Shown here one piece after another: positions 1-64,000 of a stretch of 64,000 bases of DNA. The notes under the pieces are model-generated. The model saw nothing but the letters and a program-made list of their open reading frames with translations, made no database searches and was not told where the DNA came from. Source of the stretch: Rhizobium indicum (lineage in GTDB: Bacteria; Pseudomonadota; Alphaproteobacteria; Rhizobiales; Rhizobiaceae); assembly GCF_005862305.2 (NCBI RefSeq), contig NZ_CP054021.1, forward strand, positions 4,691,501 through 4,755,500. Direction: 5' to 3'. How positions within the stretch are numbered: the first letter of the stretch is position 1; every line of letters starts with the position of its first letter. Made by a program: the position numbers and the translations under genes.

Positions 1-887
1 AGACGCATGCCAGCAGCCCCAAGGGCGTCATCGCGCTCGTCAGGCCCACCAATGCGGTTGTCGAGGACAATGTGATCACCGGCGGCGGCTTCGGCATCAG
101 CGCGCAGGCGGGCAAGAACGTTGCCATCCGCGACAACGACATATCCGGATATCACGGTTACAGCTGGTCCTTCGCCGTCGGTCTCGGCGACCAGGGCAAT
201 GCGCGGGACTATGATATTTCAGGCAACCATATTCATGACGGCGCGTGGGGCGTTGCCGTCAGCGGGCCCATCGGTGCCAGCTATAGCCGCACGAATATCA
301 AGGTTCACGACAACGTCTTCGACGACCTCTCGCAGGCGGCGCTGAAGGTCGACAGGCCGGCATCCGGCTCCTTCACCAACAATACGATCGAGACCGGCAC
401 CAAGGCCACCAGCATATCGCCTGCCATTGCCGACGCGCATACCTTTACGGTCAAAGGCAACCATACGGTCGCCAATGTCGAGACGGCGCTGGCAAGCCCG
501 GTTGCGAAGACTGCGGCAGTGATGGAGGCCTCCGCGGATCCGGCGGTTGTCGCTGTCCATGACAATTTGAAGATCTTCACCGATACGGGCGACGCCCATC
601 GCGGCAATCTCCTCGAAAACGATAGCTCGGACAATGACACCCTGGTGCTTCGGCGTTTCGGGGACGAAACCGTCGGCAAGCACGGCCTGACGCTGACCGG
701 CGAATATGGTGAGATCCACGTGGACCGCGAAGGCAACTATGCCTACACGCTCGATGAAACGAAGCTCCCTGACCATAGCGGACATGTGAGCGAGTCATTC
801 AGCTACGGGATCAACGATGGAAGCTCGCATCATAGCGACGGGGATACGCTGACCGTCTTCATCCATCTGGATGGCTTGCTGAGCTGA
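1..887 (+). CDS. Beta-helix exoprotein with C-terminal VCBS-like domain (5' end outside window)
   Basis: The frame is open from base 3, so the gene begins before the window; the GTG at 72 is internal. About 295 residues are visible. The first half carries irregular right-handed beta-helix repeats rich in N-x-I and DNDISG-type turns. The second half, after a linker, has a NLLENDSS...GxLTLTGEYGEIHVD pattern typical of VCBS/tandem-95 domains, and the protein ends in DTLTVFIHLDGLLS. The hydrophobic, acidic C-terminus fits a type I secretion signal, so an extracellular role is inferred. It is a close paralogue of the complete gene at 1355. Substrate is unknown; polysaccharide binding, epimerisation or lysis are all possible. 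Confidence 0.8.
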   Translation, partial: THASSPKGVIALVRPTNAVVEDNVITGGGFGISAQAGKNVAIRDNDISGYHGYSWSFAVGLGDQGNARDYDISGNHIHDGAWGVAVSGPIGASYSRTNIKVHDNVFDDLSQAALKVDRPASGSFTNNTIETGTKATSISPAIADAHTFTVKGNHTVANVETALASPVAKTAAVMEASADPAVVAVHDNLKIFTDTGDAHRGNLLENDSSDNDTLVLRRFGDETVGKHGLTLTGEYGEIHVDREGNYAYTLDETKLPDHSGHVSESFSYGINDGSSHHSDGDTLTVFIHLDGLLS

Positions 888-1354
888 GGTGAGTGTGCCG
901 GGAGCCGGCGCTATGCCGGGAGGCGTTCCTTCCGGGGAGGCGTGGACTCCCCCCGGGGAAGCGTTGCCCTCGCCATCAAATGGCTCCGCAGTGTCCCTCA
1001 CCCGGCTGCCGCCGGGTGAGGGTAAGGGGCTGCAATACGGCCTCAACCTTTCCGGCTTGCGACTGACCTGAAACAGGACGTCTCACCTCTGCGACCATAC
1101 GTCGCCGAGGCGTACGATTATCGTTCATTCACCTTTCGGTCGTTATTTAGTAGATTGTTTTCGTATAAGTTGTCATCTCCAGAATACCGCCTCCGCCAGG
1201 CGTTCTCGGGACCAAGGTAGGCCCACAGGGTCTGCCAACCGTCGTGAGGGCAATATCGAAGGCCTTTTGACATGGCCTTTAGCCCCGACCGCATCCGATC
1301 CACGCGTCGCAGCCGATTCAGACGGCTGCGCGGGCAATTCGAGAACAAGGCGAT
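888..1354. other. Intergenic region between the two beta-helix genes
   Basis: No gene is supported here. It holds a strong hairpin at 995-1022 and, from about 1105 to 1180, an AT-rich stretch that could carry the promoter of the gene at 1355. Open frames through this region lack recognisable protein features. Confidence 0.6.
995..1022 (+). terminator. Perfect 12-bp hairpin after the first beta-helix gene
   Basis: The arms CCCTCACCCGGC and GCCGGGTGAGGG pair perfectly around a TGCC loop, about 110 bases past the stop codon. No run of T follows, so it is either a factor-assisted terminator or one of the short palindromes dispersed in rhizobial genomes. Confidence 0.5.
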
Positions 1355-2848
1355 ATGGCAATCTATTATGTGAATCCAGCGATAGGCTCCAACAGCAACA
1401 ATGGAACGAGCGAGGACACGCCGTTTTCGTCGTTCTGGGCGGTAGAAAACTTGAAACTGCAGTCGGGCGACAGCGTGCTGCTTGCCGCCGGAAGCGTGTT
1501 CAACGACCAGCTTGACCTTAAATACTCCGGCAGCGTTGCGGCTCCGATTACTATCGGCAGTTATGGTGTCGGCGATGCGCCGGTCATCCATAGCCCCAAC
1601 GACGGCATCCACAGCCTCTATGCATCGAACATCGTCATCGAGAATATCAAGATCTCCGACACCGGCGGCGCGGCCATCTATGGCGGCAGTGTTTCGAACT
1701 GGACGGTCCGCAACGTCGAGGTCGATCACACCGGACTGGCGGGCAAGTCAGGTTCGATCACCTTCAGGACCGGCTCGAACATCACCATCGAAAACAGCAC
1801 GATCAACGACGTCAACGGCGACGGCGTCTGGATCGAAAAAGTCAACGGCGTCAATTTTCTCAACAACACCGTCACCAATGCCCACGGCACCGCGGCAGAT
1901 GCCGTCCAGATGAACGACAGCAGCAATATCGTGATCAGCGGCAATTACCTCGACCAGACGGGCGCCGCTACGCCGAAGGGCGTCATCGCGCTCGTTCGGT
2001 CTGTAAATGCCGTGGTCGAGGACAACGCGATTATCGGTGGCGGCTTCGGGATCGGCGCACAAGCCGGCACTAACGTCGCTATCCACGACAACGATATTTC
2101 AGGCTATGGCGGCTACAGCTGGTCCTACGCCATCGGTCTCGGCGACCAGGGCAATACGCGGGACTACGATATATCGGGCAACTATATCCATGACGGCGCA
2201 TGGGGCGTGGTGGTCAGCGCCGCCGGCACGACCAGTTACGTTCGCGAGGGTATCGAGATCCACAACAACGTCTTCGACGACCTGACGCAGGCAGCGCTGA
2301 AGGTCGACAGGCCGGCATCCGGCTCCTTCCACGACAATGTTATCGCCAGCGATGTCAAGCCCTACAGCATATCTCCCGCCATCATCGCCGCGAACACCTT
2401 CCCCGTCAGCAACAACACGACGCTCGACGAGGCCCAGGCGACGATGCTTGCGAGCAGCGATAGTCTCGCGGTCGGCGATACGACGCACACGGACACGGCG
2501 CCGGCGCTTGTCGCAACCCATGACAGCCTGAAAATCTCCTCCGATCTGGATGGCGCCCATTACGGCAATCTCCTCGAAAACGACAGCTCGGCCAATGGAA
2601 CCCTGCTGCTTCGCCGCTTCGAGGGCGAATTCGTCGACAAGGACGGCGTGACGCTGACCGGCCAATACGGCTCCATCCATGTCGACAGTGACGGCGATTA
2701 CACCTATACGGCCGACGCGGCAAAGCTCGCCGGACTTAGCGGAGACGTGAGCGACACCTTCCACTACAAGATCTCCGATGGGACTTCGCTACATTTCGAC
2801 ACGGATACGCTGAGCATCTCCATCCATGTGGATGACCTGCTGAGCTGA
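1355..2848 (+). CDS. Beta-helix exoprotein with C-terminal VCBS-like domain
   Basis: A complete 497-residue paralogue of the gene at the left edge. There is no Sec signal peptide: the protein starts MAIYYVNPAIGSNSNNGT, the usual opening of parallel beta-helix proteins. Residues about 40-340 form beta-helix coils, about 385-490 form a VCBS-like domain with NLLENDSS and SIHVDSDGDYTYT, and the end DTLSISIHVDDLLS matches the C-terminus of its neighbour. Export by a type I (ABC/HlyD/TolC) system, as for rhizobial PrsDE substrates, is inferred from the missing N-terminal signal and conserved C-terminus. An AAGG sits about 5 bases before the ATG. The enzymatic role, if any, is unknown; C5-epimerase- and lyase-like folds share this architecture. 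Confidence 0.85.
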   Translation: MAIYYVNPAIGSNSNNGTSEDTPFSSFWAVENLKLQSGDSVLLAAGSVFNDQLDLKYSGSVAAPITIGSYGVGDAPVIHSPNDGIHSLYASNIVIENIKISDTGGAAIYGGSVSNWTVRNVEVDHTGLAGKSGSITFRTGSNITIENSTINDVNGDGVWIEKVNGVNFLNNTVTNAHGTAADAVQMNDSSNIVISGNYLDQTGAATPKGVIALVRSVNAVVEDNAIIGGGFGIGAQAGTNVAIHDNDISGYGGYSWSYAIGLGDQGNTRDYDISGNYIHDGAWGVVVSAAGTTSYVREGIEIHNNVFDDLTQAALKVDRPASGSFHDNVIASDVKPYSISPAIIAANTFPVSNNTTLDEAQATMLASSDSLAVGDTTHTDTAPALVATHDSLKISSDLDGAHYGNLLENDSSANGTLLLRRFEGEFVDKDGVTLTGQYGSIHVDSDGDYTYTADAAKLAGLSGDVSDTFHYKISDGTSLHFDTDTLSISIHVDDLLS

Positions 2849-2911
2849 CAGGGATGCCGGCAGGAAATGGCGTTGTATCGCGGCGGCATTCCGCCCAGCA
2901 CTTGCGAAGTC

Positions 2912-3193
2912 TCATTGATCGCCGAGCAAGATCCTGATGACGTCGACTTCGATTTCCGCGCAGATGATCTCGTATTCGGTGATGATTGCGGGATCGGCCG
3001 ATCTATCCCGACGCATGCGATCGAGGACGGCGCAGGCTTCGCCGTAGGCGCCGCATAATTCGTAAAAATGGGGCTGGCTCGCCGCAACTGCTCTGATCGT
3101 TGCCCGCGTCGCAGGCAGCCTCATCATCAGCCTGGCCAGCCCCTGTTCCGCGGCTTGCCGGGTGAGGTGGGCTACGCCTTCTTTCCTGACCAT
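2912..3193 (-). CDS. Hypothetical protein, 93 aa
   Basis: The frame stays open upstream to a TTG at 3322, but the ATG at 3193 is preceded by GAGGAA at good spacing and is taken as the start. The product is alpha-helical and charged, with RLMMRLPATRATIRAVAASQ followed by a stretch rich in Cys, Tyr and Glu (YELCGAYGEAC...EYEIICAEIE) and no membrane segment. It is not a family I can name. It converges on the beta-helix gene and is followed upstream by the anti-sigma gene, with no sign of co-transcription. Confidence 0.6.
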   Translation of the reverse strand: MVRKEGVAHLTRQAAEQGLARLMMRLPATRATIRAVAASQPHFYELCGAYGEACAVLDRMRRDRSADPAIITEYEIICAEIEVDVIRILLGDQ

Positions 3194-3332
3194 GCCGTCA
3201 TTCCTCGCTGCCTGTGTTTTCCGATCCAGGGGGTACGCAATACTCACCCACCCCTGACTAGTACGCAGGAATGCTGCATCTGGTTTCATGCCGGATGAAG
3301 GTTTAGTGGCGCAGTGCCGCAAACAGCCTGTG

Positions 3333-3977
3333 CTACCAGCGCAGGAGGCGGGGGCCGAACAGCGCGCCGATTCCGCCGGTCAAGAGGATGCCGAGCGAAT
3401 ACCAGAGGGTGACGAAGGGCAGGCCGTTTTCCGTGCAGAACCAGGAATAGACCCAGGCGCCGGATGCGCCGGCGGCAATGCCGGCGATGAAGCCAGTGAT
3501 GCCGAGGTTGCTCGGGGCGCCGCCACGGAGAACCCAGGTATTTGCGATCAGGATCGGCATGGCAAAGGCAAAGATCAGCAGTGGGCAATGCAGGGCGGAG
3601 GAGCCGAGCACCAGCACGGGGTAGCTTGCGGCCGGCGACAAAGTGAGCTGAATGACCGCCAGGACGGCGAGGGTAAGTATGATGGCCGCGGCAATCCCGA
3701 AAAAGCGCCCCTCCGTGCCATCCGGCCGGGACAGGCGGTAAACGGCTGCGAAGGCGGCGACTGCAAGCAGGGCATTGTAGGCGGACTTGATCCAGAAGAC
3801 CGGCAACATCAGCGCCTGCGCCATGTCGGTGCGAAGGCCGAGGACGATAAGCATCAGCAGCAGCGAGACTGCCAGAGCAGGCAGGATGGCGAGCACGAAG
3901 CGGCGTTCGAGCGCATGTCTCGGCACCGGCTTCAGATTCCGGACAAGGCTGTCGATCAGGTCCTCAGTCTCTCTCAC
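3333..3977 (-). CDS. nrsF: Anti-sigma factor of the NrsF/DUF1109 family
   Basis: 214 residues. A short cytosolic N-terminus (RETEDLIDSLVRNLKPVP) is followed by about six hydrophobic membrane segments, the layout of DUF1109 anti-sigma factors such as Caulobacter NrsF. These hold a SigF-type ECF sigma at the inner membrane and release it under oxidative or metal stress. Two Cys residues lie in the C-terminal half (SSALHCPLL and YSWFCTENG); paired cysteines serve as sensors in this family. The GTG start overlaps the sigma stop codon by four bases (GTGA), which implies translational coupling and matched stoichiometry. Confidence 0.85.
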   Translation of the reverse strand: MRETEDLIDSLVRNLKPVPRHALERRFVLAILPALAVSLLLMLIVLGLRTDMAQALMLPVFWIKSAYNALLAVAAFAAVYRLSRPDGTEGRFFGIAAAIILTLAVLAVIQLTLSPAASYPVLVLGSSALHCPLLIFAFAMPILIANTWVLRGGAPSNLGITGFIAGIAAGASGAWVYSWFCTENGLPFVTLWYSLGILLTGGIGALFGPRLLRW

Positions 3978-4522
3978 ATCCCACCTCGCAATCTTGCCGC
4001 CAGCGCCTTGATGCCCCTGTGAACGCCGACCTTGACCGCCGATTCCGACTGTCCGGTGCGGCTGGCGGTATCGGCCACCGACTGCCCCTCGAGCTTGACC
4101 TGACGGATCAGCTCCTGCTGGTGCTGCGGCAGGCCGTTCAACAGCCGTTCGACATCCATGCGCGCTGCAATCGCATCCTCCCTGAAGTCGTCTTCGATCT
4201 CCTCGTCCAGTTCTATTTCCGCCTTGTACCGGCCGCCATGCTTCCGGTGGTGGTCGATCAGCTTGTAGCGGGCAATCGAGAAGAACCACGCGGTGAATGG
4301 CCGCTCCCTGTCATAGGTCGCCCGGCGCGAATGCAGCGCCAGCAACGTCTCCTGCACGAGATCTTCCGTGTCGGATTTCGCCGTAGTGCCGATCCGCCCG
4401 CCATAATAACCGACGAGCAGGGTTCGCAACGTCACGAGCAGACGCCGATAGGCTGCCTCGTCCCCGTCGAGGGAAAGAAGCATCAGCATCTTCAGTGCTT
4501 GTTCCGAATGGGCGCTCGTCAT
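3974..4522 (-). CDS. sigF: ECF sigma factor, SigF type
   Basis: 182 residues with both ECF domains. Region 2 includes DTEDLVQETLLALHSRR and FTAWFFSIARYKLIDHHRKH; region 4 includes LPQHQQELIRQVKLEGQSVA followed by a helix-turn-helix ending SESAVKVGVHRGIKALA. It directs RNA polymerase to stress promoters and is coupled to the DUF1109 anti-sigma just downstream. A GTAACC-N15-CGAAT element on its own strand (4563-4538) lies just upstream, so autoregulation is likely. If so, transcription begins within about 10 bases of the ATG and the leader is very short. Related rhizobial sigmas (S. meliloti RpoE1/RpoE4) respond to sulfite, and Caulobacter SigF to chromate and cadmium. Confidence 0.88.
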   Translation of the reverse strand: MTSAHSEQALKMLMLLSLDGDEAAYRRLLVTLRTLLVGYYGGRIGTTAKSDTEDLVQETLLALHSRRATYDRERPFTAWFFSIARYKLIDHHRKHGGRYKAEIELDEEIEDDFREDAIAARMDVERLLNGLPQHQQELIRQVKLEGQSVADTASRTGQSESAVKVGVHRGIKALAARLRGGM

Positions 4523-4537
4523 GTCGTCTGCAATATC

Positions 4538-4563
4538 ATTCGGGTGGATGACGCTTTGGTTAC
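4538..4563 (-). promoter_or_regulatory. Candidate SigF-dependent promoter of sigF-nrsF
   Basis: On the minus strand GTAACC (4563-4558) is followed after 15 bases by CGAAT (4542-4538). This nearly matches the published Caulobacter SigF element, GTAACC-N16-CGAA. It sits 16 bases before the sigF ATG. Confidence 0.6.
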
Positions 4564-4668
4564 AGGTGGGTTCAAAAATCTTCCGGCGGCAATTCAAAGT
4601 GTACAGCGTCCCTTGCGCGTCTCCAAAAGACGTGCGGCGCTGTAGCGCTATCACATAAGCGTGAGGCT

Positions 4669-4695
4669 GTAACCGCCTTGGCAAGGGGATCGAAT
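4669..4695 (+). promoter_or_regulatory. Candidate SigF-dependent promoter of the mrpX operon
   Basis: GTAACC (4669-4674), exactly 16 bases, then CGAAT (4691-4695) matches the known SigF consensus. The predicted transcript would start near 4702, about 55 bases before the ATG of the Met-rich peptide, and run into the cytochrome and molybdoenzyme genes. Confidence 0.7.
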
Positions 4696-4756
4696 TCAGG
4701 ACTGTGAGCCGTCGGCGGGTGCCGGCGGACATGTCAATCGATCCGAGGAGACCCTC

Positions 4757-5026
4757 ATGACCAAGATCCTTTCCAGCCTTGCCGCCTGCACCTTCGTCAT
4801 CGGCCTGTCGCTTGCCGGCGCCGCCAGCGCCCAGAGCAGCGATGCCATGAAGAAAGACAGCATGAAGACCGACACGATGTCGAAGGACACCATGTCCAAG
4901 GATGCAATGTCGAAGGACGCAATGGCGACCGGCAGCACCAAGGCCGACTGCATGCACAATGCCGGCATGGAGAAGGACACGATGAAGAAGGACACGATGA
5001 TGAAGGCCTGCGACGCGATGAAGTAA
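4757..5026 (+). CDS. mrpX: Periplasmic methionine-rich MXKDX-repeat peptide (MrpX-like)
   Basis: 89 residues: a Sec signal peptide cleaved after AASA (about residue 25), then a 64-residue mature part with 12 Met, two Cys and repeated five-residue units of the form M-x-K-D-x (MSKDT, MSKDA, MKKDT). This is the pentapeptide MXKDX family. In Azospira suillum, MrpX of this kind is a sacrificial scavenger: its Met residues are oxidised by hypochlorite and then reduced by a YedY-type reductase, all under SigF/NrsF. The gene diverges from sigF, follows a SigF-type promoter and precedes a molybdoenzyme pair, the same gene set. An AGGAG lies ahead of the ATG. Confidence 0.8.
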   Translation: MTKILSSLAACTFVIGLSLAGAASAQSSDAMKKDSMKTDTMSKDTMSKDAMSKDAMATGSTKADCMHNAGMEKDTMKKDTMMKACDAMK

Positions 5027-5112
5027 GCTTTAGCCGCGGTCGCTGAAGCTATTTGGCCGGCGGCCGCGTCCTTTTTCGCGAAGACCTTTCATGTCGATCC
5101 GGAGGAACTACA

Positions 5113-5955
5113 ATGGCCACGACCGATGCCGGCATGGCGAGCGGACGCACGCTCTTCTACCGCCATGGCCTGCTGGTGCGCCTGTCGCACTGGGTAAACG
5201 TGCTGTGCATGACAGCGCTGCTGTACAGCGGCCTGCAGATATTCAACGCCCATCCGGCGCTCTATTGGGGCCAGTACGGTGCCGACAACGATCCGTCCTT
5301 CATTTCCATGGTGGCCGAACAGGAAGGCGATGCGCTGAAGGGCGTGACGCACTTGGGCGGATTGAGCTTCGATACGACGGGCATTCTCGGGGTTTCGAAT
5401 GTCGACGGCGAGGCCGCGGTGCGCGGCTTTCCGAACTGGCTAACCTTGCCGAGCTACCAGGATCTGGCATCGGGCCGGCGCTGGCATTTCTTCTTTGCCT
5501 GGCTGTTCGTCATCAACGGCTTCATCTATCTCGCCTATGGTTTCGTCAGCCGGCATTTCCGCCGCGATCTGCTGCCGGCGGCCGAAGAGCTGAAGCCTTC
5601 GCATCTCGGCCATGAGATCGTCAGTCATGCCCGGCTGCGCTTTCCCAAGGGGGCCGAGGCCCGCCACTACAATACGCTGCAGAAACTCGCCTATGTCGCC
5701 GTGATCTTCGTGCTGTTGCCGCTGATGATCGGGACAGGGCTTACCATGTCGCCGGGCTTCAACGCGGTCGCGCCCTGGCTGCTCGATCTGTTCGGCGGCC
5801 GGCAATCGGCCCGCACGCTGCATTTCCTGACCGCCTTCTCGCTCGTCGCCTTCGTCGCCGTGCATGTGGCGATGGTGCTGGTCTCGGGCGTGTTCAACAA
5901 TTTGCGTTCGATGGTCACCGGTTATTACGACATCGGGCAGGGAGGAAAGTCATGA
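5113..5955 (+). CDS. Membrane cytochrome b (cytochrome b561-type), electron donor to the molybdoenzyme
   Basis: 280 residues; start chosen at the ATG after GGAGGAA (5101-5107). Four hydrophobic segments carry conserved His residues (VRLSHWVNVL near residue 25, RRWHFFFAWLF near 125, RTLHFLTAF near 240, AVHVAMVL near 255), expected to bind two b-type haems. A soluble loop lies between the first two segments. Its stop overlaps the start of the molybdoenzyme by four bases (ATGA). By analogy with YedZ/MsrQ it would pass quinol or flavin electrons across the membrane to that enzyme. It is a cytochrome b561-like protein and not a close MsrQ by eye. Confidence 0.8.
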   Translation: MATTDAGMASGRTLFYRHGLLVRLSHWVNVLCMTALLYSGLQIFNAHPALYWGQYGADNDPSFISMVAEQEGDALKGVTHLGGLSFDTTGILGVSNVDGEAAVRGFPNWLTLPSYQDLASGRRWHFFFAWLFVINGFIYLAYGFVSRHFRRDLLPAAEELKPSHLGHEIVSHARLRFPKGAEARHYNTLQKLAYVAVIFVLLPLMIGTGLTMSPGFNAVAPWLLDLFGGRQSARTLHFLTAFSLVAFVAVHVAMVLVSGVFNNLRSMVTGYYDIGQGGKS

Positions 5956-6728
5956 GCCGCATCATCACCAGGCGTCGCTTCCTGATCGGCGCGACCATGA
6001 CGGCATCAGCGCTGGGGCTCGCCGGCTGCGATGCCCTCGTCGAAAACGATCGGACGAAATCGGTGTTGAAGATCGCCGAAGGCCTCAGCATGAAGACGCA
6101 GCGCTTCCTGCTCGGCGACGACGCGCTCGCCCGCGAATTCACCGAAGCCGATATCTCGCCGACCTTCCGCGCCAACGGCACGAGCATGCCCGACAATGCC
6201 CGCTATATCGACTGGATGAACCAGCGGTTTTCGAGTTGGAAGCTCGAGGTCGGCGGGCTGGTCGACAAGCCGATGCAATTGTCGCTGGCGGAGCTGAAAG
6301 CCCTGCCGGCCCGCACGCAGATCACAAGGCATGACTGCGTCGAGGGCTGGAGCGCGATCGGCAAATGGACCGGCGTGCCGCTCGGCGCGCTGCTGCAGGC
6401 GGCGGGCCTGAAACCCGAAGCCCGCTACATCGTCTTCCACTGCGCCGACGAATATGAAAAGACGCTCGACGGCAGCGGCTGGTATTACGAAAGCATCGAT
6501 CTCGTCGATGCGTTCCACCCCCAGACGATCCTTGCCCACACCATGAACGGCCGCGATCTCGAAGTCGCCCATGGCGCGCCGCTCCGGCTCCGGGTCGAGC
6601 GCCAGCTCGGCTACAAGCAGGCAAAATATCTGACCGGCATCGAAGCCGTCGCCGATCTCGGCCAGCTCTACGGCGGCAATGGCGGCTTCTGGGAGGATCG
6701 CGGTTATGAATGGTATGCGGGCATATAG
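5952..6728 (+). CDS. Tat-exported molybdopterin oxidoreductase (sulfite oxidase/MsrP fold)
   Basis: 258 residues. The N-terminus has a twin-arginine motif, TRRRFLIG, and a lipobox, LAGC, so it is probably a lipoprotein folded before export. The oxidoreductase molybdopterin domain follows, with the Mo-ligating Cys in TRHDCVEGWSAIGKW and conserved cofactor residues near GAPLRLRVERQLGYKQ. It lacks the C-terminal dimerisation domain of true sulfite oxidases, as YedY/MsrP does. Translationally coupled to the cytochrome gene. Likely role: reduction of methionine sulfoxide in the periplasm, including on the Met-rich peptide. Sulfite oxidation is the main alternative, because related rhizobial sigma factors respond to sulfite. 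Confidence 0.82.
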   Translation: MSRIITRRRFLIGATMTASALGLAGCDALVENDRTKSVLKIAEGLSMKTQRFLLGDDALAREFTEADISPTFRANGTSMPDNARYIDWMNQRFSSWKLEVGGLVDKPMQLSLAELKALPARTQITRHDCVEGWSAIGKWTGVPLGALLQAAGLKPEARYIVFHCADEYEKTLDGSGWYYESIDLVDAFHPQTILAHTMNGRDLEVAHGAPLRLRVERQLGYKQAKYLTGIEAVADLGQLYGGNGGFWEDRGYEWYAGI

Positions 6729-6770
6729 GCGGGGTGCCCCGACCGACGAGGGTGCAGGAAGCTCCTTCGC

Positions 6771-7547
6771 TCAGGCAGCGAGGCCGATCGTAATGGTGGC
6801 GGACAGCACGCCGCTGTCGAGCTTTTCGAAATCGAACATGTGGTCGGCGGCATCCTCCGGGATGAGGCCGTCCTCGTCGTTGCGCGTATCGCGGGCAGGG
6901 CGCCCGAGATAGTCGGGATGCTCGCCGTAGATGATGTCGCTCAGCACATCGTCGAAATAGATCTGGCTGACGAGAAGCTCCTTGCCCTCGACGAGGATGC
7001 GGCAATGAACATGCGGCGTGCGGCCCTTGTACCATCCGGGATAGGCCGTCAAAAAGCTTGCCTGCCCCTTGGCATTCGTCAGCTGGCGGCCGCGGAAGGC
7101 GAGCCCGCTGATCGCCTCGGCATCGCCGAAGGTGCACATCTCAGCAGCCTCGCGGCCGGAATAGATGCCGCGATGATCGGTATGCCAGATTTCGATATCG
7201 GCATTTTCGATCGGCCGGCAGTCGGTTGCTTGGACGAGCCGAACGGCCAACCGCAAAGGCAGCCCGGCCGTTCCTTCTGAGATGTCCTGACGAGCCGGGA
7301 CATTGTTGACATGGCAGGGGCCGAGGGTCTGCGCGACGGTCACGACGCAATTCGGACGGGTACGGAAGAGCGGCTCAGGCAGTTTTTCCAAGGTAACCGA
7401 CTTTGTGCCGCCGCTTACGAAATCCGTTCCCTTCCAGTCGAATGTCCTGGCGGCAACAGTGACATGCCGCCGCGGCCAGATCGCTACCGCCGCCACGGAT
7501 GATGCGACAATGGCCGCACCTCCAAGCACAAGGGTTCGCCTCTTCAT
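6771..7547 (-). CDS. Intradiol ring-cleavage dioxygenase-like protein, exported
   Basis: 258 residues with an N-terminal membrane or signal segment (MKRRTLVLGGAAIVASSVAA). The catalytic-domain pattern is present: QTLGPCHVNN, IEIWHTDHRGIYSG with the first metal-ligand Tyr, then a Tyr-His-His cluster in YPGWYKGRTPHVHCRI. These are the Fe(III) ligands of protocatechuate and catechol dioxygenases. Exported members of this superfamily are common in proteobacteria and mostly uncharacterised. AAGGAAG precedes the ATG. It converges on the molybdoenzyme gene; substrate unknown. Confidence 0.8.
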   Translation of the reverse strand: MKRRTLVLGGAAIVASSVAAVAIWPRRHVTVAARTFDWKGTDFVSGGTKSVTLEKLPEPLFRTRPNCVVTVAQTLGPCHVNNVPARQDISEGTAGLPLRLAVRLVQATDCRPIENADIEIWHTDHRGIYSGREAAEMCTFGDAEAISGLAFRGRQLTNAKGQASFLTAYPGWYKGRTPHVHCRILVEGKELLVSQIYFDDVLSDIIYGEHPDYLGRPARDTRNDEDGLIPEDAADHMFDFEKLDSGVLSATITIGLAA

Positions 7548-7562
7548 CTGTCTTCCTTCGCT

Positions 7563-7800
7563 TCAAGACGCAGGATCTAAGGAGGGTAAACCGAAAATTC
7601 CAATTAAATCTGAGCAGAGAAGCTTTATGCCTGTCAGCTCATCGAGCTTGTCCATGAGCTGGTCCTGGAAGGCCGGGTCCGGAACGTCGGCGGCGGGCCT
7701 GTGCCGTTCGCGGTGATACCAGTAGCCACCGGTGGTTCTGGCGGCGGTATCGTCGCTGACCGCGAGCCACAGGATCTTCCTTTCCTGCGGCCCTTGCTCC
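7563..7800 (-). pseudogene. Remnant of a short-chain dehydrogenase (C-terminal part only)
   Basis: On the minus strand one frame reads ERKILWLAVSDDTAARTTGG, then YWYHRERHRPAADV, then PDPAFQDQLMDKLDELTG, before running into unrelated residues and a stop at 7565-7563. This is the characteristic C-terminus of a group of SDR oxidoreductases (a WLA..SDDPAAR.TG.YW pattern). Upstream the frame breaks and no Rossmann domain is present, so only a decayed fragment of about 55 codons remains between the dioxygenase-like gene and the NmrA-like gene. Confidence 0.5.
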
Positions 7801-7854
7801 GGAGATCGAAGCCGGGAGCGTCGGTGAAGCAGGCATTTCCTCGAGCGTCAACGA

Positions 7855-8604
7855 TCAGTCTGACATAGACAGCCAGTCGGTGTATCGCAGCGAACCCGCC
7901 CGTACCCCCTTGCGCGGAAGCAATGTGTTGTCGTTCAGTTCGACGCCATAGTAGCGCGCGCTGTCGTCGGTCATAACCTGGCGTGTGTCTTCGTTTGCGG
8001 TGAGGTGCATGCGGGCAATTTCGTCGAGGCCGAATTGCTCGGGCCCGCAGATCTCTATCGTGTCATTCCTTGCTGCTCCCATCGCCAGTTCGGCCAGGAT
8101 TTCAGCAACGTTGTCGGCCGCTATGGGCTGTATGGACGCCGAGGGAAGCCGGAAGCCGTCTCCATCTGCCGCCATGTCGACCACGCCGCCGATGAACTCG
8201 AAGAATTGCGTGGAATGGAGGATGGTATAGGGCCGCCGCGCTGCCCGGATGAGATTTTCCTGCACCATCTTGGCGTGGAAATAATCGCTTTCGACAAGGC
8301 GAGGCGTTCCCACCACGGAAAGCGCGATATAGTGGCCGACGCCTGCATCCGCGGAAGCCGCCAGCAGATTCCGGGTGGAGGCCTTGAAAAACGCCAGCGC
8401 GGAGCTGTCGCCAAATGACGCGGCGTTGGTGACGTCGATGACGACGTCGGCTCCTGCTATGGCTGACCTCAGGCCTTCTCCCGTCACGCTGTCGACTCCT
8501 GTGAGAGACGGGGATGCGCTGACCACTTCGATACCTGCCTGTCGAAGATCCTCGACGAGCCGCGTTCCGATGCGCCCGCTCGCTCCCATGACCGTAATTT
8601 TCAT
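7855..8604 (-). CDS. NAD(P)H-binding atypical SDR, NmrA-like (copy 2)
   Basis: 249 residues with an N-terminal dinucleotide fold (MGASGRIGTRLVEDL, the GxxGxxG motif at residues 7-13). The Rossmann strands continue to DVVIDVTNAASFGD, and YTILHSTQFFEF follows, typical of NmrA/NAD(P)-binding proteins that lack the classical YxxxK site. GGAG precedes the ATG at good spacing. It is a paralogue of the gene at 9231; the two flank a cupin on the same strand. Function may be NAD(P)H sensing or reduction of a small ligand; no specific substrate can be named. Confidence 0.8.
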   Translation of the reverse strand: MKITVMGASGRIGTRLVEDLRQAGIEVVSASPSLTGVDSVTGEGLRSAIAGADVVIDVTNAASFGDSSALAFFKASTRNLLAASADAGVGHYIALSVVGTPRLVESDYFHAKMVQENLIRAARRPYTILHSTQFFEFIGGVVDMAADGDGFRLPSASIQPIAADNVAEILAELAMGAARNDTIEICGPEQFGLDEIARMHLTANEDTRQVMTDDSARYYGVELNDNTLLPRKGVRAGSLRYTDWLSMSD

Positions 8605-8697
8605 CTGCTTGCTCCATCTGTTGTGCCGAACTGCGATGTGGACGCCTTGGCTGCCAAGGACGCCTCGGTGGTCGCCGATAACCTCGCTCTTTACTCG

Positions 8698-8769
8698 ACG
8701 TCATCCTCGGCCTTGCGCCGAGGATCTGCTGCGCGGTCTGCAGATGCTCGGGACAAGCCAGAGCATCTG
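8698..8769. repeat. Dispersed rhizobial palindromic element
   Basis: Two adjacent hairpins: ATCCTCGG...CCGAGGAT (8703-8725) and CAGATGCTC...GAGCATCTG (8741-8769, one mismatch pair inside). The combination resembles an intergenic element I recognise from many rhizobial and agrobacterial genomes. Confidence 0.6.
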
Positions 8770-8773
8770 CATG

Positions 8774-9178
8774 TCACTTCACCGGCATGACAACCGGAGC
8801 GTCTTTCTTCTTCAGCAGCACGACGATGAACTTCGCCGGTTTGGACGTGCTCGCATTGCGGCTGACCAGGTGAATGTCGGAAGGACCTTCGTAAAAGGTC
8901 TCTCCCGGCGATAGGGTGACTTCCTTTTCGCCTTTGACCTGCATCACGATCGAGCCCTCCAGAACGTAGACGAATGCATTCGCCTCATGTTTGTGAATAG
9001 GCGAGGAACCTCCCGGCCCATACTCGACCGATATCATCAGCCCTTGCTTGCCGGGGTAATTCGGAAGATCCTTTTTCATGAGCGGTGTGACGGCTGCGCC
9101 GTCTTCGGCAGCAACCGCCAAAGTGCCGAAAAGGCAAACCGTAGCCGACACATATAACGATAACAAAGCTGAATTCAT
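8774..9178 (-). CDS. Secreted single-domain cupin
   Basis: 134 residues; start taken at the ATG preceded by AAGGA, giving a clear signal peptide (ALLSLYVSATVCLFGTLAVA). The mature part is one cupin barrel: motif 1 around SPIHKHEANAFVYVLEG with two His and one Glu as metal ligands, motif 2 around LSPGETFYEGPSDIHLVSRN. Periplasmic cupins of this type are mostly uncharacterised. It lies between two paralogous NmrA-like genes, all on the minus strand with gaps of about 50 and 170 bases, so co-transcription with the gene at 9231 is plausible. Confidence 0.78.
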   Translation of the reverse strand: MNSALLSLYVSATVCLFGTLAVAAEDGAAVTPLMKKDLPNYPGKQGLMISVEYGPGGSSPIHKHEANAFVYVLEGSIVMQVKGEKEVTLSPGETFYEGPSDIHLVSRNASTSKPAKFIVVLLKKKDAPVVMPVK

Positions 9179-9230
9179 TGCCGTAATCCTTCTGCTCGTT
9201 GAATGCGGATGTGGGTTTTGATGCCTTGAT

Positions 9231-9986
9231 CTAGGTCGGCCGTTGGGACTGTCGAAACCAATCCACAAGGCCGATCTTGCCGAGCCTCGCGCCCTCGCCG
9301 GGCACAAGCGAGCGATCGTCCAGTTCAGACCCGAAGTAGCGCGCATGAACGTCTGCCTCGACCCTCCTCGGATCGTTGATCGCTTTCAGATACCGGGCAA
9401 CGATCTCGTGCATGGGGCCGCGCTCAGGTCCGGCAATCTCGATTGTGCCGTTAAGCGGCTTTGAAAGCGCGACATCCGCCATCACATCGGCAACGTCGTC
9501 CGATGCGATGGGCTGGAAAGCTGCGGGAGAAAGACGCGCGACGGTGCCGATGGTGGCTTCGTCGGCGATGCCCTTCAGGAATTCGAGGAATTGGGTGGAG
9601 TGGACGATCGTGTAGGGGATGGGCGATGCCTTGATGAGTTTCTCCTGGGCGAGTTTGGCCCGGAAGTAGCCGTTTTCAGGCAGGCGCTCCGTTCCGACGA
9701 TGGAGAGCGCAATGTGGTGCTTGACGCCGGCCTTGGCTTCCGCAGCGAGCAGATTGCGGCCCGAGGTTTCGAAGAAATCGAGGACCGCCTTGTCTTCCCA
9801 CGACGGTGAGTTTGCAAGGTCGACGACGACGTTGGCGCCAGCCAGCGCTTCTGCCAGGCCCTCGCCGGTGATGGTATTGACGCCGGTGCTTGGCGAGACA
9901 GCCAGCACCTCGTGGCCTTTAACGCGCAGACGCGCCGCGGTCTTGGACCCGATGAGCCCAGTGCCGCCGATAAGAACGATTTTCAT
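9231..9986 (-). CDS. NAD(P)H-binding atypical SDR, NmrA-like (copy 1)
   Basis: 251 residues, aligned end to end with the product at 7855: MKIVLIGGTGLIGSKTA against MKITVMGASGRIGTRLV, NLLAAEAKAGVKHHIALS against NLLAASADAGVGHYIALS, and YTIVHSTQFLEF against YTILHSTQFFEF. GGxGxIG forms the nucleotide-binding turn. A strong GGGAGG ribosome-binding site lies 6-7 bases before the ATG. Probably the first gene of a minus-strand group with the cupin and the second copy. Role unknown beyond NAD(P)H binding. Confidence 0.8.
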   Translation of the reverse strand: MKIVLIGGTGLIGSKTAARLRVKGHEVLAVSPSTGVNTITGEGLAEALAGANVVVDLANSPSWEDKAVLDFFETSGRNLLAAEAKAGVKHHIALSIVGTERLPENGYFRAKLAQEKLIKASPIPYTIVHSTQFLEFLKGIADEATIGTVARLSPAAFQPIASDDVADVMADVALSKPLNGTIEIAGPERGPMHEIVARYLKAINDPRRVEADVHARYFGSELDDRSLVPGEGARLGKIGLVDWFRQSQRPT

Positions 9987-10323
9987 GACGAACCTCCCTG
10001 TTGACGCCCCTTCGGGTCGGCGTTGACGCCCTTTTGGGCCAGATGTCTCAGATCTAGATCACGCAAGTCGGAATGAGCCGCGAAAGACGTTTGCGGCTTG
10101 GACAAGCCGAAGTCGCCGTATATCGTCGCCATGGCTGAGGTCAGCCGAGACCGAACCTGGCATCGCGGTGCCAGGCAGAATCCTCCTTAATGCGATCAGG
10201 CGCAACTCAAATGGCGCGCGGAGATTCAGCGTCGCCACATGGCATGTGCCGGGCGGGTCATTGAGGTGTGATTGAGGTGAGGGCGGTTCCAAGCAAGCTC
10301 AATACGGCTAGCTCTGAAGGAAT

Positions 10324-10343
10324 CGCTAGGTGTAGACCTAGCG
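10324..10343. promoter_or_regulatory. Perfect 8-bp palindrome, possible operator
   Basis: CGCTAGGT-GTAG-ACCTAGCG is a perfect inverted repeat with a 4-base centre, about 210 bases upstream of the antiporter ATG. It could be a dimeric regulator site; no adjacent regulator gene points to a particular protein. Confidence 0.35.
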
Positions 10344-10451
10344 TTGATAGCACAAAGCGAAAATTGTCTCCGGCCGTTGCCAGGCCGGCGGCGTTTGCAG
10401 CGCCACGCGTCTGTTCAGATGTGCAAGAACGCTGTAACACTTTGAATTGCT

Positions 10452-10512
10452 GCATTCTTCCCTAGATCGATTTCGATCTTCCCTAGATCGATTTCGATTT
10501 AAGGAAGAATGC
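10452..10512. repeat. 21-bp tandem duplication inside an inverted repeat
   Basis: The 21-base unit beginning CTTCCCTAGATCG occurs twice head to tail (10457-10477 and 10478-10498). The pair is bracketed by GCATTCTTCC (10452-10461) and GGAAGAATGC (10503-10512), so the transcript could form a long hairpin 40 bases before the antiporter start. Confidence 0.6.
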
Positions 10513-10554
10513 CGTAGGCATCCAAGATTCGTTTCCGAGCCGGGGCAGAGGCAT

Positions 10555-12138
10555 ATGGAACCAACCCACTTGTTCGAGCTCGTTATCGCGATGTTTCTGG
10601 CGATCATCGCGCTGCATTATGCCGCCCACAGGCTCGGGCTGCCGCCGTCCGTGGCGTTGCTGACCGGTGGCGCTTCGCTGGCGTTCGTGCCGGGGCTGCC
10701 GGCGATATCAATTGATCCCGGGCTGGTGCTGGTCATCTTCCTGCCGCCGCTGTTGATGGACGGCGCCTGGTCCATTGCCGCCGGGCGGTTGCGGCGACAT
10801 GTGATCGGCATCGCCTCGCTTGCCGTCGGCGCGGTGTTCTTCACCTGCGCGGTCGTCGCCGTTGTGGCCCACCTCATCTTTCCGTCGCTTCCCTGGGCGG
10901 CGTGCGCTGCCCTTGGCGCGATCGTTGCGCCGCCTGATGCGGTTGCGGCGCGCGCTGTGCTGCAGCGGGTCAGGCTGCCGCGGCGGCTTCAGATTCTGCT
11001 GGAAGGCGAGAGCCTGCTCAACGATGCCAGCGGCCTGGTTCTCTTCCGCTTTGCCGTTGCCGCTGCCGCAACGGGCGCCTTCAGCGCGGGGGCGGCGGCC
11101 GGCAGCTTCCTCGTGCTGGCGCTCGGCGGCGCCGTCGTCGGCATCGTTGTGGGAACGGCATGGGTCAAACTCGTCCGGCGTCTCGGCGACGAATATCTCA
11201 TCATCGCAGCCTCGGTGCTGCTCGGCTGGATTGCCTATCTGCTCGGCGAGCAACTGCATGTTTCCGGCGTCATCGCCACGGTTACCGCCGGCCTGATCAT
11301 GAGCTGGCACCAGCACACCGTGCTTTCAGCCGCAATGCGCATGCGCGGCATCTCGTTCTGGACGGTGATGATCTTCCTGATGGAAGCGGCGGTGTTCATC
11401 CTGATCGGGCTGTCGCTCCGGGATGTGGTCGAACGCGGCGGCGGCTTTGCCACCGTGATCGCGACCATGGGATTGCCGATGCTGGCGATCCTCGTGGCGC
11501 TCGTGCTCGCGCGTTTTGCCTGGGTCTTCGCCGCCGATTTCGTCATCAGGTTATGCACTGCCCTGGGGTTCACACGCGCCGCGCCGCTCGGCGTCGGCGG
11601 CGCCACCGTTCTCAGCTGGGCGGGCGTGCGCGGCGTGGTGACGCTTGCTTTGGCGCTGAGCTTGCCGGAAGGATTTCCCGGCCGCGACTTCATCCTCGTG
11701 ACGGCCTTCGCCGTCATTCTCGGAACCGTGCTGGTGCAGGGCACGACATTGGGGCGGGTGATTGCCTGGGCGCGGTTGGTGGAGCCGGAGTCGGAAAGAG
11801 CGCGCCTGACGATGAGCCAGGCCGAAGCCGCCATGGCGCAGGCGCAGTTCGGGATCGTCCAGAGCCTGGCCTATGACGCGGAGGGAAAACTCATCCACCC
11901 GCAATTGCTGGAGCGCTACCAGCGCCGGGCCACGTCGATCGTCGACTATGCCGAGAAAACCGAGCAATACATGCCGGTGCTGCATGCGCATTTCGACGTC
12001 ATTCTCGAAGCGGTGGCAATTGGACGCCGGGAACTCATCCGGCTCCACCGGGCCGGCGACATCGATGACGAGACGCTACGGGAGCTGGAACGGGATCTCG
12101 ATCTCGAGGAACTGAGCGCGATCTCAGCCAAGGCGTGA
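10555..12138 (+). CDS. CPA1-type Na+(K+)/H+ antiporter
   Basis: 527 residues, with about 12 membrane segments in the first 410 and a cytosolic helical C-terminal tail of about 110 residues. Conserved family features: LPPLLMDGAW near residue 65, GAIVAPPDAVAARAV near 120, LLEGESLLNDASGLVLFRFA near 150 (the transport-site region), and SWAGVRGVVTLALALSLPE near 360, the CPA1 signature. The ATG at 10555 follows GCAGAGG; earlier in-frame starts fall in the repeat region. It exchanges cytosolic Na+ or K+ for protons and serves pH and salt homeostasis. It converges on the K+ uptake gene kup. Confidence 0.85.
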   Translation: MEPTHLFELVIAMFLAIIALHYAAHRLGLPPSVALLTGGASLAFVPGLPAISIDPGLVLVIFLPPLLMDGAWSIAAGRLRRHVIGIASLAVGAVFFTCAVVAVVAHLIFPSLPWAACAALGAIVAPPDAVAARAVLQRVRLPRRLQILLEGESLLNDASGLVLFRFAVAAAATGAFSAGAAAGSFLVLALGGAVVGIVVGTAWVKLVRRLGDEYLIIAASVLLGWIAYLLGEQLHVSGVIATVTAGLIMSWHQHTVLSAAMRMRGISFWTVMIFLMEAAVFILIGLSLRDVVERGGGFATVIATMGLPMLAILVALVLARFAWVFAADFVIRLCTALGFTRAAPLGVGGATVLSWAGVRGVVTLALALSLPEGFPGRDFILVTAFAVILGTVLVQGTTLGRVIAWARLVEPESERARLTMSQAEAAMAQAQFGIVQSLAYDAEGKLIHPQLLERYQRRATSIVDYAEKTEQYMPVLHAHFDVILEAVAIGRRELIRLHRAGDIDDETLRELERDLDLEELSAISAKA

Positions 12139-12237
12139 TGTTCAGCGCCTCGCGCTTTCGACATCATCGTCAACGCATTGCGATATCGAGGCTGATACCG
12201 GCGCGATCCTGATGTCGCCGCCGAGCGGTGTCCTGAC

Positions 12238-14139
12238 CTAAATGGCGATCTGTTCGCCGAGTTCGACGACGCGGTTGGACGGCAGGTTGAAATAGTCGGA
12301 GGGATCGATCGCTAAGCCCTCCAGCGCCATGAATATGCGCTCCTGCCAGGGGGGCAACCCGGTGTTCGGCGTCCTGACGAGGTTCCGGCGGCCGAGATAG
12401 AAGGAGGTCCTCATGATCTCGAACTTGAAGCCGCCCTCCCGGCAGAGAGCCAATGCCCTGGTGACGTCGGGGTCGTCCATGAAGCCGAAGGTGATGTCGA
12501 GGCGCACGAAACGCGGCGAGAGCTGGCTGAGCTTGATGCGGCGGCTGTCGGGAACATAAGGTTCGTCCTCGGTCCAGACGGTCAGGATGACGTTCTGTTC
12601 GTGGAGCACGTGGTTGTGCTTGAGATTGTGGAGCAGAACATTCGGCGTGCGATCCGGGACGCTGGTCAGGAAGACTGCCGTTCCCGGAACAGTGACCGGC
12701 GAATGGTCCGACTTTCGCTCGATCGATCTGATGAAGGAATCGAGTGGGATCTCGTTGTTGGCGCGCAGTCTCTTCAGATAGGCCTGTCCTCGCGTCCATG
12801 TCCACATCAGGATCATGATCGCCAGCGCAAGGGCGACCGGAACCCAGCCGCCATCGTGGATCTTCAAGAGGTTCGCCGCCAGGAACAGGACTTCGATGAT
12901 GAAGAGCGGTAGCAGCAGGACGGCGGCGAGCACGAGGGAGTAGCCCCAGACGGCTCGGAGAAACTGGAAGACCAGCAGGGTCGAGATGACCATGGTTCCG
13001 GTCACCGAGATGCCATAGGCCGTCGCCAGAGACTCGGAGTCGCCGAAGGAAAAGATCAGCATCAAGACGCCGACCAGCAGGAGAAGATTGACGCTCGGCA
13101 CGTAGATCTGGCCGGTGTTGGTTTCCGACGTGAACTTGATCCTGAGCCTCGGCAGGAAGCCGAGGTGAACCGCCGAGCGGGCCAGCGAAAATGCCCCTGT
13201 TATCACCGCCTGGCTGGCGATGATCGTTGCCATCGTCGCCAGGATAACCACCGGCAGCAAGGCCCAGTCGGGATACATCAGAAAGAACGGATTTGTAGCC
13301 GTCTCGGGATGGCTAAGAACCAGCGCGCCTTGGCCGAGATAATTCAGCAGCAATGCCGGAAAGACGAGCACGAACCATGCTATCTGGATTGGCCGGCGCC
13401 CAAAATGCCCGAGATCGGCATAGAGCGCTTCGGCGCCGGTGACCGTCAGAAAGACGGCACCGAGCACGATGAGGCCGACGCTGCCGGCATGGGTGAGGAA
13501 CAGGAATGCATTGATCGGATTGAGCGCTTCCAGAATCCTCCAGTCGTCGCCGATATGGATCAGGCCGCCCGCGGCCATGGCCAGAAACCACAACACCGTT
13601 ATCGGCCCGAAAAAGATCGAAACGGCGGCGGTTCCCTTCGACTGGACGGCAAAGAGAACGATCATGATCGCTGCCGACGCCAGCGGGACGTATTCGGCAA
13701 AGGCCGGCGTGACCAGTTTCAGGCCTTCTAGCGCCGACATGACCGACAAGGCCGGCGTGATCATCGCATCGCCGATGAACAGAGCCGCGCCGATCAGGCC
13801 GGCGAAGAAGAGCACCGGCACGTTTCGCCCCATCTTCTTCATCAAAAGGGCGAGAAGCGAAAGCGTGCCGCCTTCGCCGTCATTGTCCGCCCTGAGAAGG
13901 AAGAGCACATATTTGAAGGTTACGATGATCGTCAGCGTCCAGACCATCAGCGAAATCAGGCCGATGACCTCGGCTTCGTGTACGCCATCGGCGGCGAAGG
14001 GCCTCAGCGCCTCGCGAAGGGCATAGAGCGGGCTGGTACCTATATCGCCATAGACGACGCCGACCGCGCCGATGACCAATCCGACAAAACCCTTCCGGCC
14101 GGCGCCATCCCCCGTCTTATCCATATGCGTCGACGTCAT
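12238..14139 (-). CDS. kup: Low-affinity K+ transporter Kup
   Basis: 633 residues, the standard Kup size. The N-terminal family signature [18 protein letters not shown] is followed by about 12 membrane segments, including [19 protein letters not shown] and [13 protein letters not shown] elements, and a cytosolic C-terminal domain of about 170 residues. It drives K+ uptake with protons. The ATG at 14139 follows GGGGAAC; 16 more codons are open upstream without a ribosome-binding site. Its 5' region and first 30 codons share clear similarity with the unrelated gene at 15944-16366. Confidence 0.9.
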
Positions 14140-14232
14140 GGTTCCCCGCTCATGCCATTTGCCTATGAGCACAAACATATGCCGCATTGCGGAACGGCAA
14201 GCAAATTGATGCGGGTGCTAATTTTTTTATGA
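14052..14232 (-). repeat. Duplicated kup promoter and N-terminal coding segment (copy at kup)
   Basis: From about 14052 to 14232 the sequence matches 16276-16452 at roughly 75-80 percent by eye, in the same orientation. It includes the identical blocks ACAAACATATGCCG and ATATGCGTCGACG and the start codon. The encoded N-termini correspond: [14 protein letters not shown] and MASTHINNTGARAG, then FVGLVIGAV and FVGLLVGAV. Confidence 0.7.
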
Positions 14233-14334
14233 CGGGCGCAGGCGGATCTGGGCCTGGGAAGGGTGGCGTTGCGATCCGTTCAAACCTTGTTCGCATCCCC
14301 TTGTGATTGTGCTTTCGCATGGTAATAAGGATTC

Positions 14335-14385
14335 ATGACCTGCGCCCGGACCCTTTCGAGCTTCTACTATTCGCTGCTCCCATAG
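14335..14385 (+). CDS. Candidate tyrS leader peptide with Phe-Tyr-Tyr codons (16 aa)
   Basis: The open frame ATG ACC TGC ... TTC TAC TAT TCG CTG CTC CCA TAG encodes MTCARTLSSFYYSLLP, about 100 bases before tyrS. Two adjacent Tyr codons in a 16-codon frame ahead of a tyrosyl-tRNA synthetase gene are what a ribosome-stalling attenuator would need. AAGGA precedes the ATG by only three bases. A possible promoter (CTTGTG, 16 bases, GTAATA) would place the mRNA 5' end at or near the ATG, as known for the leaderless trpL of Sinorhizobium. Not proven: no homologue comparison was possible. Confidence 0.5.
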   Translation: MTCARTLSSFYYSLLP

Positions 14386-14486
14386 AGAGCGGCGCAAGGT
14401 CATATTCCTGACACTCGAGACGCCGCACGGTCGGCGGCACGTGTGTCAACAGAAGGTCTCCGGCCTCATCGGCCCAAATGGAGACC
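14335..14486 (+). promoter_or_regulatory. Candidate attenuator/translational control region of tyrS
   Basis: Three structures are visible. ATGACCTGCGCC (14335-14346) pairs with GGCGCAAGGTCAT (14391-14403), giving 12 pairs with one bulge. TGACAC and GTGTCA (14409-14448) enclose CGCCG/CGGCG. GGTCTCC (14455-14461) pairs with GGAGACC (14480-14486), extended by GGCC/GGCC, and this last stem covers the GGAG ribosome-binding site of the proposed GTG start at 14490. GACCT of the leader can also pair with AGGTC at 14454-14458. No U-run follows, so control of translation is more likely than transcription termination. Confidence 0.45.
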
Positions 14487-14489
14487 CTC

Positions 14490-15755
14490 GTGAAACTGTC
14501 CTCTCAGCCTACCGGACCTAGATCCGACTTTCTTCGCACTTTGAGCGAGCGCGGCTTCCTGCATCAATGCACCGACTTAGGAGCACTCGACAGCTGGCTT
14601 TGTTCAGGAGCAGGCACCGCCTATAACGGATTTGATCTCACCGCCGACAGCCTGCATGTCGGGCACCTCATTCCGATCATGATGCTCCGGTGGTTCCAGA
14701 AGACGGGTAACAAACCCATTGCGTTGCTCGGCGGTGCGACAAGCCGCCTGGGCGATCCGAGCTTCCGCGACACGTCGCGTCCTTTTCTCAGCCAAGAGCA
14801 GATCATGAAAAACCTGATCGGCATCCGGCTGGTCTTCGAGCGCTTCCTCGCTTTCGGGGACGGCCCGACCGATGCCATCATGGTCAATAATGCCGACTGG
14901 TTGGGCGGGCTCAACTATCTCGATTTCCTCCGCGATATCGGGCCGCATTTTTCAGTCAACCGGATGCTTACATCGGAGAGCGTGCGCCAACGGTTGGAAC
15001 GAGAGCAATCGCTGTCATTGCTGGAATTCAACTACATGGTCATGCAAGCCTACGACTTCCATGTGCTCGCAGAAAGCCGCGGCTGCCTGCTTCAACTGGG
15101 TGGCTCCGACCAGTGGGGCAATATTGTTAGCGGCGTCGAATTTGGACGGCGGATCGGTGGACGCACGCTGTTTGGATTGACTGCCCCGCTGCTGACGACA
15201 TCCTCGGGCGCTAAGATGGGCAAGAGCGTTTCGGGGGCGGTTTGGCTAAACGCCGACCGGCTGTCGCCCTATGAGTTTTGGCAATTCTGGAGAAACACCG
15301 GGGATGCCGATGTGGGGCGTTTCCTCAGGCTATTCACCGAGTTACCCCTAGGCGAAATTGCATGCCTCGAAGTGCTTCGGGATTCCGAGATCAACGAAGC
15401 GAAAAAGATCCTTGCCGACCAGATCACCAGCCTGTGCCACGGGGCCGATGCGGCAGTACAAGCTTCCGAAACTTCCCGGCGCATCTTCGAAGCGGGCGAG
15501 GTGCCGGCGGGTCTTCCGACGGTGAAGCTCCCCGATAGCCTTCGCGGTGATTTTCCGCTTGTCGACGCCATGGTCGTTGCCGGGCTCGCCAAGTCGAAAA
15601 GCGAAGCACGTCGATTGATCGGCGGCGGCGGTGTGCGGGTGAACGGCGGCAGCGTGAGCGATGAGGGAATGCGGCTTGGCGACTTCGACGTCCAGGGCGG
15701 GGTGATCCGGCTGTCGGTCGGCAAGAAGCGACACGTCCTGCTTCAGCTGGTCTAG
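14490..15755 (+). CDS. tyrS: Tyrosyl-tRNA synthetase
   Basis: 421 residues from the GTG at 14490, chosen because GGAG (14480-14483) lies 6 bases upstream; the ATG at 14478 is also possible and adds 4 residues. Class I features: the HIGH-type motif HVGHL near residue 53, tyrosine-binding [12 protein letters not shown] near 205, the KMSKS-type loop AKMGKS near 240, and a C-terminal S4 RNA-binding domain ([20 protein letters not shown]). It charges tRNA-Tyr in the cytosol. The upstream leader with Tyr-Tyr codons suggests control by tRNA-Tyr charging. Followed by large palindromes that may end the transcript. Confidence 0.93.
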
Positions 15756-15822
15756 CGTTGTGTATTCAATTCGGGGAGCGGGACAAATCCCAAACACCTT
15801 GTCGCGCTTCCCGCGATACTCC

Positions 15823-15872
15823 AGAACAGGATGATTTTAGGCCTGTTCGGCCTAAAATCTGAATCCTGTTCT
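15823..15872. repeat. Large nested palindrome downstream of tyrS
   Basis: The outer arms AGAACAGGAT and ATCCTGTTCT (15823-15832, 15863-15872) enclose the inner arms GATTTTAGGCC and GGCCTAAAATC around a TGTTC loop. It could terminate tyrS transcription, and it resembles a recurring rhizobial intergenic palindrome. Confidence 0.65.
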
Positions 15873-15887
15873 AAAATTAAATAGTTA

Positions 15888-15935
15888 GAGCATGATGTCG
15901 TCCGAAAATCGCTCACACTTTTCGGCATCATGCTC
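15888..15935. repeat. Rhizobial GAGCATGATG palindrome
   Basis: GAGCATGATG and CATCATGCTC bracket CCGAAAA...TTTTCGG. This palindrome is, to my knowledge, very abundant in Rhizobium intergenic DNA. It lies between the convergent ends of tyrS and the small periplasmic protein gene. Confidence 0.7.
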
Positions 15936-15943
15936 GAGGTCAA

Positions 15944-16366
15944 TCAGCGAACAGGCGTGCAGCTCCCAACGTCATCAGGCTTGACGCGGCCGGATTGAAG
16001 GTCGCTCCATTGCGGTATCGACGGATCGGGGCCGCCGATCGTTGCCTCGAACGTGGCACGGTCGACCTTGATAAGGCGCCCTGACGACGTGATGCTCACC
16101 ATCTCCTTTTTGCTGACATAAGCCAGGCTGGCATTCAGCCGGCAGAAGAACCGCTTATTGCTGTTGGAGATGACCCAGCCGTAGCCGCCGGCCTTGCCTT
16201 TGGTGAGTTTCCCGACGGCATAACCCTGCTTTTCAAGCTTCGAAAAGGATTCCGCCTGGGCAATGCCTGGCATCAAGGCAAAGCCGATCACCGCGCCGAC
16301 GAGCAGTCCGACAAAGCTCTTCCAGCCGGCACGTGCACCCGTATTGTTTATATGCGTCGACGCCAT
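15944..16366 (-). CDS. Putative periplasmic protein with a Kup-derived N-terminus
   Basis: 140 residues. Residues 1-30 (MASTHINNTGARAGWKSF, then VGLLVGAVIGFALMP) match the Kup N-terminus at protein and DNA level. Here the Kup first membrane segment ends in GIAQAE and so reads as a signal peptide. The mature part (LEKQGYAVGKLTKGKAGGYG, RRFFCRLNASLAYV-like core, GGPDPSIPQWSDLQSGRV, GSCTPVR) resembles a small unnamed rhizobial periplasmic family with two Cys. It looks like a gene that gained promoter, start and signal sequence by duplication of the kup 5' end. The upstream region matches that of kup, so regulation may be shared. Confidence 0.7.
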   Translation of the reverse strand: MASTHINNTGARAGWKSFVGLLVGAVIGFALMPGIAQAESFSKLEKQGYAVGKLTKGKAGGYGWVISNSNKRFFCRLNASLAYVSKKEMVSITSSGRLIKVDRATFEATIGGPDPSIPQWSDLQSGRVKPDDVGSCTPVR

Positions 16367-16452
16367 AGTTCCCCTCGTGCCACTTGCCTATGGCACAAAC
16401 ATATGCCGATCGCGAAACGGCAAGTAAATTGAGGTGAGTGCGAATTTTGTGA
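16276..16452 (-). repeat. Duplicated kup promoter and N-terminal coding segment (second copy)
   Basis: Partner of the segment at 14052-14232; same orientation, about 2.2 kb away. The similarity covers the upstream region, the start codon and about 30 codons, then stops abruptly. Confidence 0.7.
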
Positions 16453-16585
16453 GGGAGGGGAGGTGGACGTGGACGGAGCAGCTGCGCGTCACAGAAATAC
16501 CAGCGGCCGACAAGCACCCGTGAAGTCGGCGGCGGCTGCATGATGCTGACAGGGGCTGTCAGCAGGGTGGTTGATGATCCTGAGA

Positions 16586-16659
16586 GCGCGGGTTTCTAAG
16601 CCCGCGCCATTTCGTCGGAAAGTCCGGCTATCTGCGGGATCGCTCTGCTGCGATCCCGC
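16586..16659 (+). promoter_or_regulatory. Two strong hairpins in the leader of the MFS gene
   Basis: GCGCGGG...CCCGCGC (16586-16607, 8-base loop) and GCGGGATCGC-TCTGCT-GCGATCCCGC (16634-16659, perfect 10-bp stem) lie in the 100 bases before the MFS ATG. They may form a leader structure or be a dispersed repeat. The loops lack the ACGR of guanidine-II (mini-ykkC) riboswitches. Confidence 0.4.
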
Positions 16660-16682
16660 CCCAATCGGAGCAGAGTGTCGAG

Positions 16683-17858
16683 ATGAAGCCGCACCACCGC
16701 ATTTTCTTCATTCAGTTTGCCGTAGCCCTTTCGTTAGGCGCGTTTGTTTCGCGGCTGCCTGATCTTCAGGTCAAGTTTAGCCTGACGGAAGGCGAGCTTG
16801 GCCTTCTGCTCGCCGTCCTGTCCTCGGGGGTTCTCTGCGGGTTGACGTTCTCGGTGAGGTTCATCGAGAGGCTCGGTGCGCGCGCCACCGCCTTCGTGAC
16901 CGTCTTCGGTGCGTCGCTGTTTTTCGCGTTGATCCCTTGGATGCCTTCAGCTCTTCTGGCGGTGCCATTGTTCTTCATTGCCGGCGTTTTCACCGGAGCA
17001 TTCGAGATCAACGCCAATATCGAAACCGATCGCCATGAGGCGCTGCTTGGGTACCGCATCATGAGCCGGGCTCACGGCATGTGGAGCCTCGGCTTCTGCA
17101 TCACCGCCCTTGTTGCCGCCGGCATGCGGCAGGCTGCCGTCTCCATCGAACTGCATACTTTCATCGTCCTGGTGACGGTCTTGATTGCCGGGTCGATCGT
17201 TTTCTCCGGGATCGAGAATGCGCCCCGACGGCAGGACGCTCACCCCGGAGATACGCCGATCATCGCTTTTCCCACGCTCGGACTGCTCCCCCTTTGCCTT
17301 GTCGCCGCAGCTCCGCTTCTTGCCGAAGGCGCAAGCGTCGATTGGTCGGCGATCTATATGCGCGACGTATTCGCGGTCGAACCCTTCGTCGGCGGGCTCA
17401 GCGTGGCCATTTTCTCCTCGTTCATCGCCATCGGGCGGCTCGGCATGGATCCTGTCATCGACCGCTTCAATCCGCGCCCGGTTGCAATCACTCTCCTTGG
17501 GATCGCGGCCATCGGTGTTGTCATGGTTGCTACGGCGACACACCCTGCTATCGCGCTCGCAGGCTTTGGCCTGACAGGTATCGGCTGCTCTTCAGTCTAT
17601 CCGCTTGCCATCTCGGCTGCGGCCCGACGCACGGATCGACCCGCACCCGTCAACGTTGCAGCGCTCGGGCAGACGACGTTCCTTGTGTTTTTCGCCGGGC
17701 CGCCACTGCTCGGTTTCGTTGCCGAACACTTCGGCATCCGCTTTTCGTACTGGGCGGTCGTCCCTGTTCTCGCCGCAGCACTCCTGGTCACCAGGGCACT
17801 TGCCGCTGATCCTGCCCCAGGCACAGGCCAACCCGAACCGGCGCAACCACACGGTTGA
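16683..17858 (+). CDS. Major facilitator superfamily transporter (YbjJ-like)
   Basis: 391 residues and about 12 membrane segments. The early motif SRLPDLQVKFSLTEGELGLLL, here split by the first loop, and the loop 2-3 region RFIERLGARATAF are typical of the sugar/fucose-permease-like MFS group that includes E. coli YbjJ. INANIETDRHEALLGYRIMS lies between segments 4 and 5. The C-terminus is a Pro-rich tail. Substrate cannot be told from sequence. It stands alone on its strand; its leader carries two strong hairpins. Confidence 0.8.
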   Translation: MKPHHRIFFIQFAVALSLGAFVSRLPDLQVKFSLTEGELGLLLAVLSSGVLCGLTFSVRFIERLGARATAFVTVFGASLFFALIPWMPSALLAVPLFFIAGVFTGAFEINANIETDRHEALLGYRIMSRAHGMWSLGFCITALVAAGMRQAAVSIELHTFIVLVTVLIAGSIVFSGIENAPRRQDAHPGDTPIIAFPTLGLLPLCLVAAAPLLAEGASVDWSAIYMRDVFAVEPFVGGLSVAIFSSFIAIGRLGMDPVIDRFNPRPVAITLLGIAAIGVVMVATATHPAIALAGFGLTGIGCSSVYPLAISAAARRTDRPAPVNVAALGQTTFLVFFAGPPLLGFVAEHFGIRFSYWAVVPVLAAALLVTRALAADPAPGTGQPEPAQPHG

Positions 17859-18358
17859 CACGCCACGCCGGCCTCCGCTGTCCTAAGCTCGTTCACGTCC
17901 GCAACCGGAGGGGCAACCTCCGGCTTTCGCTGATGAATCGGGCGAGCACAATGTATTTCCTATTGCACCGAAGTATTATTAACGGCCATAGGAAATATAG
18001 CTCGTATAGGTGAGGAGCTAATTCCGCGCACTGTCGTCAACTCTTGGCGAATGGTTTTGCTGCTCAAGCATTGCGGGCGCAGTCCGTGTCGTCTGAATAG
18101 ACCTGGTTGGGATGGCGAAATTTCCAGCCTTTCGGCTCAGCAAACATACGTTTTTCGGGGTTTGCGATGTCGTGTCCGGCCAAAAGGCAGGCTCGCCTAC
18201 GGAGCTTCCGCGCCTCGCTTCGGACAAATTTCTGCCGCCAAAATGCCAGTATTAGTTGTTTCTAAATCACGCCATAATTCGCATCTACGTTGCCGCGCCT
18301 GTTTTATTCTTCGCCACATTTTGGAATTTCAACATTATACAAACAATGGTGGGTAACT
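17859..18358. other. Intergenic region with a perfect 10-bp inverted repeat
   Basis: No convincing gene. TATTTCCTAT (17954-17963) and ATAGGAAATA (17988-17997) form a perfect inverted repeat 24 bases apart in an AT-rich stretch. The rest, to 18358, has local AT-rich tracts that may hold the promoter of the small gene at 18359. Confidence 0.5.
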
Positions 18359-18781
18359 ATGAAGGTTATTCTCGTCATCGTCCTCACGGCGCTTGCCGTG
18401 CCCTGTGAGGCAGACATGCTCGTTACGGCATCCAAGTACAAAAGCATGCACGAACGTTCCATCTCCTTCCTCAGCATCAATCCGCGCAGAGTATCGTGGT
18501 GCGGGGCGTTCCTGGCCTTTGTCGCCAAGCGATCTTCGCGGCAACCGCCGCCCAACCCCAACATGGCGGCGTCCTGGAGGAAATTTGGCAAACCGGTCGG
18601 TGTCCGCTCCGCCAGGCGAGGGGATGTCGTGGTGATCCGCACCGGCCGGCGCTTTCATGTGAGCCTGTTCGATCACATCGACCAGCGCCGGCAGTACGTC
18701 TACCTATTCGGCGGCAACCAATCCAACCGGGTCCAGCTGTCGCGCTATCGCGCCAGCTCGGTGGTCGCCGTGCGACGATGA
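18359..18781 (+). CDS. Small secreted CHAP/NlpC-like protein (TIGR02594-like)
   Basis: 140 residues with a short signal peptide (MKVILVIVLTALAVPCEA). The core carries SWCGAFLAFVAKRS with the presumed catalytic Cys, ASWRKFGKPVG, RRGDVVVIR, a His in FHVSLFDHI, and VYLFGGNQSNRVQLSRYRAS near the end. This order (Cys, PGD-like turn, HVS, GGNQSN) is that of TIGR02594 proteins, which resemble CHAP/NlpC peptidoglycan amidases. A role in wall cleavage or toxin-type lysis is possible. The start follows GGTGGG; other ATGs 14 bases upstream are out of frame. Confidence 0.7.
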   Translation: MKVILVIVLTALAVPCEADMLVTASKYKSMHERSISFLSINPRRVSWCGAFLAFVAKRSSRQPPPNPNMAASWRKFGKPVGVRSARRGDVVVIRTGRRFHVSLFDHIDQRRQYVYLFGGNQSNRVQLSRYRASSVVAVRR

Positions 18782-18848
18782 TGTTGGGTGAGAACCCGGG
18801 TGAGAACTCAGCCTCCTCCAAACCTCGGTGGCGGCGGGAAAACAGGCC

Positions 18849-19634
18849 TTACGCCTTGCGCGCCCTGATGTGGAGGAAGATCGGCGCGATGCGGGTATCG
18901 GCGACCATTGGCTCGGCGAGCGCCACCTCGACTGACGCCATGGGCTCGCCGAAAGCGTCGATCGTCAGCCCCGCTTCGACGATCATCGACACCCAGGTCG
19001 ACAGCGTCCGGTGAAAACGCGGAATGGCAAAGGGCGTCAGCGTCGCCCGTTCTTTCTCGGGGATGGCGGAAAAAATCCAGCGCTCGACCCGGCCGTCGCT
19101 CTCGTCGAAATAATCGGCAATCTCAACGGCGACGGGCTCGCCGGCCTGATTGCGGATGTTGCGGCGCGTCGGCGGCACAAAGCAGGGATGCAGGATCGAA
19201 AACTGCAGGAAGCCGCCCGATTTCAGGACGCGGTGGATGCCCTTCAGAACCTGGCTCTGATCGGCCATGTCCATCATCGACATGAAGGCGGTGACGAAAT
19301 CGAAACTCGCCTCCGGGAAATCGATGCTCTGGCCGTCGCCGAGCACGTAATCAATGCCGAGCGGCGCTTGCGTCTCGGTCTCTCTGGCATAATGAATGAA
19401 GGTCGGGGCGATGTCGAGACCGATCATGCGGGCGCCGAGGCGAGCGACGGCGCGGGTGTTTGAGCCTTCACCGCAGCCGAGATCAAGCCCGGCAAGGCCC
19501 GCGACTGGCGGCAGCATCTTCAGAAAGGCCGGCGTGTTCAGCGCGTCGCGATACTTGTCGTAACCGGCGCGGCTATAGATCGTCCAGGTCTCGGCATTGC
19601 TCTCCCAATGGGCGGCGACATCATTGGCGTTCAT
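18849..19634 (-). CDS. Class I SAM-dependent methyltransferase
   Basis: 261 residues. The SAM-binding fold is clear: GLDLGCGEGSNTRAVARLG (motif I, near residue 50), MIGLDIAPTFIHYARE (motif II acidic residue), and DYVLGDGQSIDFPEASFDFV (motif III and post-III). The C-terminal half is specific and includes HPCFVPPTRRN and a long insert before FHRTLSTW. Similar enzymes methylate small molecules (UbiE/Tam-like), but the target is not evident. AAGGAGC lies 7 bases before the ATG. Single gene on its strand. Confidence 0.8.
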   Translation of the reverse strand: MNANDVAAHWESNAETWTIYSRAGYDKYRDALNTPAFLKMLPPVAGLAGLDLGCGEGSNTRAVARLGARMIGLDIAPTFIHYARETETQAPLGIDYVLGDGQSIDFPEASFDFVTAFMSMMDMADQSQVLKGIHRVLKSGGFLQFSILHPCFVPPTRRNIRNQAGEPVAVEIADYFDESDGRVERWIFSAIPEKERATLTPFAIPRFHRTLSTWVSMIVEAGLTIDAFGEPMASVEVALAEPMVADTRIAPIFLHIRARKA

Positions 19635-19788
19635 GGCTCTGCTCCTTGCTCGATCTGGATGGGCGGGGAGCTATAGGCGGTGCGGGTGACAATGGGAAGA
19701 CAGGCCGTCCACTGTAAGTTGTTCCCGCCTATGGATCATGACCAAGTTCGCGTGCACTATCATGCGATCGAGAGTATAGGGGGCTGCT

Positions 19789-20263
19789 TTGTCCGACGAA
19801 GTGATCATCCGTGAGCTGGTCGGCCTCGATCAGACGATGACAATTTTCCCGCTGTACAGCCAGGTTAGTCGCCTGAGTGAGGCCGTGGTTTGCCAACGAC
19901 TTTCAGCCATGTTCGCACAGAGCAACTACCGCTGCATAGCAGCCTACATCGACGAACGGATGGTGGGTGCGTCGGGTTTCTGGACCGGCACTCAGTTGTG
20001 GTGCGGCAAGTATGTCGAGGCGGATAACGTCGTGGTGGACAGCGCTCTCCGGTCAAGGCATCGGCGGCAAGATGATGGCGTGGATCGAGGCGGAGGGGGA
20101 GCGGATTGAATGCGCGGTGATCCGCATCGCCATGGTGCTGGGCAGGGAGCGTACGCACCAGTTCTACGCGAGAAACGGCTACTTCGACGACGGCCTGTTG
20201 ATGGTGAAAGCCCTAAGTCGCGGTGCGGCCGAGTTTCCGGAATATGTCTCTCAACAAGTTTGA
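19789..20263 (+). pseudogene. GNAT acetyltransferase with a frameshift
   Basis: The first frame starts at a TTG (19789) and encodes the N-terminal half, including RCIAAYIDERMVGASGFW and YVEADNVVVDSALR, then leaves frame near 20047-20053. The second frame continues with GQGIGGKMMAWIEAEGE (the acetyl-CoA pyrophosphate loop) and HQFYARNGYFDDGLLMVKAL to a stop at 20263. Together they form one GNAT domain of about 157 residues broken by a -2 or +1 change. Either a decayed gene or a sequencing error. Confidence 0.7.
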
Positions 20264-20354
20264 CTGTCGGCCCTACAGATTGGCCGCAAGTTGTCACCAG
20301 TGGCGCGCCCGCCTTCTTGTTCGGGGCGGCGATTCTGCGGTCGGATGACCGAGC

Positions 20355-20675
20355 TTAGAGATGCCGAGGCACCTTTGCCTTCAGCAGCTGCACGAGCGCG
20401 GGATCCATGAAATCATAATCATCAGGAATATGAAGGCAGACCAGCCGCTTGTCCTTGAGAGCTGACCGGTACTTGCCCTGGACTTTCGCACGGTGAGCCT
20501 TCTCCATAACGAAGACGATATCGGCCCATTCGATCAGTTCGTTCGATAACGGATTTTCGGCGTCATTGTTGGTGCCGGCCGAGGAGACCTCGATATCAGG
20601 CCAGTTTGCGAAGACCTGTTCGGCCGTCGGGCTGCGAAGCTTGTTTTGACTGCAGACGAACAGGACGTTTTTCAC
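20355..20675 (-). CDS. Low-molecular-weight protein tyrosine phosphatase-like protein
   Basis: 106 residues from the GTG at 20675, which gives the usual opening VKNVLFVCSQNKLRSPTAE; the TTG at 20690 is an alternative. The phosphatase loop C-x5-R-S (CSQNKLRS, residues 8-15) is intact. The usual C-terminal DP catalytic acid of LMW-PTPs is not obvious, though DYDFMDPALVQLL near the end has an Asp-Pro. The protein is short for LMW-PTP (about 150) and belongs to the compact rhizobial/cyanobacterial subgroup. It may dephosphorylate proteins or bind arsenate-like anions; no ars genes are adjacent. Confidence 0.75.
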   Translation of the reverse strand: MKNVLFVCSQNKLRSPTAEQVFANWPDIEVSSAGTNNDAENPLSNELIEWADIVFVMEKAHRAKVQGKYRSALKDKRLVCLHIPDDYDFMDPALVQLLKAKVPRHL

Positions 20676-20749
20676 GTTTTCTCTCTTCAAGTGAACAGAG
20701 CCGGCGATAGCACAATTCCGTGCCCGGGCGAACCAAGGCAGTAGTTGCG

Positions 20750-22153
20750 TCAGCCGCCGCTCACACTCTTGAACGCGGCGATGATGCTTTGGGCGGCGAG
20801 CTGCGCCTCATCCGATGTCGTCTGGAAATTGGTGACCGAGAGGCGCAGGACGTCGCGGCCGCGCCATTTGGCGCCGCCGGCGAAGATCATGCCGTCCGCC
20901 TGAATCTTTTCGATCGTCTTTCGCGTCAGCGCGTCGCCTTCTTCGGAGGGCAGGTCCGCTCCGAAGCGGATGACGAGCTGGTTCAGCGCGACCTCGTTCA
21001 GAATGGCGATGCCGGGCTCGCGCGCAAGAAGGTCGGCCACCAGCCGAGCCGAGGCACAGCACTGATCGATAAGGGCGGCGATGCCGTCGCGACCGAGATG
21101 TTTCAGCATCGCCCAAGTGGCAAAGCCGCGCGCCCTTCTCGAAAGCTCGGGCACGTAATGGGAAGGATCGCGTTCGCCTTCGCCGGCGAGCGGCAGATAG
21201 CTCGCGGCGATCGTCATGGCGCGGCGATGGGCGAGCTCGTTGCGGACGATCGCATAGCCGCAATCATAGGGCGTCTGCAGCCATTTGTGGCCGTCCGTCG
21301 CCCAGCTGTCGGCCGCTTCGATGCCGCGGCTGAGGTGGCTGATCTTCGCTGAAGCCTGCGCCCAGAGACCAAAGGCTCCGTCGACATGCACCCAGGCGCG
21401 CTTCGCCCTCAACAGCGGGATGATGGCAGCGAAATCGTCGAAGGCGCCAGTATTGATCTGCCCCGCCTGGAGAATGGCGATGACCGGTCCAGAGACCGTA
21501 TCGAGCGTGCCCGCCAGCGCGGCGCGGTCTATCCGGCCTACCGGATCGGTGCGCACGCGCAGCACGCGATCATGGCCGAGACCTAGGAATTGCAGCGCGG
21601 AGAATACCGTCGTGTGGGCATCGTCGCCGATCAGAACGGTGATCTCAGGCGCCCCGAACAGGCCGTTGGCATCGGCATCCCAGCCCACCTGGCGCAGCAC
21701 TTCGCCGCGCGCGGCGGCAAGGCAGGTGAAGTTCGCCACCGTCGCGCCGGTGACGAAGCCGACCGAGCTTTCGGCCGGCAGCTTCAGGAGATCGAGAAGC
21801 CATCTCGCCGCGACGGTCTCGACGGCGGCTGCGGCCGGTGCGGCGGCATGGTTTCCGGCATTCTGGCCCCAGGCGCTGGTGAGGAAATCGGCCGCGACGC
21901 CGACCGGATGGGAGCCGCCGATGACCCAGCCGAAAAAGCGCGGCCCAGTGGTTGCATGCAGCCCGGGTTCGGCGCCGTCCGAGAGACGCCTGATGACATC
22001 AAGCATATCGGAACCGGCCGCCGGCAGCGGCTCTTCGAAACAGGCAAGCGAGGCTGCGTAGTCATGGGTGGGCATATGGCGGGCGGGCGCTGCCTGCCGG
22101 AATCCTGCCGCAAGGCGGGCGGCTTCCTGAAACAGAGATGCAATTGCCGTCAT
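20750..22153 (-). CDS. PLP-dependent group II decarboxylase (aromatic amino-acid decarboxylase-like)
   Basis: 467 residues; start at the ATG preceded by GGGGGATC. The fold-type I PLP domain shows TGATVANFTCLAAARGEVL near 135-152, a His stacking on PLP in DDAHTTVF, VHVDGAFGLWAQAS near 255-268, and the Schiff-base Lys290 in SWATDGHKWLQTPYDCG. This pattern is that of aromatic-L-amino-acid or glutamate decarboxylases (Pfam Pyridoxal_deC). Many bacterial members act on Trp, Tyr, DOPA or diaminobutyrate. Monocistronic; neighbours do not indicate the substrate. Confidence 0.85.
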   Translation of the reverse strand: MTAIASLFQEAARLAAGFRQAAPARHMPTHDYAASLACFEEPLPAAGSDMLDVIRRLSDGAEPGLHATTGPRFFGWVIGGSHPVGVAADFLTSAWGQNAGNHAAAPAAAAVETVAARWLLDLLKLPAESSVGFVTGATVANFTCLAAARGEVLRQVGWDADANGLFGAPEITVLIGDDAHTTVFSALQFLGLGHDRVLRVRTDPVGRIDRAALAGTLDTVSGPVIAILQAGQINTGAFDDFAAIIPLLRAKRAWVHVDGAFGLWAQASAKISHLSRGIEAADSWATDGHKWLQTPYDCGYAIVRNELAHRRAMTIAASYLPLAGEGERDPSHYVPELSRRARGFATWAMLKHLGRDGIAALIDQCCASARLVADLLAREPGIAILNEVALNQLVIRFGADLPSEEGDALTRKTIEKIQADGMIFAGGAKWRGRDVLRLSVTNFQTTSDEAQLAAQSIIAAFKSVSGG

Positions 22154-22431
22154 GCGGATCCCCCTGCCGTCACCGATCCTGGAGGGCCTCACCCTCGAAG
22201 CAGGCTGCCGGCACACGCAATCTAGCCCATATCGCCGAGGCTGTCTTCGCCTGGCAGATCTCGGATCTGGGTTCCGGGGCCTTCCTTGGGCTTGCCGAGA
22301 CCTCAAGACAAATTGAGCATCGGGGAGGCGCTTCCTAAATATCTACAATAACTACCTTATCCCGTTCTGTGCATTTTTGAAATTTCGCGGCTCTTGTTGA
22401 AAATGATTGCCTTCGCTTCAAGTATCGTTCA

Positions 22432-22938
22432 ATGATGTGGAAATATCATTTGCGCCATTGTCAAGTTGGCGCTGCCAATCAGCGAGGATATGCACTGAAA
22501 TATTTCCTTCTCTACGCGCTGACGTGCACGTTGGTCGGGATAGTTCTTCTCTTCATCATCCATGAAGTTGTACCGTTCACGATCGACAAGCCAACCGATC
22601 AATCGGTGGCCGACTCAACTGATGAGCCAGTTGCCGGGCCAACCGAGCAATCGGCGGCCCGACCAACCGGCGAGCCGTTGAACGCGGCAACCGGCCAGCC
22701 GGTGCCGGGGGCAACTGGCAAGGCGGTGCCCAGGCAAACAACCGATCAATCCGCCGTCCAGCCAGCCGATCCCCTGGTCGTCCGATCCACCGGCCAGCCG
22801 GTCGACGGGCCAGCCCGTGAACCGGTCGTCGGGCCAACTGGCGAACCGGCTGCGAGGCCGACCGATCAATCGGTGGTCGGTCCGACCGGCGAACCGGTCG
22901 TCCGGAAGGGTGGCCGGCTGGGGAGTCCGGCGCAGTGA
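22432..22938 (+). CDS. Single-pass membrane protein with 13 octapeptide repeats
   Basis: 168 residues. One membrane segment (YFLLYALTCTLVGIVLLFII, residues about 25-44) is followed by 13 units of eight residues with consensus G-P-T-G-E-P-V-V (for example GPTEQSAA, RPTGEPLN, GPAREPVV, RPTDQSVV; one unit has nine) and a short basic tail. The array is Pro/Thr-rich and probably extended, most likely in the periplasm. No ribosome-binding site precedes the two adjacent ATGs, so the start is uncertain. The DNA repeat unit is 24 bases, so copy number could vary between strains. No family recognised; the coding call rests on frame preservation across the repeats. Confidence 0.55.
   Translation: MMWKYHLRHCQVGAANQRGYALKYFLLYALTCTLVGIVLLFIIHEVVPFTIDKPTDQSVADSTDEPVAGPTEQSAARPTGEPLNAATGQPVPGATGKAVPRQTTDQSAVQPADPLVVRSTGQPVDGPAREPVVGPTGEPAARPTDQSVVGPTGEPVVRKGGRLGSPAQ
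22588..22902 (+). repeat. 24-bp tandem repeat array encoding the octapeptides
   Basis: About 13 diverged 24-base units, built from GGCCxACCGxxGAxCCGGTx-type blocks, stay in frame throughout. Some units contain internal palindromes (CCGATCAATCGG), which also keeps the opposite strand open. Confidence 0.8.
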
Positions 22939-23074
22939 CCGGCGCCTGAGATGACGGATTTCCGTTCGATTTCGTAACTTCGAACCTATGCTGAACTAGG
23001 AAGCCTCCTGGCACCGGTTGCATCGGCTGAGGCCATCTGTATTGAGAGTACCTCTCATCTTGCAGGAGGTCCCG

Positions 23075-23581
23075 ATGGATGGAAGCGGCGCGACGATCAG
23101 GCATGTCAGGGCAGACGAAGTGGAGGCTTTTCGGCGCATCCGTCTGGAAGCGCTTCGCACCGAACCGTCCCTCTTTGCAAGCCGCTACGAGGACTGGGAG
23201 GCTCTTTCTCTCGAGGAGTGGCGCAATCGCCTGAACGAGCCGGTTTTCATCGCCTTTCAGGATGGCGAACCCGTTGGCATAACCGGCCTAGTTCGGCAGC
23301 GGTCGAGCAAGATGGCCCATCGCGCGACGATCATCATGGTTTACGTCAGAAGGAGCCTGCGTGGAACGGGCCTTGCCGGCAAGCTGCTCGGCACGGTGGC
23401 CGACCACGCGCGCGATATCGGCATCCTGCAGCTGGAACTCTTCGTCAGCGCGGAGAATCCGGCGGCAATACGCTTCTATCAGCGGGAAGGCTTCTCCGAG
23501 ATCGGCAGGATTCCCGGCGGGGTTCTGGAGGAGGGCAGGGAGATCGACGACGTCATGATGGCTCGCCGTCTGGTCGGTTAG
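23075..23581 (+). CDS. GNAT family N-acetyltransferase
   Basis: 168 residues from the ATG preceded by AGGAGG at 5 bases. Motif order is that of GNAT enzymes: IRHVRADEVEAFRRIRLEAL at the start, FIAFQDGEPVGITGLVRQ (beta2-3), IIMVYVRRSLRGTGLAGKLL with the acetyl-CoA loop RxxGxA, and LELFVSAENPAAIRFYQREGF at the C-terminus. The similarity to RimI/ribosomal-protein-alanine-type enzymes is general; the substrate is unknown. Short gap to the next gene, but that gene has its own ribosome-binding site. Confidence 0.8.
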   Translation: MDGSGATIRHVRADEVEAFRRIRLEALRTEPSLFASRYEDWEALSLEEWRNRLNEPVFIAFQDGEPVGITGLVRQRSSKMAHRATIIMVYVRRSLRGTGLAGKLLGTVADHARDIGILQLELFVSAENPAAIRFYQREGFSEIGRIPGGVLEEGREIDDVMMARRLVG

Positions 23582-23680
23582 GTCTCACGCGGATGTTTCA
23601 GCGCATATCGGCTTGCCCAGCCTGTTGACCTCAAGTGGGGTTGGGGTTGCAGCATGCCGGCATGGGCTGGAGGTTTGGCT

Positions 23681-24601
23681 GTGACGAAAATTCTTAAAGA
23701 CGAGGATCTGGTCGGCGGCGCGCTGATGGTGGTCGCGATCGATGCGCTCGAGACCGCTTTTCTCGCGAGGGCCGGCAATCGACTGATCTCTCCACCCCGG
23801 CACCATGTCTCATTTCCCGATCGAGGCGATCTCGTCTTCACCATCGGCGGCATCCTCGGCAAGAAACCGCTTGCGGGCTTCCGGGTCTATGAAACATTCG
23901 AGGGGGTGGAGCATTCGCAGATCGTCACTGTGTGGTCGGCCGACGACGCGAAGCTCAAGGGCATTATTCTCGGAGAGCGTCTCGGCAACCTCAGAACTGG
24001 TGCGATCGGAGGGCTCGCCATCCGGCATCTCAGCGCGCCTGACGCCGGCATCGTCGGGATCCTCGGCAGCGGAGCGCAAGCGCGAACCCAGCTTGCCGCG
24101 GCGGCCGCCGTTCGAAAACTGGACCGCGCCCGCGTCTATAGCCGCGACGAGAAAAATCGCGCCGCCTTTGCAGCTGAGATGCAGCAGGTCTTGGGTATTG
24201 AAGTGGAGCCTGCCGGCAGCGCCTCGGAAGCCGTTGATGACGCCGACATCGTCATCTGCGCGACGACGAGCCGAACGCCCGTCATTCATGCCAGGGATCT
24301 GAAGCCCGGCGTGCACGTCAACACCGTCGGCCCGAAAACGTGTGAGGGATACGAACTCGGCCTGGATATCGCCAATGTCGCAGCCGTGATTGCGACGGAC
24401 TCTTCCGAACAGACGCGCGCCTATGCTTCGCCCTTTTTCCTGGCCGGCTCCGGCAATGAGCACCGCATGGCCGACCTTGCCGATATCATTGCCGGGAAAG
24501 CGACCGGGAGAGGATCGCCTGGCGATACGACGCTGTTTTGCTCCGTCGGGTTAGCTGGAACCGAAGTCGTCGTCGCTTCGGCAATCCTCGATATGCTGTG
24601 A
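23681..24601 (+). CDS. Ornithine cyclodeaminase/mu-crystallin family protein
   Basis: 306 residues from the GTG at 23681, which has TGGAGG 7 bases upstream; an ATG at 23654 is in frame but lacks one. The Rossmann region reads VGILGSGAQARTQLAAAAAV (near residue 125-144), preceded by LGNLRTGAIGGLAIRHLSA, the family hallmark. The conserved Lys/Arg near RVYETFEG and the VNTVGPKTCEGYELG segment follow. Members include ornithine cyclodeaminase, alanine dehydrogenase and ketimine reductases, so the substrate is uncertain. It converges on dapB. Confidence 0.8.
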   Translation: MTKILKDEDLVGGALMVVAIDALETAFLARAGNRLISPPRHHVSFPDRGDLVFTIGGILGKKPLAGFRVYETFEGVEHSQIVTVWSADDAKLKGIILGERLGNLRTGAIGGLAIRHLSAPDAGIVGILGSGAQARTQLAAAAAVRKLDRARVYSRDEKNRAAFAAEMQQVLGIEVEPAGSASEAVDDADIVICATTSRTPVIHARDLKPGVHVNTVGPKTCEGYELGLDIANVAAVIATDSSEQTRAYASPFFLAGSGNEHRMADLADIIAGKATGRGSPGDTTLFCSVGLAGTEVVVASAILDML

Positions 24602-24616
24602 GCCTGTTTCCCCTAT

Positions 24617-25387
24617 TCACGCCAGGCCCAGCACATCCCCCATGGTGTATTCGCCGGGTGCGCGCCCTGCGATCCAGCGGGCGGCGGCAAGCGCGCCGCG
24701 CGCGAACATGCCGCGATCGAGAGCCGAATGCGAGAGCGTCAAGACTTCCTCGGCCGCGGCAAACAGGACGCTGTGTTCTCCGACGAGCCCGCCGGCCCGC
24801 AGGACGGCAAAGCCGATTTCGCCGGGCGAGCGCTCGCCGGTGATGCCGTCACGCCCGCGCCGCTCGACGGATGCGAGGGAAACGCCGCGGCCTTCGGCCG
24901 CCGCTTCGCCGAGCATCAGCGCCGTACCGGACGGCGCGTCGATCTTCCTGTTGTGATGGGCTTCGAGGATTTCGATATCCCAGCCATATGCGGGAAGGGC
25001 GCGCGCCGCCTGAGTGACGAGGCCGACCAGCATGTTGACGCCGATGGAGAAATTGCCGGAGCGCAGGATCGGAATCGCGCGGGCGGCTTCTGCGATCCGG
25101 TCGAGCTCATCCGGCTCGAAACCCGTCGCTCCGATCACCAGGGCCGGTCCGCCGGCCGAAGCGCACAGGCCGGCAAGTTCGTCAGCAGCACGTCCCGTCG
25201 TGAAATCCAGGATCACGTCGGCCGCTCCGATCGCAGCCGAACGTTCGATCAACCCGGCGCCCGCGGAGCCCTCGCGGCCGATGCCGCCGACGAACGCAAA
25301 ATCCGGATCGGCCGCCAGCAGTGGCAGGATGGCGCGCCCCATGCGGCCGTTCGCGCCGGCGACGGCTATTTTGATTGGTGAGGTCAC
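24617..25387 (-). CDS. dapB: 4-hydroxy-tetrahydrodipicolinate reductase
   Basis: 256 residues, close to the family norm of about 270. The N-terminal NAD(P)H-binding loop is [15 protein letters not shown] (residues 8-22), followed by DVILDFTT. The catalytic and substrate-binding block is [20 protein letters not shown] with the conserved His and Lys. It catalyses the second dedicated step of the diaminopimelate/lysine pathway. A related second dapB often exists in rhizobia; whether this is the housekeeping copy cannot be told from this window. Monocistronic; ends opposite the cyclodeaminase-like gene. Confidence 0.85.
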
Positions 25388-25518
25388 GGACTTTCCTTGG
25401 CTCGCGATATTTCCAACGGACGGCTGTTTGCATCGGCATTACGCCGGCGAATGGGATCTGCCACTACCGCACTTGCGCTTCCGCGGCAAAGCAGGGATCT
25501 CCTCTGGTCAGCTGAGGC

Positions 25519-25734
25519 TTACCAGTTGCCGGGGTCGGCGGTGTGATCGATGCTGGCGAATTCGTCGGCCTTTTGCCGATCCAGCTTCACCTCCGTGGCA
25601 GCCTTCGTCTCGTCGACGACCGAGTAGCGGTCGGGGATCGGTCCCGTTGATAGTTCCTGATACAGGAGCAAAGCGGCCTCCTCGGCGGTGTCGGCCTCGA
25701 TCTCCCGGGTGATTGATACGGTGAACTTGTGCAT
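25519..25734 (-). CDS. Hypothetical protein, 71 aa
   Basis: Start at the ATG preceded by GAGGGCC, shortening the open frame by 19 codons. The product begins MHKFTVSITREIEADTAEEA and continues with ALLLYQELSTGPIPDRYSVV; it is acidic and soluble with no Cys pair. The pattern of a short beta strand, an acidic helix and a second strand is seen in small conserved rhizobial proteins of unknown role. Isolated between dapB and a VOC gene. Confidence 0.65.
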   Translation of the reverse strand: MHKFTVSITREIEADTAEEAALLLYQELSTGPIPDRYSVVDETKAATEVKLDRQKADEFASIDHTADPGNW

Positions 25735-25927
25735 GGCTTCGGCCCTCTCGATCGGTGCGCCGGCGTGTGCGTGGCTTGCACAGTCTGACACGAGTTTTGT
25801 GTCGATGACACTAAAACTGCTCGCTTAGAATTTGATTCATGCGACGGCTTCAGGTCTTTGTTTTTATGAATGTCGTGGTGCCAAGCCGCCGCACAGTTTT
25901 GGGCGAACTCAGCCGAGGAGATAGATC

Positions 25928-26317
25928 ATGCGCCTGAATCAAGTAACAGTTACGATGCCTGACCTCGATGCGGGCTGGAACTTCTACTGCGCTCTCGGTC
26001 TCAAGCCCGTCGTCGACGCCCGTCCTCGCTATGCGCGCTTCGTATGCCCGGACGGGGACAGCACCTTCTCCCTGCATCAGGGCGAAGGCGGCGGTGGCGG
26101 CACCACGGTGTATTTCGAGTGCGAGAAGCTGGACGAGATGGTCGGCAGTCTCAGCGAGGCCGGTCTTCGTTTCGTCAGTGGACCGGAGGACAAGAGCTGG
26201 CTCTGGCGCGAGGCTGAGCTGTTCGATCCCGGCGGCAATCGCATCATCCTTTATTTCGCCGGATCGAACCGCACCGATCCGCCGTGGCGCGTGGATAAAG
26301 TGGACCGCCCGAAATAG
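25928..26317 (+). CDS. VOC/glyoxalase superfamily protein
   Basis: 129 residues, GAGGAGA before the ATG. Two beta-alpha-beta-beta-beta units: VTVTMPDLDAGWNFYCALGL at the start, ARFVCPDGDSTFSLHQGEGG, then FDPGGNRIILYF near the end. The positions that bind metal in glyoxalase I or dioxygenases are only partly present: a His in SLHQG and no clear C-terminal Glu/His. Function may be antibiotic binding, isomerisation or none of these. Stand-alone gene. Confidence 0.75.
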   Translation: MRLNQVTVTMPDLDAGWNFYCALGLKPVVDARPRYARFVCPDGDSTFSLHQGEGGGGGTTVYFECEKLDEMVGSLSEAGLRFVSGPEDKSWLWREAELFDPGGNRIILYFAGSNRTDPPWRVDKVDRPK

Positions 26318-26540
26318 GGCGCCTCGGCGCCTGTCTATCCCGGCCATTCCCCGAATTGACGAATCGCGGTCGCCTCGGCATCTTTGTGTCGGCGTGGCCT
26401 AACGCCGAACCTCCCAGGACCTTCCCCAGCAGGGTCTTCAACCGGAGGCAAAGGGACTTTCGTCTCGGGTCGTGATCCTTGGTCCTGATGTTTCGGGCCT
26501 GTTGCTGGGGAACGATGTCCGGAACGTGAGAGGCCCTGAT

Positions 26541-27545
26541 ATGACTGAGAATGGAAATTTCAAGCGGCGGGTGCGTGCGCGCGCCGCCAAGACGGGTGAA
26601 TCCTACACCACCGCCCGCATCCATGTTCTCCCTAAATCGGCGAACGACGAAGCGCCTGAGGCAAGACGCCTGCGTCTGGCCGTGGCGCAGACCACCTATG
26701 CGGACGATCCCCGCGATATCGACAAGCTTCGCCAAAGCGGGCAGGAGATGCGCCTGCTGATGCGGCAGGCGCGGGAGGCAGGCGCGCGGCTCGTCCATTT
26801 TCCCGAAGGGGCGACATCATCGCCGAACAAGCGCATCATGTCGGAAATCGGGCCGCGGGAGATCGGGCCCTCCGATTGGCGGCGGTTCGAATGGGCCGTG
26901 CTTCGCGAGGAGTTGGATGCAACACGCAGGCTGGCGCACGAGCTGGGGCTCTGGGCGGTCATCGGCTCGGTGCATCCGCTGACGGCGCCGCACCGGCCGC
27001 ACAACAGCCTCTATGTCGTCTCCGACCGCGGCGAACTGGTGACGCGCTACGACGAGCGTCTACTGTCGAACACAAAGATCTCCTTCATGTACACGCCGGG
27101 TTCGATTCCTGTCACCTTCGAGGTCGACGGCATCCGCTTTGGCTGCGCTCTCGGTATGGAATGCCACTACCCGGAGATTTTTAGCGAGTATGAGCGGCTC
27201 GACGTCCATTGCGTGCTGTTCTCGACAACAGGCGGTTCGCCGGCCAACGAGCCGTCCTTCGCCGCCGAGGCACAAGGGCATGCGGCGAGCAACAGCTACT
27301 GGGTCAGTTTCTCGGCCCTTGCCCATCCCGGTCAGGCTGATCCGGCCTCTTCCGGGGTCGTCGCGCCCGGCGGCCGATGGGCGGCGCAATGCCCTTCGGA
27401 AGGAACGGCTGCTATATCGCTCGCGGATATCGACGACAATCCCGGCGATCTTTCCCGGCCGTGGCGGCGCAAGGCGCGGAGCGGCCTCTACGAGCCGCAC
27501 CGCGTGGCGGGCGATCCGCGCAGCGACGCGCGGAATATGTTTTAG
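26541..27545 (+). CDS. Nitrilase-superfamily (carbon-nitrogen hydrolase) protein with altered active site
   Basis: 334 residues; the ATG at 26541 has GAGAGG upstream. An N-terminal tail with FKRRVRARAAKTGESYTTAR precedes the nitrilase domain. The Glu of the triad is present (LVHFPEGATSS). In the Lys region the sequence reads VTRYDERLLSN, with E/R where family members usually have K. At the nucleophile, RFGCALGMECHYPEIF has Gly where family members have Cys, although another Cys lies three residues later. It may be catalytically dead, shifted in its active site, or a binding protein. Followed by a hairpin at 27604. Confidence 0.7.
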   Translation: MTENGNFKRRVRARAAKTGESYTTARIHVLPKSANDEAPEARRLRLAVAQTTYADDPRDIDKLRQSGQEMRLLMRQAREAGARLVHFPEGATSSPNKRIMSEIGPREIGPSDWRRFEWAVLREELDATRRLAHELGLWAVIGSVHPLTAPHRPHNSLYVVSDRGELVTRYDERLLSNTKISFMYTPGSIPVTFEVDGIRFGCALGMECHYPEIFSEYERLDVHCVLFSTTGGSPANEPSFAAEAQGHAASNSYWVSFSALAHPGQADPASSGVVAPGGRWAAQCPSEGTAAISLADIDDNPGDLSRPWRRKARSGLYEPHRVAGDPRSDARNMF

Positions 27546-27603
27546 ATCGCGTCGCGTCCACGGCATGCCCGCCAAGTAAATGCAGATGACGCTGAATGCA
27601 CAT

Positions 27604-27628
27604 GCGGAACTGTAATCCACAGTTCCGC
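27604..27628 (+). terminator. Hairpin after the nitrilase-like gene
   Basis: GCGGAACTGT-AATCC-ACAGTTCCGC, a perfect 10-bp stem 59 bases past the stop, without a clear T-run. The rest of 27546-27845 shows nothing coding. Confidence 0.5.
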
Positions 27629-27845
27629 AATCTCCCGCTTGTAAAAGTATCTCCCGCGCCCAGGACTGGGCGCACTGGATCCCTGTGAAGAGCACGGGGA
27701 TGAAAGGAGGGGAGGTAGGCGGCGCTCCACTAATTTAGCAGCGTTCGCAATCGTCCGCGTGAAATCGCTAGGACCGGGCTGGAGAAAGACGGTTTGCCTC
27801 TTATTTCAGTGGGCAATGCGAAACGAAGAGCGAAAGGACTGCGCA

Positions 27846-28319
27846 ATGGCAAAGAACACGATCTGCGTATGGTACGACAAAGACGCCGAGGCTGCTGCCC
27901 GCTTCTATGCCGCGACTTTTCCCGATAGCGCCGTGGGTGCCGTTATTCGGGCACCGGGAGATTATCCTGACGGCAAGCAGGGAGACGTCCTGGTCGTGGA
28001 ATTCACCGTTGCGGGGATTCCCTGCATCGGCCTGAACGGCGGTCCCGTGTTCAAACACAACGAAGCCTTCTCCTTTCAGATCGCAACCGACGATCAGGAA
28101 GAAACCGATCGTTACTGGAACGCCATCGTCGGCAATGGCGGCCAGGAAAGTGAGTGCGGCTGGTGTAAGGACAAGTGGGGTGTGTCCTGGCAGATTACGC
28201 CGCGCATCCTCTCCGAAGCGCTGGCGGCGGGTGGCGGTCAGGCAAAGCGTGCTTTCGATGCGATGATGACCATGAGGAAGATCGACGTCGCGGTGATCGA
28301 CGCCGCCCGGCGCGGCTGA
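27846..28319 (+). CDS. PhnB-like VOC family protein (3-demethylubiquinone methyltransferase-like fold)
   Basis: 157 residues, start MAKNTICVWYDKDAEAAARF after AAAGGA. The sequence has the compact YycE/PhnB pattern: FYAATFPDSAVGAVIRAPGD, VLVVEFTVAGIPCIGLNGGP, FKHNEAFSFQIATDDQEETD, and CGWCKDKWGVSWQITPR. This is the PhnB-type VOC family often annotated as 3-demethylubiquinone-9 3-methyltransferase domain, a name not supported by biochemistry. Function unknown. Earlier in-frame starts lack ribosome-binding sites. Confidence 0.8.
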   Translation: MAKNTICVWYDKDAEAAARFYAATFPDSAVGAVIRAPGDYPDGKQGDVLVVEFTVAGIPCIGLNGGPVFKHNEAFSFQIATDDQEETDRYWNAIVGNGGQESECGWCKDKWGVSWQITPRILSEALAAGGGQAKRAFDAMMTMRKIDVAVIDAARRG

Positions 28320-28398
28320 GGCAGCTTCGCGCCGAACGATCTTTTACCAGGAGCTCGTATCTGGTGCGATCCGGCCCGGTGGCGTCTTCGCGGTTGGC

Positions 28399-28800
28399 TC
28401 AGAACCAGAGATCGCGTACGCAGCGCCCCTTGGACGGAAGGTCTTCAAACGTATCCAGGCCATCGAAATGATCGATAGTCAGATCCTGAACGACATCCGG
28501 CGGCGCAAGCCGGATATTGACAGCCATGCGCCGGCGGCCATCCTTTCGAAGCCGTAAGCCGCGCCAGCTCAAGACACAGGCGCAGGAAGGGCAGAACAAT
28601 ATTTCGAGAGACGGATCGTCCCTATCGGCGCGGGTGTAGGAGGCGGTCTCACCGGTGAGAGCGATGCGCTCTCCTTCGTAGTCATAGGCCCACAGCGTGC
28701 CGTAGCGTCGGCAGAGCGTGCAGTTGCAGGCGGTAATCGAGCCTGGATCACCTTCGAGTTTCCAGCTTGCCTTGCCGCAATGACATGAGCCCGTCAGCAT
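28399..28800 (-). CDS. GFA family protein (glutathione-dependent formaldehyde-activating fold)
   Basis: 133 residues. The zinc-binding pattern is intact: SCHCGKASW at residue 5, ACNCTLCRRYG at about 25, and FCPSCACVLSW at about 70. This is the GFA fold first described for glutathione-dependent formaldehyde-activating enzyme; most members probably carry out other reactions on thiol adducts. No formaldehyde pathway genes are adjacent. Convergent with the VOC gene. Confidence 0.8.
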   Translation of the reverse strand: MLTGSCHCGKASWKLEGDPGSITACNCTLCRRYGTLWAYDYEGERIALTGETASYTRADRDDPSLEILFCPSCACVLSWRGLRLRKDGRRRMAVNIRLAPPDVVQDLTIDHFDGLDTFEDLPSKGRCVRDLWF

Positions 28801-28895
28801 GAGCGTCGGTTCGATCCTGCTCTCTCTTCAAGGACGGCATCCTGCCTCAATCGCGCGATGACCGCAATTGGGCGATCCAGGTGCCAGGTCTTATG

Positions 28896-29909
28896 CTATC
28901 GGCGCCTCAAGTGCCCGCCTTTATGGGGGCCGGACGACCCACTGTCAGCGCGGGTTTTATCTATCGCGTTATCCATGGATGCCTGCAGGAGCCTTACGAG
29001 CCAGACCACGCCCTCGTCACGCATTGCCGCCTTCGGCGCAGTCGCGTTTATGGCGAAGCGTCCGAGTGACAGGGGAGGATTGACGCTGACGACGCCGAAC
29101 CGCGCGGCATGCATTTCGACGAAGCGGCGTGGCAAGGCCGAGATAAAGTCGGTTTCCGCAAGCACGGCGAGTGCGAACATGAAGTTCGGGACCGTCAGGG
29201 CCACTTGCCTGGAGCATCCATGGCTGGCCAACACAGTGTCGACAAAGCCATGTGTATCGCCCAGATGCGAGACCACAAGGTGCTGCATGGCGCAGTAGGT
29301 GGCCAGTGTCTGATTTGTCAGAAAAGGGTGGCCCTGACGCGCAGCGATGACAAAATCCTCCTCGTAGAGCAGCAGGCATGCAAAGCGGACCGGAAACTCG
29401 GCCTGAGGAATGATGGCGATGTCCATGTCGCGGGCTTCCAACGCGGCCAACGCATCGCGCCAAGCCAGATCAGGCGATGGTTCGCCCTGTCTAGGCAACA
29501 ATTGTCGGACGCTGATTGCGATGCCGGGAGCAGACTTGGCCAATAGATCGAGCAATGGCGGCAAAAACACTGACGAAACACCATCGGGCGCGCCGATCGT
29601 AAATCGTCGCTGAGAGCGGGCTGGATCGAAAGGCTCCGCTGTCGCCACCACGCTGCGAACACGTGCCAATATATCGGCGATGGGGGCTGCAAGTTGCTCG
29701 GCCCGATCTGTCGGAACGACACCCTTCGGTGTTTTGAGAAACAGCGGGTCACCCAGCAGCATGCGCAGCCGACCAAGACCGTGACTGATGGCCGAAGGCG
29801 AGAGGTTCAACCGCTGCCCCGAACGCCCGACATGGCGTTCCTCAATGACAGTCTCGAACAGCACGAGCAGGTTGAGATCGATTCTGGAGAGATCAATTTG
29901 GTTCAGCAT
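28896..29909 (-). CDS. LysR-type transcriptional regulator
   Basis: 337 residues. The winged helix lies at residues about 8-65 (LDLNLLVLFETVIEERHVGR-type opening, then LNLSPSAISHGLGRLRMLLG and DPLFLKTPKGVVPT). It is followed by a periplasmic-binding-protein-like effector domain (FTIGAPDGVSSVFLPPLLDL, VRFACLLLYEEDFVIAARQG). It resembles the NodD/SyrM-like subgroup in its opening. It diverges from the NTF2-like gene at 29999, and a GATGAA/TTCATC inverted repeat lies just before its ATG, so it probably regulates that gene and itself. Confidence 0.85.
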   Translation of the reverse strand: MLNQIDLSRIDLNLLVLFETVIEERHVGRSGQRLNLSPSAISHGLGRLRMLLGDPLFLKTPKGVVPTDRAEQLAAPIADILARVRSVVATAEPFDPARSQRRFTIGAPDGVSSVFLPPLLDLLAKSAPGIAISVRQLLPRQGEPSPDLAWRDALAALEARDMDIAIIPQAEFPVRFACLLLYEEDFVIAARQGHPFLTNQTLATYCAMQHLVVSHLGDTHGFVDTVLASHGCSRQVALTVPNFMFALAVLAETDFISALPRRFVEMHAARFGVVSVNPPLSLGRFAINATAPKAAMRDEGVVWLVRLLQASMDNAIDKTRADSGSSGPHKGGHLRRR

Positions 29910-29912
29910 ATC

Positions 29913-29938
29913 GATGAAATCGTATCATTGGATTCATC
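29913..29938. promoter_or_regulatory. Probable LysR operator between divergent genes
   Basis: GATGAA (29913-29918) and TTCATC (29933-29938) are perfect arms 14 bases apart, in an AT-rich stretch between the LysR start and the NTF2-like gene. The T-N11-A dyad expected of LysR boxes fits this spacing. Confidence 0.5.
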
Positions 29939-29998
29939 ATCATGAAAGTGAGAAATAACCATCATTCCGGTATTGCCGGCCACCGAAGGGAATATCCA

Positions 29999-30565
29999 AT
30001 GTCCTCTTTCAAAAACAAAACGGCGCGCGGCGACCAACCCGTGCGCGAGGCCACAACCATATCCCGGCGAGCCGCCCTGACGATGGCGATCGCTGCAACA
30101 GGGCGCGTCGCGCATGCCGCCCCGGCATCCGATCAGGCGTTGCCAGGCATCATCCGCCGCACGGAACAACAGGCCGCGGCTTTCATGGCCGGCGACATGA
30201 CAAGGTGGGCGAGCCTCATCCAGCTCGATGACGATTTCACCCTGATGCAGCCATTCGGCGGCCCGGCCAGCCATGGCTTCGACGACAGTCCCGAGCATCT
30301 GGCCGAACTCGCTCGGTACTTCCGCAACGGCGGCGGAACCCTGGAGGTGGAAAAGTCCTATGTCTGCGGCGATCTGATCGTACTGGTGATGATCGAGCGC
30401 CAGCATGGTGAGATTGGCGGCCTGCCGGACCAGAACTGGTCGCTGCGCGTCACGCAGGTCTATCGCCGGCATGGATCGGACTGGCGGCTCGCCCATCGTC
30501 ACGCCGACCCCCTGGTTGGGAAGATCTCGCTGGAACAGGCCGCAGCCCTGGCCCGAGGCGAATGA
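29999..30565 (+). CDS. Exported NTF2/SnoaL-like protein
   Basis: 188 residues from the ATG after GAAGGGAA; an ATG at 29942 is in frame but lies in the operator region. A twin-arginine-like signal, SRRAALTMAIAATGRVAHA, is followed by a DUF4440/SnoaL-type cone fold: AAAFMAGDMTRWASLIQLDD, FTLMQPFGGPASHGFD, and WSLRVTQVYRRHGSDWRLAHRHADPLV (given here in parts of the same strand). Such folds bind small hydrophobic ligands or act as isomerases. Its divergent LysR regulator suggests induction by a small molecule. Confidence 0.75.
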   Translation: MSSFKNKTARGDQPVREATTISRRAALTMAIAATGRVAHAAPASDQALPGIIRRTEQQAAAFMAGDMTRWASLIQLDDDFTLMQPFGGPASHGFDDSPEHLAELARYFRNGGGTLEVEKSYVCGDLIVLVMIERQHGEIGGLPDQNWSLRVTQVYRRHGSDWRLAHRHADPLVGKISLEQAAALARGE

Positions 30566-30739
30566 TGTCTGTCCGGATTTGAAAACGGTCGCCTTGCGGT
30601 GGACCCCGGCTCTCGTAGGGTAGCGGCTCTTTCTTAGATTCTCTGAAATTTCTAATTGAGTTCGCGGCTGGAGGATGGTTTTCTGCGACCCAGCGTAGCT
30701 GAGTCCACGCCTCCTCCCGATTTTTGATCCGAGCGGCCC

Positions 30740-32620
30740 ATGTCGATTTCAGATGCGATCTATCGTCCCTTCGAAAGCCTGATCCGGCCGCTCGATATCC
30801 CTTACCGACCACTGCCGTCGAAGGGGCCGGTGGCGGTACTCCTGCATTTCATCTCGATGTTTCGGGGTGTGCTGATTGCGCTGGCATTTTGCTCCATGGT
30901 GTTCGAGGCGATCAACCTGACAATCGTCTGGGGACTTTCGGTCATCGTCGATGGTGTGACACAACACGGCGCTCCCGCCTTCCTGCGCGATGAATGGCTG
31001 CTGCTGACCATTCTCGGGTTCCTGATTTTTCCGGTCATGCCGATCATGTCCTTCATGCTCAATACGCTGAAGTCGCACACGCTCGGCATCGGCATGCCGG
31101 CTGCCATTCAGTGGCAGGGCCATAAGGCTGTCGAGCGGCAGGACCTTGCCTTCTTCCATGATCTCTATGCCGGCCAGGTTTCCTCACGGCTGCAGCAGGT
31201 CTCTTCCGCCGTCCAGCAGCAGATCCTCGCGGCATTCCAGTCCATCCCACGCTTCCTGATGCAACTGGTTGGCTCCGTGATCCTGCTGAGTGCGCTCGCG
31301 TGGCAGCTTGCCCTGCCTGTCGTCATCTGGATCGTGCTCAATGTCGTATTCACCGCCAGGATCGTGCCGACCTTCGTCGAGCGCTCGCGCCGCACCGCGA
31401 AGCAGCGCAGCCTGGTCGCCGGCGCCATCACCGATCTCTATACCAACATGCAGATGATCAAGCAGTTTGCGGCTGAAGATAGCGAGGCAGGCGCGATCCG
31501 CCGCATCATAGGAAAGGCTGTGCAGACGCAGCACAGCGAACAGCGCATCTATCGTTCGTCGGAATTGACGGTCGTGGTTCTCAACACGCTGCTGTGGCTG
31601 ACCATGCTGGCGATTGGATTTTCCGGCCTCGTCAAAGGCTTTCTCACGATCGGCGAATTCGTCGGCTCGGTTTACATTCTCAACCGACTGTCGTCGCAGA
31701 TCTTCGTCTTCCTGCAGATGGGCCAACAGATCTTCCAGGCAATCGGCACGATCAAGGATGCCATGCCTGTTATGACGACACCGCCCACCATCACCGACCG
31801 GCCGGGTGCGGCAGACCTCGCTGTCAGCAGCGGCGAGATCCGTTTCGACCATGTCCGCTTCGCCTACAAGTCCGGCAAGCCTGTCATCGATGATCTGTCG
31901 CTGACGGTCCTGCCCGGTGAAAAGGTCGGCCTTGTCGGCCTCTCGGGCGCCGGCAAGACCACGCTCGCCAACCTGCTTCTGCGCTTCTACGACATCAAGG
32001 ACGGCGCGATCTTCATCGACGGGCAGGATATCCGCGCCGTCACCCAGGCAAGCCTTCGCCGCTCCATCGGGGTCATCGCGCAGGACGTCGCGCTGCTGCA
32101 CCGTTCGGTCGGCGACAATATCCGTTACGGCCGGCCGGAGGCGACGAAGGACGAGATCGAAGCGGTGGCGAAGATGGCAAGCGCCGATGCCTTCATCGCC
32201 GATCTTTCCGACGGCGAAGGCCGCAGCGGTTATGAGGCCTTCGTCGGCGACCGCGGCATCAAACTGTCAGGCGGCCAGCGCCAGCGCGTAGCCATCGCCC
32301 GTGTTCTCCTGAAGGACGCGCCGATCCTGGTGCTCGACGAGGCGACCTCCGCCCTCGACAGCGAATCCGAAGCCGCCATCCAGGAAAGGCTCAACCTCGT
32401 CATGGAGGGAAAGACGGTGATCGCCATCGCCCACCGCCTGTCGACTATCGCCAGAATGGACCGGATCGTCGTGATCGATCACGGGCGCATCGTGGAGGAG
32501 GGCAGGCCGGACGAACTGGTCGAACAAGACGGTCTATTTGCCCGCTTGTGGAAACGCCAGACCGGCGGCTTCATTCCCGAAGCGATCGACGAACTTTTGC
32601 CGACCTCGCCTGCGGCCTGA
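30740..32620 (+). CDS. ABC transporter, fused membrane and ATPase domains (MsbA/exporter type)
   Basis: 626 residues. The N-terminal half has six membrane segments; the ATPase domain (about 355-600) carries Walker A GLSGAGKTT, a Q-loop near GVIAQDVALLH, the signature LSGGQRQRVAIARVLL, Walker B ILVLDEATSALD and the H-loop IAHRLST. It has the layout of homodimeric type IV exporters (MsbA, LmrA, ndvA-like). The loop ETFYDIKDGAIFIDGQDIR-like region is standard. It presumably exports a lipid, glycan or drug. Single gene with no accessory periplasmic subunit nearby. Confidence 0.85.
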   Translation: MSISDAIYRPFESLIRPLDIPYRPLPSKGPVAVLLHFISMFRGVLIALAFCSMVFEAINLTIVWGLSVIVDGVTQHGAPAFLRDEWLLLTILGFLIFPVMPIMSFMLNTLKSHTLGIGMPAAIQWQGHKAVERQDLAFFHDLYAGQVSSRLQQVSSAVQQQILAAFQSIPRFLMQLVGSVILLSALAWQLALPVVIWIVLNVVFTARIVPTFVERSRRTAKQRSLVAGAITDLYTNMQMIKQFAAEDSEAGAIRRIIGKAVQTQHSEQRIYRSSELTVVVLNTLLWLTMLAIGFSGLVKGFLTIGEFVGSVYILNRLSSQIFVFLQMGQQIFQAIGTIKDAMPVMTTPPTITDRPGAADLAVSSGEIRFDHVRFAYKSGKPVIDDLSLTVLPGEKVGLVGLSGAGKTTLANLLLRFYDIKDGAIFIDGQDIRAVTQASLRRSIGVIAQDVALLHRSVGDNIRYGRPEATKDEIEAVAKMASADAFIADLSDGEGRSGYEAFVGDRGIKLSGGQRQRVAIARVLLKDAPILVLDEATSALDSESEAAIQERLNLVMEGKTVIAIAHRLSTIARMDRIVVIDHGRIVEEGRPDELVEQDGLFARLWKRQTGGFIPEAIDELLPTSPAA

Positions 32621-32651
32621 GCGGCTGGTCCTCACGTAAACCGGGATAACA

Positions 32652-33266
32652 TCAGCGGACTATGAGCAGGCGACTGCCGATGAGGATCAGGGCGGCGCCC
32701 ATCACGCGCTCGATGCCGGCCTTGAACCGCAGGAAGCTGGCGGAAACGCGCGGGTTCGAGAAGAAAAAGGCCAAGCCGCAATACCAGAGCGCCGAAAGAA
32801 GGAAGCAGGTCAGGGCGATGACGCAATAAAGCCAGACAGGCGCATGTGCGGGGATGACAAGCGCAAAGATACTTCCGAAGAAAGCCACTGATTTCGGATT
32901 GGTCATACTCACGACGTAGGCGCGGCGCATCGCGGAGCGCCAAGTGACTTCGGTCGGCCCGGTCGTGCTCAAGGCTTTGGCCGCGCCGCGGATCATCTTC
33001 AGGCCCAGCCAAATCAGATACAGCGCGCCGACCACCTGCAACGTTATATGCAGCCAATCGAAATGCGTCAGCAGAAAGCCAAGCCCCGCCATCGCCATGA
33101 TGGCCCAGGTCAGGGATGCGATCGCAAGTCCGAGACCCGCAAAAAGCCCGGCTGTGCGTGATACCGTCATGCTTGTGTTGGTGACGATGATGAAATTCGG
33201 TCCGGGGCTGACGAGGGAGACGATGTAGACGCTGACGAGCAATGCGAGTGAATCGATATATTCCAT
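32652..33266 (-). CDS. LysE/RhtB family amino-acid exporter
   Basis: 204 residues, six hydrophobic segments. The family signature near residue 20-40, VSPGPNFIIVTNTSMTVSRT, and the downstream GLGLAIASLTWAIMAMAGLG and WLGLKMIRGA segments are present. GGAAAG precedes the ATG. LysE/RhtB proteins export amino acids such as lysine, threonine or homoserine; the substrate cannot be assigned. It converges on the ABC exporter gene. Confidence 0.85.
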   Translation of the reverse strand: MEYIDSLALLVSVYIVSLVSPGPNFIIVTNTSMTVSRTAGLFAGLGLAIASLTWAIMAMAGLGFLLTHFDWLHITLQVVGALYLIWLGLKMIRGAAKALSTTGPTEVTWRSAMRRAYVVSMTNPKSVAFFGSIFALVIPAHAPVWLYCVIALTCFLLSALWYCGLAFFFSNPRVSASFLRFKAGIERVMGAALILIGSRLLIVR

Positions 33267-33465
33267 CCGGCTTTCCTACTTTGCAGGCCGGGAGCCTATG
33301 CGAAGCAGGCGGTTTTTGAAAGGCTCGCCCTCCCAAGCATGATGCATCCGTGTACGGGATTGGCACCTTCTCCATCGCCGCGCCCCTTGACGATGGCGGC
33401 GACCGTCCTGCCTATTGCCGGCAAGGGAATCCGGGGCAGGGTGCCTTTGGCCAAACGCGAGTGCG

Positions 33466-34242
33466 CTATTCAACAAGCCCGAAGATAGGGCCGTAGCCGC
33501 CGTGCCAGGACCAGTCGTTGCGGCCCATTGCCGGATTGTAAAGTCCGACGCCTCGTCCGCCATCGAGAAATAAGGCATCGGAGCATTTCAGATGGTCGCG
33601 GAAGAGCCGTGCGAAATGGTGGAAATTCACCCCGTCTTCGCTGATCGCGAAGCGAACCGTGCCGCGCTCACAGGTTCCGACACCGCTGCGGCGGGTCCGG
33701 TCTGTCGAGCCGACGATGAAGATCGGGTTCAATTTGTTGGCGATGACAAGCATCGGACCGGATTGGGTGGCGAACCGCACCTTGGCCCGACGCTTCAGAA
33801 ATTCATCGGTTGGGAGTATCCCGGCGCCTGCCTCACTGAGAAAGAATACGCCGTTTGGCTTCTTATAGAAATTCGGTACCTGGCCCGAGGAGCTTTTGGC
33901 TTCTGTCGTATTGGCAGGTTTTAATTCCCTGCCGTTCTCGACATAGAGTCCCATCGGCGAAAAATCGGCACGATACATCCCGGCGTTAACGGCGAAAGTC
34001 AGCGTTTGCCCCTCGGCGCGAACGGCTTCGGCTAGGCTTGAAAAAGTGCGGTATGGCGCGCCATCGGCGTTCGTCCAGAACAATCGCAGGTCGGCTTTGC
34101 CCGGTTCCAGCGTGCAGACGACGTATTTCGCCTCTTCGAAGGTTTGCTGTTCGCATTGTTCAGCATGCGCTTGATGCAAGAATGTCATCGTTGCTGCCAG
34201 CATGATGGCGGCGGCGAGTATGCCGTGTTTGAGAGAGGTCAT
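33466..34242 (-). CDS. Secreted phosphodiester glycosidase-like protein (NAGPA fold)
   Basis: 258 residues with a signal peptide (LAAAIMLAATMTFLHQAHA). The domain shows LTFAVNAGMYRADFSPMGLY, with the conserved NAGM, and then LFLDGGRGVGLYNP, the D-G-G motif of phosphodiester glycosidases such as N-acetylglucosamine-1-phosphodiester alpha-N-acetylglucosaminidase. Also seen are QSGPMLVI and GVGTCERGTVRFAISEDG. Predicted to act in the periplasm or outside the cell on sugar phosphodiesters. Ends 22 bases from ubiA on the same strand, so it may be co-transcribed with it. Confidence 0.8.
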   Translation of the reverse strand: MTSLKHGILAAAIMLAATMTFLHQAHAEQCEQQTFEEAKYVVCTLEPGKADLRLFWTNADGAPYRTFSSLAEAVRAEGQTLTFAVNAGMYRADFSPMGLYVENGRELKPANTTEAKSSSGQVPNFYKKPNGVFFLSEAGAGILPTDEFLKRRAKVRFATQSGPMLVIANKLNPIFIVGSTDRTRRSGVGTCERGTVRFAISEDGVNFHHFARLFRDHLKCSDALFLDGGRGVGLYNPAMGRNDWSWHGGYGPIFGLVE

Positions 34243-34264
34243 CGGTGCCACATCCTTGAGCTGC

Positions 34265-35164
34265 TTACCATGTGCCTGACAAAGCTGCGCAGGCAAGAAG
34301 CACCCCCGTCAGGATATTCGCGAGGAACAGGCGATAATTCATGTCCGGGCGGGCAAGATCGATCCGTCGGGTTTGCCAGGCAAGATGGACGGCGATCATC
34401 AGAATTCCGATCGCATAAGGCGGCGACATCTCCAACAGCCAGCCCCCGAGCGACCACGCGCCGACCGCCAGAGCATAGAACAGGCCGATCAAGGTCTTGC
34501 CGTGCCGGCCGAACAGGATTGCCGTCGATTTCAGGCCAAGACGATCGACATAGGCATAGATCGTATCATAGCCGATCTGCCAGGCGATGGCCCCGGCCCA
34601 CATCAGCACGGCGCCGACCGGGATATGTCCAGCAGCCTCGGCCCATGCCATCAGCATCCCCCAATTGAACGCCGCGCCCAGGACGGCCTGGGGCCAGTGG
34701 GTGAAGCGCTTGCAGAGCGGATAGACGAAGACGAGCGGCAGCACACATATCGCGATGAGGCGGGTATAAGGCGTCAGGAAAAACAGAAGCGAAGCTGCCA
34801 GTGCGAGCTCAGCAGTCAGGAAGACAAAGGCCGGCAGCGTGGCGATCTCTCCGCTTGCCAAGGGCCGAAAGCGGGTCCGCTCGACATGGCCGTCAAACTT
34901 CCGATCGGCGATGTCGTTGACCGTGGAACCGGCGCTTCTCATCAGAAGAGCGCCAAGAGAGAAGATCGCCAATTGCCTGAGGTCCGGGAGACCGTGGGAT
35001 GCCTGGATAAGGGCGGCCCAGCACGGGAAGAGAGTCAACCATATTCCGACCGGGCGATCCAGCCGCGCCAACCGCGTATATGGCCGCCATGCGGCCGGCA
35101 GCCGGCGATCCACCCAGTCGCCACGGTGGCTATCGCTGAGATCGGGGCGGCTCAGAGTCGTCAT
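34265..35164 (-). CDS. ubiA: 4-hydroxybenzoate polyprenyltransferase
   Basis: 299 residues. The first Asp-rich motif NDIADRKFD (residues 83-91) and the second, YDTIYAYVDRLGLKS, match UbiA enzymes that prenylate 4-hydroxybenzoate in ubiquinone synthesis. About nine membrane segments. The ATG at 35164 has GGA 7 bases upstream; a TTG four codons earlier is also possible. The next gene downstream follows after only 22 bases but is unrelated in function. Confidence 0.9.
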   Translation of the reverse strand: MTTLSRPDLSDSHRGDWVDRRLPAAWRPYTRLARLDRPVGIWLTLFPCWAALIQASHGLPDLRQLAIFSLGALLMRSAGSTVNDIADRKFDGHVERTRFRPLASGEIATLPAFVFLTAELALAASLLFFLTPYTRLIAICVLPLVFVYPLCKRFTHWPQAVLGAAFNWGMLMAWAEAAGHIPVGAVLMWAGAIAWQIGYDTIYAYVDRLGLKSTAILFGRHGKTLIGLFYALAVGAWSLGGWLLEMSPPYAIGILMIAVHLAWQTRRIDLARPDMNYRLFLANILTGVLLACAALSGTW

Positions 35165-35381
35165 GATGTGATCCAAATTTCCTGTCGCAAATAGCCGTGA
35201 AGCCTGAGGTTTTTGTCGCCATCGGCGTTGCCCAGAATAGGAATTTTTGCAGACACGGCAATAACCGTCGGTTTGCGATTGATCGCTGACCTTCTGCGGA
35301 AAATGCAGCTAGCTGTTCTTGTTGCGTTCACATGCTTGCGATATGAATTCTCCCGATCTTGGAGCAGCGAGAGGAAAGATC

Positions 35382-35765
35382 ATGAGTGTCTACGCAACCG
35401 TCGGCGCAATCGATTCCGTCAAATCGAATGGCTTCTATGATGCGAGCTTGGCAACGATCGGATGGAGCAAACATGAGGACTTTCCGGGATGGCGCGCCTA
35501 TTCCGAAGGCGGGAAGGGGGAAGGTTTCGTTCTATGGGTTTGCAAACCGTTCAACGGCGAACCGGCGAGTGCCGGAAATGGCTCGATGGTTGGTTTCATG
35601 GCTAAGTCCCGCGCCGAGGTGGACGCTTTTTACGATGTTGCCATGACCAACGGCGGAACGGACGAGGGCGCGCCTGATCTACGTCCGCACTACGGGCCGA
35701 ACTGGTATTCCGCTTACGTGCGTGACCCCGCCGGAAACAAGATTGCGGTCGTCCACAACGGCTGA
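35382..35765 (+). CDS. VOC family protein
   Basis: 127 residues, GAGGAAAG before the ATG. The sequence has the single-domain VOC order: YATVGAIDSVKSNGFYDASL at the start, FVLWVCKPFNGEPASAGNGS in the middle, and YVRDPAGNKIAVVHNG at the end. Typical glyoxalase metal ligands are not all present. It resembles small dioxygenase-like proteins of unknown substrate. Preceded by a short AT-rich promoter region shared with the divergent ubiA. Confidence 0.78.
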   Translation: MSVYATVGAIDSVKSNGFYDASLATIGWSKHEDFPGWRAYSEGGKGEGFVLWVCKPFNGEPASAGNGSMVGFMAKSRAEVDAFYDVAMTNGGTDEGAPDLRPHYGPNWYSAYVRDPAGNKIAVVHNG

Positions 35766-36396
35766 ATATGACGTGGGTGCCTTGCTGATGATAGACGGCT
35801 AGATCGAACCCGGTGCCGATCCCGACGCGAAGGTCGAGGGAAGCTCGGCATGGGGCCGCCTGCCGCGAGATAAGCTGTCGACGCGCTTGGCTTCATCCAA
35901 TTCTGCATAGGCCGATCCAGCAGGACTGTTTCGATCCTATTGTGGACGGCGATGCCGGGACATTCAATCTCTACCAGGCAGTACGGGCGGTGCCGAGCGC
36001 GGTCGTATGAGAGGATGAGACCTGTGCGACGTGTGTCTTGAGCGACACGACGCAGTTTCCCGGAAAGCTCAGATTGTGCAACGTCAAGTGTTTCAGCAAT
36101 GTGTCCGCGTCGCGCTTTTCTGTTAGCGGAAATGTCACAGTCATGCGAGTTCTCCAACGAATAAACTGAGCATCCGCAACAATTAATGTCTAAATTCTTT
36201 TGCGTCGCAACAAGAAAATTTTAACGATAAAATTAAAATCGATTAACTTTCGAGTTGCTGTTTTTAAAATCGTTTGAATTGGTCGCGCTTCTCCATCCTA
36301 ACCGGCTCGTTTCGTCCGGTTTCCGCCGGGCGAAGTGCTGAGGAGAAGGCGTTTGCAGTGTCGTCAGCGCGAAGTGCGATGACCTAAGATCGCCGG
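35766..36396. other. Intergenic region between the VOC gene and argG
   Basis: About 630 bases. The right part (36180-36280) is very AT-rich and promoter-like. A possible 57-codon gene on the minus strand lies at 35971-36144. Other open frames, including the minus-strand frame at 35714-36157, show no domain or start signal. Confidence 0.5.
35971..36144 (-). CDS. Possible small protein, 57 aa
   Basis: ATG at 36144 with GGAG 9 bases upstream and an AT-rich region before that. It encodes MTVTFPLTEKRDADTLLKHL, then LTLHNLSFPGNC and a Ser/Thr-rich tail. No family recognised, and no signal or membrane segment. It rests only on the ribosome-binding site and upstream composition. Confidence 0.3.
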   Translation of the reverse strand: MTVTFPLTEKRDADTLLKHLTLHNLSFPGNCVVSLKTHVAQVSSSHTTALGTARTAW

Positions 36397-37608
36397 TCAT
36401 CTGCCGTTGCGGGCTGCCCAGCTCTTAAGCCGCAAGCCGTTAAGCCTGATGAAACCTTCGGCGTCACGATGATCGTAGGCGACCGCGCTTTCCTCGAAGG
36501 TGACGAGGTCGGCTGAATAGAGTGACCAGGGAGAGGTGCGCGAGATGACCGAGGCGCTTCCCTTGTAGAGCCTCACAGTCACTTCCCCGCTGACGAAAGC
36601 CTGGCTTTGGTCGATCAAGGCTTGCAGCATTTCCCGCTCCGGCGCGAACCAGAAGCCGTTGTAGATGAGCTCGGCGTAACGGGGCATGATCTCGTCCTTC
36701 AGATGCGCCGCGGCGCGATCGAGCGTGATCGATTCAATGCCGCGATGGGCGGCGAGGAGGATCGTCCCTCCCGGCGTCTCGTATATTCCCCTCGACTTCA
36801 TGCCGATGAAGCGGTTTTCGACCAGATCGAGGCGTCCGACACCATGCCGGCCGCCCAGTCCATTGAGTTCGCTCAGCAATGCGGCCGGTGTCATGGACTT
36901 GCCATTCACCGAAACCGGGTCACCTGCCTCGAAACCGATGGTGATGATCTCGGGGGCGTCAGGAGCATCGAGCGGATCAACCGTGCGCTGATAGACATGA
37001 TCGGGCGCGACCTCCGCCGGATTTTCGAGGATCTTGCCTTCGGTCGAGGTGTGCAGCAGGTTGGCGTCGATCGAGAACGGCGCCTCGCCGCGCTTGTCGC
37101 TTGGCACCGGGATGTGATGCTTCTCGGCATATTCCAGAAGCTGCGTACGGGAGCGGATGTTCCATTGGCGCCAGGGAGCGATGACCTTAAGCGACGGATC
37201 GAGCGCATTGATGGCCAGCTCGAACCGGATCTGGTCATTGCCCTTGCCCGTCGCGCCGTGGGCGATGGCATCCGCGCCAACCTCCCGGGCTATGCCGACC
37301 AGACGCTTGGCAATCAGCGGCCGTGCAATGGAACTGCCCAGCAGATATTGCCCCTCATAGAGCGCGTTCGCCCGTAGCATCGGAAAGACGAAATCGCTGA
37401 CGAACTCCTCGCGCAGATCGACGATGCGGATGTCCTTGACCCCTGACATCTCCGCCTTGGCGCGCGCCGGCTCGAGCTCCTCGCCCTGGCCGAGATCGGC
37501 GGTGAACGTCACCACTTCGCATCCGTAGACCTCCTGCAACCATTTGAGGATGATCGAGGTATCCAGCCCGCCCGAATAGGAAAGCACAATTTTCTCTATC
37601 TTCGTCAT
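36397..37608 (-). CDS. argG: Argininosuccinate synthase
   Basis: 403 residues, the usual family length. The N-terminal ATP-binding P-loop is [17 protein letters not shown] (residues about 8-24), and [17 protein letters not shown] and [14 protein letters not shown] carry the citrulline and aspartate sites. It catalyses ATP-dependent condensation of citrulline and aspartate in arginine synthesis. The ATG follows GAGATGGG. It diverges from an Lrp/AsnC-type regulator with about 120 bases between starts, so that regulator may control it. Confidence 0.95.
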
Positions 37609-37732
37609 CAACCCATCTCCATCTCGATGCTGGAACGATAGGCCAAGTCCTACGCAATGAGCTTGCGAAGCATCCGTAAAATTGCAAAAATTTAGCATGT
37701 CATGCCATTACAGCCCGAGTAGGAGCTATGAA

Positions 37733-38200
37733 ATGCCAGTCGCCTTGGATCCGATCGATCGCCATATTCTGCGCGTGCTTCAGCGTGACGGGCGTATTTC
37801 GAATGTCGATCTGGCGAAGGAGGTAGGCCTGTCACCGTCACCGTGCCTGCGTCGCGTGCGGCTGCTGGAAGAGGCCGGGATCATCGATCGCTACGTCGCC
37901 GTACTGGACCCTGCAAAGGTCGGGGCGGGACTGACGGTTTTTGCCCGCGTGTGGTTCAAGACCCAGGACGCCGAGGTCACGCTCCGGTTCGCCCAAGCCG
38001 TCAGGCGGTTTCCCGAGGTGATGGAATGCTATCTAACGACAGGGGAGTGCGACGCCGTGCTTCGGATCGTCACCGCCGATCTGCACAGCTACTGGCGTTT
38101 TCAGGCCGATCACCTGACGCGCATTCCGAGTGTCCTCAGCGTCAAAACCGACGTGCCGATGGAAACGCTCAAGCGAAGCTTCGAACTGCCGTTGAGATAG
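37733..38200 (+). CDS. Lrp/AsnC family transcriptional regulator
   Basis: 155 residues from the ATG preceded by AGGAG at 7 bases. The winged helix-turn-helix is at residues about 7-50 (LDPIDRHILRVLQRDGRISN, then VDLAKEVGLSPSPCLRRVRL). The C-terminal RAM/effector domain includes VMECYLTTGECDAVLRIV and ends SFELPLR. These regulators bind amino acids as octamers. Divergent from argG, so arginine or a related amino acid is a reasonable but unproven effector. Confidence 0.85.
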   Translation: MPVALDPIDRHILRVLQRDGRISNVDLAKEVGLSPSPCLRRVRLLEEAGIIDRYVAVLDPAKVGAGLTVFARVWFKTQDAEVTLRFAQAVRRFPEVMECYLTTGECDAVLRIVTADLHSYWRFQADHLTRIPSVLSVKTDVPMETLKRSFELPLR

Positions 38201-38217
38201 GCGTCGTAGCTCGATCC

Positions 38218-38328
38218 CTATCCCAGGGGAGAGGCGTTCCGGTTCCTTGCCAGCCAGACGAGGCCTGTGACCAGGAGCAGGATCATCACGGCATGGGTGA
38301 TGTAATCGAGCGTGGTTTGCGCGGTCGT
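38218..38328 (-). pseudogene. Fragment of a small membrane protein, start lost next to a repeat
   Basis: On the minus strand the frame ends LDYITHAVMILLLVTGLV, WLARNRNASPLG, stop at 38220-38218. A single membrane segment with a conserved-looking tail is evident, but no start codon precedes it before the repeat element at 38344-38396. Probably a small protein of about 35 residues whose 5' end was displaced, or one using an unusual start. Confidence 0.3.
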
Positions 38329-38343
38329 ACGGCCTCCCTCCGG

Positions 38344-38396
38344 CCTCATCCTGAGGTGCCCCGGAGGGGCCTCGAAGGACGGGGCCGGCCACCGGC
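38344..38396. repeat. CCTCATCCTGAGG dispersed element (copy A)
   Basis: Begins CCTCATCCTGAGGTG and ends CCTCGAAGGACGGGGCCGG. The same element occurs at 61126-61188, and in inverse orientation at 38503-38548. Confidence 0.65.
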
Positions 38397-38502
38397 GTCT
38401 CATCCGGCGATATCGGCATGCAGCGCCACTTGCGCCTTCCCTGCCACCCGGCGTGGCTGGTGTTTCGGCGTTTGATGGATGCAGGATGCAGTGCTGCGGC
38501 GT

Positions 38503-38548
38503 GTCCTTCGAGGCTTCGCCCTTCGGGCTGCGCGCCTCAGGATGAGGG
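38503..38548. repeat. CCTCATCCTGAGG dispersed element (copy B, inverted)
   Basis: Reads GTCCTTCGAGGCTTCGCCC and ends GCCTCAGGATGAGGG, the reverse complement of copies A and C. Confidence 0.65.
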
Positions 38549-38703
38549 ACGTTGTAGGATGCCGCACTTCCAATAGATACCGTTGGTGAATGCCGCACCA
38601 GCGTTGAAGTGAGCCTCATCCCAAGGTGCGATCCGCTGAGCATCCGCGTTTGGCGGACGAACCGCCGATCCCGAGGGTCTGGGCCAGAGGGCCGGCGAGA
38701 GGG

Positions 38704-39516
38704 TTACTCGACCTGGATATGAATATGGTCGTCGTGGCGGGCGGCGCGGCAGCCTTGAAAGCGGATATGGCTATCGGAGATGCCGAGCGCGTTCTTCAGA
38801 TGCGGCTCGATGAAGATCTTCTGCAGGCCGAAGCGCGTCACACCTTCGCTGGTCAACCAGCCGATCGCGGCCGATGTGCGCTGCTCCTCGATCCGATAGG
38901 CCGGAAACAGAGGCTGCAGCGCATCGAAGTCCCAGCGGGTGGTAAGCCAGTCATTGCGCCCTTCGCACGGCAGTTCGTCGCCGGGGGCGGGTTGCTCGAA
39001 AGCGAAATAGCCGATCGGGGAGCGGGTGGCGCCATTCAGGAAGGCGCCGTCCACATCCTTGTAATAATAGGCGAAGTCCAGCTTTTTTCCGTCGGCATGC
39101 GACAGGTGCGGCAGCAGCGGAAAGCCTCTCACGAAGGGGAAATTCGCATCCAGCGCGACGGTGACGGTTCCAGGAAATTCCCTGTCCATGTGGGCGGCAA
39201 GCGCCTTTGCCAGATCGTGCACCTCGGGTGTGACGTAGTTGCGGTTCAGCAGGCAATAGATCGGGGAGCGGACCACGAGCCGGTCCGCGGCGTCGGCGAT
39301 GCAGGAGAGGGGAACCCGCCCGAAGATCGGCGCGGCGAAGGTCGCGGTAAAGGCGGCGCCAGCATAGCAAAGCAGGAAGATCGCAAGCTTGGGCAGAAAT
39401 CGCCGTAAGCCCCAGGCGCGTGAGGCGGCCAGCGCCACGAGATAGGCGATGCCGCCGATCTGCGTCAGCAACGTCAGAACGAGAACGATCAGGGCGTGGA
39501 GAGCAAAACGGAACAC
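38704..39516 (-). CDS. Membrane-anchored protein with LAS-type metallopeptidase motifs
   Basis: About 270 residues from a GTG with AAGG 7 bases upstream; the ATG at 39660 lies inside the operator of the divergent gene and is rejected. Two hydrophobic segments (HALIVLVLTLLTQIGG and PKLAIFLLCYAGAAFTATF) are followed by a soluble domain. HLSHADGKKLDFAYYYKD has the H-x6-D spacing, and HDDHIHIQVE at the C-terminus has the H-x-H of LAS (M15/M74) zinc peptidases. A periplasmic peptidoglycan peptidase role is inferred. No family name can be given with certainty. Confidence 0.6.
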   Translation of the reverse strand: MFRFALHALIVLVLTLLTQIGGIAYLVALAASRAWGLRRFLPKLAIFLLCYAGAAFTATFAAPIFGRVPLSCIADAADRLVVRSPIYCLLNRNYVTPEVHDLAKALAAHMDREFPGTVTVALDANFPFVRGFPLLPHLSHADGKKLDFAYYYKDVDGAFLNGATRSPIGYFAFEQPAPGDELPCEGRNDWLTTRWDFDALQPLFPAYRIEEQRTSAAIGWLTSEGVTRFGLQKIFIEPHLKNALGISDSHIRFQGCRAARHDDHIHIQVE

Positions 39517-39641
39517 GGGAAGGCCTTGGGGACGTTGCCATTCCCATAGGCGAGGGGATGGTGGCGCGCAAGGCGGATGGTGGGGAGTGCGCGGCTCATT
39601 TGCGCGTCCCCTGGAGTGCTTTGAATTGACAGGATCAATTA

Positions 39642-39657
39642 TCTGACTAAAGTCAGA
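39642..39657. promoter_or_regulatory. Perfect palindrome, probable MarR operator
   Basis: TCTGACT-AA-AGTCAGA is a perfect 16-base palindrome ending 4 bases before the start of the MarR-GNAT gene. TTGACA (39626-39631) just upstream may be the -35 box. Autorepression is the simplest reading. Confidence 0.6.
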
Positions 39658-39661
39658 CAAT

Positions 39662-40537
39662 ATGACCTACGATCCTGTCTCTCGTGTCCGTCGCTTCAAC
39701 CGTGCCGTCACCTCCGAAGTTGGCGCTCTCGATACGTCTTTCCTCGGACGCGGCCGTCCGCTGGGTGCTGCCCGCGTCCTCAATTCGATCGGGCGGGGGC
39801 AATCGGATGTTGCGGTGATCCGCGATTATCTCGGTCTCGACTCTGGCTTGATGAGTCGCCTGCTGCGCAGTCTGGAAGAGGAGGGACTCATTGAGACGGT
39901 GCCGAACCCTCAGGACGCGCGTCGCCGCGTTGCCAGGCTGACCGAAACCGGCCGTTGCGAGTTTCAGGCTTATGAAACGCTTTCCAATGCGCAGGCGAAA
40001 TCGTTTCTGGCGCGCCATCGTCGCCCGGACGAATTGCTGCGCGCCATGGATATCGTCGCTTCTTCGCTGAGACGTGAGCAGATCGTGTTCGAGCAGAAAG
40101 ACCCGCGACACGAGGACGCCAGCTATTGTCTCCGTCAATACTACGGCGAACTTGCACGCCGCTTCGAGAAGGGTTTCGATGTATCGCTTTCTCGCGATCC
40201 CGACGCCGAGGATATGATCCGTCCGCGCGGTGCGTTCCTGGTGGCCATGTCGGATGGCCTGCCGATCGGTTGTGTCGGGCTGAAGGGCAACGGCGGCGAA
40301 GTCGCGGAGATCAAAAGGCTCTGGGTTGCTCCATCCGCGCGTGGCCTTGGGCTCGCAACGCGTCTTATGACGGCCGCCGAGAACGTCGCCCGCGAGTTAT
40401 CCATCAAGCTCCTGCGTCTGGATACAAATAGCGCGCTGCCCGAGGCGACGCAGCTTTATCGTGGAACCGGCTGGAGTGAGATCGATCGTTTCAATGACGA
40501 TCCGTACCCGGACACGTTCTTTGAGAAACGCCTTTAA
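39662..40537 (+). CDS. MarR-type regulator fused to a GNAT acetyltransferase
   Basis: 291 residues in two parts. Residues 1-150 are a MarR winged helix (SDVAVIRDYLGLDSGLMSRL, then LRSLEEEGLIETVPNPQDAR RRV-like wing). Residues 150-291 are a GNAT domain (GAFLVAMSDGLPIGCVGLKG, EIKRLWVAPSARGLGLATRL, LRLDTNSALPEATQLYRGTGW). This two-domain architecture is widespread in actinobacteria and rhizobia, but its acetyl substrate is unknown. No ribosome-binding site precedes the ATG, and the operator abuts it, so the mRNA may be leaderless. Confidence 0.82.
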   Translation: MTYDPVSRVRRFNRAVTSEVGALDTSFLGRGRPLGAARVLNSIGRGQSDVAVIRDYLGLDSGLMSRLLRSLEEEGLIETVPNPQDARRRVARLTETGRCEFQAYETLSNAQAKSFLARHRRPDELLRAMDIVASSLRREQIVFEQKDPRHEDASYCLRQYYGELARRFEKGFDVSLSRDPDAEDMIRPRGAFLVAMSDGLPIGCVGLKGNGGEVAEIKRLWVAPSARGLGLATRLMTAAENVARELSIKLLRLDTNSALPEATQLYRGTGWSEIDRFNDDPYPDTFFEKRL

Positions 40538-40655
40538 GTGAAGGTGCTTTTGAGTGCGAACGTCTGACTTCTTGGCCTGATTTGTAATGATCCATTGTGC
40601 CATCCGACCCGCGATAGGAGATGGTGACTGTTTATGGCAGACGCTGCCGACTTCT

Positions 40656-40797
40656 CCTCCCTCATTCCTGTGCTTGTCACAGGAATCCAGCGCGCCCAAG
40701 TCCTTGGGCGCGAAAGAGTTTGTTCCTTAGATAAGAGCCATTCACGGCGCCGACGCGCCGTGGCTGGATTCCTGTGACGGGCACAGGAATGAGGGAG
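40656..40797. repeat. 140-bp structured inverted-repeat element
   Basis: The outer arms CCTCCCTCATTCCTGTGC...CAGGAATCCAGC (40656-40692) and the matching reverse (40761-40797) pair with two G-U-type changes. Each side also holds its own hairpin: CGCGCCCAAG-TC-CTTGGGCGCG at 40691-40712 and CACGGCGC...GCGCCGTG near 40743-40762. The element fills the gap between the MarR-GNAT and aldo-keto reductase genes. Confidence 0.65.
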
Positions 40798-40859
40798 GGG
40801 GAGGTGGCGTTCGAGCCAAAACTTGCTGCAGCAGCGCAAGGGCTACGCTCATCCGAGGA

Positions 40860-41891
40860 TCAGGCGGCGAAGCGCTCCGTTATCGGGCGGCGGCGCAGGT
40901 TCGGCTGCGTTACCGCAGGCGGGTTATAGGCCGCCTCCAACGGGCCGGTGTCGGTGCCGGGCGGGACGATCGCGTCGATCCGGTCGAGGATTTCGTCCGT
41001 CAGGCTTACCCCGGCGCCGGCAAGCAGATCGTCGAAGTGCTCCATCGTGCGCGGGCCGATGATCGCCGAGGTGACGGCGGGATGGGCGATAGCAAAGGCC
41101 ATCGCCATGTGCGCCAGCGAAAGACCTGCCTGCTGCGCGAGCGGGATGAGCCGTTCGACCGCGTCCAGCCGGCGCTCGTCGTTCATCTGCTTGGGGAAGC
41201 GTTTGGCGCGGGCGCTGTCGGGTTGCGGTGCGCCCTTGCGATATTTGCCTGTGAGCATGCCCATCGCCAGCGGGCTCCACACCATTGCGCCCATTCCGTA
41301 ACGTTCGCAGGCGGGTAGAACCTCGCGTTCGATGCCGCGGTTCAGGATCGAATAGGGCGGCTGCTCGGCGCGGAAACGTGCCAGATCACGGCGCTCGGAA
41401 ACCCATTGCGCCTCGATAATCTCCGAGACGGGGAAGGTCGACGATCCCACGGCGCGCACCTTGCCCGTCCGTATCAGGTCGGTGAGGGTCGATAGCGTCT
41501 CCTCGATATCGGTATCGGGTGCCGGCCGGTGGATCAGGTAGAGATCGATATGGTCGGTCTGCAGGCGACGGAGCGAATCCTCGACTGCGCGGATCAGCCA
41601 GCGGCGCGAATTGCCCTGTCGGTTCGGGTCGTCGCCCATCGGCAGATGCGCCTTGGTGGCGAGCACGACGTCGTCGCGCCGTCCCTTGAGCGCCTTGCCG
41701 ACGATCTCCTCGGATTCGCCGCGGCTGTAGATATCGGCAGTATCGATGAAGTTGACGCCGGCATCGAGAGCCTTGTGGATGATCCGGATCGAATCCTCGT
41801 GGTCGGGATTGCCGGCGGCGCCAAACATCATCGCGCCGAGGCAATAGGGGCTGACCTTGATGCCGGTTCTTCCAAGCGTGCGGTATTGCAT
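40860..41891 (-). CDS. Aldo/keto reductase
   Basis: 343 residues. The TIM-barrel catalytic tetrad is visible: Asp in FIDTADIYSRGESEEIVG, Tyr in the same segment, Lys in VVLATKAHLPMG, and His in YLIHRPAPDTDIEETL. NADPH-binding residues lie in IIGPRTMEHFDDLLAG near the C-terminus. AAGGAAC precedes the ATG. It diverges from a TetR regulator with two palindromic operators in the shared promoter, so induction by a carbonyl compound sensed by TetR is likely. Confidence 0.88.
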   Translation of the reverse strand: MQYRTLGRTGIKVSPYCLGAMMFGAAGNPDHEDSIRIIHKALDAGVNFIDTADIYSRGESEEIVGKALKGRRDDVVLATKAHLPMGDDPNRQGNSRRWLIRAVEDSLRRLQTDHIDLYLIHRPAPDTDIEETLSTLTDLIRTGKVRAVGSSTFPVSEIIEAQWVSERRDLARFRAEQPPYSILNRGIEREVLPACERYGMGAMVWSPLAMGMLTGKYRKGAPQPDSARAKRFPKQMNDERRLDAVERLIPLAQQAGLSLAHMAMAFAIAHPAVTSAIIGPRTMEHFDDLLAGAGVSLTDEILDRIDAIVPPGTDTGPLEAAYNPPAVTQPNLRRRPITERFAA

Positions 41892-41968
41892 GGTCTGTTC
41901 CTTTTATTGGGAGACGAACTTCGTGCGCATCGATGTGGCCAACACCGTCGCGCTGTGTTAAATTGCGT

Positions 41969-42010
41969 AAACGGAACCGCATTCCGTTTATATACGGAAC
42001 TTTGTTCCGT
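41969..42010. promoter_or_regulatory. Two TetR-type operators
   Basis: AAACGGAA-CCGCA-TTCCGTTT (41969-41989) and ACGGAAC-TTT-GTTCCGT (41994-42010) share the half-site ACGGAA and have centres 23 bases apart, about two helical turns. They lie between the divergent aldo/keto reductase and TetR genes. Confidence 0.7.
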
Positions 42011-42025
42011 TTTGCAAGCGAGTGA

Positions 42026-42646
42026 ATGATGAGCGACGAGAGGAAAGAGCAGGAAGACGGCTGGAAGCCCGGGGAAAGGGTGGACAGGCGCGTGCGCGCC
42101 GACGCCAAGCGCAATCTCGATGGGCTGCTTCAGGCGGCATTGACGGTGTTTGCGACCTCCGGCGTCGATGCCCCGGTGCGTGAGATCGCGGAGAAGGCTG
42201 GTGTCGGCATCGGCACCGTTTACCGGCATTTTCCCGAGCGTTCCGACCTCGTCGTCGCCGTCTTCCGCCGCGAAATCGACGCCTGCGCCGACTCTGCGCC
42301 GATCCTTGCCGCCGAATATGCGCCGGGCGAGGCGCTAGCCAGATGGATGCAGCGTTTCGTGGATTTCATCGCGGCCAAGCGCGGGCTTGCGGCGGCCCTG
42401 CACTCCGGCAATCCGGCCTTCGATGCCTTGCCCGCCTACTTCCAGCAGCGGCTGCAGCCGGCCCTTCGCTCGCTTCTCGACGCCGCCGCTGCCGCCGGCG
42501 AGGTCCGCACCGATATCGCCGCCGAGGATCTTTTGAATGCGGCCGCAAGTCTCAGCATGCACGCCTACGCCCAAGGGTCCGAACATGCCCGGCGCATGGT
42601 GTCCCTGCTGGTCGACGGGCTGCGCTACGGCGCCGTACAGCGGTGA
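42026..42646 (+). CDS. TetR/AcrR family repressor
   Basis: 206 residues. The helix-turn-helix lies at residues about 30-75: LLQAALTVFATSGVDAPVRE followed by IAEKAGVGIGTVYRHFPERS. The C-terminal ligand domain is helical, with LARWMQRFVDFIAAKRGLAA. The double operator just upstream implies autorepression and repression of the divergent aldo/keto reductase. ATG at 42026 or the next codon. Confidence 0.85.
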   Translation: MMSDERKEQEDGWKPGERVDRRVRADAKRNLDGLLQAALTVFATSGVDAPVREIAEKAGVGIGTVYRHFPERSDLVVAVFRREIDACADSAPILAAEYAPGEALARWMQRFVDFIAAKRGLAAALHSGNPAFDALPAYFQQRLQPALRSLLDAAAAAGEVRTDIAAEDLLNAAASLSMHAYAQGSEHARRMVSLLVDGLRYGAVQR

Positions 42647-42675
42647 AGCCCCGACAATGAAACGGGCCGTTGTCA

Positions 42676-43329
42676 TCAGGTCCGCATCGACAGCTCGATT
42701 TCCTCTTCGAATGGCGTCGAGAGGTAGCCAGCCGCGGGCGAGCGCACGCGGGCGAGGTATTCCGGGCAGAGGTCGGCATTGTCGGCGACGATGAGGGCGC
42801 CCGGCCTCAGGCGGTCTTCCACCAGTTCCAGAATATCGCGATAGAGCGCCTTGGCTCCGTCGAGGAAGAGCAGGTCGATCGTTTCCGGGAGATCCGTACT
42901 CAGGGTCTCAAGGGCATCGCCTTCACGGATCTCGACGAGGTCGATGAGGCGGCCGGCCGTCAGGTTGGCGCGGGCGCGGGCCAGCTTCGACGGCTCGAAC
43001 TCGCTGGTGATCAGCCGGCCGCCGCCATTGTCGCGCAGCGCGGCTGCGAGATGGAGGGTCGAGATGCCGAAGGATGTGCCGAATTCGACGATCGTTCGTG
43101 CGCGGCTGCTTCGCGCCAGCATGTAGAGCAGCACGCCGGCCTCTCTGGAGACGGGAAGCCAAAGATCCTTCAGGCGCCCGTAAAGGTCGAGATATTCGGT
43201 CTTGCTGCCGATCAGGCGCATCCGCTCATCGCCTGACAGCCCCGACATTGCAGGGCTTGTCGCCGTATCAGCCTCCTCGAACAGGCCGTCGAGCAGGGGC
43301 GCCAGCGGGGCGGTGGTCAATGTTGTCAT
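42676..43329 (-). CDS. O-methyltransferase (caffeoyl-CoA/catechol type)
   Basis: 217 residues from the ATG preceded by GGAGA. The SAM domain shows ARTIVEFGTSFGISTLHLAA (motif I near residue 80), GRLITSEFEPSKLARARANL, IEIREG-like segment and DLLFLDGAKALYRDILELVE with the metal/catalytic Asp. This is the class I O-methyltransferase family 3 (catechol or caffeoyl-CoA O-methyltransferase-like). It diverges from a TetR regulator at 43417, which probably controls it. Confidence 0.82.
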   Translation of the reverse strand: MTTLTTAPLAPLLDGLFEEADTATSPAMSGLSGDERMRLIGSKTEYLDLYGRLKDLWLPVSREAGVLLYMLARSSRARTIVEFGTSFGISTLHLAAALRDNGGGRLITSEFEPSKLARARANLTAGRLIDLVEIREGDALETLSTDLPETIDLLFLDGAKALYRDILELVEDRLRPGALIVADNADLCPEYLARVRSPAAGYLSTPFEEEIELSMRT

Positions 43330-43416
43330 GTAAAATCTCCTTGTGACAGGTTCTTGTGTCGAGTGGAAAATACGAGTAATTCGTCGCATCTGCTATTCGC
43401 ATTGCGTAGCGCTGCC

Positions 43417-44061
43417 ATGACCGAACGTCCAAGAGCCCGGATTTCCTCACGAAAACAGCCCAAACAGGCCCGTTCGGCAGAGCTCGTGGCGGCGATCCTG
43501 GATGCCGCTGCTCAGGTTTTGGCGCGGGAAGGCGCCCAGCGCTTCACGACGGCGCGGGTGGCCGAAAGGGCCGGCGTCAGCATCGGATCGCTGTACCAAT
43601 ATTTCCCCAACAAGGCGGCGATCCTCTTTCGGCTGCAAAGCGACGAATGGCGGCAGACGACGGACATGCTCGGCGGCATCCTTGCCGATGCGCAAAGGCC
43701 GGCGCTCGAAAGGCTGCGCCGCCTCGTTCATGCCTTCCTCCGCTCGGAATGCGAGGAGGCGGCGATGCGCGTGGCGCTCCATGATGCCGCGCCTCTTTAT
43801 CGCGACGCACCGGAGGCACAGGCGGCGAGGGCATCGGGAGACCGCATCGTCGATGTGTTCATGCAGGAAGTGCTGCCTTGCGCGACGGAGGCGACCCGGG
43901 CACTTGCGGGCGATTTGATCACTACGACGCTTGGCACTGTGGGCAAGCAATTCTCGGAGGCTCCGCGGAGCCCTGCCGAGATCGACGCCTATGCCGACGC
44001 CATGGCCGACATGTTTTGCGCCTACCTCGAACGGCTTCGGTCTGGCCGGGGCGGGGCATAA
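43417..44061 (+). CDS. TetR/AcrR family regulator
   Basis: 214 residues. Basic N-terminus (RPRARISSRKQPKQARS), then the DNA-binding helices LVAAILDAAAQVLAREGAQR and VAERAGVSIGSLYQYFPNKA at residues about 20-65. The C-terminal domain includes LERLRRLVHAFLRSECEEAA. No clear ribosome-binding site at the ATG; a GTG 21 codons earlier is possible. An imperfect site ACGA-GTAAT-TCGT (43372-43384) lies between it and the methyltransferase and may be its operator. Confidence 0.82.
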   Translation: MTERPRARISSRKQPKQARSAELVAAILDAAAQVLAREGAQRFTTARVAERAGVSIGSLYQYFPNKAAILFRLQSDEWRQTTDMLGGILADAQRPALERLRRLVHAFLRSECEEAAMRVALHDAAPLYRDAPEAQAARASGDRIVDVFMQEVLPCATEATRALAGDLITTTLGTVGKQFSEAPRSPAEIDAYADAMADMFCAYLERLRSGRGGA

Positions 44062-44090
44062 CGTTCCCGGCTGCGCAACCTGGCTTGCTC

Positions 44091-44257
44091 CTTCTTCTCC
44101 CCTGCGGGGAGAAGGTGGCCCGAAGGGTCGGATGAGGGGGCTGCACGGGATGCCCTTCACGATTGCCCTTCGCTTACGCTCAGCGCATTCGCGGCTTTGC
44201 CGCTCAACCCCCTGCCGGCACCTTCTCCCGCCGGGGAGAAGAGGCATGCGGCGACGC
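44091..44257. repeat. Pair of inverted rhizobial hairpin elements
   Basis: CTTCTCCCC-TGC-GGGGAGAAG (44094-44114) continues with the common GGTGGCCCGAAGGGTCGGATG tail. A second element in opposite orientation, CACCTTCTCCCGCCGGGGAG, lies at 44219-44241. Together they occupy most of the gap between the TetR gene and the small gene at 44320. Confidence 0.6.
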
Positions 44258-44319
44258 CTCACCCTTCGGCAAGCGCATCCTCACATCTGTCGTGGGTTTC
44301 GATGGATGGATGTCGGGTC

Positions 44320-44523
44320 CTACCGCTCGTCCAGTTGCTTCGACAGTTCGGCAAAAAGCCTGTCGCAGTCGGTGTTCATCTGGACGAGATCGACGGCGAC
44401 AGTGATGGCGTGGCGTCCTTCGATGCTGTCGATGTCGAGCTTCCTCTCGCAGCACCATTGCCGAACGGCATCGGTGACGATGGTAATTTCATCATCGTTG
44501 AGCGAGATGAGCGACAGGAGCAT
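44320..44523 (-). CDS. Hypothetical protein, 67 aa
   Basis: Start at the ATG with GGAGG about 8 bases upstream (MLLSLISLNDDEITIVTDAV); a longer frame to 44568 lacks such a site. The sequence continues with RQWCCERKLDIDSIEGRHAI and ends AELSKQLDER. It has two adjacent Cys and an amphipathic C-terminal helix. Small conserved rhizobial proteins look like this, but I cannot name the family. Stand-alone. Confidence 0.65.
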   Translation of the reverse strand: MLLSLISLNDDEITIVTDAVRQWCCERKLDIDSIEGRHAITVAVDLVQMNTDCDRLFAELSKQLDER

Positions 44524-44677
44524 CTTCGTACCCTCCATGAAGCGGCAAGAGCACCTATAGTCTCTCAAGCGGTCGTGTCGATGATCCGATGGCGTTTACT
44601 CTACGCCCATTCCACAGCAATACCACGGCCATTTTGACACGGTTTGGTGACAGCCGAACGATCCCGACAGGCGGCCG

Positions 44678-44800
44678 TCAGAGCGGTACCTGCCAGGATT
44701 GCTTGATCTTCTGCATCGGGATTTCCGTCTTGATGTTGCGGACGCCTTCAATGCGGCCGAGGTGTTCCATCTGGAAGCGCCTAAGATATCGACCGGGCTC
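44678..44800 (-). pseudogene. C-terminal remnant of an Lrp/AsnC regulator
   Basis: On the minus strand, ahead of a stop at 44680-44678, the frame reads RYLRRFQMEHLGRIEGVRNI followed by KTEIPMQKIKQSWQVPL. That is the characteristic end of Lrp/AsnC proteins. The DNA-binding part is absent: upstream lies the end of the RibD-like reductase gene. A leftover of a deletion or replacement. Confidence 0.65.
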
Positions 44801-44802
44801 GT

Positions 44803-45444
44803 TTATTTCGCCAGCACGATATGCGTGGCGTGTTCGGTTGCGACATGCTCGGCGACGCGGAAGCCGAGGGCCGGGAGGTCGATGCCTGTGAACATTGCTT
44901 CGCCCTTGCCGAGGACGACGGGGGAGATGGCGAAATGCAGTTCGTCGATCAGGCCGGCCTGCAGATACTGACGGACGGTGCTGACGCCGCCGCCGATTTT
45001 CACATCCTTGCCGCCGGCCGCAGCCTTCGCCTTGTCAAGCGCTTCCTCGACGCCGCCGGTAATGAAGTGAAACGTCGTGCCGCCTTCCATGACGATGGGT
45101 TCGCGGGGATAATGCGTCAGGATATAGGTCGGCGCGTGATAGGGCGGGTTCGGTCCCCACCAGCCCTTCCAGGCATCATCCGGCCAATCGCCGCGGATAG
45201 GGCCGAACATGTTGCGTCCGAGAATGAAGGCGCCGAAATTCGCCATGCCGCGGGCCGCATAACCCTCGTCGACGCCTTCAGAACCGCCGTCCTTTCCGAT
45301 CATCGCGCGGAAGGTGCGGGTACGGAAAAACCATTCGAACATCTCCGTTCCCCGCTTGCCCAGCGGATCGTTCATGCTTTGCTCCGGCCCGGCGCCGAAA
45401 CCATCCACGGAAAGGGAAAATGCTGCGACACGCACCTTGGACAT
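44803..45444 (-). CDS. RibD C-terminal/dihydrofolate reductase-fold protein
   Basis: 213 residues, GGAGAG before the ATG. The DHFR-like fold is seen in VRVAAFSLSVDGFGAG at the start, ANFGAFILGRNMFGP, TYILTHYPREPIVMEGG, and the NADP-binding turn VKIGGGVSTVRQYLQAGLID. Members reduce pteridine- or riboflavin-like compounds or are of unknown role. It diverges from an HxlR regulator; an inverted repeat between them is a likely operator. Confidence 0.8.
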   Translation of the reverse strand: MSKVRVAAFSLSVDGFGAGPEQSMNDPLGKRGTEMFEWFFRTRTFRAMIGKDGGSEGVDEGYAARGMANFGAFILGRNMFGPIRGDWPDDAWKGWWGPNPPYHAPTYILTHYPREPIVMEGGTTFHFITGGVEEALDKAKAAAGGKDVKIGGGVSTVRQYLQAGLIDELHFAISPVVLGKGEAMFTGIDLPALGFRVAEHVATEHATHIVLAK

Positions 45445-45473
45445 GCTGCTCTCCTCCATCTGATTGCGGATCG

Positions 45474-45520
45474 AAACTAGTTGCGTTGTCGCATAAGTGA
45501 TCCTATATTGCAACCAGTTT
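45474..45520. promoter_or_regulatory. Probable HxlR operator
   Basis: AAACTAGTTGC (45474-45484) and GCAACCAGTTT (45510-45520) form an inverted repeat with one mismatch, arms 25 bases apart, in the divergent promoter of the RibD-like reductase and HxlR genes. Confidence 0.5.
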
Positions 45521-45534
45521 TAAGGAGAGAATTC

Positions 45535-46056
45535 GTGGATATTGAACTGCGGTCGGGCTGCCCGATCAACCTGACGATGGAAGTGCTGGGCGATCGGTGG
45601 AGCCTCATCATCATCAGGGACATCATGTTCGGCAACCGCCGCCATTTCCGCGATCTCCTAACCCATTCGGAAGAGGGGATTGCCTCCAACATTCTGGCCG
45701 CCAGGCTGAAGCGTCTGCTCTCGCTCGGATTCATCAGCAAGCGGGACGACCCCAGCCACAGCCAGAAAGCGATCTACAGCCTGGCGGAGCCAGCGATCCA
45801 GCTCGTGCCCGTCTTTGCCATGATCGGCGCCTGGGGACGACGGCATCTGCCTGTGAGCGAGGAGTTGAGCATTCGCGCGCAGCTTCTCGAAGAAGGCGGG
45901 TCGCCGCTGTGGGGCGAGTTCATGGAGGATCTCCGGCAGATCCACATCGTCGATCCGATCGGTGGCGCCAACGGTACATGCACCTCACCCGTACTGGCCA
46001 AGCTGACGGCTGCGTTCCTCGAGGTCCGCGCGAGATCGTTGTCGCAGGCATCCTGA
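45535..46056 (+). CDS. HxlR-type winged-helix regulator
   Basis: 173 residues from the GTG, which has AAGGAGA 6 bases upstream. The HxlR domain covers residues about 8-100: CPINLTMEVLGDRWSLIIIR, then FRDLLTHSEEGIASNILAAR and LLSLGFISKRDDPSHSQKAI. The conserved Cys near the N-terminus (SGCPINL) is the redox or electrophile-sensing residue in related YodB/HypR proteins. Likely represses the divergent reductase. Confidence 0.83.
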   Translation: MDIELRSGCPINLTMEVLGDRWSLIIIRDIMFGNRRHFRDLLTHSEEGIASNILAARLKRLLSLGFISKRDDPSHSQKAIYSLAEPAIQLVPVFAMIGAWGRRHLPVSEELSIRAQLLEEGGSPLWGEFMEDLRQIHIVDPIGGANGTCTSPVLAKLTAAFLEVRARSLSQAS

Positions 46057-46081
46057 ATATACAGGAAAGTAGTCGGCCCGA

Positions 46082-46885
46082 TCAGCCGCCGGCACCCTGG
46101 TATTTGCCGGTGGCGTAGCGCCAGTGAACGATTGCTATCAACACCCAGATTGGACCGGCCACAAGGGATGCAAGCCCGGCCCAGTCCCCGAGGCTCGGGA
46201 TGGGCTTGCCGAGCAGGGCGCCGACGGGGACAGAACTGGTGAGGGCCAGCGGGACCGCGGTGATGAGGATGGTCTGGATGCCGCCGGGGAAAATGTTGAG
46301 CGGGTAGCGCGTCAAATCCCAAAAGCCGAAGAAGATCGAGAACAGGTGGTTGGAGCGCACCCAGATCAGCGCCGTAGCGCCGATCATGGTAATGAGGGCA
46401 GCGGTCAGCAGCGTCGCGCTGATGAGCGCGGCAATAAGGAACGAGGCGGACCAGACCGACCAGACGAAGTCGACGGACAGAACGGCCCAGCCCATCAGCG
46501 CCACCGCGAGGATAACGTGGCCGGTATAGCCGATATTGAGGCCGGAAAAGACCAGATAGGCCCAAGGGCTGAAAGGCTTGACCAACAGTGTGTCGAAAGT
46601 GCCGAGCCGCACCAGTTCTTCGAGGTCGCGCAATTGCACGAAACTCATGGCAGCACCCAGCGAATAAGCTAGCAGTTGGAAACTAAAGAGCAGGGCAAGC
46701 TCCGGCCAGGTCCAGCCTCCGAGCGTGTCGAAGCGGGCGAGCAGGATGCCGATGGTGGCGAAGACGCTGCCATAGGAAAGGATCTGCGCAAGACGGTCGA
46801 GCCAGAAAGCGCCGCAATATTCCATCTGGGAGCGGACATGCATTCGGACCAGCAGCGGAAGGACGCGTAGGTGATGAATGAGCAC
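46082..46885 (-). CDS. ABC-2 type exporter membrane subunit (second)
   Basis: 267 residues from the GTG that follows GGGAGG, 2 bases after the stop of the first permease. About six membrane segments; conserved DUF990-type features are ELALLFSFQLLAYSLGAAMS, GTFDTLLVKPFSPWAYLVFS and FGFWDLTRYPLNIFPGGIQT. It pairs with the permease at 46888 and the ATPase at 47685 to form a heteromeric exporter. Cargo unknown; homologues move sugars, lipids or peptides. Confidence 0.82.
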   Translation of the reverse strand: MLIHHLRVLPLLVRMHVRSQMEYCGAFWLDRLAQILSYGSVFATIGILLARFDTLGGWTWPELALLFSFQLLAYSLGAAMSFVQLRDLEELVRLGTFDTLLVKPFSPWAYLVFSGLNIGYTGHVILAVALMGWAVLSVDFVWSVWSASFLIAALISATLLTAALITMIGATALIWVRSNHLFSIFFGFWDLTRYPLNIFPGGIQTILITAVPLALTSSVPVGALLGKPIPSLGDWAGLASLVAGPIWVLIAIVHWRYATGKYQGAGG

Positions 46886-46887
46886 GA

Positions 46888-47688
46888 TCAACCTCCCTGC
46901 ACGGTAATGCGGCCGGAGGCACAGCGCCACAGCCAGAGGACGCCGGTAAGGAACAACGCGGCCCAGGCAAGGCCCAGGCCGAAATGGAGCCAGACATCGG
47001 CCGTGGAAAGCCTGCCGAGATAGACCGCATTGGGATAATAGACCACCCAGGCGAAGGGCAGGTGGCGGGCAATCGTGGCCAGCGGTTCGGGGAAGAACCA
47101 GAACGGTATCAGCAGGCCCGAGAACAATTGCAGCAGGGCGCCCAGGATCCAGTCCAGCGAGAAACTTGTCATCAGCCAGAAGGCGACGAGGCCGAAGAGC
47201 GCCGACATCAGGAACAGCAGCGTAAAGGATAGCGCCCAGAAGGCGATGAACATCAGGCCATCGAATAGGCTTGCCGGCGGCAGCATGCCGTAAAACAACG
47301 CGGTGAAGGCGATGGTCGGAATGACCTGGGTCATCAGGCGATAGCCGAAGCTGCCGCATTCGTTGGCGAAGAGATAGAGCGGATAGGACAAGGGCTTGAG
47401 CAGCCAGACCGCGATATCGCCTGTCTTCAGCGACCGGCCGATCTCGCCGATGATCCTTTCAGGGCGGGTTGCGCCCAACACAGCGCCGCCGAGCAGGGCA
47501 TAGGTCACCATCTGCTGCAGGGAAACGCCGTCGACCACGATTGCGCTGACGCCGGCATAGGCCGCCTGCCAGATGGCGACACGCGCGAAGACCTGCACGA
47601 GTTTGCCGAAGATATTGGCCCATACTTCGTTGCGGTAGGCGAGTTGCGAGTGGAAGGAACTGCGCGCGAAGGCGAAATAGGCGCTCAT
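46888..47688 (-). CDS. ABC-2 type exporter membrane subunit (first)
   Basis: 266 residues with six hydrophobic segments. Family marks: ARSSFHSQLAYRNEVWANIF, EIGRSLKTGDIAVWLLKPLS and LLQLFSGLLIPFWFFPEPLA. Its ATG overlaps the ATPase stop by four bases (ATGA). The two permeases share the LLxKPxS motif, so they are paralogous subunits. Confidence 0.82.
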   Translation of the reverse strand: MSAYFAFARSSFHSQLAYRNEVWANIFGKLVQVFARVAIWQAAYAGVSAIVVDGVSLQQMVTYALLGGAVLGATRPERIIGEIGRSLKTGDIAVWLLKPLSYPLYLFANECGSFGYRLMTQVIPTIAFTALFYGMLPPASLFDGLMFIAFWALSFTLLFLMSALFGLVAFWLMTSFSLDWILGALLQLFSGLLIPFWFFPEPLATIARHLPFAWVVYYPNAVYLGRLSTADVWLHFGLGLAWAALFLTGVLWLWRCASGRITVQGG

Positions 47689-48686
47689 GATGCCCGGGCC
47701 TTGGCATTGCGGCCCTGGTAGAAGGTGCGGATGACCTCTTCGATGTCAGGTTCCTGCAGCGCCACATCCTTGAGATCGCGCCCGTTGCCGACCTCCGACA
47801 GGATCGCGACCAGCGAGATGTCTTCACGCTCGATGAGATAATTCTTGCGCAAACCCTCGTCGCTGACGAGGACCGCGGTGCGCAATGGCAGCGGTCCAGG
47901 GTCGCTGGCAAATTCGAGTGTCAGCCGCCGGGCCGAGCCCAATGCCGCGCGCAGGCTCTTCAACTCACCGTCGAAGATGAGCCTGCTATGATCGACCATA
48001 ATCAGCCGTGGGCAGATGGTTTCGATGTCCTGCAGGTCATGGGTGGTGAGGATGATGGTGACGCCGCGCTCACGGTTGATCTCGGCGAGAAAACGCCGCA
48101 CGGCATCCTTGGCGACCACATCAAGACCTATGGTCGGTTCGTCTAGAAAGAGGATATTGGGGTCGTGCAGCAGTGACATGACGATCTCGGCGCGCATGCG
48201 CTGGCCGAGGCTGAGCTGGCGCACTGCGCGGTCGAGAAAGGGCGTCAAGTCGAGCAATTCGCTGAAGCGCCGGAGATTATCCGCATAACGGGCGACGGGG
48301 ATGTCGTAGATGCGCTGATGCAGGGTAAAACTGTCGACCAGCGGCAGGTCCCACCACAGCTGGCTGCGCTGGCCGAAAACGACGCCGATCTCGCGGGCAT
48401 TGTCCATCCGCCGCAGATGTGGTGTCCGGTCGAGGACCGAGAGCGTGCCGTCGCTCGGCACCAGGATGCCGGTCATCATCTTGATCATCGTCGATTTGCC
48501 GGCGCCATTCGGGCCGAGATAGCCAACGGCTTCGCCCGCCGCGATGTCGAAACCGATGTCGGAAACGGCTAGAACTTCCGTATATTCGTTGGTCACCAAC
48601 GTCTTCAGTGCGCCCAGCAGGCCCGGAAATCTCTTGTGCTGCCGGAAGCGTTTGCTGACGCCCCGCGCCTCGATCAAAGCCGTCAT
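47685..48686 (-). CDS. ABC-2 type exporter ATPase
   Basis: 333 residues; GAGGAAA precedes the ATG. Walker A is YLGPNGAGKST, the Q-loop lies in GVVFGQRSQLWWDLP, the signature reads LSLGQRMRAEIVMSLLHDP, Walker B is ILFLDEPTIGLD, and the H-loop sits in LTTHDLQDIE. A C-terminal accessory region of about 90 residues follows. First gene of a three-gene operon with overlapping or nearly abutting starts. Confidence 0.88.
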   Translation of the reverse strand: MTALIEARGVSKRFRQHKRFPGLLGALKTLVTNEYTEVLAVSDIGFDIAAGEAVGYLGPNGAGKSTMIKMMTGILVPSDGTLSVLDRTPHLRRMDNAREIGVVFGQRSQLWWDLPLVDSFTLHQRIYDIPVARYADNLRRFSELLDLTPFLDRAVRQLSLGQRMRAEIVMSLLHDPNILFLDEPTIGLDVVAKDAVRRFLAEINRERGVTIILTTHDLQDIETICPRLIMVDHSRLIFDGELKSLRAALGSARRLTLEFASDPGPLPLRTAVLVSDEGLRKNYLIEREDISLVAILSEVGNGRDLKDVALQEPDIEEVIRTFYQGRNAKARAS

Positions 48687-48848
48687 GTGTATTTCCTCGG
48701 GGATGATTCCAGCCGATTCGGCAGAGCATCCAGGCTAACGCGAGGCTCGGCCAGTTCAAGCAAAAGTCGCTTTTTGGGGCGTTACTCAATCGCGCCTAGG
48801 CTAGCCTTTTGCGTTGACAGCCATGATCAATCGATTCCTGTTGGGGTC

Positions 48849-49391
48849 ATGAAGATTCTCGCAATATCCGGCAGCGCCCGGCGCAATTCCACCAATACCG
48901 CCATGCTGCAGGCTGTCCGCGCCGTTGCGCCAAGTGAGATCGAGGTTTCGATCTTCGACGGCGTCGGGCGGTTGCCGGTATTCTCGCCGGATCTCGAGGG
49001 AGAGCATCTGCCGGAGGTGGTGTGGGATTTCATCGATGCGATCGCCAAGAGCGACGGGGTGATCATTGCCAGCCCGGAATATGTTCGATCCATCCCCGGC
49101 GGCCTCAAGAATGCGATCGATTGGCTCGTGTCGAGAGATGAGATCGTCCATAAGCCGATCGCCCTGCTGCACGCATCGCATCGAGGCGACGACATGCTGG
49201 CCGGTCTTCGAAAGATCCTTGAGACCATCACCGACCGGTTCGCGGGCGATATCTTCCTCCAGCTTCCTCTGATGAAACTGGAACCGGCCGAAGTGTTCAG
49301 GACCGTCGAAACAGCGGAGAACCGCTCCAAGGTGCAAGCCTATCTTCAGGCGTTCTCGGCCCATTGGATGGCAGACACTAAGACCGCCTGA
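48849..49391 (+). CDS. NADPH-dependent FMN reductase-like flavoprotein
   Basis: 180 residues starting MKILAISGSARRNSTNTAML, the phosphate-binding loop of the flavodoxin-like FMN reductase family (GSxRxxSxN). Further marks are DGVIIASPEYVRSIPGGLKN (the SPEY.GSxP.x.LKN pattern) and AIDWLVS. Reduces quinones, azo compounds or chromate in characterised members. It diverges from the ABC operon. Confidence 0.83.
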   Translation: MKILAISGSARRNSTNTAMLQAVRAVAPSEIEVSIFDGVGRLPVFSPDLEGEHLPEVVWDFIDAIAKSDGVIIASPEYVRSIPGGLKNAIDWLVSRDEIVHKPIALLHASHRGDDMLAGLRKILETITDRFAGDIFLQLPLMKLEPAEVFRTVETAENRSKVQAYLQAFSAHWMADTKTA

Positions 49392-49406
49392 GATTCGCTC
49401 ACTCTA

Positions 49407-49553
49407 TCATCGGACATCCATCAGCAGGCCGTTCTCGAATGTCGTCTTTTCGTGAAGCGTGTGCAGAATGACGAGCGGGGCAGCGAGCAGCGCGGCAAGG
49501 ATGAAGGCGGAGAGGAAGTGTCTTGTCAGGAGACGAAGGATAGGTCGGATCAT
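49407..49553 (-). CDS. Small membrane peptide, 48 aa
   Basis: ATG at 49553 with GGAG 7 bases upstream. The product reads MIRPILRLLTRHFLSAFILA, then ALLAAPLVILHTLHEK and a polar end NGLLMDVR. One amphipathic N-terminal segment is followed by one membrane helix. It lies back to back with a two-component system (response regulator start 142 bases away), so it may be a regulated target or a modulator, as small membrane peptides near sensor kinases often are. No family recognised. Confidence 0.5.
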   Translation of the reverse strand: MIRPILRLLTRHFLSAFILAALLAAPLVILHTLHEKTTFENGLLMDVR

Positions 49554-49694
49554 TCTTGATCTCCAGCTGCTGCGGATATTCTTTGTGCTGGACCTCAACA
49601 ATTGCGGCAGCATGACCGGCTGCCTTGCAAGCTCCGCAATGCTGCCGCAACCCTTGTGGCAGACAGAAGGGGTGAGCGAGACAATGGACGGGCG

Positions 49695-50366
49695 ATGCGG
49701 ATACTGCTGATAGAGGATGAGAGGGAGCTGGCCGAGGCGCTGTCGGCCGCACTCGGCAAACATGGGATCGTCACCGATCACACGATGCATCTGGCAGACG
49801 TCGTCGAGTTGACGCGGCAGAATGGCTACGATGCGATTCTGCTCGACCGGCGCCTGCCCGACGGAGAGGGGCTGACCTTCATTCCCGAGCTCAGGCGGAC
49901 GGGCAAGGATACGCCGATCATCGTGCTGACGGCGCTGAACGAGCCGAGGCAGCGGATCGAAGGCCTCGACCTCGGGGCCGACGACTATCTCGGCAAGCCA
50001 TTCCTGGTCGAGGAGTTGATGGCGCGGCTGAGGGCCGTGCTGCGGCGATCGCCTGAACTGGCCGAACTTAAGATCACGGCCGGGCGAATGGTGATCGACC
50101 CGCTGCATCTCAGCGTCACCGTCGATGCCGTGCCGCTCGATCTGCCCCGGCGCGAACTTCTGGTGCTGGCGGCACTCGCAAGGCGCAAAGAGAAGACGGT
50201 GCTGCGCTCGACGCTGGAGGCGGCGGTTTATAACTACGAGGAGGAAATCCAGTCGAATGCGCTCGACGCGCATATTTCACGGTTGCGCAAGCGGCTGATC
50301 GATGCCGGCGCGGGTGTTGCGATCCACAATATCCGCGGTGTCGGCTATCTCATGAAGGAAGAGTGA
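49695..50366 (+). CDS. OmpR/PhoB-type response regulator
   Basis: 223 residues. Receiver domain: acidic pocket IEDERE near residue 8, phospho-acceptor Asp in ILLDRRLPDGEG (about 51), Thr in IIVLTALNEP and Lys in YLGKPFLVEEL (about 102). C-terminal winged helix with LPRRELLVLAALARRKEKTV and the wing SNALDAHISRLRKRLIDAGA. TctD/QseB-like. Followed immediately by its kinase. Confidence 0.87.
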   Translation: MRILLIEDERELAEALSAALGKHGIVTDHTMHLADVVELTRQNGYDAILLDRRLPDGEGLTFIPELRRTGKDTPIIVLTALNEPRQRIEGLDLGADDYLGKPFLVEELMARLRAVLRRSPELAELKITAGRMVIDPLHLSVTVDAVPLDLPRRELLVLAALARRKEKTVLRSTLEAAVYNYEEEIQSNALDAHISRLRKRLIDAGAGVAIHNIRGVGYLMKEE

Positions 50367-51718
50367 TGGCCAAGGCGCAATCCGCCAATCCGTCGCTTTG
50401 GTGGCGGCTCAGCTGGCAGCTGAGTATCGTCTTCGTTGCTGTGGTGGCGGCTGTCATCGTCGGGCTCTGCGTCTACGGCGCGATGATCCTCTCGCCCAAT
50501 GTGGGCACGGAGGATGAGCTTACCACGGTGCTCGACGAAGCGTTGGGGCGGGAGACTGACGGCAGGCTCGTGATTACCGACAGCCCGCGTCTGAGGTCGT
50601 TCAAGGCGGAAGCCGAAGGACTCTGGTTCATCGTCGCGGACCAGGATGGGCGGACGGTCTCATACGGCGCGATCCCCCAGGCTTATCGCGGACTTGCCGA
50701 CTATATCCGTCTCATCAAGGAGGGTGACATTCGTGGCGCCAGGGAGACGGACGAGAGCGCGGCGATCGACGCGATCGAAACGCGGCTCGGCACCTTCAGG
50801 GTGATGTATGGTGGAGACCCGAGCAGGAGCTCGACCTTCCTGACCATGCTGATTGAGACCTATCCCATCTACATACCGCTGCTTGCGGTCTCCCTGCCGG
50901 CTGTCTTCTTCGCCGTGCCGCGGATCGTCGGACGCGCGCTCCGGGGGATCAGCGACTTGGCGCGCGAGGCGGCTGAGATCGAGCCGCGCCGGCATGGCGC
51001 GCGCCTTCCCGTGGACGGCATTCCCCGGGAAGTGGCGCCGCTGGTGAACGCCTTCAACGGCACGCTGGAGCGGCTCGAGAGCGAATTCCGGAAACGCCAG
51101 CGATTTCTGATGGACGCGGCGCATGAGCTTCGGACCCCTATCGCCATCATGCAGACGCGGATCGATGGCATGCCCGACGGGCGCGAGCGGCAGCGGCTGC
51201 TCGACGACGTGGCGCGGCTTGGGCAGGCGGCCGAGCAGTTGCTCGATTTCGAGCGCAACGATCAGGCGACTGACCTCGACGAACCCGTCGATCTCGTCGA
51301 GATCGCCCGAATGACGGTTGCCGATCTCGCGCCGCTGGCGATTGCCGCCGGCTATCAGATTTCGTTTCAGAGCGAGGTCAAGAGCCTGAAACGCAAGGGC
51401 AGCCCTTCGGCGCTACCGAGGGCGGTGAGCAACCTTGTGCGCAACGCCATCGACCATGGCGGCAACAGCGGCATGATCACGGTTTCGGTGTCGCGCTCGC
51501 CTTCCGGCGGCGGCCGGATCACGGTCGCCGACGAAGGGCCTGGCATTCCGGCCGAACATCGGGAGCTGGTGTTCGAGCCGTTTTATCGCGTCACCCCGAA
51601 GAGCAGGGGCGCCGGTCTCGGCCTCAGCCTCGTCAAACAGGTCGCCGCAAATCATGGCGGCGAGGTCAGCATCGAGAGCAGCGCTGTCGGGACGCGGGTG
51701 GTGATCGAACTCGCATAG
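50366..51718 (+). CDS. Sensor histidine kinase
   Basis: 450 residues; the ATG overlaps the response regulator stop by one base (TGATG). Two membrane segments (SWQLSIVFVAVVAAVIVGLC and YPIYIPLLAVSLPAVFFA) flank a periplasmic sensor region of about 130 residues. A HAMP-like linker is followed by the phospho-acceptor His in FLMDAAHELRTPIAIMQTR and ATPase boxes N (RAVSNLVRNAIDHGG), G1 (VADEGPGIP) and G2 (GAGLGLSLVKQVAANHGG). Pairs with the upstream regulator; signal unknown. Confidence 0.87.
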   Translation: MAKAQSANPSLWWRLSWQLSIVFVAVVAAVIVGLCVYGAMILSPNVGTEDELTTVLDEALGRETDGRLVITDSPRLRSFKAEAEGLWFIVADQDGRTVSYGAIPQAYRGLADYIRLIKEGDIRGARETDESAAIDAIETRLGTFRVMYGGDPSRSSTFLTMLIETYPIYIPLLAVSLPAVFFAVPRIVGRALRGISDLAREAAEIEPRRHGARLPVDGIPREVAPLVNAFNGTLERLESEFRKRQRFLMDAAHELRTPIAIMQTRIDGMPDGRERQRLLDDVARLGQAAEQLLDFERNDQATDLDEPVDLVEIARMTVADLAPLAIAAGYQISFQSEVKSLKRKGSPSALPRAVSNLVRNAIDHGGNSGMITVSVSRSPSGGGRITVADEGPGIPAEHRELVFEPFYRVTPKSRGAGLGLSLVKQVAANHGGEVSIESSAVGTRVVIELA

Positions 51719-51877
51719 GTCAGGTTTGCTTGAGCAGCATACGCCCTGGTTCTGACCAGGAAGGCTCAGGGGAGCGATCTGTAATGTTGCGGCAATTGTC
51801 GACCGCCACTTTCGCCCGGCACTAGAGCGCCGCGCGTCCGACAAGACGCGCTAAGGACGCTCTAGCGTTTTGAACCT

Positions 51878-51925
51878 GCGCATAATCCTTTCCGAAAATC
51901 GATCTCGATTTTCGGGGTTATGCGC
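51878..51925. repeat. Rhizobial GCGCATAA palindrome
   Basis: GCGCATAA and TTATGCGC enclose CCGAAAATCGA and TCGATTTTCGG, a palindrome commonly seen between rhizobial genes. It ends just before the lipoprotein gene and contains an ATG in frame with it that is not the start. Confidence 0.65.
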
Positions 51926-51949
51926 TATCGGCGACGGAGGCCAGACAGC

Positions 51950-52819
51950 GTGCGCAGCAATCCATTCCCATTTTCCTTCCCTGTGGCGTCGAGAGGCTTG
52001 GCCCTCGCTCTGCCGCTGGCGCTCGCCATGGCCGCGGCCGGGTGCAGCTCGGTGCCGCTAAAGGAGGCCGGCACGCTTTCTTCCTATGGTAATCTCGGCG
52101 CGCCGAAGGGCAAGCTGTCGAAATCGCGCGTCTATGTCGATGGGACGCGCCTTAGCCCGGCAAAGACGGTCAGCATCGTGCCGACGACTTTCGCTTTCAG
52201 CGCCGCGACCCGCGTCAAATCGAACGCCGACCGCGTGATGGTGGCGAACGCCCTGGACCGGGCGCTCTGCATTTCGCTCAGCGACAAATACCAGTTGGTC
52301 TCTGCCGGCCAGCCGGCGGATCTGACGATCCGCTCGGTCGTCACCGACATTGTGCCGACCAACAAGGCGATGGCTGGTGTTTCGACCGTCGTGACCGTCG
52401 GCACCGGTTTCGTACTGCCCGTCAGCGTGCCCCGGCTGCCGGCCGGCCTTGGCGGACTGGCGGTCGAGGCGGAGGCCGTCGACAGCGGTGGCGTGCAGCG
52501 GGCGGCAATCGTCTGGTCGCGCGGGGCAAACTCGCTGCAGAACAACCCCCGCGTTTCCGAAGTCGGCGATGCCTATAGCCTGGCTTCGAAATTCAGCAGC
52601 GAGTTTTCCCGCATGTTGATCAAAGGCAAGGAGCCGAAGGGAATGGATATCTCGCTGCCCTCAGGGCAGCGGATGAAATCCTGGCTCGGCGGCAAACCGA
52701 AATACGCCGCCTGCGACGCCTTCGGCCGGCCGCCCGGACTGATGGGCGCCGTGGCCGCCAAATACGGCGCGCCGCCGCAATGGACCGAGAAGAAGCCAAA
52801 ACCGGCCGCGACCTATTGA
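51950..52819 (+). CDS. DUF3313-type lipoprotein
   Basis: 289 residues from the GTG, chosen because GGAGG (51936-51940) sits 9 bases upstream; the ATG at 51920 lies in a palindromic repeat. A lipoprotein signal (LALALPLALAMAAAGC, Cys acylated) is followed by SSVPLKEAGTLSSYGNLGAP and RVYVDGTRLSPAKTVSIVP, typical of DUF3313. Central Gly/Val-rich stretches (VSTVVTVGTGFVLPVSVPRL) may insert in or lie along a membrane. Function unknown. Confidence 0.8.
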   Translation: MRSNPFPFSFPVASRGLALALPLALAMAAAGCSSVPLKEAGTLSSYGNLGAPKGKLSKSRVYVDGTRLSPAKTVSIVPTTFAFSAATRVKSNADRVMVANALDRALCISLSDKYQLVSAGQPADLTIRSVVTDIVPTNKAMAGVSTVVTVGTGFVLPVSVPRLPAGLGGLAVEAEAVDSGGVQRAAIVWSRGANSLQNNPRVSEVGDAYSLASKFSSEFSRMLIKGKEPKGMDISLPSGQRMKSWLGGKPKYAACDAFGRPPGLMGAVAAKYGAPPQWTEKKPKPAATY

Positions 52820-52884
52820 GAGAATCCTGCGCCGGCGCCCGACAAGCCGACGCGATCAGCCCTCAGCCAGCCCCAGGCTGACGG

Positions 52885-52927
52885 GACGGACGGAGCAAAG
52901 GCGGGCAAGGCTTGTGCTCCGTCCGTC
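52885..52927 (+). terminator. Hairpin downstream of the DUF3313 gene
   Basis: GACGGACGGAGCA and TGCTCCGTCCGTC form a perfect 13-bp stem with a 17-base loop, 66 bases past the stop. No T-run follows. Confidence 0.5.
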
Positions 52928-53110
52928 TGGAAATCCGTCGCGAACTTAGTCTTCGTTGCCCGACAGGGTTTCCAGATCCGGCGGCAGGACGACGCGGCCG
53001 GCGGGCTTCGCTTTTTCTCCAGGTGTCATCAATCACTCACGCCGGACGACACCACGGCGGAGCGTTGTCGGGAAGCGGGTCGAGGTTGTCTTGGGACATC
53101 TCCCGGCATC

Positions 53111-53140
53111 AAAAAAGCCCCGCATCTTCATGCGAGGCTT
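53111..53140 (-). terminator. Intrinsic terminator of the first BA14K gene
   Basis: Read on the minus strand: AAGCCTCGCAT-GAAG-ATGCGGGGCTT followed by six T. Located 21 bases past the stop codon. Confidence 0.85.
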
Positions 53141-53160
53141 GCTCTGATGGATGGGCCGGA

Positions 53161-53670
53161 TTAGCGGCACTGGCGGCGCGGGCCGTAGTTCGGCTGGTAG
53201 GTATTGTCATAGGCGCGGTATGACCGGTAGCGGCTATAGCAGTATTCCGCATGCGAAGAACCATAGGCACGTGCGCGCGGCTGCGAAGCGATGATGCCGC
53301 CGATGAGGGCGCCTGCCGCAAGGCCGCCGATGATGGCGCCGCTGTTGTCATGTCGGCGATACCGCCGATCGTAGCGGCGATCCCAGCCGTACCGGTCGTC
53401 ACGGTCATAACGGCGGTCGCGGTAGCTGCGGCGGTCGCGGTCGCGATCGTTGTCACGGTCGCGATTGCGGTAGGATCTGCGGTTGTCTCCGTCGCGCGAG
53501 CAGACGATGGAGTATGGATTGCAAGCGACGGCCATGATTTTCGCATCGGTATTTTGAGGCGCCGGCTGCGTCAATAGCGTCGTGCTTGGCACGAAGACCG
53601 GGCCTGCCGAAGCTGGCATTCCGGAGAAGGCCGTCGCTATCGACAGCGCAATGACGGCAAATCTGTTCAT
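53161..53670 (-). CDS. BA14K family protein, Arg/Tyr-rich, secreted
   Basis: 169 residues from the ATG after AAGGTGAG. Signal peptide FAVIALSIATAFSGMPASA. The middle is a low-complexity stretch of R, D, Y and N (about residues 70-115), then a glycine-rich hydrophobic segment ([20 protein letters not shown]) and the BA14K signature [19 protein letters not shown] with a C-terminal PRRQCR. BA14K proteins of Brucella are surface-exposed and lectin-like. It is one half of a tandem duplication; the copy at 54065 is broken. Confidence 0.85.
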   Translation of the reverse strand: MNRFAVIALSIATAFSGMPASAGPVFVPSTTLLTQPAPQNTDAKIMAVACNPYSIVCSRDGDNRRSYRNRDRDNDRDRDRRSYRDRRYDRDDRYGWDRRYDRRYRRHDNSGAIIGGLAAGALIGGIIASQPRARAYGSSHAEYCYSRYRSYRAYDNTYQPNYGPRRQCR

Positions 53671-54015
53671 TTTCACTCACCTTGGGTCAACGGATTTATT
53701 GAGGGGAAAACGCGGCGGAAGGGATTAAGTTTCATTTTGGGATGGAATGAGGCGGTGTATGTGCGTAGCTGCTAACGTATCGTGCTTTCAACACATCCAG
53801 GGAGAGGCAATAGGGGGCAAAACGATTTGCTGGACGGCGTCAGATGAACTTAGAGGGTGTCGCGGGTCGCGCTCCACCCGGGGTAGAGAAATACGCGAGA
53901 ACGAATATTGAGACAATCGGTGTCGAAAGATCATTGCGCGAGACAATCGCCATTTTTGAGACTGCGAAGATTCTGAGAACAGTCTGGGAAGCCGAGCAGT
54001 GGGCTTTCGGCCATG

Positions 54016-54045
54016 AAAAAGCCCCGCAATCTTCATGCGAGGCTT
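54016..54045 (-). terminator. Intrinsic terminator of the second BA14K copy
   Basis: Minus strand: AAGCCTCGCATGAAG, then ATTGCGGGGCTTTTT, the same hairpin as at 53111 with one base inserted. Shows that the duplication included the terminator. Confidence 0.75.
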
Positions 54046-54064
54046 GCCCTAATGGACGGGCCGG

Positions 54065-54546
54065 CTAGCGGCACTGGCGGCGCGGGCCGTAATTCGGCTG
54101 GTAGGTATTGTCATAGGCGCGGTATGACCGGTAGCGGCTATAGCAATACTCCGCATGCGAACCAGAACTATAGGCACGTGCGCGCGGCTGCGAAGCGATG
54201 ATGCCACCGATGATGCGCCGGCCGCCAGGCCGCCGATGATGGCGCCGGTGTTGTCGTGGCGGCGGTACCGGCGATCGTAGCGGCGATCCCAGCCATAGCG
54301 GTCGTCGCGGTAATAGTTCCGGTCGCGATAGTTATGGCGGTTGCGATACCACCTGCGATTATTGCCGAACTGACCCGGGCAGTTCGTGAAGTTGTTGCAG
54401 CCAATGGTCATGATGCGCGCATCGGTGCTTTGAGACGTCGGCTGCGCCGATTGCACCGGGCTCGGCACGAAAGCCGGCCCTGCCGAGGCCGGCATTCCGG
54501 AGAAGGCCGTCGCTATCGACAGGGCAATGATGGCGAATCTGTTCAT
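54065..54546 (-). pseudogene. Second BA14K gene, frameshifted
   Basis: Starts MNRFAIIALSIATAFSGMPA, closely matching the copy at 53161, and continues through the Arg/Tyr-rich stretch (shortened by a few repeats) to [11 protein letters not shown]. There, near 54205-54220, one base is missing relative to the intact copy. The original C-terminus, with the BA14K signature and QCR, remains readable in another frame down to a stop at 54067-54065. Unless the base is a sequencing error the protein lacks its BA14K domain. Confidence 0.75.
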
Positions 54547-55024
54547 TTCACTCACCTTGGGTAAACGGATGTATCGAGGGGATAACGCAGGGGCAGGGAA
54601 TAGGTTTCATTTTGGGATGGAATGAGGCGGTGTATGCGCGTGGGTGCTAACATAATAGGCCTGTGCACCACTACCGGAGGCAGGAACCGACCGGTCCTAA
54701 AACGCTGCACAGCTTCGCCACCGCCAATGGGCGGGAATGTCTGAGAAGATCGCACCGACGACGCGGCGCAGACGAACTTTACTCTTATCGACGCTCAATG
54801 TCGGACGGCTCGTTCGGGGCCCGGCATGTGCGTCGAAAGCGCGACAGCAATCTCTCTTGAAATCATAGAGCGGTTTCTGGTGTTCAATATTAAAACGGCG
54901 GTCAACCTCATGTGTAACGAAGTATTAACTTCGTTTGGTAACCAGATATTAAGACTTTCCTTGAGCTGTTTTGCTGTTTCTGTTTTCGTGCGCCGGAAAA
55001 TACTCTGAGGTAAGGGGCTTTCAC
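54547..55024. other. Intergenic region with duplicated BA14K promoter
   Basis: From 54547 to about 54655 it mirrors 53671-53785 (both contain TTTCATTTTGGGATGGAATG), the copied promoter region. Beyond that, to 55024, no gene is supported; an AT-rich part at 54880-54950 may drive the small gene at 55025. Confidence 0.55.
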
Positions 55025-55234
55025 ATGGCGCAACCGACGCAATACATCATCATGGAGCCGCTGGGTGGCATGACCGATCTCGACTCCATACGCATGAGGC
55101 TTGCCGAGGTCGGGCTGGCCCGCGAGGCGTTCTCCCTGGATTCGGATGCAGGCCGACTCAGGCTGACCTTCTGGGAGCCGGATCGAATTGAGGCATTGCG
55201 CATATTGGCGCGGCTGGATCATTCCAATCCATGA
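55025..55234 (+). CDS. Hypothetical protein, 69 aa
   Basis: ATG with AAGGGG upstream; begins MAQPTQYIIMEPLGGMTDLD. The small acidic protein has a beta-alpha-beta look (SIRMRLAEVGLAREAFSLDS, then LRLTFWEPDRIEALRIL) and no export signal. Family not recognised. It is followed after 80 bases by another small gene on the same strand. Confidence 0.6.
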   Translation: MAQPTQYIIMEPLGGMTDLDSIRMRLAEVGLAREAFSLDSDAGRLRLTFWEPDRIEALRILARLDHSNP

Positions 55235-55314
55235 TGATCGGGCACCCTCCGGGAAGAGAGAAACGTGACGTGCGCGATCGGCAGAGAATAATTTTGAAGG
55301 GGAGCAAAGACAAA

Positions 55315-55521
55315 ATGACAACGATCAGTTTCCGACGTCCCAAGCCATCGGTGTGGAGCCGCGTGGTCGAAGCGCTTCGTGCGCTGTTTTTCGCTGGCGT
55401 ATCCGGAGAATGGCATTGGCACGGCGATGTCATGCGTCGCCGGCTTTCCGACGGCACGATAGTGACCAGAGAGCCGACTCCGGGGGAGATTTACAACAGG
55501 GACAGAGGTCTGGCTTCGTAG
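55315..55521 (+). CDS. Hypothetical protein, 68 aa
   Basis: Starts MTTISFRRPKPSVWSRVVEA after GGGGAGC. It continues LRALFFAGVSGEWHWHGDVM and ends in a short basic, polar tail with PTPGEIYNRDRG. One weak hydrophobic segment at most. Small rhizobial proteins with WHWHGD are familiar but unnamed. Possibly co-transcribed with the gene at 55025. Confidence 0.6.
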   Translation: MTTISFRRPKPSVWSRVVEALRALFFAGVSGEWHWHGDVMRRRLSDGTIVTREPTPGEIYNRDRGLAS

Positions 55522-55599
55522 GGCCTTCCCCGCGGCGCGCTTTTCACCCTGCCACCATCTCCCGCTACCATCGCCCTCTCATCGAGGGCACGATCACCA

Positions 55600-56031
55600 A
55601 TGGCAGAACTGACGCCGAGGCAGCGCCTGTTTGTGGCGGAATATCTGAAGGATTTGAATGCGAAGCACGCGGCGGTGCGGACGGGGTATAGCGGAAAGTC
55701 GCGTGCCAATGGCAACCGCTTGATGGTGAATGAGGCTGTGCGGGCGGAGATTGAGAGAGCCTTAGCGCCACGTCTTGCCGAGACGGAGACTTCCGCCGAG
55801 TGCGTGCTTGTCGCCATTGCCGACATCGCGTTTGGTGATGTCCGTGACGTGTTCGATGACAAGAGGGCGCAGAAGGCGCCTTCGGAGTGGGATGAGCGGA
55901 CGGCGGCAATCGTTGTGGGGCCGGAGATCGGCACCTCGGCCAGGGGCAAGGGGGAGGTGGTGCATGTGGCGAAGATCAAGCGGGCGGACCGGTTGCGGGC
56001 GCTGGAAAGGCGGTGTCGGACTCGCAGCTAG
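55600..56031 (+). CDS. Phage terminase small subunit, probably truncated
   Basis: 143 residues. The N-terminus LTPRQRLFVAEYLKDLNAKH and AAVRTGYSGKSRANGNRLMV is the DNA-binding domain of terminase small subunits (Terminase_2 type), and the middle VLVAIADIAFGDVRDVFDDK continues the family. The end LRALERRCRTRS departs from the usual LERLGRHLG, which suggests a frameshift near 56010. No large terminase or other phage gene follows, so this is a prophage remnant. Confidence 0.75.
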   Translation: MAELTPRQRLFVAEYLKDLNAKHAAVRTGYSGKSRANGNRLMVNEAVRAEIERALAPRLAETETSAECVLVAIADIAFGDVRDVFDDKRAQKAPSEWDERTAAIVVGPEIGTSARGKGEVVHVAKIKRADRLRALERRCRTRS

Positions 56032-56054
56032 CTCGACGTCTCAAGCTATCAGGC

Positions 56055-56264
56055 TCACCTTCCGCCGGCCAGCAACCGAAGCTGGTTCTCGTCATGCACA
56101 CCTTGGCGGTAAAGCTCGATGATGAGGGCGCCCAGACGATTGGCCTCCTTGCTTGATCGGTCGATCTTTAGCCCGCTACAGAGAGCTTCATGGACACGCC
56201 TGCACACATCGAGGTCCTCGGAGGCGAGCGGTTCGTCACGCGTGCTGAACAGCTTGTCTGACAT
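56055..56264 (-). CDS. Hypothetical protein, 69 aa
   Basis: Begins MSDKLFSTRDEPLASEDLDV and continues with HEALCSGLKIDRSSKEANRL and GALIIELYRQGVHDE; helical and acidic with a basic end. AGGGCAG lies about 9 bases upstream. Similar short soluble proteins are frequent in rhizobia. No family name. Confidence 0.6.
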   Translation of the reverse strand: MSDKLFSTRDEPLASEDLDVCRRVHEALCSGLKIDRSSKEANRLGALIIELYRQGVHDENQLRLLAGGR

Positions 56265-56459
56265 CGCAATCTGCCCTTTTTGGATGCCGTGAATCGCTTT
56301 CGTGAAAAAAAGATAATTTCGCGATCTTTGCTCTGCAAGATGGGCGAAGGTCCGAAATTCAAAAACTATTCGGGGCCTCGCACGGCAAGACGCGGGCGAG
56401 GGCTTCAGGGCATGGATATGGGGCGATCCGTGTGTCTGCCTGATGGATAGATGAGTGTG

Positions 56460-56636
56460 CTACTTGGTTGCGGGGTCCTTGGCGCGTTGCTGCGACAGGC
56501 GCAGCTCTTTCAGCCGCTTGGTTTTTTCGAGGCGGGCCCGCTGCTCCGCCTCGATGGTTTCCTTGGCGGCGCGCTCGGTGTTTTCGAAACGATCCTGCCG
56601 GTAAGCCTTTGATGAGGGTTCACGTTCTCTTTTCAT
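56460..56636 (-). CDS. Small charged helical protein, 58 aa
   Basis: Starts MKREREPSSKAYRQDRFENT and continues ERAAKETIEAEQRARLEKTK, RLKELRLSQQRA. Strongly Lys/Arg/Glu-rich and predicted to be a single long helix or coiled coil. No ribosome-binding site is apparent. A longer open frame extends upstream but shows unlikely composition. Role unknown; such proteins may bind nucleic acid. Confidence 0.5.
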   Translation of the reverse strand: MKREREPSSKAYRQDRFENTERAAKETIEAEQRARLEKTKRLKELRLSQQRAKDPATK

Positions 56637-56784
56637 GGCCGCTAAACGCAAATCGGCGAAAACGGTTTCATGGGAAAATGAGTCTCTGGCCGTCAATCGA
56701 TCGACGTGGCCAGAACGCCGGCGTGCAGGATGGCAAGCCATCGTGGCAACCGGGCGCCTGATCGGCGCCCGGCAACATCACGGA

Positions 56785-57621
56785 TCAGCCTTTGATGAAG
56801 GCGAGGATGTCGGGGTTTATGATATCGGCATGGGTGGTGCACATGCCGTGCGGGAATTTCTCGTAGACCTTCAGCGTGGCATTCTGCAGCAGCTTGGCCG
56901 AGAGCGGGGCGGAGTCGGCGATCGGCACGATCTGGTCGTCATCGCCGTGCATGACGAAGGTCGGCACGGTGATGATCTTCAGGTCTTCGGTGAAGTCGGT
57001 TTCCGAAAAGGCCTTGATGCCGTCGTAATGCGCCTTGGCGCCGCCGATCATGCCCTGGCGCCACCAATTGTTGATGATCGGTTCCGACACTTTCGCGCCC
57101 GGCCGGTTGAAGCTGTAGAACGGACCGGCCGGCAGATCGCGATAGAATTGCGAGCGGTTGGCGGCGAGCTGCTTGCGCAGGTCGTCGAAGACTTCGATCG
57201 GCAGGCCGCCGGGATTGGCATCCGTTTTCACCATGAGGGGCGGCACGGCGCCGATGATCACAAGCTTGGCGACGCGGCCCTGCGGCTGGCCGTGGCGGGC
57301 GACATAATGGGTCGCTTCGCCGCCGCCGGTGGAATGGCCGACATGGACGGTGTTCCTGAGATCGAGATGCTCGACGACGGCTGCGGCATCGGCGGCGTAG
57401 TGATCCATGTCATGACCGTCGCCCACCTGGGTCGAGCGGCCATGGCCGCGCCGGTCGTGAGCAACGACGCGGTAGCCCTTCTCAAGGAAGAACAGCATTT
57501 GGGCGTCCCAGTCGTCGGAGCATAGCGGCCAGCCGTGATGGAACATGATCGGCTGGGCGCTCTTCGGCCCCCAATCCTTGTAGAAGATCTCGACGCCGTC
57601 CTTGGTTGTGACTGTGCTCAT
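56785..57621 (-). CDS. Alpha/beta hydrolase, non-haem chloroperoxidase/arylesterase type
   Basis: 278 residues, GGAGCC before the ATG. Features: the oxyanion [14 protein letters not shown], nucleophile Ser in [15 protein letters not shown] (about residue 99), Asp in [10 protein letters not shown] and His in [10 protein letters not shown]. This is the pattern of cofactor-free haloperoxidase/perhydrolase esterases. Physiological substrate unknown. Its promoter region to the right holds nothing else coding. Confidence 0.88.
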
Positions 57622-58231
57622 CTTTTGGCTCCGTTGTTGGGGTTGGTTTGGATTCATGCGGTCAGAAGTTTGCGTCGTTGCGGGTAGAGTTGGCGAGGCT
57701 ATGAGCGCCGTTGCGCCGGAGGCTAGGGGCAAGAAGGCCGCGCTTGATCAACCGGCTCGGAATATGTTGATGTGCTTATTGAATGCCTCTTTCTATTCTG
57801 TTGATATGACAGAAGTTTGTATCTGTCCGCGAGATGGGGGTAGCACCTGGCCATTTCGCATGACGCGAGGGGCTGGGTGATCCTCGCTTGGCTCTTCGCG
57901 CTGTGAACATTTCTTTTAATCCACGGTATCTCGACTGTCGGCCCCTCAGGCTAGTTCATAGCGAAGGTGACTGTTTTTAGCGGCGAACGTCTGTAATGAG
58001 CCATTTTTTTATTATTCGTTCAATATATCCATCCGGGTAGTTCAATATATCTGTCCGGGGTAGGTGTGTTCCCGTTCTGCCACCGCATGCATGCCGCTGC
58101 CGGCGCTCACTTGAACACGGTTCATCGTCCAACCATCTAATCCTCATAGAACAGCGCCATGGCGGACCGTCGCAATCGCGACGGCTTCGCCGGCGACGGG
58201 ACGGCCGTTATTGCCGCCTGAGGATCAAATC
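57622..58231. other. Intergenic region upstream of the HtrA-like gene
   Basis: No supported gene. It contains an AT-rich stretch at 57990-58050 and an imperfect direct repeat of about 22 bases (58019-58063). A plus-strand frame at 57602-57880 lacks any recognisable feature. Confidence 0.5.
58019..58063. repeat. Imperfect 22-bp tandem repeat
   Basis: TTCAATATATCCATCCGGGT (58019 on) is followed directly by TTCAATATATCTGTCCGGGG (58041 on), each ending TAG. The spacing of two helical turns would suit a regulator site. Confidence 0.5.
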
Positions 58232-59188
58232 ATGGGTTACATGGATAAGGACATAGCGCCTCAGAATGATGGGGCGCTGATCGATGCCTATTCGCAATCG
58301 ATCGCAGCCGCAGTCGATATCGTCGGGCCGGCAGTCAGCCGGATCGAGAGGGTGGGAGGCCGGCAAGGGCACGGGTCGGGCTTCGCTATTTCGCCTGACG
58401 GTCTGATCATCACCAACAACCATGTCGTCGACGACGCCAAGGCCGTTCGCATCACCACGCCCGATGGCTTCGTCACCGAGGGTCGGGTGCTCGGCCGGGA
58501 TGTGGATACCGATATCGCCCTCATTCGCGCCAATACAAGCACCGGCGCCTGGGCGAAGCTCGGAGACTCCCAGCGCCTGCGCAGGGGGCATATCGCAATC
58601 GCGATCGGAAACCCACTCGGCTTCGAATGGACTGTTACCGCCGGTATCGTCTCGGCGCTCGGCCGGTCGATGCGGGCTGCCAGCGGCCGGCCGATGGAGG
58701 ATGTCATCCAGACCGATGCGGCGCTCAATCCCGGCAACTCGGGCGGGCCGCTGGTGTCTTCGGGCGGGGAGGTGATTGGCGTCAACACCGCCGTCATCCA
58801 GGGGGCGCAGAGCATCGCCTTTGCAGTGGCGTCGAATACGGCCAACTTCGTGGTTTCGGAGATTCTTTGCTATGGCCAGGTCAGGCGCGCCTTCATCGGC
58901 ATAGCAGGCGATACGATCGTGCTGCCGCGCCGGGTGGCGCTTGCGGCGGGCACGGTGCAGACGACCTCCGTTCGCATCCGGCGCGTCGAGCCGGAGGGGC
59001 CGGCGGCAAAGGGAGGGCTGCAGGAGGGCGATTATATCCTCGCCATCGACGGCAGCCCGGTCGGCGGCGTCGATGATATCGCCCGATTGATGGATGGCAG
59101 CCGGATCGGCAGGGAGACGGAGATCCTGGTGTTCTCAGTGGCGGGCCGGGTCGAGAAGAAGATCTTGCTGCCGATGGCCCGGTCCTGA
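58232..59188 (+). CDS. HtrA/Deg-like serine protease with PDZ domain, no signal peptide
   Basis: 318 residues; GAGGAT before the ATG. Trypsin-like triad His64 (TNNHVVDD), Asp94 (DTDIAL) and Ser170 (NPGNSGGPL), followed by one PDZ domain at about 235-318 (GPAAKGGLQEGDYILAIDGS). It lacks the signal peptide or membrane anchor of DegP/DegQ, so it should act in the cytosol unless exported otherwise. Possible quality-control or regulatory protease. Confidence 0.85.
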   Translation: MGYMDKDIAPQNDGALIDAYSQSIAAAVDIVGPAVSRIERVGGRQGHGSGFAISPDGLIITNNHVVDDAKAVRITTPDGFVTEGRVLGRDVDTDIALIRANTSTGAWAKLGDSQRLRRGHIAIAIGNPLGFEWTVTAGIVSALGRSMRAASGRPMEDVIQTDAALNPGNSGGPLVSSGGEVIGVNTAVIQGAQSIAFAVASNTANFVVSEILCYGQVRRAFIGIAGDTIVLPRRVALAAGTVQTTSVRIRRVEPEGPAAKGGLQEGDYILAIDGSPVGGVDDIARLMDGSRIGRETEILVFSVAGRVEKKILLPMARS

Positions 59189-59226
59189 CGCTTCACCTCA
59201 GCGCCATGACGAGGCATCACCTCACG

Positions 59227-60228
59227 TCAGGCGCTGACCGCTTCCTGCTCCGTCCCCGAAAAATCCACCGCCGCAAAGGCTGCCGCCAGCACCTCCGGCC
59301 CGGCGCCGGTTTTTGCCGCATCGGTCGAGAGGATCTGACGGTAGCGCCTTGCGCCGGGCAGGCCGGTGAAGAGGCCGACCATGTGGCGCGCCACATGCTG
59401 CAGCCGGCCGCCGCTGGCGATGTGGCGTTCGGCATAGGTCATCATCCGGTCACGCAACGCCTCCCAGTCCGGCGCGCTCGCCGGCGCGCCGAAGAAGCGC
59501 TGGTCGATGTCGGCAAGGATCGCGGCATTCTGATAGGCGGCGCGGCCAAGCATAACGCCGTCGACATGGGCAAGGTGGGTTGCCGCCTCGTCGAGCGTGC
59601 GGATGCCGCCATTGATGCCGATGAAGACATCGGGCCAGCGTTGTTTCATCCGATAGACGATCTCGTAGTCGAGCGGCGGGATCTCGCGGTTCTCTTTGGG
59701 GCTCAGGCCCTTCAACCATGCCTTGCGGGCATGGATCCAGATCGCGTCGGCGCCGGCATCGAGAACGCGGCTGATCAGCTCGGGCAGCGCCCGTTCCGGC
59801 TCCTGCTCGTCGACGCCGATCCGGCATTTCACCGTCACCGGCGCGGTCGCGACTGCCTTCATCGCAGCGACGCATGCGGCCACCGTCTCCGGCGTCAGCA
59901 TCAGGCAGGCGCCGAAGGTGCCGGACTGCACGCGGTCGGAAGGGCAGCCGACATTGAGGTTGATCTCATCGTAACCGTAGGGCTCGGCGATCTTCACCGC
60001 CTCGGCAAGCTTTGCCGGGTCCGATCCGCCGAGCTGCAGCGCCAGCGGATGCTCGGCAGCGTCATGGCCGAGCAGCCGATCGCGTGGGCCATGGATGATC
60101 GCATCCGCCACCACCATCTCGGTATAGAGCAGCGCCTCGCGACTGATCTGCCGGTGGAAATAACGGCAATGCCGATCCGTCCAATCGATCATCGGGGCGA
60201 CCGCAAAAATCGGCCTCTTCTGCGTCAT
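59227..60228 (-). CDS. dusA: tRNA-dihydrouridine synthase A
   Basis: 333 residues, the DusA length. FAVAPMIDWTDRHCRYFHRQ at the start is the DusA signature; the catalytic Cys lies in LNVGCPSDRVQSGTFGACLM, with the FMN/tRNA site in IWIHARKAWLKGLSPKENRE and GINGGIRT. Reduces U20/U20a in tRNA D-loops using FMN and NADPH. The ATG at 60228 is the first plausible start; upstream frame extension has no ribosome-binding site. Confidence 0.92.
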   Translation of the reverse strand: MTQKRPIFAVAPMIDWTDRHCRYFHRQISREALLYTEMVVADAIIHGPRDRLLGHDAAEHPLALQLGGSDPAKLAEAVKIAEPYGYDEINLNVGCPSDRVQSGTFGACLMLTPETVAACVAAMKAVATAPVTVKCRIGVDEQEPERALPELISRVLDAGADAIWIHARKAWLKGLSPKENREIPPLDYEIVYRMKQRWPDVFIGINGGIRTLDEAATHLAHVDGVMLGRAAYQNAAILADIDQRFFGAPASAPDWEALRDRMMTYAERHIASGGRLQHVARHMVGLFTGLPGARRYRQILSTDAAKTGAGPEVLAAAFAAVDFSGTEQEAVSA

Positions 60229-60354
60229 CGACGTTCCATTGTTCCTTGTTACCGGGGGCCGCAGCGCGGCGCCGTCACCCCGCATGGGGCGGGCATCCAT
60301 AAAGCGCGCATATAACACTTGCCAATGCGATCGACAAATGACAGCCGCACCACA

Positions 60355-60386
60355 AACAGAAACGGCGCCCCTTGCGGAGCGCCGTT
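60355..60386 (-). terminator. Intrinsic terminator of the cold-shock gene
   Basis: Minus strand: AACGGCGC, loop of ten, GCGCCGTT followed by TCTGTTTG. Lies 25 bases past the csp stop. Confidence 0.75.
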
Positions 60387-60410
60387 CATGCCGCCGAAGC
60401 GATGTCTAAC

Positions 60411-60623
60411 TTACGAAGCCGAGATGTTGACAGCCTTCGGGCCCTTGCCCATGCGGTCCGGCTCGGTGTCGAAGGTAACCTGCTGGCCTTCGCGCAGCGA
60501 CTGGATGCCAGAAGCCTGCAGCGCAGAGATATGGACAAAAACGTCCTTTGCGCCGCCGTCCGGCGTGATGAAACCAAAACCCTTGTCCTGGTTGAAGAAT
60601 TTTACGGTGCCCTTGGTGGCCAT
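60411..60623 (-). CDS. Cold-shock domain protein
   Basis: 70 residues. RNA-binding motifs RNP1 KGFGFI (residues 14-19) and RNP2 VFVHIS (28-33) are intact, and the rest matches CspA size and pattern ([20 protein letters not shown]). Binds single-stranded nucleic acid and may be constitutive or cold-induced. AAGGACGA precedes the ATG. A structured leader of up to 150 bases, as usual for csp genes, may lie upstream (60624-60780). Confidence 0.93.
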
Positions 60624-61385
60624 TGGGATCGTCCTTTTCCCTTAGTCTGTGTAGTATCCGCGCCCCCGAGAGGAAGCGGACGGCTTTAGCTTTCGCCCCG
60701 ATCGATTGGGACGAAGGGTCAGTCGGAGAAGTCACGTACGGGGAAAGAACGTCTACGTAGGCGGGTAGTCCCGCGCCGCCTTCCAAACGGAAGGGATTAC
60801 CACATCAGTCCAGTCACCGGCATGCAAATGCCCGAGTAAGTCAATTCGTGCCAGCATTTCGGGCAAAAAGCAAGCGAGATTATTGTGCCATGCCCGCATC
60901 AATGTCGGGAAATGCCGAAGATTCAGATACTTGACGATGGGTTAACGGATTCTTGCACGGCTGTCCCATATCGGGATTCCGTGCCGAAACGGGATGACGG
61001 GCGGATTCGATAGCCGGGCAGGGATTTCGTGGGGCGGTCGGGGTGGCGGGCACATCGATCAGCCCTCAAGGTGAAGAGGATCGCAGAGTCTGCTCTCCAG
61101 TGTTCCTCGCGCCGTCTTTGCTCCGCCCTCATCCTGAGGTGCGTAGCCCGCAGGGCGAAGCCTCGAAGGACGGGGGCGGCCACCGGCGCCATTGCCTTCG
61201 ATTCTGCATAGGGGCTTTGTGGAATGCAGGTGGGAGGAGTTTCCACGCCCGCCTCGAGGTTCGAGACGGCCCCTTGGGCCTCCTCACCATGAGGGCTCTC
61301 TTTGGCGCCTGCGGCTTTTATTCTACAGCTAGTGCAATTGTCCGCTCCATCCTCGTCGTAGGCGAGCCCCCCAAAGGCTTCCCAC
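60624..61385. other. Intergenic region upstream of csp with a dispersed repeat
   Basis: The left part is probably the csp leader and promoter, with a GCGGG-TAGT-CCCGC hairpin at 60761-60774. A CCTCATCCTGAGG element lies at 61126-61188. No coding frame is supported. Confidence 0.55.
61126..61188. repeat. CCTCATCCTGAGG dispersed element (copy C)
   Basis: CCCTCATCCTGAGGTGCG to CCTCGAAGGACGGGGGCGGC and CACCGGCG; the longest of the three copies in the window and colinear with the copy at 38344. Confidence 0.7.
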
Positions 61386-61853
61386 CTACTGCGCATCCCC
61401 CAGCAACCCGCTCAAGCTCCACGGATTATCACCCTGCTGGTTGGCGATATCGTCGACCTTCCAGCCGCCGTGTTCGCGCACCAGAGTATAGAAGAGCGTC
61501 ACCTCTTCGCCGTTTTCAAACTGCACCTCCACCTCGGCCTTGTCATCCAGCAGGATCGGTTGGCCGATCCTGACGTCGCTCGCGGCGCCGTCCTGGCCTG
61601 CGATGACGGGATCGAAGTCGATCGCGCCGACATCGCCTTCCGGCGTGTTGTCGAGATCGGTCTGGAGAATCTTGTTCAGGTGGTCGGAGAAGAAGGTCGA
61701 ATAAGGCGAGGGCGCCTCGGCGTCGCTGTTATCGGTGTCGTAGCTATAGAGCGCCTTGAGCAGCGCCTTCGGCGTCTTGTAGGTCTGCGCCGATGCCGGC
61801 AAGGCTGCGACCGCCGACACGGCGAGGGCGAGAATGAATGTGGGCAGGCGCAT
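61386..61853 (-). CDS. DUF3828-like periplasmic protein
   Basis: 155 residues, GGAGAG before the ATG. Signal peptide ILALAVSAVAALPASAQ, then KTPKALLKALYSYDTDNSDA and FFSDHLNKILQTDLDN. The C-terminal half has VEVQFENGEEVTLFYTLVRE and WKVDDIANQQGDNPWSLSGL. The layout (early YxxY-like segment, buried W in GGWKVDDI) matches DUF3828/NTF2-like periplasmic proteins. Role unknown. Confidence 0.75.
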   Translation of the reverse strand: MRLPTFILALAVSAVAALPASAQTYKTPKALLKALYSYDTDNSDAEAPSPYSTFFSDHLNKILQTDLDNTPEGDVGAIDFDPVIAGQDGAASDVRIGQPILLDDKAEVEVQFENGEEVTLFYTLVREHGGWKVDDIANQQGDNPWSLSGLLGDAQ

Positions 61854-62033
61854 GCGGGCTCTCCTCGATGAGCGGTGAATCATAGCGGAGTCGGGCGCTG
61901 AGGTGGAGCGGCATTTTAGGGGCGGGTTGTCAGGATCTGTCGTGGTCATCGGCCCCGTTCGAATGACCACGCCCCACGCTTGTTTGTGACAGGCGCCCGG
62001 GCGAGACTTCCAAATCAAGCTGGGGAGGGTGAG

Positions 62034-62345
62034 ATGAAATGCATCGTCGGATTCTTCATGACCAAGCCTGGAAAGCGCCATGCCTATCTGGCCGCGGCGC
62101 AGAACCATCTCGAACAGAGCCGGCTCGACCCGGATTGTCTCTATATCGAGCTGGTGCCGATGCCCGAGCATCCCGACAAGATTCTGTTGGCAGAGGCCTT
62201 CACCAGCGAGGAAGCGCATCGCCGGCACGAGGATACGGACCACATGCGCGAGCTATGGGCCGTCGGCCCGACGCTGCTGTCGCATGTCGTTATCGACAAT
62301 GTGATTTCCGCTCAGGTGGAGCATATCGACGAGCGGTTTGACTGA
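62034..62345 (+). CDS. Antibiotic biosynthesis monooxygenase (ABM)-like protein
   Basis: 103 residues; GGGAGGG before the ATG. The ABM fold appears as IVGFFMTKPGKRHAYLAAAQ, then LDPDCLYIELVPMPEHPDKI and EAFTSEEAHRRHEDTDHMRE. Members include YgiN-type quinol monooxygenases and haem-degrading enzymes. The His/Asp-rich helix HRRHEDTDH may hold the active-site residues. Substrate unknown. Converges on the RTX gene. Confidence 0.78.
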   Translation: MKCIVGFFMTKPGKRHAYLAAAQNHLEQSRLDPDCLYIELVPMPEHPDKILLAEAFTSEEAHRRHEDTDHMRELWAVGPTLLSHVVIDNVISAQVEHIDERFD

Positions 62346-62430
62346 TGCGTGCCTGATTTCGCGCGGCCACCCATCGGTGGGGCTTGCACGACTGCAAGTC
62401 CCACCTCGGTGCCCGGCAATTCTGTTGCGG

Positions 62431-64000
62431 CTAGATCAATGCCTCATGCGACAGCGCAAACGACGGCTCGAAGACGTCCTTTACTGCCACCGTGAAATCG
62501 TGGCTCGTGACGTTTCCGACCGCGTCATAGGCTTCGGCGGTGAAGGTCAGGCTGTGGGTGCTTTCGTAGTCGATCGCAGCCTTGGTCTGGATCTTGTTGC
62601 CGACGAGCTTGAAGATGCCGTCGGCATCGTCCGTCAGCCGCCATTTCACTGTGTCGCCTTCCGGATCCTTCGCCGTGAGCAGGCCGACGGAGGTGCCGAT
62701 CGCGACATTCTCGGAGATCGAGCTGCGCGAGAAGGCGAGATTGGTCGGCGCCTTGTTGACGGGGGCCTCGTTGACGTCGAGCACGTTGATGGTGATGTCC
62801 TTTTCGACCGTGACCTTGCCATCCGAAACAGCGACCTTGATCGTGTGTGACTTGGCGGTCTCGTAGTCCAGCGCCTTCGAGGTGACGATGCGGTTGCCAT
62901 TGATCCGGAAGTGGTCGTTGGCTCCGTCGATCAGCGTATAGGTGAGCGCGTCGCCATCGGCGTCCTTGGCGCTGAGCAGGCCGACCGTGGTCCAGATCGG
63001 TGTGCTCTCCAACAGGGAAGTTTTCGAGAGCTGTATATTGGTGGGCGCGCTGTTGCTGCCGTCGGGCGTGAACTTTCCCTTGGCGAAATCGTAGACGCCG
63101 TCGGCAAAACGGGCGAATTCAACATCGGTCAGCGTATCCTTGCCCTCCAGGGCGCTCGTCAGGATGTGGCTGCCATTGTTCAATGCGAAGGTGTATTTGG
63201 CGAAATTGCCTGAGAAGACCGCCGTATCGATGCCCGCACCGCCCAAAAGCACGTCGTTGCCGGCGCCGCCTTCGAACCTGTCATTGCCGCCGGTTCCGAA
63301 GAAATAGTCGTCGCCGCCGCCGGTCTTGACGTCGATGCCGAAGGCGGTGCCGAAGATGTCTACGTGGCGGCTGGCCAGTTCGTCGGAGAGGTCGGCATGG
63401 GCGCTGTCCGTCAACGTCAGTGCGAGGACATCGTTCTCATAGCCCGGCATTTCGTATTTGACGATCTTGTCGAAGCTTTCGAACTGGGCGGCCGAAGCAA
63501 GAACCTCGGCTCCCGCCGTTTCAAGAATTTCGACGTTCTTGATCGTCAGGCCGGCAAGCCCGATGAATTCCATGCTGGGGCCCAAGGTCGGCTCGATGAC
63601 GCGCAGCGTATCCGTGCCGGCGCCGCCGTCGATCACTCCGGAAATCGCGGAAGAGTGTGTCCGCAAGGTGATCGCATCGTTGCCTTCGCCGGCGTCGATA
63701 TCGAAGGTCTCGGGAGTGGTGGAAACATTGTCGCCGTCGAAGATTGCGTCGTTGCCCGCACCGCCGGTCAGCTTGTCATTGCCGCCATTGCCAGAGATCG
63801 TGTCGTTGCCGGTGCCGCCGTCCAAAATGTCATTGCCAGCGGCACCGTGTAGATAGTCGTTGCCGCCGCCGGTCTTGACGTCGATACTGGAGTCCGTGCC
63901 GCCGATGGTGACCGAATTGTTTGCCAGTTCGTCGGAAAGATCGAGATGGCTGCCGTCCGTCAATCTCAGGGAGATGGGAAACTGATCGGTCGGACCGGTC
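62431..64000 (-). CDS. Large RTX/cadherin-domain exoprotein (5' end outside window)
   Basis: The frame is open to the window edge, so only the C-terminal 523 residues are seen. Two RTX blocks with nonapeptides of the GGxGND type (GGTGNDTISGNGGNDKLTGG, and GGAGNDVLLGGAG) bind calcium. Two cadherin-like repeats follow: APTNIQLSKTSLLES and APTNLAFSRSSISEN, each ending in DVNEAP- or DVFEP-like linkers. A repeated LSDELA segment marks another duplication. The short hydrophobic C-terminus (FALSHEALI) suits type I secretion. Likely an adhesin or matrix protein. Confidence 0.85.
   Translation of the reverse strand, partial: TGPTDQFPISLRLTDGSHLDLSDELANNSVTIGGTDSSIDVKTGGGNDYLHGAAGNDILDGGTGNDTISGNGGNDKLTGGAGNDAIFDGDNVSTTPETFDIDAGEGNDAITLRTHSSAISGVIDGGAGTDTLRVIEPTLGPSMEFIGLAGLTIKNVEILETAGAEVLASAAQFESFDKIVKYEMPGYENDVLALTLTDSAHADLSDELASRHVDIFGTAFGIDVKTGGGDDYFFGTGGNDRFEGGAGNDVLLGGAGIDTAVFSGNFAKYTFALNNGSHILTSALEGKDTLTDVEFARFADGVYDFAKGKFTPDGSNSAPTNIQLSKTSLLESTPIWTTVGLLSAKDADGDALTYTLIDGANDHFRINGNRIVTSKALDYETAKSHTIKVAVSDGKVTVEKDITINVLDVNEAPVNKAPTNLAFSRSSISENVAIGTSVGLLTAKDPEGDTVKWRLTDDADGIFKLVGNKIQTKAAIDYESTHSLTFTAEAYDAVGNVTSHDFTVAVKDVFEPSFALSHEALI

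Follow-up and report, generated by a model that had tools for sequence, protein, structure and literature searches.

A probable ECF16-controlled envelope-oxidation module with a methionine-rich peptide and a b561-linked molybdoenzyme in Rhizobium indicum

Gene content and layout of the locus

The window (here, the whole stretch of 64,000 nucleotides of Rhizobium indicum DNA that was analysed) carries at 3333-6728 a five-gene module that was proposed in an earlier sequence-only reading and confirmed here by Pfam and NCBIfam profile searches, comprising an NrsF anti-sigma factor, an ECF sigma factor, an MXKDX peptide, a b-type cytochrome and a Tat molybdoenzyme (Table 1). The coupling described for the two regulatory genes was also found, the sigma stop and the GTG start of nrsF overlapping at 3974-3977; the nrsF gene itself was upheld, with its start corrected to 3977. 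The molybdoenzyme ATG overlaps the cytochrome stop at 5952-5955, and the peptide gene leads a predicted operon with the cytochrome and the SUOX-fold enzyme, which is the bcrXQP-type arrangement. The module order is not due to chance, because related genomes repeat it; such related sequences, here and in the counts below, are not independent of one another. The gene set itself is already known from relatives.

Table 1. Features of the module, with positions in the window
Feature	Position	Strand	Evidence
nrsF-like anti-sigma gene, 214 aa	3333..3977	-	PF06532, 222 bits (cut-off 26.8)
ECF sigma gene, 182 aa, putative ECF16 type; stop overlaps nrsF start	3974..4522	-	Sigma70_r2 and r4_2 matches
ECF16-type promoter of sigma-nrsF, TGTAACC-N15-CGAA, without upstream palindrome	4539..4564	-	motif search; aligned in relatives
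Palindrome TCACATAAGCGTGA, candidate operator	4651..4664	+	related-promoter alignments; genome scans
ECF16-type target promoter of peptide operon, TGTAACC-N16-CGAA	4668..4694	+	motif search; aligned in relatives
MXKDX Met-rich exported peptide, 89 aa, Cys-x19-Cys tail	4757..5026	+	TIGR02953 penta_MxKDx, 77.1 bits (cut-off 41)
b561-type cytochrome b, 280 aa	5113..5955	+	PF01292, 84.9 bits (cut-off 30.1)
SUOX-fold molybdoenzyme, 258 aa	5952..6728	+	PF00174, 127.5 bits

No sigma-70 promoter was found inside the module and no known RNA family at 2500-7600, and the single terminator-like site in the module is fewer than in shuffled sequences. A foreign island was rejected on G+C, which is 60-64% in the module as in the neighbouring DNA.

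The anti-sigma factor scored 142.8 bits against the 300 required by the NCBIfam NrsF equivalog. Its Cys131 and Cys181 are equivalent to C129 and C179 of OsrA/AbcS, and 52 of the 53 related rows, all except L142, carry two Cys 49-51 residues apart. A role for the anti-sigma Cys has been shown in Bradyrhizobium, where the ECF16 sigma controls predicted peptide Met-sulfoxide reductases (PMC3420878). The peptide has no Pfam match; the twelve Met counted in the earlier reading lie within the 65 residues that follow residue 24 (13 including the start Met).

Promoters and an upstream palindrome

Two divergent ECF16-type promoters were found, one before each operon, with 0.02 expected in shuffles. The TGTAAC/CGAA elements, together with the NrsF (DUF1109) partner, place the sigma factor putatively in class ECF16 (passages of PMC8315932 and PMC6180224), and at the level of sequence the locus shares sigma type, NrsF and both promoters with bcrXQP-type systems. 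ECF26-type promoters (GGAAT...GTC in our reading of the PMC6180224 table) are not those of the window sigma. A wide ECF16 regulon in this genome was rejected, TGTAAC-N15-19-CGAA giving 24 matches against 59 in a reversed control; the 22 matches outside the locus include 14 inside ORFs longer than 450 nt and none with a convincing gene. Single TGTAAC/CGAA sites near gene starts were seen at L174 and L188.

At 33 of 35 strict target sites the ECF16 -35 element is preceded at short distance by the palindrome TCAC-N6-GTGA, against none of 30 related sites of the sigma's own promoter; the counts come from 44 loci, nine of them lacking a strict target site and 14 lacking a strict sigma site. The two strict exceptions are L024, with a palindrome about 12 nt further up, and L032, a doubtful site. 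In another set the palindrome was absent at nine of 41 target-type sites; these include L024 again, L045 has one mismatch, L074 has no palindrome, and six palindrome-less sites fall in five MXKDX-seeded loci, of which L143 belongs to the same taxonomic order as the window and L134, L140, L142 and L147 are more distant. The composite of palindrome and ECF16 promoter was not found in 288 other genomes drawn from the class, only a few of which are closely related to this one.

DUF1223, bufferin-type and exported MsrA genes are also preceded by the palindrome. One DUF2282 (bufferin-type) locus was followed downstream, where it continues with MbnB/TglH/ChrH, DUF2063 and DoxX genes. The exported MsrA gene of the window's genome keeps the palindrome in seven of seven aligned promoters, without TGTAAC/CGAA, and other stretches of this promoter are conserved too (mean column identity 77%). 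The genome as a whole has 13 palindromes against two in a reversed control, several of them inside ORFs. Centred some 37 nt before the CGAA end, around -43 from the assumed start site, the palindrome would occupy a class-II-like place and is presumably bound by a second regulator.

The cytochrome and the molybdoenzyme

The cytochrome has four invariant His (26, 125, 237 and 251, in an alignment of 37) and a beta-rich insert at 64-104 that separates long helices one and two (AlphaFold2 pLDDT 85.6). Its PF01292 match agrees with the earlier description of a b561-like protein and not a typical MsrQ. The description does not stand as a departure from MXKDX systems: among the 54 MXKDX-seeded loci fetched, 22 have a reductase gene, all with a b561-type partner, and none of the 54 has an MsrQ-like one. 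The b561 protein was accordingly rejected as a local oddity, being the usual partner in MXKDX loci with a reductase. Short b561 proteins (198-232 aa) occur in 12 of the 22 pair loci, all outside the window's class and often in the order cytochrome-enzyme-peptide; the long b561 loci L145, L149 and L163 are likewise outside that class. Cytochrome and molybdoenzyme are adjacent in all of the 80 related loci retained for analysis, 38 of which also have both peptide and sigma. Brucella BcrQ and Azospira YedZ1 were not among the best 120 matches listed per protein search, which held other genera only.

The molybdoenzyme has a Tat signal with a lipobox Cys26-Asp27, a second invariant Cys164, and a Cys129 in RHDCVEGWS that by homology would be the Mo ligand (AlphaFold2 pLDDT 80.3). 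Its best solved relative is 1xdq (57.9 bits), which we take to be E. coli YedY. By pattern it is a Tat lipoprotein, with RR followed by a lipobox Cys: the RR motif is in 102 of 102 rows (96 by a stricter motif) and the lipobox Cys in 100 of 103 aligned rows. The Cys164 position is Cys in all 103, a loose pattern having missed 10 of 102. Canonical MsrP is also exported by Tat. The motif CVE-[AG]-WS is common to the window enzyme and 30 of 30 canonical MsrP controls, its variable place being G in 103 of 103 subfamily rows and A in 23 and G in 7 of the controls. The controls differ in having no lipobox (0/30), an MsrQ neighbour (30/30) and Thr at the Cys164 position (29/30). Canonical MsrP has a membrane haem partner, MsrQ (passages of PMC8076862); the genome's sole PF01794 match, at C1:771135, lies elsewhere, and the window partner is therefore not of this kind. 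Judged by sequence, the reductase pair is not MsrPQ and the enzyme is a separate subfamily, marked by lipobox Cys, invariant second Cys and b561 neighbour.

The enzyme also falls below the curated MsrP cut-off (NF003767, 98.9 against 207 bits), and its substrate by homology is therefore weaker than it appears. Its identity to the genome's own MsrP is 33% over 144 residues. That the locus is a redundant second MsrPQ, repairing general envelope proteins with the peptide incidental, seems rather improbable. The reaction is likely the same, homologues have been named MsrP/MsrQ (passages of PMC8315932 and PMC8550376), and no MXKDX gene was found alongside 40 of the 80 related pairs; in uropathogenic E. 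coli, normal growth with tert-butyl hydroperoxide requires each of the analogous cytochrome and enzyme genes, c3566 and c3567, and the peptide gene c3568 is not listed among the sensitive mutants in the passages of PMC8550376. However, a canonical msrPQ is already present at C1:770047-771470, the window cytochrome has no detectable similarity to its MsrQ (best E 0.14, two-sequence comparison), NF003767 scores form two bands with none at 105-398 bits among the matches listed, and the peptide gene heads the operon.

The dimerisation domain noted earlier as absent indeed gave no profile match, but MsrP has no such domain either, and its absence is therefore no distinction between the two. Scores for SorA, SoxC and SorT were far under their cut-offs (64.8/600, 50.7/420 and 47.3/570), and the genome's own SO-like paralogue has ECAGNGR (L082) in place of the MsrP-like CVEGWS. 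SorT-kind sulfite oxidation under a sulfite-responsive sigma shares the SUOX fold, and S. meliloti RpoE1 and RpoE4 are sulfite-responsive and drive sorT (passages of PMC3511301), yet we regard it as highly improbable: unlike sorT, the operon includes neither a cytochrome c gene nor an azurin gene, and RpoE1 and RpoE4 are ECF26 with other promoters, RpoE7 being the ECF16 member (passages of PMC6180224). The earlier claim that related rhizobial sigmas respond to sulfite is thus not supported. Sulfite as inducer was rejected on ECF class, because the sulfite-responsive sigmas are ECF26 and the window sigma has ECF16 promoters.

Known relatives and proposed function

In Azospira suillum, as Melnyk is said to have found in 2015, the sigF-nrsF-mrpX-yedY1-yedZ1 set acts against hypochlorite, with sigF/nrsF controlling both a peptide rich in Met and a Met-sulfoxide reductase that uses molybdenum. 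By description it resembles the Rhizobium set in sigF/nrsF, Met-rich peptide and molybdenum reductase (in part, passages of PMC5748585). Brucella melitensis bcrS-abcS/bcrXQP has the same five genes and order, ECF16 promoters before both operons, MXKDX peptide and anti-sigma Cys, and is HOCl-induced in a sigma-dependent manner; there a GntR gene adjoins abcS, whereas in Rhizobium ORF 2912-3322, without Pfam match, adjoins nrsF, and BcrQP is described as MsrQP homologues, in contrast to the b561-type partner and lipoprotein-type enzyme here (passages of PMC8315932). Its bcrXQP mutant, a triple mutant only, had lower HOCl survival and no H2O2 effect (same passages). On the peptide's own role, the passages of PMC8315932 and PMC8550376 give no proof beyond citing the Azospira work.

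Because gene set and order match the HOCl-induced Brucella locus, periplasmic Met-sulfoxide repair, as first proposed for this DNA, is the best reading, and we consider it probable that this is an ECF16-controlled envelope-oxidation module with a sacrificial Met peptide and molybdoenzyme repair. Oxidation of NrsF or metal attack, probably at periplasmic Cys181, would free the sigma to transcribe the operon that encodes it as well as the one for peptide, cytochrome and molybdoenzyme. Dense in Met and with a Cys pair, the exported peptide would serve as oxidant sink; the Tat-exported molybdoenzyme, putatively held at the periplasmic side of the inner membrane by a lipidated Cys26, would reduce its Met sulfoxide, with electrons that the b561 cytochrome may pass from the quinol pool. 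A second factor on TCAC-N6-GTGA would gate the target operon and not the sigma operon.

In Rhizobium the inducer may be HOCl or copper or some other oxidant. Reporters for ECF16 in S. meliloti gave no response to H2O2, Cd or chromate (passages of PMC6180224). Caulobacter SigF-NrsF, the ECF16 paradigm, likewise controls a molybdenum Met-sulfoxide reductase, but its targets are MsrPQ and DUF692/DUF2282 operons (passages of PMC3511200 and PMC8224329); it answers to Cu, Cd and chromate, and the inducer may therefore be a metal. Defence against copper, gold or silver, in which a Met/Cys/His peptide buffers periplasmic metal, ECF16-NrsF senses it and the reductase keeps thioethers and thiols reduced for binding, is compatible with the repair reading, though unlikely as the explanation. 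Loss of Caulobacter sigF gives Cu sensitivity (passages of PMC8224329), the composite promoter drives DUF2282 genes at four of 27 sites, and 35 of 40 related loci keep the peptide's Cys pair, most Rhizobiaceae rows having a His as the second residue beyond the first tail Cys. Against this, five of the 40 peptides have no Cys pair and there is no Pfam match, the Brucella orthologue answers to HOCl with metals not mentioned in the passages of PMC8315932, and a molybdoenzyme and haem cytochrome would be costly for buffering alone.

Beyond the repair reading, we lean towards ECF16 target promoters being two-input in Rhizobium and relatives, with a palindrome regulator at nearly all strict targets and none of the sigma's own promoters that would join the peptide/b561/lipo-molybdoenzyme, exported MsrA, DUF1223 and bufferin-type operons in one envelope Met/Cys/metal programme, the reductase forming a Tat-lipoprotein family of its own that has a b561 quinol donor and a second Cys, which may be catalytic. 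The palindrome offers a concrete way to find the missing regulator; it might also account for reports that ECF16 systems answer to hypochlorite in one species and copper in another. In relatives the reductase was treated as MsrPQ (passages of PMC8315932 and PMC8550376); conclusions from E. coli MsrPQ may not carry over, because by sequence the electron donor is of another kind, a membrane anchor is likely and there is an extra invariant Cys.

Plasmid-borne trios of cytochrome, molybdoenzyme and peptide lie behind a response regulator and kinase, their cytochrome being a short b561 of PF01292, and a near search with one trio returned plasmid matches only and no chromosome. Uropathogenic E. coli c3566-c3568 likewise has cytochrome, molybdoenzyme and small peptide in one operon, under OrhK/OrhR two-component control and not ECF16; its reported site, TCACA-N15-TGTGA, has half-sites like those of the Rhizobium palindrome, further apart (passages of PMC8550376).

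Module genes and the reductase pair

The five-gene module proposed in the sequence-only reading was recovered intact, with every gene identified as described at 3333-6728. Two ECF16-type promoters, pointing apart, lie in the sigma/peptide intergenic sequence (2 matches against 0.02 expected), and the host genome has one NrsF match. That genome is of the leguminosarum group of Rhizobium, and its gene for exported MsrA is identical to one from R. indicum. R. johnstonii 3841, a laboratory strain, carries the same locus (L002).

Genes of the module and neighbouring features of the window
Feature	Position	Strand	Remark
NrsF-type anti-sigma	3333-3977	-	
ECF sigma	3974-4522	-	
MXKDX peptide	4757-5026	+	
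b561 cytochrome	5113-5955	+	
SUOX-fold molybdoenzyme	5952-6728	+	
First of two similar neighbouring proteins	72-887	+	
Second of two similar neighbouring proteins	1355-2848	+	
Intradiol-dioxygenase-like protein (PF00775)	6771-7547	-	Signal or anchor at the N-terminus; gene converges with that of the molybdoenzyme
NmrA/NAD-binding protein	7855-8604	-	One of two similar proteins either side of the cupin
Cupin protein	8774-9346	-	Likely signal peptide
NmrA/NAD-binding protein	9231-9986	-	One of two similar proteins either side of the cupin

The canonical msrP and msrQ of the host genome lie at C1:770047-771470 and the window pair is therefore additional to them. When 200 Pseudomonadota genomes were searched with the MsrP model, 79 had a match above the cut-off (398-506 bits) and all remaining matches listed scored at most 105 bits, giving two score bands; the window enzyme scores about 98 bits. 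The best 30 canonical loci from this search served as controls; in a few of these rows the automatically located RR sits upstream of the likely start, and the host's own MsrP was checked separately. MsrQ adjoined MsrP in 30/30 controls and a b561 cytochrome in none, a lipobox was present in 0/30, and the position of Cys164 was occupied by Thr (29) or Ser (1). In the window family (102 loci plus the window), by contrast, Cys164 was present in 103/103 and the lipobox Cys26 in 100/103, with Asp following the lipobox Cys in 91 of the 99 rows that fit the lipobox pattern. Asp at +2 retains lipoproteins in the inner membrane of enterobacteria.

The cytochrome, called b561-like and not a typical MsrQ in the sequence-only reading, shows no similarity to the host's MsrQ; by sequence it had no match among solved structures. 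Four His are invariant across 37 aligned sequences, which would be enough for two b haems, and in the predicted structure the helices form a bundle, interrupted at 64-104 by a beta-rich insert that the short relatives lack. Homologues are named MsrPQ in the accessible parts of PMC8315932 and PMC8550376, and a search of the literature open without subscription found no paper joining MsrP, b561 and methionine sulfoxide reductase. In two loci (L010 and L073) the cytochrome reading frame is broken into two overlapping ORFs, by frameshift or sequencing error.

A palindrome at the target promoters

In 15 aligned intergenics, the -35 of the peptide promoter is directly preceded by an invariant TCAC...GTGA. 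Of 44 loci whose sigma and cytochrome are oriented as in the window, 35 had strict target sites, of which 33 carried TCAC-N6-GTGA 2-5 nt before the -35, against 0 of the 30 loci with strict sigma sites (Fisher p 1.6e-16, the rows being related). The palindrome also stands at 7/7 of the ECF16 sites of the peptide-less DUF1223 class, oriented toward DUF1223. Across 64 distinct composites of palindrome and promoter, the gap to the -35 was 3 nt (35) or 4 nt (29) and the -35/-10 spacer 17 (40), 16 (23) or 14 (1).

The palindrome alone is rare, with 54 occurrences in 1.008 Mb of relatives' loci. Scans for the full composite gave 27 sites in 24/397 genomes of the order (1 match in the reversed control), 13 sites in 12/199 genomes of the family (0 in the control; some genomes common to the order scan) and, among 289 genomes of the class, the window alone (0 in the control). 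Downstream of the 27 order-scan composites were peptide-cytochrome-enzyme (5), P209-cytochrome (1), DUF1223 (10), DUF2282 (4), thioredoxin (1), methyltransferase (1) and other small proteins (5); DUF2282 genes are of the bufferin type. One DUF2282 locus, examined further, continues with MbnB/TglH/ChrH, DUF2063 and DoxX genes, a set resembling that controlled by SigF in Caulobacter (accessible part of PMC8224329). A reading as copper or metal defence is kept as a candidate on account of this Caulobacter system and of the DUF2282 genes behind the same composite promoter, and we regard it as unlikely.

The form TCACR-N4-YGTGA occurs 13 times in the host genome against 2 in the control. One palindrome, TCACATCGGCGTGA at G000:C3:287480 (locus L263), begins 84 nt upstream of the start of an exported MsrA; it is kept in 7/7 aligned Rhizobium sequences (the host's own and 6 chosen from 176 records), and these aligned sequences contain no ECF16 promoter. 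The region around -43 is the place of class II activators. If transcription begins 6 nt beyond the -10, the distance mapped for ecfF (PMC3420878, in part), the palindrome centre would lie near -43, and we infer a second regulator, a candidate for binding the palindrome, at the target promoters. The promoter descriptions in the accessible parts of PMC8315932, PMC3420878, PMC3511200 and PMC6180224 do not mention the palindrome.

Gene contexts and partners of the peptide

The cytochrome profile recovered at least 568 relatives among named genomes. In the best 80 of these, retained for context counts, the molybdoenzyme was downstream in 80/80, the peptide was present in 40 and peptide, sigma, cytochrome and enzyme were all present in 38. 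Within 2.5 kb in the same 80, P209, a secreted protein of ~209 aa with no Pfam family above its cut-off, occurred in 37 (11 with the peptide) and DUF1223 in 14 (6 with the peptide); 6 loci had none of the three. The three contexts clustered on a quick enzyme tree (SH-aLRT only) with at least four changes in peptide presence. P209 may be a further client of the reductase, or an accessory to it. It lies near the cytochrome-molybdoenzyme pair among loci L046-L081 (e.g. L047:5233-5862), and an ECF16-type sigma accompanies it in five peptide-less loci (L048, L050, L063, L068 and L079).

Searching 398 Pseudomonadota genomes with TIGR02953 gave 54 with a match, 35 above the cut-off; several of the weaker matches may not be true family members. 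Among 54 stretches taken around matches outside the window, 22 held cytochrome and enzyme (8 of them also the sigma) and the remaining 32 neither, and an MsrQ-like gene, or an MsrP-like one as best match, was found in 0/54 by single-sequence queries at E 1e-4. Ten stand-alone peptides (L118, L120, L121, L124-L127, L129, L131 and L135) had no module gene within 5 kb; the stand-alone loci are all from one family of the window's order. Some E. coli plasmids carry cytochrome, enzyme and small-protein genes as a trio that follows genes for a response regulator and a kinase and lies close to copies of IS26 (e.g. L172, plasmid NZ_CP069461.1); a near search found it in 73/5426 E. coli genomes, on plasmids only. 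The third gene of the Rahnella trio carries an MXKDX protein annotation.

The window peptide ends in KADCMHNAGMEKDTMKKDTMMKACDAMK. Its Cys-x19-Cys tail is shared by 35 of the 40 peptide-bearing loci from the best 80 of at least 568 relatives and by 7/35 peptide rows from the MXKDX-seeded loci, and the Cys pair is a possible disulfide or metal site.

Function and inducer

The module as a whole probably serves ECF16-controlled repair of oxidized methionine in the envelope. Evidence from the relatives, namely Brucella (PMC8315932, in part), points to oxidation of the HOCl type and to repair of Met sulfoxide. The sequence-only reading had noted that related rhizobial sigmas respond to sulfite; sulfite as inducer was rejected because RpoE1 and RpoE4 belong to ECF26 (PMC6180224, in part). 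Oxidant and copper responses can be one programme, since both attack envelope thioethers and thiols.

What the peptide itself contributes is the least secure part of the repair reading, because in Brucella it was deleted solely as part of a triple deletion (PMC8315932, in part) and for E. coli the accessible passage lists the cytochrome and the enzyme as needed without naming the peptide (PMC8550376). That passage reports no peptide phenotype, which shifts some support, slightly, from repair to a redundant second MsrPQ with an incidental peptide, an explanation we find improbable.

As to the neighbouring genes, the intradiol-dioxygenase-like protein scores far below the cut-offs of the dioxygenase models tried. 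The protein at 1355-2848 has domains of the right-handed beta-helix, NosD-like and, at the C-terminus, Ig-like kinds, and together with the similar protein at 72-887 looks like a duplication.
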